DNA of 20,957 nucleotides from the IMG/VR virus record IMGVR_UViG_3300028388_002789, positions 1-20,957 of that record; one strand, given 5' to 3'. The notes under the pieces are model-generated. The model was not told the origin of the DNA. It made no database searches and worked only from the letters and a program-made list of their open reading frames with translations. The stretch is from a virus. The position numbers were made by a program, and so were the translations under genes. Every line of letters starts with the position of its first letter. The first letter of the stretch is position 1. Of this stretch, positions 1 to 20,957 are shown in pieces.

Positions 1-66
1 AGGAGCGCTAGGATGGATAAACGGATGGAAGATATGAAGGAGCGTAACGATGCCAAAAGCAACTGA
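1..66 (+). CDS. C-terminal end of an upstream gene (partial)
   Basis: Frame 1 is open from the window edge to a TGA at 64-66 and would encode a short, highly charged tail (KRMEDMKERNDAKSN). It would overlap the next gene's start by 17 bases, as other genes here overlap. The other two forward frames close earlier (TAG at 9, TGA at 35). The stretch is too short to assign a family, and it could be non-coding leader sequence for the gene at 50. Confidence 0.3.
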   Translation, partial: RSARMDKRMEDMKERNDAKSN

Positions 67-838
67 GCATAAATCGGCCGAGTTTGTCAAACTCCTTTTC
101 ATCGGCACCTCCGGTGCAGGCAAAACTGGAGCCCTGACCTCCCTTGTCGAGGCGGGCTATGATCTTCGTATTATCGACATGGACAGCGGGCTCGACGCCC
201 TTATTAACCACGTCAAAGATGTGGACCCCGCTCTGCTCGAAAAGATCGAATACGAAACCTTCAGGGATAAGATCAAAATGACCTCAGGCGGGCCAAAAGT
301 TGACGGGGCTCCGAAAGCCTACGTTAATGCCTTGCGGGCCCTCGAGTCCTGGCCCGAGGATGAAAGTGATCCATCGACTTGGGGCCACGATAAAATCCTT
401 GTAATCGACTCCTTGACTAACATGGGCCGGGCAGCTTTCTTGTGGGCCAAAGCGGCCAACCCTGCGGCCAAAGACCCCCGTCAGTGGTATAAAGCGGCCC
501 AAGACCTTCTTGAGGATTTAATCGCTAACCTTACCTCAGACGGTTTCAATACCAACGTGATAGTCATTTCCCACGTTGATATGATCGAGACTAAAGAGGG
601 CATGATCAAGGGCTACGCCTCATCCATCGGCAAAGCACTCGGCCCGAAAATTCCGCGCTTCTTCAATACAATGCTTCTGTCTGAGACTCGCGGTGCGGGC
701 AACAGCGTAAAGCGCCAAATTCACACTGTGCCTACCGGCCTGATCGACCTTAAAAACCCTGCGCCCATGCGTATGGAAAAGAGTTACGACATTTCAGACG
801 GAATGGCCAAGGTCTTTAAGACCTTAAAGAATACGTAG
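50..838 (+). CDS. Sak4-like RecA-fold ATPase (phage ssDNA annealing/recombination)
   Basis: This 262-residue P-loop ATPase resembles the phage Sak4 group of minimal RecA/RadA-fold proteins, which promote single-strand annealing recombination with a phage SSB. Visible motifs are Walker A GTSGAGKT at residues 19-26, a hydrophobic strand with Walker B aspartate (KILVIDS, D120), and a third core strand ending in Ser-His (NVIVISH, about 169-175), the usual sensor position. There is no helicase or DnaB C-terminal motif, and the length fits a single core domain. The start is set by GAAGGAG at 36-42, seven bases before the ATG. The next gene looks like an ssDNA-binding partner, the usual genomic pairing. 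Family assignment is from motif pattern; ATPase fold is near certain, Sak4 membership likely. Confidence 0.8.
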   Translation: MPKATEHKSAEFVKLLFIGTSGAGKTGALTSLVEAGYDLRIIDMDSGLDALINHVKDVDPALLEKIEYETFRDKIKMTSGGPKVDGAPKAYVNALRALESWPEDESDPSTWGHDKILVIDSLTNMGRAAFLWAKAANPAAKDPRQWYKAAQDLLEDLIANLTSDGFNTNVIVISHVDMIETKEGMIKGYASSIGKALGPKIPRFFNTMLLSETRGAGNSVKRQIHTVPTGLIDLKNPAPMRMEKSYDISDGMAKVFKTLKNT

Positions 839-877
839 TCCGCCGCGATCTACAGTCGCACTGATGGGCCCATGAGG

Positions 878-904
878 GGGAGGGCCGGGCTACGTTTCCC
901 TCTC
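878..904 (+). other. Hairpin in the leader before the SSB-like gene
   Basis: In the 98-base gap 839-936 the RNA could fold as GGGAGGG (878-884) with CCCTCTC (898-904), seven pairs including one G-U, around a 13-base loop. There is no T-tract, so it does not look like an efficient intrinsic terminator; it may be an mRNA stability or processing element, or an attenuator. The SD of the next gene (GGAG, 924-927) lies 19 bases downstream and stays free. No other element was seen in this gap. Confidence 0.35.
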
Positions 905-936
905 ACTTAACCAAAACCTAAACGGAGAAAGAACCA

Positions 937-1404
937 ATGAAGTTTTCTGACGCACTTGATCGTAAACTCGAGGACATTCAGCGCCCGCCGAACCCGCCTG
1001 TCGGGCATTACATCTGGCAGGTTTCGAAGCATCCTGAAATGGATGAGTTTACGTCAAGCCGCACCGGCGCAGAATTCGAGCGTGTCAACATCCAACTTTC
1101 CTGTGTATCCGCGGGCGACGATGTGGACACTGATGAACTGTCGGACTACGGCAATATTCAGGGCTACACTCAGCGCAAGACTTTTCTCTTTCCGACCTCG
1201 GAAGACGAAAAGGCCTCTTACGAGCGTTCCTTGTTCAACCTGCGCCGCTTCCTTGACCATTGCGGAGTTGATTCGGACATGGCAATGAACGAGGCTCTTG
1301 CCGCGTGTGTCGGCCAACAGGTCATGGCGGAACTCAAGCATCGCCCCGATCCTGAAGACCCGGAAGTGGTCTACGCTGAAGTCGGTAAAACCGCGCCGGT
1401 CTAA
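937..1404 (+). CDS. Probable phage ssDNA-binding / recombination partner protein
   Basis: This 155-residue soluble acidic protein opens with MKFSDALDRKL, then PVGHYIWQV, a layout typical of DUF669-like and related OB-fold phage proteins that sit beside AAA/RecA-like recombination ATPases and are annotated as SSB-like. The first half is predicted beta-rich (strands around residues 22-30, 48-56 and 76-84), the middle helical (about 93-126), and the end returns to strands (VMAELKHRPD, VYAEVGK). No SSB-type acidic C-terminal tail is present; it ends GKTAPV. SD GGAG lies at 924-927, nine bases before the ATG. The ssDNA-binding role is inferred mainly from its position after the Sak4-like gene; fold and function are not proven by sequence alone. 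Confidence 0.5.
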   Translation: MKFSDALDRKLEDIQRPPNPPVGHYIWQVSKHPEMDEFTSSRTGAEFERVNIQLSCVSAGDDVDTDELSDYGNIQGYTQRKTFLFPTSEDEKASYERSLFNLRRFLDHCGVDSDMAMNEALAACVGQQVMAELKHRPDPEDPEVVYAEVGKTAPV

Positions 1405-1426
1405 GAACGATGGGACTAAACTTAGA

Positions 1427-1445
1427 GAGGGCTGTAATGGCCCTC
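1427..1445 (+). other. Hairpin just upstream of the DUF6378 gene
   Basis: GAGGGC (1427-1432) and GCCCTC (1440-1445) form a perfect 6-bp stem with a 7-base loop. It sits 11 bases upstream of the AGGAGG ribosome site and is the second GC-rich leader hairpin in this early operon. No T-tract follows, so it is more likely an RNA-processing or translational element than a terminator. Confidence 0.35.
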
Positions 1446-1455
1446 CCTTCCATAC

Positions 1456-1461
1456 AGGAGG
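1456..1461 (+). promoter_or_regulatory. Ribosome binding site that fixes the DUF6378 start
   Basis: AGGAGG lies five bases before the ATG at 1467. An earlier in-frame ATG at 1410 has no SD and would translate through the hairpin and this SD, so 1467 is preferred. Confidence 0.8.
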
Positions 1462-1466
1462 TTGGC

Positions 1467-1802
1467 ATGAAAGATCACACTAAGAAATTCGATGCAGACA
1501 TCAAAGGGCTGGTGAATAAGGAGCGGCAAGAGGCCTATGGCCACCCTCTTTATCACTTCCAGCGCACGGCGGCCATGAAGGCTCAGCTTAGTACTTGCCG
1601 TGATCCCGAACTTAGGCACGCCCTCGAAATGATCGCGGACAAAATGGCCAGGCTATGTGAAACGCCTACACATTATGACAGCTGGCTCGACATCGCGGGC
1701 TACGCCCGGACTGCAATGATGGTCATGGATGAGCGGGAGTTAAATCTAGAAATAAAAAATACTTCTAGCGTAAGCGTGCCTGCAGGAGACCTTACACTAT
1801 GA
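1467..1802 (+). CDS. DUF6378 domain phage protein
   Basis: This 111-residue, mostly helical protein carries the pattern I recognise as the DUF6378 family, common in phages of Proteobacteria: ERQEAYGHPLYHF near residue 20, then a helix AMKAQL, then MIADKMARLC and a C-terminal THYDSWLDIAGYA signature. The Y-G/F pattern plus the D-(S/C)-x-x-D-I-A-G-Y end resembles small all-alpha nucleotide-pyrophosphatase-like folds, but I do not see the full EExxE metal site of MazG, so no enzymatic role is claimed. The stop overlaps the next start as ATGA (1799-1802), implying coupling to the methyltransferase gene. An upstream ATG at 1410 would add 19 residues but lacks an SD. Confidence 0.7.
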   Translation: MKDHTKKFDADIKGLVNKERQEAYGHPLYHFQRTAAMKAQLSTCRDPELRHALEMIADKMARLCETPTHYDSWLDIAGYARTAMMVMDERELNLEIKNTSSVSVPAGDLTL

Positions 1803-3100
1803 CCACCGGAAATTTTGCAGTTATCCCTATCGACTCAATCTGGGTAGATCGTGAAAATCGTCAACGCAAAGAACTCGAAGGCATTGAGGAACTGGCCGAG
1901 AGTATCCGAGAACGCGGTCTTATCAATCCTGTGACCATTACTAAAGACTTGCAACTTATTGCGGGCGAACGTCGCTACGAGGCTCACAAACTTCTAGGTT
2001 TCGACCAGATCGCAGTCCATTTCACGGACGATCTGACTGAAGAAGAAATGCACCTTATCGAGCTGGAAGAAAACATCAAGCGGCTTGATCTAACTTGGCA
2101 AGACGAAGTGGACGCAGTAGCCCGCTTCCACTCTTTGCGCCAGCAAACAGAAACTGATTGGACACAGGAAAAGACCGCGGAGAACCTTGGCATGAGCCCG
2201 GCCTATGTATCCAAACAACTCCTCGTCAAAAAATACATTGACGAGGGCGTAAAAGACGTGATCGAAGCCCCCAAGTTGACAACTGCTGCTAATTTCGCGT
2301 CCAGGTTGCAAGAGCGCAAAAAGGCGTCAGTCCTTCGTGATCTTCGCCAGCAGAGTCAGTCGTCGTCGAGTGAGTCCCCAAGTATAACTGAGTCTGATCT
2401 TGCGGACATAGCCCCGCCAACTCAATCTCGTTTTGCGGACATCCTGAATGAAAACTTTCAGAAGTGGAGTAAAAATGTTCAAGAGGTTCCATTCAACCTC
2501 ATTCATTGCGATTTTCCCTATGGAGTAAATGCGGGCGATACAAAAGGGCAGTCCGGGGCAAAAGGTTATGGAGGCTACGAGGACAAGCCGGAAATCTATT
2601 TCGATCTCATCAATACTCTTAATAAAAATCTGGACAACTTTGTATCTCCCTCAGCGCACATGATTTTTTGGTTCAGTATGGATTTTTATACAGACACAGT
2701 TCAACTTCTTACCGACGGAGGCTGGTATGTAAATAAGTTTCCACTTATCTGGCATAAGACTGATAACACGGGCATCCTACCGGACAAGAGTCGCGGGCCA
2801 CGGCGTATCTACGAAACGGCCCTTCTATGCACTAGGGGTGATCGCAAGATCGTTAAGGCCAGAGGCAATTGCGTTGGCTCCGTGGTCACAAAAAAGTATC
2901 ACATGAGTGAAAAATCGACTACGATGCTTGAGCATTTTCTATCCATGCTCGTAGACGAAACGACTACATTCCTTGACCCAACCTGCGGCTCTGGCAATGC
3001 CGTAAAGGTGGCCGAAAGTCTGGGGGCCGATTGGGCACTAGGTCTAGAAATCAATCCTGAATACGTAACACTCGCCCGCGAAAACCTGGAGCTTGACTAA
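1799..3100 (+). CDS. ParB-N domain fused to a beta-class DNA methyltransferase
   Basis: This 433-residue protein has three parts. Residues 5-95 are a ParB/Srx-like domain (LINPVTI, then LIAGERRYEAHKLLG at 53-67). Residues 117-150 look like a KorB/ParB helix-turn-helix (TQEKTAENLGMSPAYVSKQL). After a Ser-rich linker (183-200), residues 220-433 form an SAM-dependent amino-methyltransferase with catalytic motif IV (HCDFPYG, 236-242) before the SAM-binding motif I (FLDPTCGSGN, 391-400) and LGLEINPEY (414-422). The IV-then-I order is the beta class (N6-adenine or N4-cytosine). Motif IV reads DFPY rather than DPPY. No restriction endonuclease partner is nearby, so it is probably a solitary methylase for self-protection or regulation, with target choice possibly helped by the ParB/HTH part. 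It starts in ATGA overlap with the previous gene. Confidence 0.88.
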   Translation: MTTGNFAVIPIDSIWVDRENRQRKELEGIEELAESIRERGLINPVTITKDLQLIAGERRYEAHKLLGFDQIAVHFTDDLTEEEMHLIELEENIKRLDLTWQDEVDAVARFHSLRQQTETDWTQEKTAENLGMSPAYVSKQLLVKKYIDEGVKDVIEAPKLTTAANFASRLQERKKASVLRDLRQQSQSSSSESPSITESDLADIAPPTQSRFADILNENFQKWSKNVQEVPFNLIHCDFPYGVNAGDTKGQSGAKGYGGYEDKPEIYFDLINTLNKNLDNFVSPSAHMIFWFSMDFYTDTVQLLTDGGWYVNKFPLIWHKTDNTGILPDKSRGPRRIYETALLCTRGDRKIVKARGNCVGSVVTKKYHMSEKSTTMLEHFLSMLVDETTTFLDPTCGSGNAVKVAESLGADWALGLEINPEYVTLARENLELD

Positions 3101-3339
3101 TGCTGACCAACATTCATCCGACACAAACCCGCAGACTGGCCGATGAACAGGACGAATACCTCTCCTTATCCATTTCAGACAGGCAGACTGAGGACGGGCA
3201 AAACGTCATGGAGTCTATCTGGGAACCTACGCCGACAGAACTTGAAATGCTTAAAGAAGGCGGTGTAGTTGTCCTACAAATCCTTGGCCGTATACACCCA
3301 CCAGTTTTTATAACTGCCGCAACTGTCGAACGGGATTGA
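3100..3339 (+). CDS. Small conserved phage protein, function unknown
   Basis: This is a 79-residue hypothetical protein whose ATG overlaps the methyltransferase stop by one base (TAATG, 3098-3102), so it is co-translated. The C-terminal half (WEPTPTELEMLKEGGVVVLQILGRIHPPVFI) matches a pattern I remember in small phage proteins from several proteobacterial phages, with a helix T-x-x-E-L-x-x-L-K-x-G-G and a strand ending in HPPV. There are no catalytic motifs, membrane segments or cysteines. Its stop TGA (3337-3339) lies inside the -35 box of the following promoter. Function not recognised. Confidence 0.6.
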   Translation: MLTNIHPTQTRRLADEQDEYLSLSISDRQTEDGQNVMESIWEPTPTELEMLKEGGVVVLQILGRIHPPVFITAATVERD

Positions 3340-3364
3340 CATTAAGCTGGTATGGTTGTATGAT
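3336..3364 (+). promoter_or_regulatory. Strong sigma70-type promoter inside the replication cluster
   Basis: TTGACA (3336-3341) is a perfect -35, followed by a 17-base spacer and TATGAT (3359-3364), a 5/6 match to the -10 consensus. Transcription would begin near 3371, and the SD GGGAGG (3383-3388) and ATG (3394) follow at once, giving a leader of about 20 bases. It would supply the UDG, polymerase and helicase genes independently of the upstream recombination genes. The -35 box overlaps the stop codon of the preceding gene. This is the only near-consensus site I noticed on the + strand. Confidence 0.75.
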
Positions 3365-3393
3365 TAAGTGAAGGGACCATACGGGAGGACATC

Positions 3394-3609
3394 ATGAACA
3401 AAACAGAATGGTTTTGCTACGAGCGGCATTTCAATGGCCGGGCAGTGCCAGTTAAATACACGAAAAGGCCAGAGCCAAAACACGCTGAAGGTGCTGATCG
3501 TAGAATAATCGAAGGCAGTTTGATGGAAATTCCAGTCGGCCTATCCTTAGATGAAGCCGAGAAATATTTCCTACTTAAGAAAGGGGGCCGTTTTGAGTAC
3601 CGCGCATAA
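3394..3609 (+). CDS. Small hypothetical protein, first gene after the promoter
   Basis: This 71-residue basic protein (MNKTEWFCYERHF ... GGRFEYRA) belongs to no family I recognise. The ATG follows GGGAGG (3383-3388) by five bases, and the gene is the first one downstream of the near-consensus promoter, so it should be well expressed. It has no membrane segment; the N-terminal half is rich in Arg, Lys and aromatic residues, with a short predicted helix (SLDEAEKYFLLKK) near the end. Its last 17 bases overlap the UDG-exonuclease gene, whose SD lies inside this coding sequence, so the two are probably translationally coupled. Confidence 0.6.
   Translation: MNKTEWFCYERHFNGRAVPVKYTKRPEPKHAEGADRRIIEGSLMEIPVGLSLDEAEKYFLLKKGGRFEYRA
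3582..3587 (+). promoter_or_regulatory. Ribosome binding site selecting a TTG start
   Basis: AGGGGG lies five bases before TTG at 3593. The only upstream in-frame ATG (3551) has no SD, sits right after an in-frame TAG, and would add 14 residues that precede the first conserved strand of the glycosylase. A later ATG at 3617 lacks an SD and would start inside that strand. Confidence 0.6.
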
Positions 3610-4627
3610 ACCCGTCATGATCGTAGGTGAGGCTTGGGGTGAGCAAGAAGAGCGAGAAGGAAAACCTTTTTGCGGCCCGGCGGGCTCTGTACTCCGCGGT
3701 ATTCTGCGTCAGACCGGCGTGGACATCAATGAATGTTATCTAACTAACGTCTTTAATTTTCGCCCGCCGGGTAACAAAATCGAGGCTCTGTGCGGTTCAA
3801 AATCTGAAGGCGTAGCTAACTACCGCCCGCTTAAGCCGGGCAAATATATCCTCGCAAAATACCAGCCAGAACTTGATCGTCTTCAAGAAGAGATTATGCG
3901 GGTTCGTCCAAACATTATAGTCGCAACGGGCAATGTGTCCTTGTGGGCTCTGTGCAAGAAGTCTGGCATTAAAAAATATCGCGGAGCTCCAATGCTAACA
4001 CATCCAGACATTTGCGGCGGCAAATTCAAAGTCATTCCGACATGGCATCCTGCGGCCATCTTGCGTCAATGGGAACTGCGTGTCGTATCCGTGGCCGACT
4101 TTTCTAAGGTCCGCCGTGAGTCCGAATTTCCTGAACTTCATCGCCCGTCACACTTGATCTACATGGAGCCCTCACTCGAGGACATCGAGGCTTTCTATCA
4201 TCAGTACTTGAAAAACCAGCCCTTCATATCGGCGGACATCGAGACAAAAGAACGCACGATTACTGAAATAGGTTTTGCTACCGCCGATGGAGCCCGCTGC
4301 ATAGTCATTCCGTTCTGGAGCCGTAAAGCCGTTGATGGAAATTATTGGCCTACGCTTGGGCAAGAGCGGGCAGCCTGGGATTGGGTTCGCCATATTTGCA
4401 CTAATCACGCACTTGTCGGACAAAACTTTTCCTACGATATTCAATATTTGTGGCGGACTGTAGGAATTCCTTGCCCAAAATTCGTGGGCGATACTATGGT
4501 CATGCACCATTCTATGCAGCCCGAATTAGAAAAATCCCTAGGTTTCTTGGGCTCCATCTATACCAACGAACCGTCATGGAAATTTATGCGAACTGACCAC
4601 TCAACACTCAAACAGGGAGACGATTGA
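3593..4627 (+). CDS. Uracil-DNA glycosylase-like domain fused to the N-terminal part of a PolA-type 3'-5' exonuclease
   Basis: The protein has 344 residues from the preferred TTG start (358 from ATG 3551). Residues 7-185 are a UDG-superfamily domain like families 4/5: motif A GEAWGEQEE (12-20, with Trp where GEAPG is usual), PFCGPAGSVL, TNVFNFRPPGNK, and motif B PTWHPAAILR (149-158). Residues 195-344 begin a DnaQ/PolA proofreading domain: motif I DIE (D215, E217), motif II NFSYD (278-282), then GDTMVMHHSMQPE (D300 region) and SLGFLGSIYTNEPSWK. The protein stops there, before motif III, which is found at the N-terminus of the polymerase gene 540 bases on. It should remove uracil and, with the polymerase chain, proofread. 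It lacks the N-terminal CxxC iron-sulfur ligands of classical family 4 enzymes. Joined to the next gene by TGATG. Confidence 0.85.
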   Translation: MSTAHKPVMIVGEAWGEQEEREGKPFCGPAGSVLRGILRQTGVDINECYLTNVFNFRPPGNKIEALCGSKSEGVANYRPLKPGKYILAKYQPELDRLQEEIMRVRPNIIVATGNVSLWALCKKSGIKKYRGAPMLTHPDICGGKFKVIPTWHPAAILRQWELRVVSVADFSKVRRESEFPELHRPSHLIYMEPSLEDIEAFYHQYLKNQPFISADIETKERTITEIGFATADGARCIVIPFWSRKAVDGNYWPTLGQERAAWDWVRHICTNHALVGQNFSYDIQYLWRTVGIPCPKFVGDTMVMHHSMQPELEKSLGFLGSIYTNEPSWKFMRTDHSTLKQGDD

Positions 4628-4854
4628 TGTTTCTTCGTGTAGTCCAAATTCACAATCAACACGCTCATGAGATTGAGCTAAATTCTGATCACATAGTCTA
4701 TATGAGAGACTCGCCAAAACCCCTAACCTTTGTCCACATGGTAGACGGTCAGTGGGTAGAAGATACCGGCCCGGCTACCACAGTCTTTCTTAGCAGTGGT
4801 GAAACAATTCACCTCAACGGCACCAAAGAAGAAATCCTGCAGAGGCTTCCATGA
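4627..4854 (+). CDS. Small beta-rich protein, FlbD-like pattern, inside the polymerase gap
   Basis: This is a 75-residue protein starting at ATG 4627, which overlaps the upstream stop (TGATG); AGGGAG lies seven bases upstream. The layout of strand, ELNSDHIVYMRD, strand (TTVFLSSGETIHLNG) and closing helix (TKEEILQRL) resembles the small FlbD family, seen in flagellar operons and sometimes in phages. That similarity is weak and is given as a fold hint, not a function. The gene lies between the exonuclease and polymerase halves of a normally continuous polymerase. Its stop overlaps the next ATG (ATGA, 4851-4854). Role unknown. Confidence 0.6.
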   Translation: MFLRVVQIHNQHAHEIELNSDHIVYMRDSPKPLTFVHMVDGQWVEDTGPATTVFLSSGETIHLNGTKEEILQRLP

Positions 4855-5168
4855 TATATCTTGCATCACCCTATTCTCATCCCGACGCTGTAGTCCGCAA
4901 CTTGCGTTATGAGCGTGTACTCTTCCATTGTGCCGAACAGATGCGAGCGGGCAAAGTCATTTTTTCGCCCATCGTCTACGGCCACCAGTTCGCCCTTCTC
5001 GGCCTAGCGCAGACTGACCATGTTTGGTGGAAAGAGTTTAATGAACGCATGATGGCCGGTTCAGAAGCCCTTCACGTTCTCATGCTTGAGGGCTGGCACG
5101 AGTCAAACGGCGTAAGCCATGAGATCAATTTTGCCCACGAAATCGGCCTTGAGGTAAAATTCGTATGA
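4851..5168 (+). CDS. DUF1937 protein (nucleoside deoxyribosyltransferase-like fold)
   Basis: This 105-residue protein begins MIYLASPYSHPD, the hallmark first strand of DUF1937 and of the wider nucleoside 2-deoxyribosyltransferase-like (Rossmann-type) superfamily. It continues with FSPIVYGHQFA, a middle helix HVWWKEFNERMM, a strand ALHVLMLEGW, and the C-terminal HESNGVSHEINFAHEIGL, where S-x-G-V-x-x-E-I is characteristic; the Glu of HEINFA is the likely active-site acid by analogy. Its substrate is not known; a role in handling nucleosides or modified nucleotides is inferred from the fold and from lying between a UDG-exonuclease and a polymerase. Both ends overlap neighbours by ATGA, so it is embedded in a tightly coupled operon. 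Confidence 0.8.
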   Translation: MIYLASPYSHPDAVVRNLRYERVLFHCAEQMRAGKVIFSPIVYGHQFALLGLAQTDHVWWKEFNERMMAGSEALHVLMLEGWHESNGVSHEINFAHEIGLEVKFV

Positions 5169-6724
5169 AAATCTTTGATACCGCTAATCTAGACGAACGC
5201 CTGATGCGGACCTTATCAGCAGACGAGGCCGCGCACATCTACAACGGGCTCGATTGCTGCGTCACGGCCGAAATCTACAACGAGCTTTCTGAACAAATAA
5301 AAACCGAGCCCGAGAATGTTCAAGAAACCTATAAGGTAGCGATGGCCAAACTTGCTCCCATCCTTGAAATGAGTATGCGGGGCACCCTGATCGACGAGTT
5401 TGCCCGACAAGAAAGTATCCGATCTTTAGAAAAAGACTTGGCCGGGCTAGACTCGAAATTTCAACGGATTATGACTGAGGTATTCGGTAGTCGCCTTAAC
5501 TGGAACTCTCCGAAACAACTTCAAACCCTCTTTTACAATCTCCTCGGCCTCAAGCCCGTCAAGAAACGAAATCAAAACGGCGTTTTTGCCCCGACTACAA
5601 ATCGCGAGGCACTCGAGTTCATGGCCGGGCGTTACCTCTACGCAAAGCCGCTGGCCAACATGATCCTAGCCCTTCGCGACATCAGTAAACAGCTTTCATT
5701 TCTCAAAACCGAGATAGACCCCGATCAGCGTATTCGTACATCCTACAACACTACTGGAACAAATACCGGCCGCCTATCCTCGCGTATGTCTGATTTCGGC
5801 ACAGGTACAAACTTGCAAAACGTAAATCGCAAGCTCCGTTATCCCTTCGTGGCCGATCCAGGCATGTACCTTGTAAACGTAGACCTTGAACAGGCTGATG
5901 GCCGCAACGTGGGCGCAATTTGCCATGACCTTTTTTACGATCGCGGGCCTGAGTTTGCAAGTTCCTATCTTGATGCCTGTGAGTCGGGCGACCTTCACAC
6001 AACTGTTTGCAAGATGACGTGGCCCGAACTTTATTGGCCGGAGGACGAAGATGAATGGAAAAGCTTCTGCGATAGTATTATCGCGCATGGGCAAGACAGT
6101 TACCGTCAACTGGCCAAAAAACTTGGGCACGGCACAAATTATTACGGAACTCCTAGAACAATGGCCAAACACGCCCATGTGCCTACCAAAATCATCGAAG
6201 AATTCCAGCAGCGATACTTCAAACAATTTTCATGTATCCCTGAATGGCACAAAAGTGTCATATCAGACATTAAAAATACAGGCACTATCACAACCCTTTT
6301 CGGGCGCAGACGTATGTTCTTCGGGCGAGGCAATGACGCTTCTACGCACCGAAAGGCTATCGCTTATGCCCCTCAATCTATGACTGGAGAACAGATTGAC
6401 CGCGGGCTACTACAAGTCTGGCGCAAATATCCCCAGGTTCAACTTCTAAACCAAGTTCACGACAGCATCCTATTCCAAATACCGTACAGCGAAGCAAAAG
6501 AACTAATCCCTGCCGTTCTAGAAACAATGAAAGTAACACTTACGCTCAAAGGCGGGCGCAAGTTCACTGTTCCACTTGAGGCCCAAACGGGCTGGAATTG
6601 GAGCAAGGCAACAAAACAAAACCCTTATGGATTGCAGGAATGGACAGGAAAAGAAGAGCGGCCGCGGCCAACACCCAAAAATCGACTGAAGGACTTTTTC
6701 AAGGCTCCCGCCCGGACTTCGTAG
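5165..6724 (+). CDS. Family A DNA polymerase, chain carrying exonuclease motif III plus the polymerase domain
   Basis: This 519-residue replicative polymerase chain starts with a remnant of the proofreading domain, AHIYNGLDCCVTAEIY, which is exonuclease motif III (Y26-x3-D30). The polymerase core follows: MRGTLID (71-77), NWNSPKQLQ (112-120), thumb/palm TGTNTGRLSS (197-206), motif A VNVDLEQADGR (D240), motif B SYRQLAKKLGHGTNYYG (R314, K318, H322, Y326) and motif C NQVHDSILFQ (D433). Compared with E. coli Pol I, motif A has DLEQAD in place of DYSQIE, the F762 position is His, and motif C has HDS rather than HDE; both metal-binding aspartates are kept, so it should be active. The start is an ATGA overlap with the DUF1937 gene. 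The 3' end overlaps the helicase gene. Confidence 0.9.
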   Translation: MKIFDTANLDERLMRTLSADEAAHIYNGLDCCVTAEIYNELSEQIKTEPENVQETYKVAMAKLAPILEMSMRGTLIDEFARQESIRSLEKDLAGLDSKFQRIMTEVFGSRLNWNSPKQLQTLFYNLLGLKPVKKRNQNGVFAPTTNREALEFMAGRYLYAKPLANMILALRDISKQLSFLKTEIDPDQRIRTSYNTTGTNTGRLSSRMSDFGTGTNLQNVNRKLRYPFVADPGMYLVNVDLEQADGRNVGAICHDLFYDRGPEFASSYLDACESGDLHTTVCKMTWPELYWPEDEDEWKSFCDSIIAHGQDSYRQLAKKLGHGTNYYGTPRTMAKHAHVPTKIIEEFQQRYFKQFSCIPEWHKSVISDIKNTGTITTLFGRRRMFFGRGNDASTHRKAIAYAPQSMTGEQIDRGLLQVWRKYPQVQLLNQVHDSILFQIPYSEAKELIPAVLETMKVTLTLKGGRKFTVPLEAQTGWNWSKATKQNPYGLQEWTGKEERPRPTPKNRLKDFFKAPARTS

Positions 6725-7896
6725 AAACCTTTATGGAGTTGACTACGCACCTATCTTCACCGCCCATATTTCGTAAGTGGGCGGCATTATCAGCCATTGC
6801 GGGTGCGCTAGAACGCAAAGTCTGGGTGCGCACAATGGGCTCCAATCTGTATCCGAATATGTATGTAGTATTAGTAGCCCCGCCGGGCGTAGGCAAGACT
6901 GAGGTCACATGGAGAGTTCGATCCCTATTGAAGGATTTAGACACCCATCATGTAGCCAGTTCTTCCGTTACAAAAGCCTCAATGATGGACGAACTGGCCG
7001 AAGCTGTACGTCGTTTTCTTACCGCTGAAGGAGGGGTTCTAAGTTTCAATTCTCTTTCCCTCGTGGTCAACGAACTTGGCGTACTGTTGCCGGGCTACGA
7101 TACAGAGTTTATGAACGCCCTTACCGACCTATGGGACTGCAAGGATTATTCTGAAAAGCGCAGGCACTCACAAAACAAAGAACCGATAGACATCAAGCAC
7201 ACGCAGCTTAATATGCTGGCCGCGTGTACCCCGTCCTACCTGCAAGAAACTTTGCCTACTGGAGCTTGGGATCAAGGCTTTATATCCCGAACCATGCTAA
7301 TTTATTCGGGCGACCGTCAGCTTCGTTCCCTATTCGAGGAGTCACATGTGAATGAGGACATACTTGAACAGTCTAAAGATATGATAACTCACATCGCCGG
7401 GCTATACGGAGAGCTAAAGTTCACGAAAGAATCGGCCGAACTAATCGACCAGTTTCACCTAAGCGGCGGGGAGCCTGCACCGGATCACCCTAAACTCGTT
7501 TCATACAAAATTCGCCGAACAGTCCACTTGTTGAAATTATGCCAGCTATGCTCAATTAGCCGATCGGACGATCTAGTAATTGAGAAGCAAGATTTTCAGC
7601 GGGCGTCCGACTTTCTATTCGAAGCCGAGGCCCACATGCCTGAAATCTTTAAGGCCATGAGTCAGGGTGGTACGGGCAAAGTCATGGAGGAAACATGGCA
7701 TTATGTATTCACCACGTACTCGAAAGAACAAAAGCCGGTCATGGAGCATCGCCTAATTCAATACCTGCAAGAGCGTGTGCCGGTCCATAACATAAAACAG
7801 GTTATTGAAATGATGGAACAGGGCAAGATGATAGAAAAGCGGCTTATGAAAGGAGGCTCGGCGTATGTCCCGAAGGCCCGCCGAGCCCTTCATTAA
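6640..7896 (+). CDS. DUF3987-like phage replicative helicase ATPase
   Basis: This 418-residue protein from ATG 6640 (432 from TTG 6598) resembles the DUF3987 group of phage/plasmid replication ATPases. The N-terminus has the typical FVETFMELTTHL...FRKWAALSAIAGALERKVWV lead-in; Walker A is APPGVGKT (K86, T87 from this start); LSLVVNELGVLLPG is the Walker B-like strand ending Asn-Glu; QGFISRTMLIYSG supplies the Arg-containing sensor strand. The C-terminal 80 residues look like a winged helix (HRLIQYLQERVPVHNIKQVIEMM). It probably unwinds the template for the polymerase encoded just before. The start is uncertain: neither TTG 6598 nor ATG 6640 has a well-spaced SD, and the first ATG after the polymerase stop (6733) would cut the conserved lead-in. 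It overlaps the polymerase gene by about 85 bases. The last + strand gene. Confidence 0.78.
   Translation: MDRKRRAAAANTQKSTEGLFQGSRPDFVETFMELTTHLSSPPIFRKWAALSAIAGALERKVWVRTMGSNLYPNMYVVLVAPPGVGKTEVTWRVRSLLKDLDTHHVASSSVTKASMMDELAEAVRRFLTAEGGVLSFNSLSLVVNELGVLLPGYDTEFMNALTDLWDCKDYSEKRRHSQNKEPIDIKHTQLNMLAACTPSYLQETLPTGAWDQGFISRTMLIYSGDRQLRSLFEESHVNEDILEQSKDMITHIAGLYGELKFTKESAELIDQFHLSGGEPAPDHPKLVSYKIRRTVHLLKLCQLCSISRSDDLVIEKQDFQRASDFLFEAEAHMPEIFKAMSQGGTGKVMEETWHYVFTTYSKEQKPVMEHRLIQYLQERVPVHNIKQVIEMMEQGKMIEKRLMKGGSAYVPKARRALH
7855..7887 (-). terminator. Candidate terminator of the minus-strand lysis/tail transcript
   Basis: GGCTCGGCG (7855-7863) and CGCCGAGCC (7879-7887) form a perfect 9-bp GC-rich stem with a 15-base loop, just beyond the last minus-strand stop (7893). 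On the minus strand it is followed by TCCTTTCA, a weak T-tract; on the plus strand no T-tract follows. It lies inside the 3' coding end of the helicase gene. The weak T-run makes efficiency uncertain. Confidence 0.45.
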
Positions 7897-8129
7897 ACTT
7901 CGTTACACCCAGCGGCAATTGCGGCCAAGGCTGTAGCCCCAGTAGCCTTGGCCGTTTTTTCTTCAGGACTTGCACCGAGTTTAAGCAGGGCTCCAGCATG
8001 GGCCGTTCTCACCTGCTTAGTATCTCCGCAAACCGCACTAGCTTTAGCGGTTTCACTCCCCGGCAAGTTCCCTAAGCAACCGCTCAACATCATCATCACT
8101 GGGATCAACGCCAATTTTTTCCAGCGCAT
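7893..8129 (-). CDS. Small outer-membrane lipoprotein, probable o-spanin (Rz1-like)
   Basis: This 78-residue protein starts MRWKKLALIPVMMMLSGC, a lipoprotein signal with lipobox LSGC and acylated Cys18; the mature part is about 60 residues with two further cysteines (C34, C75). The start at 8129 is backed by AAAGGA upstream; a longer ATG form from 8168 would put 13 residues before the signal. It begins inside the inner-membrane spanin gene in another frame (overlap 8053-8129), the classic Rz/Rz1 arrangement. Unlike lambda Rz1 it is not proline-rich. Residues about 56-70, EEKTAKATGATALAA, are encoded by the arms of the plus-strand terminator. Its stop shares three bases with the convergent helicase stop. 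The lipoprotein call is firm; the spanin role rests on context. Confidence 0.7.
   Translation of the reverse strand: MRWKKLALIPVMMMLSGCLGNLPGSETAKASAVCGDTKQVRTAHAGALLKLGASPEEKTAKATGATALAAIAAGCNEV
7922..7963 (+). terminator. Strong intrinsic terminator of the replication operon
   Basis: CGGCCAAGGCT (7922-7932) and AGCCTTGGCCG (7944-7954) form a perfect 11-bp stem with an 11-base loop, followed directly by TTTTTTCTT. It lies 26 bases after the helicase stop, so it ends the plus-strand transcript. It sits wholly inside the coding end of the convergent lipoprotein gene. Confidence 0.92.
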
Positions 8130-8301
8130 TTTCAATCCTTTCTCGAATTTTGGCCGACTCCTCGGCATCAGCTTTAAGTTGCTTTGCCACCAAGGCAGAC
8201 TGCGCGTGATTATAGCCCGCCTTATATGATCCGACCATTAGAGCCAGAGCTATCACAACTAGGCCGATTTTCATGGCCATAGGATTAAACAATCCAAACA
8301 T
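8053..8301 (-). CDS. Inner-membrane spanin (Rz-like)
   Basis: This 82-residue protein has one N-terminal membrane segment (IGLVVIALALMVGSY, about residues 12-26) followed by a periplasmic charged helix (QSALVAKQLKADAEESAKIRER ...) of coiled-coil character, the layout of phage i-spanins that pair with a small lipoprotein to fuse the membranes in the last step of lysis. It is short for an Rz protein. Its 3' 77 bases overlap the lipoprotein gene in a different frame. The start overlaps the holin stop by one base (TGATG), with GGGAGG about ten bases upstream. Topology and position make the assignment likely; sequence alone would only give a membrane-anchored coiled coil. Confidence 0.7.
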   Translation of the reverse strand: MFGLFNPMAMKIGLVVIALALMVGSYKAGYNHAQSALVAKQLKADAEESAKIRERIENALEKIGVDPSDDDVERLLRELAGE

Positions 8302-8486
8302 CAGGTATTGCCTCCCTTTCTCTTAGCCCGCTGATACCAGCCTTCAACAATCAGGGCCATCAAAGCTGATCCTGCAATGACTAGATCAGGATCGGTGGCC
8401 AGTTTGTCGCCGAAGGCAACAGAACTTGCTGCAAGTGCTCCCACGCCGTAGCGCAGGATAATTCGAATGTAGGGTTCGTATTTCAT
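8301..8486 (-). CDS. Small holin, Pam3-gp28-like
   Basis: This is a 61-residue membrane protein. After MKYEPYIRIILRYGVGALAASS it has a hydrophilic turn (GDKLATDPDL), a second hydrophobic segment (VIAGSALMALIVEGWYQ) and a basic tail RAKRKGGNT. This matches the pattern I know from the Pam3-gp28 family of putative phage holins. Two membrane segments and a positive C-terminus fit a class II holin, which would form lesions that release the cytoplasmic endolysin encoded just upstream. ATGA overlap with the endolysin gene (8483-8486) and TGATG with the spanin gene show a coupled lysis cassette. Confidence 0.75.
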   Translation of the reverse strand: MKYEPYIRIILRYGVGALAASSVAFGDKLATDPDLVIAGSALMALIVEGWYQRAKRKGGNT

Positions 8487-9214
8487 CTTCTACCTCCAAA
8501 GATACGTTTCCACCACGGCAAGCGCCCGGTTAAAGCGCGATCCGCACGTCCACCCGCCGGGCTTGGGTTTGGCCGTTGTATGGGCCGTATAAGCCCCCAT
8601 TGGCCCGCTTTAAGCGCCTTTTCAAAGGCCAATGCGATTTGTTCAATCTCAGGGCCGACCTTTCGTGCATCGCCATTAACAATGTTGCGGGCATCCGCAT
8701 GACGATAGGGAAGCCCGTCATAGTCACTCAACTTGCGCCCACGAAACATTCCGGCTTGACAACCGTAAGCAGCAATTTTGGCCGAAATTTTCAGGTCCAG
8801 TGCTTTTTCAGGATGAGAAATGAGATCAACTCCGGTCAATGCCGAAGCCTTGACGTAGTTGTCTTCCCAAGTTATCTGAATTTGTCCCCGGCCAAACCAG
8901 CCATCGCGCCAATAGGGTTCTTTTACCCAAGTCAGTTGGCCTCTGGCCCACGCCCGGTCTAGCCGCCGAATGACTTCTGCGTCCGAGGGGTTTTTGTCCT
9001 TATGACCGGGAAAGACTGTTTCCTTGACGGGCATCATACCTCTGCCAGTCTCATGATACACCTCGGCCAGAACGTGGGCCACGTGCGGCAGGGACCAGCC
9101 CTCCATCACATCAAGCAAAGCCTCAGTTCCATCAACTTGGCCTTGAGTCAGTCGTGTCCCAAATACGCCGCTGTCTCGACGACGTAATTGGGCAAAGAAC
9201 TCTTTTCTGTTCAT
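8483..9214 (-). CDS. Endolysin, GH19 chitinase-like muramidase
   Basis: This 243-residue cell-wall hydrolase resembles the glycoside hydrolase family 19 lysozyme-like endolysins. Residues 46-66 (VAHVLAEVYHETGRG...) contain the H54-E55 catalytic-acid motif; WFGRGQIQITWEDNY (106-120) is the second conserved family block, followed by a helix-rich C-terminal lobe. There is no signal peptide or SAR anchor, so release depends on the holin downstream. After a Pro-rich linker (PIQRPNPSPAGG, 211-222), the last 20 residues form a basic, aromatic tail (RLPWWKRIFGGRR) that could bind the envelope. Overlaps the previous and next genes by ATGA. Family call is strong; the exact bond cleaved (N-acetylmuramoyl-GlcNAc) is from the family. 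Confidence 0.88.
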   Translation of the reverse strand: MNRKEFFAQLRRRDSGVFGTRLTQGQVDGTEALLDVMEGWSLPHVAHVLAEVYHETGRGMMPVKETVFPGHKDKNPSDAEVIRRLDRAWARGQLTWVKEPYWRDGWFGRGQIQITWEDNYVKASALTGVDLISHPEKALDLKISAKIAAYGCQAGMFRGRKLSDYDGLPYRHADARNIVNGDARKVGPEIEQIALAFEKALKAGQWGLIRPIQRPNPSPAGGRADRALTGRLPWWKRIFGGRR

Positions 9215-9810
9215 GATCTTTTTACCTCGAATAGATCGGACATCACACCATTGTAGGGGCGATAAATGCCGCAGTTGAGAGGAATGATGCGCGGATAGTA
9301 AGAGTAGATTCCATCCGGCAAATTGTTAGGGATTTCCCTATTCAGAATAAAGAACGTAAAGTCACTTGTTACTGGAGCCTGCGTTGCAGTAGTAATCCCG
9401 GTCGTAAGTTTTGAGCCGGTCTTAACGTCTATGAACGTAACTTCAACCTGCGTCGCGCAGTCCGCGTTGCGCCGCAGGTTATACAGCACCCTCATAATTT
9501 CGCCCGGCTTAAAAATAGGCAGGCCTTGGCCACCGTCTTCACCGCGTTGTCGAGGAACAAGATTTGCAATTTTGCCATTACCGTTAAATTCTACAATCTT
9601 TGGGTCAGACAGCGGCGCAAGTTGTGCCTGAATTTGGGCAACCTTTTCTGGCAGTTCAAGAAACGGCGTCAGATAAGGCCGAGACATGAACCAAAAAATC
9701 GAACCAACAACAGACAGCACCGCGCTGATGGTAAGCACGTCACGGGCTATCGCCATCATTTGATAGCGAATTGTAGGTGACCCGTCTGAACCCGTTTGGT
9801 TAGAACGCAT
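9211..9810 (-). CDS. Single-pass membrane protein with beta-rich ectodomain, unknown
   Basis: This is a 199-residue protein with a short basic cytoplasmic N-terminus, one membrane segment (about 25-43: VLTISAVLSVVGSIFWFM), a helical stalk (ELPEKVAQIQAQLAPL, 52-67) and a beta-rich exported domain of about 130 residues with two cysteines (C118, C180) that could form a disulfide. I do not recognise a family. It is translated with the endolysin (ATGA overlap) and lies between tail-fibre genes and the lysis genes, so candidate roles are lysis timing, envelope remodelling, or superinfection exclusion; none is shown by sequence. There is no lipobox and no cleavable-signal consensus. Confidence 0.65.
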   Translation of the reverse strand: MRSNQTGSDGSPTIRYQMMAIARDVLTISAVLSVVGSIFWFMSRPYLTPFLELPEKVAQIQAQLAPLSDPKIVEFNGNGKIANLVPRQRGEDGGQGLPIFKPGEIMRVLYNLRRNADCATQVEVTFIDVKTGSKLTTGITTATQAPVTSDFTFFILNREIPNNLPDGIYSYYPRIIPLNCGIYRPYNGVMSDLFEVKRS

Positions 9811-9814
9811 AACC

Positions 9815-10717
9815 TTAGACCTCTTCTGCCATTTCTTGCAATTTCTGCCGTTCTTGTTCTAATAGATTTTCGGCCGCCCGCTGGACGAGATTGTAAGCCT
9901 GTTGCAGCGTAAAACCTTGGGCGACCACGAACTCTCGCAGCAGCTTGTTGTTCAACCCAACAACTTGCAATTGGTCAAAGTCCGAGACTTCAAATCCCTT
10001 GCCCTGCAGAAATGTTTCAAAGTCAGCAAGAATGCCTCTGTTGGTAAGAATGCGTTTGATAAGCCGAACTGGAACTTTGCCGTAACGAGGTTTGCGGGCC
10101 TCGGCTACGGTGTTGTCTGGATTAAGCTTATCCCCTCTTTGCAGCGGTCGCTCATTTTCCAGTTCATCTGAGACCGTAATGGCCTCAGGATCGACTGCCC
10201 GGCCGCCAGCTGGAATTGGCAAGTCTGCGTCATCTTCCATCGTTCCTAGCAGATTGATACAAAAGCCTTCTGCATCAACAATCATGCGGCGTTGAGGAAG
10301 TTTCCATTCGCCCGCTGAATCAGACCAAACCGGCCTTTGCGATCTTGTTTGAGGCGGAGGCGTTAGTATCCACTTACGTCCACTGGGCAGGTCTGGCAAC
10401 TTTTCTGGCCAGACATTTTTCGATCCCTGCAAAGTCCAGAAATTGGGCTTATCTGGGCGTTGCAAAACTTCATAGGCCGGAGTGTCGGGCAAAAGCCAGA
10501 CAAGATTGTCCGCGTCCCACTTACCATTGGGCTGGGGATCGGCCAACGCTTCAGGCAAAGTAAGCCATATCAGCTTATCCTTCTCCAGCGTCCCTTTTGG
10601 ATTGAGCCTAGGCCGAGGGCCATTTGCGGGCCATTCGAAAGCGGCCACAAAATAACCTTGGCGGTCTACGGCAATCCCACGCTTGTATTCAATTACTGCA
10701 ATATCATCATCAGCCAT
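9815..10717 (-). CDS. Tail-fibre-associated protein of unknown function
   Basis: This 300-residue soluble protein lies immediately downstream of the glycine-rich adhesin. The first 160 residues are rich in Trp and Pro and contain loosely repeated units (LVWLLPD, WTLQGSKNVWPEKLPD, KWILTPPP, PVWSDSAGEWKLPQ) that recall the short beta-repeats of tail-fibre assembly proteins, but I cannot show homology. Residues 215-300 form a helical module (VRLIKRILTNRGILADF ... LLEQERQKLQEMAEEV) ending in a probable coiled coil. A virion accessory or fibre-chaperone role is inferred from position, as adhesin genes are often followed by such helpers. The start is two bases past the adhesin stop. Confidence 0.55.
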   Translation of the reverse strand: MADDDIAVIEYKRGIAVDRQGYFVAAFEWPANGPRPRLNPKGTLEKDKLIWLTLPEALADPQPNGKWDADNLVWLLPDTPAYEVLQRPDKPNFWTLQGSKNVWPEKLPDLPSGRKWILTPPPQTRSQRPVWSDSAGEWKLPQRRMIVDAEGFCINLLGTMEDDADLPIPAGGRAVDPEAITVSDELENERPLQRGDKLNPDNTVAEARKPRYGKVPVRLIKRILTNRGILADFETFLQGKGFEVSDFDQLQVVGLNNKLLREFVVAQGFTLQQAYNLVQRAAENLLEQERQKLQEMAEEV

Positions 10718-10719
10718 GA

Positions 10720-11499
10720 TTAGTTCCTCTTGATGCAGTAGACCCGGACAATGCCATCACCGCCTGATCCGTCGCCAGTTGACCCAGAACCGCCGCCACC
10801 GCCGGGAAATTCTCCACTTATGCCGTTGCCAGCATTGTTTCCGCGCCCACCCCGGCCATGGTAAGCAGAATTGCCACCGCCTTGATTATTCGCGCGGCCT
10901 CCGCCGCCACCGCCGCCATAGATAGTATTTTGGTCGGCAACTGGAACGTTGGAGACGCCGCCCGTATCTCCGCGGCCTCCATGAACCTGAATACCGCTGC
11001 CTGCTGAAGCAGTAATATCGGTTGCATAACCGATCTGGATAGCAGGATCGCCACCGTTTAAGCCCGCACCGCCCGCAGCCGCTCTATAAACATCGCTAGG
11101 CGCCGTGCCAAAAGAGCTGTCGCCTCCGTTGGCCCCGCCGCTAGCCCCACCGACCCCAACAACCACAGCCTCAGTTGCGCCTAGATCATCAATGTCAAAT
11201 CGGGCAATCAGTCCACTGCCGCCCGCGCCTCCGCCATTGGCCCCATCCCCAGCCTCTCCGCCCGCGCAAATCTCTACAAAGACTTCATCCCCGGTCTCTG
11301 CGTCAGTCGGCTTAGTCCACGTCCCAGAAGGCGAGGTGAATTCTTGATAGTTGTAAGGCACGTTAAATGCTTTCAGCGCCCCGCTCGCCCGTTGAGCAAT
11401 ACCTTCAGGATTGTCCCGCAGCGCCGTGACTAGGGAAGTGGTCAAGGGGGCCCCAGCGGCCACCTGTGCGTTTGTGATAGTTGTCCATGAAACGGCCAT
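10720..11499 (-). CDS. Glycine-rich receptor-binding tail tip adhesin
   Basis: This is a 259-residue protein. The N-terminus (VSWTTITNAQVAAGAPLTT ... NPEGIAQRASGA) matches the attachment motif of many siphophage tail fibres. Residues 47-255 hold at least six glycine-rich clusters (AGGEAGDGANGGGAGGSG, GVGGASGGANGGD, YGGGGGGGR, GRGGRGNNAG, FPGGGGGSGS) separated by short variable loops, ending GGDGIVRVYCIKR. This is the arrangement of adhesins built on a polyglycine type II helix sandwich, such as the S16-type gp38, in which the loops between glycine runs contact the receptor. It should sit at the tail tip or fibre end. TAATG overlap with the hub gene suggests joint synthesis. Fold is inferred from composition and spacing. 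Confidence 0.78.
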   Translation of the reverse strand: MAVSWTTITNAQVAAGAPLTTSLVTALRDNPEGIAQRASGALKAFNVPYNYQEFTSPSGTWTKPTDAETGDEVFVEICAGGEAGDGANGGGAGGSGLIARFDIDDLGATEAVVVGVGGASGGANGGDSSFGTAPSDVYRAAAGGAGLNGGDPAIQIGYATDITASAGSGIQVHGGRGDTGGVSNVPVADQNTIYGGGGGGGRANNQGGGNSAYHGRGGRGNNAGNGISGEFPGGGGGSGSTGDGSGGDGIVRVYCIKRN

Positions 11500-14348
11500 T
11501 ATGCCAACCTCGCTCCTTCTGTTCCATCACTGTTTAGCCCATCATTGTCAGTAATGAAGGCATTACCTGCGGCGAATAGAGCCGCTGTATAGTTTCCGAT
11601 TCCGTCTTCCGTAATTATAAAGATAGTGCCATCAAGAGTAATGTCGGCCACGCGGTATTTCACCAGATGTCCGGGATCAAGTTCTTCGGCCTCAACTACA
11701 AGCCATCTACGCTCTTCATCCCTGTTGCCATCTCCGTCAATAATTAGCGGATGCGAAATCGTAACAAAATCGCCTGTCCAGATCGCGCGATCCTTCGCAT
11801 CCACCATGAATTCGAGGTAGGTGGGCACATCAGAAAATCTCACGGCCAGTCGCGATGATGTCTGGTTGGCCTCAGCCTCCGTAGACAACCATTGGCTGAA
11901 GATAGTTCGGGACTGCACATAGTTGCCATATTGCTCAGGCAACGATGACGTGCCGTTGATGACCTGAATACCGTTCTTGAAATTGGTAGCCTTGTCAAGT
12001 GGCCCGGTGAAATCAAGAGGATTGTAATAGAAGTCAATCACATTCAACCGCTGCTTTGGCTTTTCTTCAGCCTTTAGTGTGCCACCAATTATATTGTCCT
12101 CGTAAGTCCAATTGGCCGAAACATCCTCATCAACGTTGACCGCCCGGATAGCCTGCATTTTTACCTTTTGAGCCCGCTCATCCCACCAAACATAGAAGCC
12201 GCATTCCTCGGACAGCTTACCGATAAGCTTGCTGACGGAAGTGGGCTCCGTAATCAGGGTCGTCAATTTGTAAGCGCTCAGATAAAGGTCAGTCTCATTC
12301 TCAATGTCTGCAACAGCAACCTGCTGAGCAGGAATTTGTGCGTCGTCAACGAGTAGCTCCAGCAGAACTGCATCAACGCGGGCAGCAGTATATCGGCGAC
12401 AAAGCTGAACAAGATCATTCGTTTCATGTTCGGCTGCAGTAGAACCGTCGGTCCCGCGAAAACTAGCATTAAGAATGCCAAAAGTCGTCCGGTCTGTGCT
12501 TGCGCTATAAGTCCGCGTATAGTATTGAATGATCTCATCATTAATGCGAACTGTGCCAGACTCAGGATAGTCTATAGTAGCGTCGCCCGTGATGAAGAAA
12601 AATAGCTGATCCGCAGGCAAGTCACGATTGAGCAAGCCGGTAGATGTTTCCGGAACTTGTGCTTTACGAAATTCAGTTAATGAAAGCGTATCGCGGGCTC
12701 TAAACCCTATTCCATCTTCATTATATTGAGCCATGTCTAGCAGATATTCTCTTTCCAGATATTGAGAAAGAGGTTGCCCGGCATAGCCATCAAGCACCTT
12801 TACGAACGCATTTACCTTACCAAACTTCTGTCTCACAAGCCACTTGCGCCAAAATGTAGATTGCTCTTTTGGATTGATCAATCTATCTTGCAGGTAAGGG
12901 TCTTGCCCAATATCACTATGAGTAAAATCAGTACAGCTAAAATCGACGGAGGCCCGGCGGCCTAACGGCTCATAGTTATCGTCAGAGCCTGCAATGTTTA
13001 TTCGGCTACCGAGCGTACTTAGATTTTGCAGGCAGGGCAGAATATATATTTCATCCGTAGGCTCGCCTCCATGTCCGTGGCCTAAAGTCAATGTAGTATA
13101 AAATTCGTCATCATCAAAAATCAATGCCAGCTGTTCGTCATAGATATAAACAGCGTCAATGCTGCCATTCCAATCTGCAGAGCTTTCGCCCGTGGGCACA
13201 GCAACATTTGCCTCTCCTACAGCACCACCGCCAGACCCGGCCCAAGAGCCGGAGGTGTCGGTCCAAGTATCTTCCCCGAGGAGAACCAAGTTTAGGCTAC
13301 ACGGACAAAGCCTCCATAACCTGATGGTGCAAGTTCCGCTGGCCACGAACTCAATCTCACCATACAGCGTGTCTGTGCGGCCAGCTTGATCCGACGCATC
13401 AATGCTGATTTTGCCAGTATTAGCGCCGCTGGCCACATCACTCGCACCGGCTCTAAAAATCAGATTGCCGGATGTAACGCCCAAAAAAGCTCCGTCGGTC
13501 GCAGCCCCGCCTTGTTCCCAAATGACGCCATCAGGTTCTGTGGCATAGGTTATGTTGGCCGCAACAAATATGTGATTTGTTCTGGTCAAGTCGCCGCTGT
13601 CAATTGTATCGCCTGCCGCGAGTGTAAGAGTGGCCTCTAAACTTCTGTCAGGCTCATCGCGATAATTGTCCGGGTCTTGGCAGGTGGCCCGCGTATTATA
13701 ACACTCACTGCCCCTGTTTTCATACAGGCTCTCATCGCTAACCGTGATAGAGTGAATGTCTATCACGATAGAAGTATCATTAACATTCGGATCGAACCTT
13801 AGCCGGATGATATCCTCGCCCAGATAAGTCGAGGCGTAGTCGGCGGCCTCCGACATATCGAATACAAGCTGCAGCCTTGTATTAATTGGCACATTTGACA
13901 GGTCTTTCACGCGCCAATTTTCGGCTTGCTTTGGATTGACCAGTTGATCAAGGTCTAACGTATCATCTGCAGTGCTGCCATAAAGCAGGCGCGTCCCACT
14001 GCCCGTGAAATCTACATTGTCCGAGCGAGTGGTAAGATCAATGGTCACAAATCTGTAGTCGTCGCCCGCGTATCCATTTGCGGCAGACTGCACTGCAGTT
14101 CGAATAAGCATCGCACCAGATGCAGTAAATCTCATCCCGCCAACAACGCGGCTTCGGCTTCCGTTAAGGACTGCCACAGAGCACCATTGATTGTTTTCGC
14201 CCGTAGAAACAAAACTTGTAGCAAGCTCCGTATCCGCAACATTGCCCAAGCCAGCTTTGCAGGTTCCGCAGCCATAAACATTGGCGCAGCGGGGCAATTG
14301 GATTTGAACCAGTTCTACGGGCTCACGATCCAGATCGGTCTCACTCAT
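11499..14348 (-). CDS. Large central tail-tip/hub protein with inserted lectin-like domains
   Basis: This 949-residue protein starts with VELVQIQLPRCANVYGCGTC (C21, C27, C30) and later has SECYNTRATCQD (C216, C223) and IYILPCLQNLSTLGSRINIAG (C438), cysteine-bearing blocks I associate with a siphophage tail-tip family that precedes the receptor-binding genes. Two beta-rich domains separate these blocks: residues about 45-210 (carbohydrate-binding-like sandwich, ending DIHSITVSDES) and 237-425 (LamG-like, with AVYIYDEQLAL near its end). Residues 430-949 are the hub part, with DFTHSDIGQDPYLQDR and a C-terminal domain like hub baseplate proteins (ERRWLVVEAEELD ... RVADI). Role: closing the tail tube and binding the surface. 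Overlaps both neighbours (8 bases with the previous gene, TAATG with the adhesin). Confidence 0.75.
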   Translation of the reverse strand: MSETDLDREPVELVQIQLPRCANVYGCGTCKAGLGNVADTELATSFVSTGENNQWCSVAVLNGSRSRVVGGMRFTASGAMLIRTAVQSAANGYAGDDYRFVTIDLTTRSDNVDFTGSGTRLLYGSTADDTLDLDQLVNPKQAENWRVKDLSNVPINTRLQLVFDMSEAADYASTYLGEDIIRLRFDPNVNDTSIVIDIHSITVSDESLYENRGSECYNTRATCQDPDNYRDEPDRSLEATLTLAAGDTIDSGDLTRTNHIFVAANITYATEPDGVIWEQGGAATDGAFLGVTSGNLIFRAGASDVASGANTGKISIDASDQAGRTDTLYGEIEFVASGTCTIRLWRLCPCSLNLVLLGEDTWTDTSGSWAGSGGGAVGEANVAVPTGESSADWNGSIDAVYIYDEQLALIFDDDEFYTTLTLGHGHGGEPTDEIYILPCLQNLSTLGSRINIAGSDDNYEPLGRRASVDFSCTDFTHSDIGQDPYLQDRLINPKEQSTFWRKWLVRQKFGKVNAFVKVLDGYAGQPLSQYLEREYLLDMAQYNEDGIGFRARDTLSLTEFRKAQVPETSTGLLNRDLPADQLFFFITGDATIDYPESGTVRINDEIIQYYTRTYSASTDRTTFGILNASFRGTDGSTAAEHETNDLVQLCRRYTAARVDAVLLELLVDDAQIPAQQVAVADIENETDLYLSAYKLTTLITEPTSVSKLIGKLSEECGFYVWWDERAQKVKMQAIRAVNVDEDVSANWTYEDNIIGGTLKAEEKPKQRLNVIDFYYNPLDFTGPLDKATNFKNGIQVINGTSSLPEQYGNYVQSRTIFSQWLSTEAEANQTSSRLAVRFSDVPTYLEFMVDAKDRAIWTGDFVTISHPLIIDGDGNRDEERRWLVVEAEELDPGHLVKYRVADITLDGTIFIITEDGIGNYTAALFAAGNAFITDNDGLNSDGTEGARLA

Positions 14349-15606
14349 AAGCGAGCACCTCCCCGGATATTGCCATTGTCATCAGATCGCGGACTCCGGC
14401 CGTCGAGGGAGTCTGAGAGATAGTAGGCTGCATTACATAATCAACATCTTCAGTCAGTTCCGGCCTCCAAGCAATGAATATAGGCTCATCTTCTGCAGCC
14501 TGAATAAGTCCATCGGGTGTGTCAATATTACTCCTAACCCAATCATAAGTCAAGTTAGACCATGAATATGATCCGGTCAAAACCGTACGTTGTTTTGATC
14601 TGCCGAGTAGCCCGCCGCTGCCGGAAAGATTTCCCAAAGTCTCGGTGCGTCGGGCCATACGAGTTGGCGAATAATTAGAGTAAAATGACCGCTCCATCGT
14701 CAGCGGAGTTCCTACACGCAATACACCTATTTCAGGTAACACCGTGCGTGAGACAGTCAATTGCCAGTTTTTTGAAGAAACAGCATCAAAGAATAGCATA
14801 AGCGGGCTATCATTCTCAATGCCGTTAATGGTCTGGATAAGAGTATAGCTTCCATCATCATTGCTGTCATGGCTGAAAGCAATTTCACCTTGCCCGCCCG
14901 ACCCTATATTATGGGCGGCAATGGCCATGAGTGTGCAACTTGTAGCCCCGTAGCCCAGCAATGCAATTGTGCTTTCACTTACGTGCGCGGCTACTCGCGT
15001 TATCTTAACCGTATTATTGGCTCCGGTATAAGTTTCTGTAGAACCATCTGTGGTATAGATGCGGATATGGCCTGTCGCGGCGGCCGGAGTAAATACCAAT
15101 TTGATTTCGTACAGTTCATTACTAAGTCTTGTAACTGAATCTTCCGTAACCGTGGTGCCATCGTTGCCAGTAGTCATATCGCTAAAATCAACTTCGACTA
15201 CAAAATCATCCGTGCCATCATTGCACTCGATACGGACGCCCGCCGCAGATTGCCGCTCGGCCCTCACACCTACTACCCATTCTTCAGCGGTGAATGTAAA
15301 TTCTTGTTCAACATAGTGTGTGGTTGATGAAGCCGTTCCATCATCTAGCGTTTGTCCATCCGAGCCTACAGTAAGATTTGAAGTAGTCCACTCGGCAGTA
15401 TCACTTAAGTCAGTTGGTGAGGTTACTTGATTAGAAAAAGGCCGCCAGCGGTCTACGGTATCCCCGCTGTTAAGAGCTGTTCCCGGATAGCCTGAGACCT
15501 CATCTGCAGCATCTACAGCATAAAATTGCTGGCGATTTTTATCGTGCAAAATTCGAGCATGTTTTCCGTTAGTCCAAGTATAGCCCGCTTCTGTTTCTAT
15601 GGTCAT
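14341..15606 (-). CDS. Distal tail protein with carbohydrate-binding-like domain
   Basis: This 421-residue virion protein lies directly after the tape measure, where siphophages place distal tail genes. It starts TWTNGKHARILHDKN; residues about 58-215 form a beta-sandwich of the CBM-like type often inserted in phage proteins (DTAEWTTSNLTV, HYVEQEFTFT, then NTVKITRVAAHVSES). The conserved C-terminal part includes LTMERSFYSNYSPTRMARR, GSYSWSNLTYDWVRSNID and the closing EPIFIAWRPEL with a TAGVRDLMTMAI strand. It probably joins the tube to the tip and adds glycan affinity. The start overlaps the tape measure stop as ATGA (15603-15606). Confidence 0.7.
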   Translation of the reverse strand: MTIETEAGYTWTNGKHARILHDKNRQQFYAVDAADEVSGYPGTALNSGDTVDRWRPFSNQVTSPTDLSDTAEWTTSNLTVGSDGQTLDDGTASSTTHYVEQEFTFTAEEWVVGVRAERQSAAGVRIECNDGTDDFVVEVDFSDMTTGNDGTTVTEDSVTRLSNELYEIKLVFTPAAATGHIRIYTTDGSTETYTGANNTVKITRVAAHVSESTIALLGYGATSCTLMAIAAHNIGSGGQGEIAFSHDSNDDGSYTLIQTINGIENDSPLMLFFDAVSSKNWQLTVSRTVLPEIGVLRVGTPLTMERSFYSNYSPTRMARRTETLGNLSGSGGLLGRSKQRTVLTGSYSWSNLTYDWVRSNIDTPDGLIQAAEDEPIFIAWRPELTEDVDYVMQPTISQTPSTAGVRDLMTMAISGEVLAYE

Positions 15607-17762
15607 GTTCTACCTCGAATAACAAGCCCGTCATCAGTGCCATCGTTCATAAAGCGGGCGATTTCTTCAGCCTGTGCCCGATTAAAGCGGTCTCCGATGA
15701 GAGTAAGTGTCCTACTTACCTGTGGTTGAGTGTCAGAAGATGCAACAGGACCTGCATCTGTCGGGCCACTAACACCTCCGCCCGTTGCAGTAGTCTTTCC
15801 GGCTCCACCTTTCCCAGCACCTTTAATGGCCTGAACAGCCTGCATAGCCGAGCCAAGAAGTGAAATTGCAGTTGGTAGTTTCATGAACCAAGGCAGCTTA
15901 GGATCGGCCATCGTTTGTGAGAAGGTTCGCCAAGCGTTAATCAGTGCTTCGGCGGCCCCGAAAATTTTACTAATTCGCATCATTTCTTCGTTGCCTGATG
16001 CAAGTGCCGTGGCCATTTCACCGAAAAATGCTTCGGCCTGCTCCAAGCCCGACATATACTGCCACTGATCAAGGTCGATCATACGATCAGCATGTTCTTT
16101 CTGAACCTTTTGCATTAGGTCAGCGTATTCTTGCTGTGTAATAAGTTTCTTTTCCAGTGCCTCTTCTAACATCCCTTGGCGTTCTTCGTAATTTTGTCGC
16201 TCAAGTTCTACTTGAGTCATTAAGGACTCTTGCAGGCGTTCAATTTCGGCCACGAGTGGGTCTTCGGCACCGCCTCCGCCACCTCCACCTCCGCCTCCAC
16301 TAGGCAATGAGGATTGATAAGCCGCACCAAGACTGCCAGGAACATTGGCCGTGACTTGAGGCAAAGCTCTGCCACTTCCTCTTCGCGGACCAGATTGTTG
16401 TTTCATCCCGCCCATAATATTCTCGGTTGCGCGGGCCGAGTCATCATAGCCTCCGCCCAAAGCATTTTTGTAGCCAAGAGCTGCGGCAAGATTGGCCATT
16501 AGAGTGGATGCGGCGCCAGCTGCAGCGGCGATGGGCGATGCAATATCTGACGCGGCCATTGCATCCATAATAGATTTTGCCGTGGCCAACCGCTCACCGA
16601 GGGTAATTACACCGTCTTTCGATGCCTCAATTTCAATTTGAAAGGCGCGTCCGGCCTGCTCCATTTGTGCCATGTAAATCAGCACTTGGTTTTGTAATGT
16701 TCCGGCTATGCCTTTAGTCTGGTTCCAGATTTCCTGACTCTGTTGAACCGCTTCCCGACGCTTTTGATTAGTGCTATCTTCAGCATTGTCAATGGCTTTT
16801 GCCGCATTAGTTATAAGTTCTTCAAGGGCAAAAATCTCTTTTGAACGATTTAGTCGCTCAGTCTTTTTATTAAGTTCTTCGTCCAGCAGAGCAACTTGTT
16901 CTCTATAAACTCGCAATGCGCCTGCAGCGCGTCCAACACCTTCTTCTTCTAATGTAGCAATTTTGCGCAAATAATCATTGCGCTTCATAGTCAGGTCAAG
17001 AATTTCTCTATTAAGCTGAGCCTGTTCTGTGGTGCTAAATCCGCCGCCGACTCGAGAAATTTCACCCTCGGCCCGTGCAATTTGGTCGGCCAGCGTGCTA
17101 TACGCGTCGGCCAACTCTCTTGTTTCTTCTTCCGCATCATCTGATGCAGTAATCCATTGATATAAAAAACCTACACCGGCCACAAGCCCGACACTCAGGG
17201 CCGTAACTGGGTTAACAAGTTGCATAAAGGCTCTGCCCAAAGCACCTAGTTGTTGCCGAGCAGTGCCACCCATAGTTTGCATAACTTGCGAGAATTGCGA
17301 ACCCTGTTGAATCCCCATAATAAAAGGATTTTGGCCAGAGCTCATCATAACACCTACGTCAAAGAACTGTGCCGCAAGGTTGGCCGTGTGGAAACGACTA
17401 GCTCGCATGGCCCGGTTCATACCGTGGGCAGCATTTTCGGCAATATTATAATGTTGTTTTGAGGCCGCAAGTAGCCTATTATATTCCTCCAGTTGAATGG
17501 AACCCTGGGCTAGAGCATTCTTAAGTGTCCTATGAGTTGACTCATAGCGTTTTTGAGAGGCGTAATTAGCATCAACTGTCCTACGAACTTTCTCTACAGA
17601 CTGTGCAAGGCGTTTATTAGCTTGATCATGTTGCCCGGCCAGCCCTGTTACAGAGCGCATTTGGCGGCCGAATTGATCCAGTATTCCAGTAGCTTGATTA
17701 CCAGCAGCTACCAGACTTGAGGCATCGCCTTCAAGTATTACCTTACGTCTAATATCAGCCAT
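15603..17762 (-). CDS. Tail tape measure protein
   Basis: This 719-residue protein sets tail length and is ejected with DNA. The N-terminal 130 residues are helical (VILEGDASSLVAAGNQATG, ASQKRYESTHRTLKNA). Residues 131-165 carry the TMP_2-type signature (AAQFFDVGVMMSSGQNP then MGIQQGSQF), followed by a hydrophobic segment (NPVTALSVGLVAGVGFLY, 184-201) likely to enter the inner membrane. Long coiled coils lie at about 210-340 and 500-560. Ten successive glycines (489-498) separate these regions. The C-terminus (LTLIGDRFNRAQAEEIARFM) is conserved-looking. Its start overlaps the frameshifted chaperone ORF by 8 bases, the usual lambda-like order G, GT, tape measure. Confidence 0.9.
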   Translation of the reverse strand: MADIRRKVILEGDASSLVAAGNQATGILDQFGRQMRSVTGLAGQHDQANKRLAQSVEKVRRTVDANYASQKRYESTHRTLKNALAQGSIQLEEYNRLLAASKQHYNIAENAAHGMNRAMRASRFHTANLAAQFFDVGVMMSSGQNPFIMGIQQGSQFSQVMQTMGGTARQQLGALGRAFMQLVNPVTALSVGLVAGVGFLYQWITASDDAEEETRELADAYSTLADQIARAEGEISRVGGGFSTTEQAQLNREILDLTMKRNDYLRKIATLEEEGVGRAAGALRVYREQVALLDEELNKKTERLNRSKEIFALEELITNAAKAIDNAEDSTNQKRREAVQQSQEIWNQTKGIAGTLQNQVLIYMAQMEQAGRAFQIEIEASKDGVITLGERLATAKSIMDAMAASDIASPIAAAAGAASTLMANLAAALGYKNALGGGYDDSARATENIMGGMKQQSGPRRGSGRALPQVTANVPGSLGAAYQSSLPSGGGGGGGGGGAEDPLVAEIERLQESLMTQVELERQNYEERQGMLEEALEKKLITQQEYADLMQKVQKEHADRMIDLDQWQYMSGLEQAEAFFGEMATALASGNEEMMRISKIFGAAEALINAWRTFSQTMADPKLPWFMKLPTAISLLGSAMQAVQAIKGAGKGGAGKTTATGGGVSGPTDAGPVASSDTQPQVSRTLTLIGDRFNRAQAEEIARFMNDGTDDGLVIRGRT
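16269..16298 (-). repeat. GGN triplet repeat coding ten glycines in the tape measure
   Basis: Ten GGN codons in a row (GGA, GGC and GGT in irregular order) encode residues 489-498 of the tape measure. The codons are mixed, so it is an imperfect triplet repeat. It makes a flexible hinge between the membrane-associated half and a coiled coil starting with AEDPLVAEIERLQ. Confidence 0.8.
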
Positions 17763-17979
17763 CTTTTGCTTTCATCTTCTCTGAGTGAGTCTTGCGGGCT
17801 GCCACCCATTCCGCCTCCGAAAACCCATCTTTACGTTTAGTGATACGCTTTTGCACTTTCATCTTAGCATCAAACTCCCACCAAAACTCAGTGGGCGAAA
17901 GTTGCCAAAACTCACTAGGCTGGATACCCCAGTCACGAGCAGTTCCATAGGCAGTTTTGGTGAAGGCAGCCCATGTTAG
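17755..17979 (-). CDS. Frameshifted C-terminal extension of the tail chaperone (T part of GT)
   Basis: This open frame has no start codon; it is entered by a -1 shift from the upstream chaperone gene at GGGAAAC (17979-17985). It encodes 74 residues, LTWAAFTKTAYG ... KTHSEKMKAKDG, including PSEFWQLSPTEFWWEFDAK, a motif typical of the second part of siphophage tail assembly chaperones (P-x-E-F-W-x-x-S/T-P-x-E-F). The fused product would have 199 residues (125 + 74). As in lambda, the GT protein should bind the tape measure and recruit tail tube subunits. The frame ends in TGA at 17755, overlapping the tape measure start by 8 bases. Gene callers that need a start codon would miss it. Confidence 0.88.
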   Translation of the reverse strand, partial: LTWAAFTKTAYGTARDWGIQPSEFWQLSPTEFWWEFDAKMKVQKRITKRKDGFSEAEWVAARKTHSEKMKAKDG

Positions 17980-17999
17980 TTTCCCTCAGAGCTGCCTTC
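17962..17999 (-). promoter_or_regulatory. Programmed -1 frameshift site within a 9-bp inverted repeat
   Basis: On the minus strand the heptamer G GGA AAC (17979-17985) fits X-XXY-YYZ, differing from the lambda G-T heptamer GGGAAAG in the last base, and is directly followed by the zero-frame TAA (17976-17978). A perfect inverted repeat, GAAGGCAGC (17991-17999) and GCTGCCTTC (17962-17970), encloses the heptamer and stop codon in a 20-base loop. Confidence 0.85.
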
Positions 18000-18353
18000 C
18001 TCTTTAGAATCAACTTCCTCTGGCGTAGGGCCGACAAGCAGGCCAATGTATTCCATAGCAATTGCGCGGGCATTAGGAAAGCCCTCGTCAAATACCATTT
18101 CTTGCACTTGCTCCAGTGTCTTATTAGAGCCCGCGGCCTTCATTCCAATGTGAATGATTACAGGAATATTTTCCGTAGTAAACATCCACTTAGGAGTATA
18201 AGGCAGTCCACGTTCAGACATCAAGACCTCGAGCGTGGCCTCACGGGCGATATAAAGCGGGTCAGCCACCTTCTGTGAAAGGTCCACCCCTGCCTTAAAT
18301 GTTGCGGCCAGCTTGATTTCCGTTCCAGAAAGAGTTGCTTCCAGTTCTCGCAT
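17976..18353 (-). CDS. Tail assembly chaperone, zero-frame product (G-like)
   Basis: This 125-residue protein (MRELEATLSGTEIKLAATFKAGVDL ... EEVDSKEEGSSEGN) starts with a beta segment, then a helical core containing QVQEMVFDEGF and a conserved-looking MEYIGLLVG, and ends in an acidic Ser/Glu/Gly linker. Position between tail tube and tape measure, and the frameshift signal at its 3' end, identify it as the lambda gpG-type or GTA-like tail chaperone. Ribosomes that do not shift stop at TAA 17976 and make this form in excess; the rest give the longer GT form. The start is supported by AGGAGG upstream. Confidence 0.85.
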   Translation of the reverse strand: MRELEATLSGTEIKLAATFKAGVDLSQKVADPLYIAREATLEVLMSERGLPYTPKWMFTTENIPVIIHIGMKAAGSNKTLEQVQEMVFDEGFPNARAIAMEYIGLLVGPTPEEVDSKEEGSSEGN

Positions 18354-18373
18354 GGGTTCCTCCTATTCATGCG

Positions 18374-18787
18374 TTACGACGAGGCGGTGTAAGTAACTTC
18401 ACCAGCGGACATAAAGGTGGCCGAAAATTCAACCGAGCCATCATGTTCCCCAGTTTGCTCGTAAGACGAAACAAGGAATGTGCCACCCAGCGTACCGGGG
18501 GTAGTGATACCTGAAGCCGTGCCCGTAGGAAGTGCGACTTCCAGCGGTTCGCCCTCGATTGAAGCCTTCATCATCTCATTGATAAGAACTTCGTCTGACG
18601 TGATACCACTGGCCGTGACTTCGACCGAACGGAGCCCCGGATCGGCCAACAGTGTCCGCCAGCCTGAGTCATCATCCGTGGTAACATCCACATAGTCATT
18701 CGTGATAGTAAAACCACGAGTTCTTACGCCGACCAGGGTTGTGGTATCCCAATCAATAGTCAGCGCGCGTCCATTAAAGCCAGCCAT
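18374..18787 (-). CDS. Major tail tube protein
   Basis: This 137-residue beta-rich protein with DWDTTTLVGVRTRGFTITN near the start, VDVTTDDDSGWRTLL, RSVEVTASGI and C-terminal FLVSSYEQTGEHDGSVEFSA then TFMSAGEVTYT shows the pattern of siphophage/GTA tail tube subunits (N-terminal G-x-T strands, D-D-S-G-W-R-x-L-L-x-D loop, and the G-E-x-D/G-S-V-E-F strand). Hexameric rings would stack around the tape measure. The SD AAGGAG overlaps the stop of the upstream gene, so it is coupled to the tail terminator gene. Confidence 0.88.
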   Translation of the reverse strand: MAGFNGRALTIDWDTTTLVGVRTRGFTITNDYVDVTTDDDSGWRTLLADPGLRSVEVTASGITSDEVLINEMMKASIEGEPLEVALPTGTASGITTPGTLGGTFLVSSYEQTGEHDGSVEFSATFMSAGEVTYTASS

Positions 18788-18790
18788 TTC

Positions 18791-19204
18791 TTACTCCTTT
18801 TCGACTGTGACTTTGTATCGGCATACTCCATGCCGAGTTCTACCGTCACCGTCTGTAAAGGTGTCGGTAAATTCGTGTAGGCAATCAACGAAGCGAAAGC
18901 CTGTAGCAACTAGGTTTGAAGCTTGTCTGTGGAGGGCATCATAGCATTCGGCCATGATTTCCTTTACCTCCTTCATCCCCTCTTCTCGGGAATAGATATG
19001 AAGAACTATGGTTATTTCTCCACCAAGAGTGTCGTCAGTATCCCAATCGGTTCCGTAATCCTGACCTATCACGACATAAGGAAAATCGGCCAATGGGGTA
19101 CCTTCGGGCGATGCTGGAACGTCGTCATAAGTAGTAGCAGAATTTACCGCATTTGTCAAGCGGGTATATACCGCCTGTTGAACTGGCGTGAAAAAAGCAC
19201 TCAT
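18791..19204 (-). CDS. Tail terminator / completion protein, DUF3168
   Basis: This 137-residue protein is of the DUF3168 type (lambda gpU-like fold). It begins FFTPVQQAVYTRLTNAV; FPYVVIGQDYGTDWDTDD is the characteristic strand-loop, with EITIVLHIYSREEGMKEV following; the C-terminal part has FVDCLHEFTDTFTDGDGRTR and ends GVCRYKVTVEKE. In this family the protein caps the tail tube and forms part of the joint to the head. The start overlaps the stop of the previous gene as ATGA (19201-19204). Confidence 0.85.
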   Translation of the reverse strand: MSAFFTPVQQAVYTRLTNAVNSATTYDDVPASPEGTPLADFPYVVIGQDYGTDWDTDDTLGGEITIVLHIYSREEGMKEVKEIMAECYDALHRQASNLVATGFRFVDCLHEFTDTFTDGDGRTRHGVCRYKVTVEKE

Positions 19205-19635
19205 CGCATTTTCCTTAACTCTTTGTCAAACTGCACCCGCCCGGCCTCTAGGGCCTCCATAATAGACCCGTAAATAAACGGCCGAGGTTCAACATAGCGA
19301 CCAGACTCATTAAAGCCTCCATATTCCAATGTATCTGCATATGTTGCGTCAATGGTAATATCAGCTTCGGAGGAAATATTGTCTGTAACTTCTGTATGTC
19401 GGATAGAAGAAGCAAGGTAGCCCGACCAGTCTGCTGGCGACTCACCGGGCGCCGAAGCTTGGTGGCCTCCGTAAACTCTACCGGTCTTAGGTCCGGACCT
19501 AATTTTATTCTTCATTCGTTGAGAGCCAGAACGCACAACAAAATTCATTGTCCGGGCTACGGCCGCAGTTCCTTCATCAATCAGTTCAGCAATTTCTTCA
19601 TCAAGAGTTTCTATATCGGAACGAATACTGATCAT
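19201..19635 (-). CDS. Tail completion protein, HK97 gp10-like
   Basis: This is a 144-residue protein from ATG 19635, where AGGAG lies seven bases upstream and the ATG overlaps the upstream stop as ATGA. A longer form from 19671 lacks an SD and was rejected. It shows the HK97 gp10 pattern: long N-terminal helix, then NFVVRSGSQRMKNKIRSG, TGRVYGGHQASAPGESPAD, YLASSIRHTEV, and a C-terminal YADTLEYGGF with VEPRPFIYGSIMEAL. Proteins of this type complete the head-tail joint or the proximal tail before the terminator. Confidence 0.85.
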   Translation of the reverse strand: MISIRSDIETLDEEIAELIDEGTAAVARTMNFVVRSGSQRMKNKIRSGPKTGRVYGGHQASAPGESPADWSGYLASSIRHTEVTDNISSEADITIDATYADTLEYGGFNESGRYVEPRPFIYGSIMEALEAGRVQFDKELRKMR

Positions 19636-20000
19636 GAAGGTTCTCCTTCCACTAGGTCCATAACCAACCACTTGCTTTCAAAATTCTTATCCTGAATTGC
19701 AATGATATTATAATAGCGCCCGCGGATTTTTACTCGATGCGTTCCGGCTGACCAATACGGGGCTCCATTAGCATCGCCACGAAATCTAATTGTTATGCGG
19801 ATAAGATTGGAGGACATTGTTCGCATTGCCTCCCATCTTTCAGACCCTGTAAGGTTTTGAATGCGGGCATACACCGGCCCGCTCGGATCACCGGCCCACG
19901 TTATAGTATAGCCGCCCATACCGTCAGCAGAGTCTGTACGCTTTTCAATATAGATAGGATGCTTAAGCATACCCGCATGCATGTCACAGCATTTATCCAT
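19632..20000 (-). CDS. Head-tail joining / stopper protein (SPP1 gp16/HK97 gp9-like)
   Basis: This 122-residue beta-barrel-type joining protein has MHAGMLKHPIYIEKRTDSADGMG at the N-terminus (typical for the head-tail joining family), GYTITWAGDPSGPVYARIQNL, SGxE-like GSERWEAM, then RITIRFRGDANGAPYWSA, GTHRVKIRGRYYNIIAIQD and the closing WLVMDLVEGE. These proteins bind beneath the connector and hold DNA in the packaged head. ATG 20000 has GGAGG five bases upstream, supporting it over the later Met8 or Met11. Confidence 0.85.
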   Translation of the reverse strand: MDKCCDMHAGMLKHPIYIEKRTDSADGMGGYTITWAGDPSGPVYARIQNLTGSERWEAMRTMSSNLIRITIRFRGDANGAPYWSAGTHRVKIRGRYYNIIAIQDKNFESKWLVMDLVEGEPS

Positions 20001-20012
20001 CGCGGCCTCCGA

Positions 20013-20043
20013 TATGGTTGATTAATTTAATCAATGAACCATA
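20013..20043. repeat. AT-rich inverted repeat between joining genes
   Basis: TTGATTAA (20018-20025) and TTAATCAA (20027-20034) form a perfect 8-bp inverted repeat about a single T. Outer arms TATGG (20013-20017) and CCATA (20039-20043) extend it by five pairs after a four-base bulge (TGAA). It fills most of the 46-base gap between two head-tail genes. In RNA it would give a stem with too tight a loop unless the inner pairs open; as DNA it could be a protein-binding palindrome. Function unknown. Confidence 0.6.
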
Positions 20044-20046
20044 CCC

Positions 20047-20724
20047 CTACAAATGCACCCGCATATAAGATCGAGCAATTTCGCGGGCTCCGCTCTTCAC
20101 ATAGGCCGATGCTGCTGTACAACCGTTTCCTCGCTGGTCGTACATATATGCAGCCATATCTTTGACCGCCCGCGTCAGCGGAGTTGGAATATCCGTGGCC
20201 CCTGTACCGTAACCACAGGTGTATTCAATTTCAATCGCATTATTAGCCCGCGTAGCAATTGGCCAGATTGCACCGTGCTGCAGGGAAATACGGCAAGGAA
20301 CTGAGTCCGTGTCGATGTCGAAAGTAGAGGCGATGGTTACGGCGGTCGAGTTACTGTCCTCGTTATAAACCGTGACAGAGTCCACGGAAATGATCGGGTA
20401 GATAGGGAGGTCTATATGACGAAAGCGGCCACCGTGTAGTTCTGTGACCGCCATTTCCTTAACGCCATCCCACCACGGGTCAGGCGGAGCATTCCAAGAG
20501 TCAAGAACTAGCTTACGAGTTTGTGAAATCAAGGCAATGTTCGTCTTGTCCTCAAAAAGTTCGCGGGCTTCCTTGATCAAATTTTCAATATAGCGATCCT
20601 GCGTGTCATCGGTCTCTTTCATATGAGCTTTAAGGTCGGCCACCGACACAGGCTCAATTGCCGGATCAGTTACCCGAACAGAAGCCCGCGGGCTAAAGTA
20701 GCGAATATTTCCTCGAAGTGACAT
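20047..20724 (-). CDS. Head-tail connector adaptor (gp6/gp15-like, phiE125 gp8 type)
   Basis: This 225-residue protein shows the head-tail connector pattern: PVSVADLKAHMKETDDTQDRYIENLI then EARELFEDKTN (helical N-terminal adaptor), LISQTRKLVLDSW, then IDLPIYPIISVDSVTVYN, a long beta domain, IEIEYTCGYG, and a C-terminal helix PTPLTRAVKDMAAYMYDQRG. The pattern of PPx-x-L/I-P-x-x-P-V/I-x-S-V and the E-Y-x-C/A-G-Y-G strand is diagnostic for the phiE125 gp8/HK97 gp6 group. It would form the ring under the portal. It starts in a one-base overlap with the stop of the previous gene. Confidence 0.88.
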   Translation of the reverse strand: MSLRGNIRYFSPRASVRVTDPAIEPVSVADLKAHMKETDDTQDRYIENLIKEARELFEDKTNIALISQTRKLVLDSWNAPPDPWWDGVKEMAVTELHGGRFRHIDLPIYPIISVDSVTVYNEDSNSTAVTIASTFDIDTDSVPCRISLQHGAIWPIATRANNAIEIEYTCGYGTGATDIPTPLTRAVKDMAAYMYDQRGNGCTAASAYVKSGAREIARSYMRVHL

Positions 20725-20957
20725 CAGGCCAAGTCCTCGCTGATTTGAATTTCAATATAGCCGTAGTTTGGAAAAGTTTCTATAGTTGAGTCTGTATAAG
20801 TTACCTCAAACTCGCCTTGATAAAATCCGGCCGTAGCGGTATCAGCTGCTTCCCAATCATACTGCACATCGCCCGTGGCTGTGTTGTTGACCGTGGCCGA
20901 GGCATTTACTATTTCTGAACCGGCATAGTTATACATAATAAACTTGACCGTAGCCCC
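20724..20957 (-). CDS. Virion beta-domain protein, BppU-N-like (5' end outside window)
   Basis: The frame stays open to the right edge, reading GATVKFIMYNYAGS before the internal Met at 20936, so the gene begins outside. The visible 77 residues have the pattern of BppU N-terminal-like domains: G-A-T-V-x-F-I-M, NASATVNN, VQYDWEAADT, GFYQGEFEVTY, TFPNYGYIEI. Such domains occur in fibre or structural proteins; here it stands upstream of the head-tail joining genes, so a head decoration or small accessory is possible. The TATG/TCA junction overlaps the connector gene by one base. Confidence 0.65.
   Translation of the reverse strand, partial: GATVKFIMYNYAGSEIVNASATVNNTATGDVQYDWEAADTATAGFYQGEFEVTYTDSTIETFPNYGYIEIQISEDLA

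Follow-up and report, generated by a model that had tools for sequence, protein, structure and literature searches.

Divided polymerases and other split genes in bacteriophages

Gene splits of homing-endonuclease origin are already known in bacteriophages, nrdA of Aeh1 and gene 43 of T4-like phages being examples. In Aeromonas phage Aeh1, insertion of an HNH homing endonuclease (mobE) splits nrdA and the chains reassemble a working enzyme; T4 gene 60 is another phage gene split by an HNH/seg element whose chains still assemble (PMC2988022). Replicative polymerases may also be divided, as gp43A and gp43B of Aeromonas phage 25 co-purify and polymerise, and a split replicative polymerase is also present in 44RR (PMC2988022). 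With respect to family A, the MEP401-type OM43 phages encode PolA in two ORFs that flank a small third one, the cut being in the polymerase domain (PMC10580990), and in Vibrio phage vB_VspS_VS-ABTNL-3 we found PolA to be formed from two ORFs, likewise flanking a small one, with the split in the palm. A literature search that covered few subscription papers found no description of a PolA with a divided proofreading site.

The locus studied here belongs to the window, which is the whole stretch of 20,957 nucleotides of viral DNA that was analysed (IMG/VR record IMGVR_UViG_3300028388_002789). We consider it likely that this locus encodes one replicative family A polymerase formed by two non-covalently associated chains, with a composite exonuclease site and an origin by HNH fracture. 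It is homologous throughout to the undivided UDG-exo-pol family A enzymes (PHROG_17; SPO1 gp31, Microcystis phage Mel-JY34 and Desulfofustis phage LS06-2018-MD01), with the same domain order and catalytic residues, but these are single chains in which motifs II and III are joined by 15–23 residues. The Klenow fragment of Escherichia coli has the same exo and pol fold and the DEDDy residues, differing in being a single chain and in having no UDG domain. In MEP401-type phages and ABTNL-3 a single chain carries the entire exonuclease domain, unlike in the window, whereas gp43A/gp43B of the T4-like phages belong to family B, are cut at another site and are separated by a GIY-YIG seg gene or an untranslated spacer. 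Finally, the Aeh1 case concerns a ribonucleotide reductase, while here it is the proofreading site of a polymerase that is divided, and the split is fixed over a large and diverse clade.

Organization of the locus

The features of the locus are given in Table 1. The first chain contains, in this order, a UDG-like domain, exonuclease motif I, motif II and a short tail. It could start at the TTG in position 3593 (with AAAGGGGG upstream) or at an in-frame ATG in position 3551, and residue numbers refer to the TTG. Its C-terminus is SWK-FMRTDHSTLKQGDD followed by the stop codon, the tail past SWK being of 14 residues. The 537 bp gap between both chains holds two ORFs, and start and stop codons overlap at the three junctions: the ATG of the first gap ORF overlaps the exonuclease stop codon (TGATG), and the DUF1937 ORF overlaps each of its neighbours by ATGA, as in a translationally coupled operon. 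The PHROG_17 "DNA polymerase" profile spans both chains, its positions 476–788 falling on the first and 807–1235 on the second.

Table 1. Position and supporting evidence of the features of the divided polymerase locus in the window.
Feature	Coordinates	Strand	Evidence or remarks
UDG and 3'-5' exonuclease chain	3593..4627	+	344 aa from TTG; Pfam UDG 3e-20, PHROG_17 DNA polymerase
Exonuclease motif I, D-I-E (D215, E217; DIET)	4235..4243	+	Alignment with Klenow DTE
Exonuclease motif II, N-F-S-Y-D (D282; QNFSYD)	4424..4438	+	Alignment with Klenow QNLKYD
Small ORF in the gap, ~75 aa	4627..4854	+	Best Pfam match FlbD, sub-threshold
DUF1937/DUF4406 protein (nucleoside 2-deoxyribosyltransferase-like, NDT-like) in the gap	4851..5168	+	DUF1937 1.8e-14; PHROG_355
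Family A polymerase chain, 519 aa	5165..6724	+	Pfam DNA_pol_A (PF00476) 4.2e-41
Exonuclease motif III, Y-N-G-L-D (Y26-x3-D30), on the polymerase chain	5240..5254	+	Alignment with Klenow YAAED
Polymerase motifs A (D240) and C (H432-D433)	polymerase chain	+	Downstream of motif III

An earlier note on this DNA, made from its letters and ORF translations, had placed motifs I and II (D215/E217 and D282) on the UDG-exo chain and motif III on the other one. This distribution was confirmed with the same residue positions, and no second motif III exists within the UDG-exo chain. The note had also put the start of the polymerase chain some 15 residues ahead of YNGLD, but the actual count is 25.

The UDG domain (PF03167, 3e-20) aligns to the TM0511 UDG through GEAWGE and HPAAIL, so that the fold-level motifs of family 4, GE-x2-G and HP, are present. 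The cysteines that bind the 4Fe-4S cluster in this family are another matter: the one in KCRPP is replaced by F in the window (NFRPPGN) and, in the clade, mostly by L, and the chain of the window begins too late for the N-terminal CxxC. Because both are missing, the domain was not assigned to family 4.

Recurrence and conservation of the split

Scans of IMG/VR yielded at least 236 loci, from which rows at least 95% alike were removed. At this threshold there were at least 92 non-redundant split loci (about 90 distinct viral contigs) and at least 82 fused ones, and the true number is higher, as the alignment scan with the polymerase chain gave at least 546 confirmed relatives of which 80 were taken in. 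The same cut is found in the cultured Caulobacter phage Kuura (L001), whose complete genome has 43.8 kb and whose chains, Kuura_029 and Kuura_026, share 36–39% identity with those of the window; its gap holds two small genes without Pfam matches, and the paper describing Kuura mentions a DNA polymerase with no comment on the split. Across the split loci, gap length ranged from −55 to 1924 bp.

Residues D215, E217, D282, Y26 and D30 were invariant in every split row covering them (91–92 rows), and likewise in the fused rows. In a 25-row alignment, where D215, E217 and D282 were also invariant, K340 of the exonuclease tail was nearly so. Within the split clade, Y26 and D30 were the sole fully invariant positions among residues 1–70 of the polymerase chain, T6 being 95% conserved. 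As for the polymerase motifs, D240 was invariant and H432/D433 were at least 90% conserved. The dN/dS ratio was about 0.02–0.18 in both chains (Nei-Gojobori, pairs with unsaturated dS), and purifying selection acts on each of them. The trees of the two chains were correlated in a mirror-tree analysis (r 0.83, a value reached in none of 2000 permutations), a result which reflects their common history only and says nothing on contact.

In addition, 19 genome-sized records of the split clade (40–62 kb) carried DNA_pol_A once per record (in some, as two matches within one ORF), and DNA_pol_B (PF00136) and DNA_pol3_alpha (PF07733) were absent from these same records. The two chains very probably make the replicative polymerase of the phage.

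Origin of the split

In the undivided genes (n = 78), the distance from the WK after motif II to the Y of motif III was 15–23 residues, with a median of 17. Split loci showed an exonuclease tail with a median of 14 residues and a polymerase head with a median of 25, giving a total of about 39. In a tree of 52 rows built from exo and pol regions (LG+C20), 22 split rows, that of the window among them, formed one clade with a support of 100, and three further split loci (L036, L191 and L209) each stood apart within the fused clade. This tree requires at least four changes between the split and fused states, and its starred branches force all four. The two-chain arrangement is old and clade-wide, and the same spot has been cut again in other lineages.

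HNH ORFs were identified at the junction of seven split loci (L016, L017, L028, L068 with two, L073, L094 and L209), that is, in about 8% of them. In L209, an HNH-type ORF of 145 aa overlaps the exonuclease chain at its end, and the loci most closely related to L209, namely L188 and L204, carry the gene in one piece. HNH elements also strike the same gene elsewhere: an HNH gene interrupts the UDG domain in L194, and the HNH ORFs of L056 and L093 each include a duplicate of the 5' end of the gene half next to them. The junction of L036 was closer to that of L209 than to those of its tree neighbours, in a small sample; such likeness would be expected from co-conversion of the sequence around a homing site, and both loci may represent a single event spread by recombination. 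Moreover, the gene has undivided homologs and each of its two pieces is conserved, as would be expected of a gene fractured by a homing endonuclease.

Freestanding HNH homing endonucleases probably split the gene, an origin which for the old clade we infer indirectly. According to the proposed sequence of events, a freestanding HNH homing endonuclease would break an undivided gene in the loop that connects motif II with motif III, each half would then gain its own start or stop codon together with a short tail, and the endonuclease would later be lost, with another gene, in most cases an NDT-like one, taking its place.

A less probable but serious possibility is that the same two-chain enzyme arose without a homing endonuclease, either by insertion of an NDT-like or other cassette or by small indels that produced a stop codon and a new start within the loop. 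The gap of the window has no HNH gene, and the 140 ORFs found in gaps were dominated by DUF7768 (39) and DUF1937 (35), both NDT-like. Furthermore, the junctions of L191 (gap of −4 nt) and L036 (gap of 2 nt) have no insert at all, these being single contigs in which sequence errors are possible. Against this stand the seven loci with junction HNH genes, including the recent one of L209 within an otherwise undivided lineage, and the HNH elements inserted at other points of the gene, so that fracture by an HNH endonuclease is the reading preferred here.

A probable composite proofreading site from two chains

The second chain has the DNA_pol_A domain and the catalytic motifs A and C of a family A polymerase, and its matches among PDB structures included the Klenow fragment (2e-24) and also Taq. 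The three DEDDy motifs of the PolA type (D-x-E, N-x3-D and Y-x3-D) are all present and invariant, with motif III on the other chain from the first two. A profile constructed from the chain pairs and the fused genes matched the Klenow fragment with an E-value of 1.7e-49, and placed DxE, QNxxYD and YxxxD on the DTE, QNLKYD and YAAED of Klenow, which are D355/E357, D424 and Y497/D501 in the common numbering.

Two AlphaFold models were obtained. In L026 the chains lie in one frame, separated by one stop codon and 15 nt; read through the stop (AF2), this locus gave a model with a mean pLDDT of 94.1 and a pTM of 0.91, disordered at the junction only, which matched Klenow in Foldseek with a TM of 0.77 over the target. 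The chains of the window are also mutually in frame, and the gap was read as an artificial linker of 182 residues. This linker was predicted to be disordered (pLDDT mostly below 50) and both chains were above 90, with a pTM of 0.81; the TM with Klenow was 0.77 in an alignment running across both chains, while matches over the polymerase part alone gave 0.62–0.69. As the linker is long and disordered, the predicted docking is therefore independent of a short tether. Nevertheless, the chains are covalently tethered in these models and the shared alignment includes undivided homologs, so the docking is not independent proof. An alignment without the fused rows misplaced the exonuclease chains and alignment A8 was used instead. 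L069 was left out of the structure alignment because its exonuclease gene is on the opposite strand.

We infer that the chain pair would assemble physically and act as an exonuclease. The two chains would associate without a covalent link to bring together the UDG-like, DEDDy proofreading and polymerase domains, with the cut in a loop at the surface that links motif II to motif III. D215, E217 and D282 of the UDG-exo chain would form a composite metal site with Y26 and D30 of the polymerase chain, predicted to lie on its first long helix.

It might be argued that the chains act separately, the first as a stand-alone UDG/exonuclease repair protein and the second as an exonuclease-free polymerase, given that each is encoded by an ORF of its own with a separate start and that they are on opposite strands in L069. 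This appears unlikely. No role in polymerisation is known for Y26 or D30, but both were invariant in 92 of the 92 polymerase chains. PolA enzymes with a dead exonuclease, such as Taq and Bst, have lost the aspartate matching D30, and the models dock the chains as in Klenow.

A single polypeptide could alternatively be restored from the halves, whether through splicing of an intron, through a split intein or through a programmed frameshift or readthrough. Group I introns and inteins are frequent in the polymerase genes of phages (introns are present in SPO1 and Bastille), L155 carries an intein-like insert in the palm, and the L026 chains share a frame, as mentioned above. However, the tails and heads are themselves conserved and such rejoining is very improbable. 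Rfam introns were absent at the gathering threshold from 15 loci, the window included, and Pfam found no intein domains in the chains of the window. For a group I intron, in addition to the lack of Rfam matches, the gaps of −4 to 15 nt of several loci leave no room. A split intein would need more room than the exonuclease tails (9–19 aa) and the polymerase heads (about 25 aa) provide, and a programmed frameshift does not fit the differing frame relations of the zero-gap loci.

Finally, that the split is an artefact of assembly or a frameshift, or that it marks a dying polymerase gene, is practically excluded even though the window is a single metagenomic contig, because the cut recurs in about 90 contigs and in one cultured phage, every one of the three junctions in the window has overlapping start and stop codons, the catalytic residues are invariant on both chains and dN/dS is low. 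The earlier note had interpreted the pair as a functional two-chain enzyme and not as decay, naming a frameshift or assembly error and a complete motif III within the UDG protein among the findings that would overturn it, and had suggested structure prediction of both chains and a search for fused homologs as checks. Its interpretation is sustained by the recurrence of the cut, the lack of a motif III in the UDG-exo chain, the low dN/dS, the invariant catalytic residues and the predicted Klenow-like assembly of the tethered chains, and the fused homologs exist, with at least 82 non-redundant undivided genes.

Implications of a probable two-chain proofreading site

If the two-chain reading is right, this would be a natural and evolutionarily stable polymerase whose proofreading site is built from two polypeptides, and apparently the only polymerase in a large group of phages. 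Such phages would offer ready-made split polymerases for testing how far proofreading depends on domain coupling. Moreover, the presence of recent and ancient fractures in one gene family could serve to test how the insertion of a homing endonuclease becomes a fixed two-subunit enzyme.

It is a rather speculative idea that the split has been put to use, with the conserved operon (UDG-exo, NDT-like enzyme and polymerase) providing a detachable proofreading and uracil-sensing subunit and the NDT-like protein perhaps sitting at the junction. If this were true, the phage could tune fidelity or handle modified nucleotides.

Regarding gene order, L069, with its exonuclease and polymerase genes on opposite strands, also has an HNH ORF located after the exonuclease gene.

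Interruptions and junctions of the UDG-exonuclease-polymerase gene

The exonuclease tails (QWKPDKxxWKxGG) of L036 and L209, loci of related viruses, are alike, as are their polymerase heads. These loci represent two lineages which are apart on the tree, and it is possible that the split junction was spread between them by recombination. As for undivided forms, the N-terminal part of the solved structure PDB 9qhs_A (1142 aa), labelled 'putative DNA-directed DNA polymerase I', gave a weak UDG-like match, and this protein may be a distant undivided relative.

Interruptions at other positions were also observed. The HNH endonuclease gene of L194 encodes 171 aa and the rest of its UDG-exonuclease-polymerase gene is undivided, as is the polymerase of L155. 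The same gene is cut elsewhere in Vibrio phage vB_VspS_VS-ABTNL-3 (L004), in which a 184-aa ORF separates the two polymerase pieces. The HNH ORFs of L056 and L093 open with a second, diverged version of the adjoining gene's 5' end (the polymerase gene in L056, the exonuclease gene in L093), as if homing had copied the start of its target gene. In L069, the exonuclease chain, after which an HNH-type gene is found, and the polymerase chain are on opposite strands, reflecting either a true rearrangement or a chimeric contig.

Gene context

In several relatives, the polymerase is directly preceded by a methylase or ParB-like gene. Nucleoside 2-deoxyribosyltransferase-like (NDT-like) genes of the DUF1937/DUF7768 type are the most frequent between the polymerase chains in the window and its relatives. 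The DUF3987 gene likewise follows the polymerase in Kuura, a cultured Caulobacter phage with the same split, and in fused relatives.

Coordinates of the loci and neighboring genes
Locus	Positions	Feature
Window	1799-3100	N4/N6 DNA methyltransferase, fused ParB-like N-terminal domain
Window	4851-5168	NDT-like (DUF1937), gap ORF
Window	6733-7896	DUF3987 primase/helicase-like, immediately 3' of polymerase chain
L036	3962-5756	Exonuclease and polymerase chains with the split junction
L209	4926-7873	Exonuclease and polymerase chains with the split junction
L056	40-2161	HNH ORF, polymerase gene
L093	920-2423	HNH ORF, exonuclease gene
L069	246-4537	Exonuclease chain (minus), polymerase chain (plus)
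L194	5001-7941	UDG domain split by HNH gene
L155	4989-8363	Polymerase with intein-like insertion, palm/fingers region
L004	4956-8090	Cut within polymerase domain
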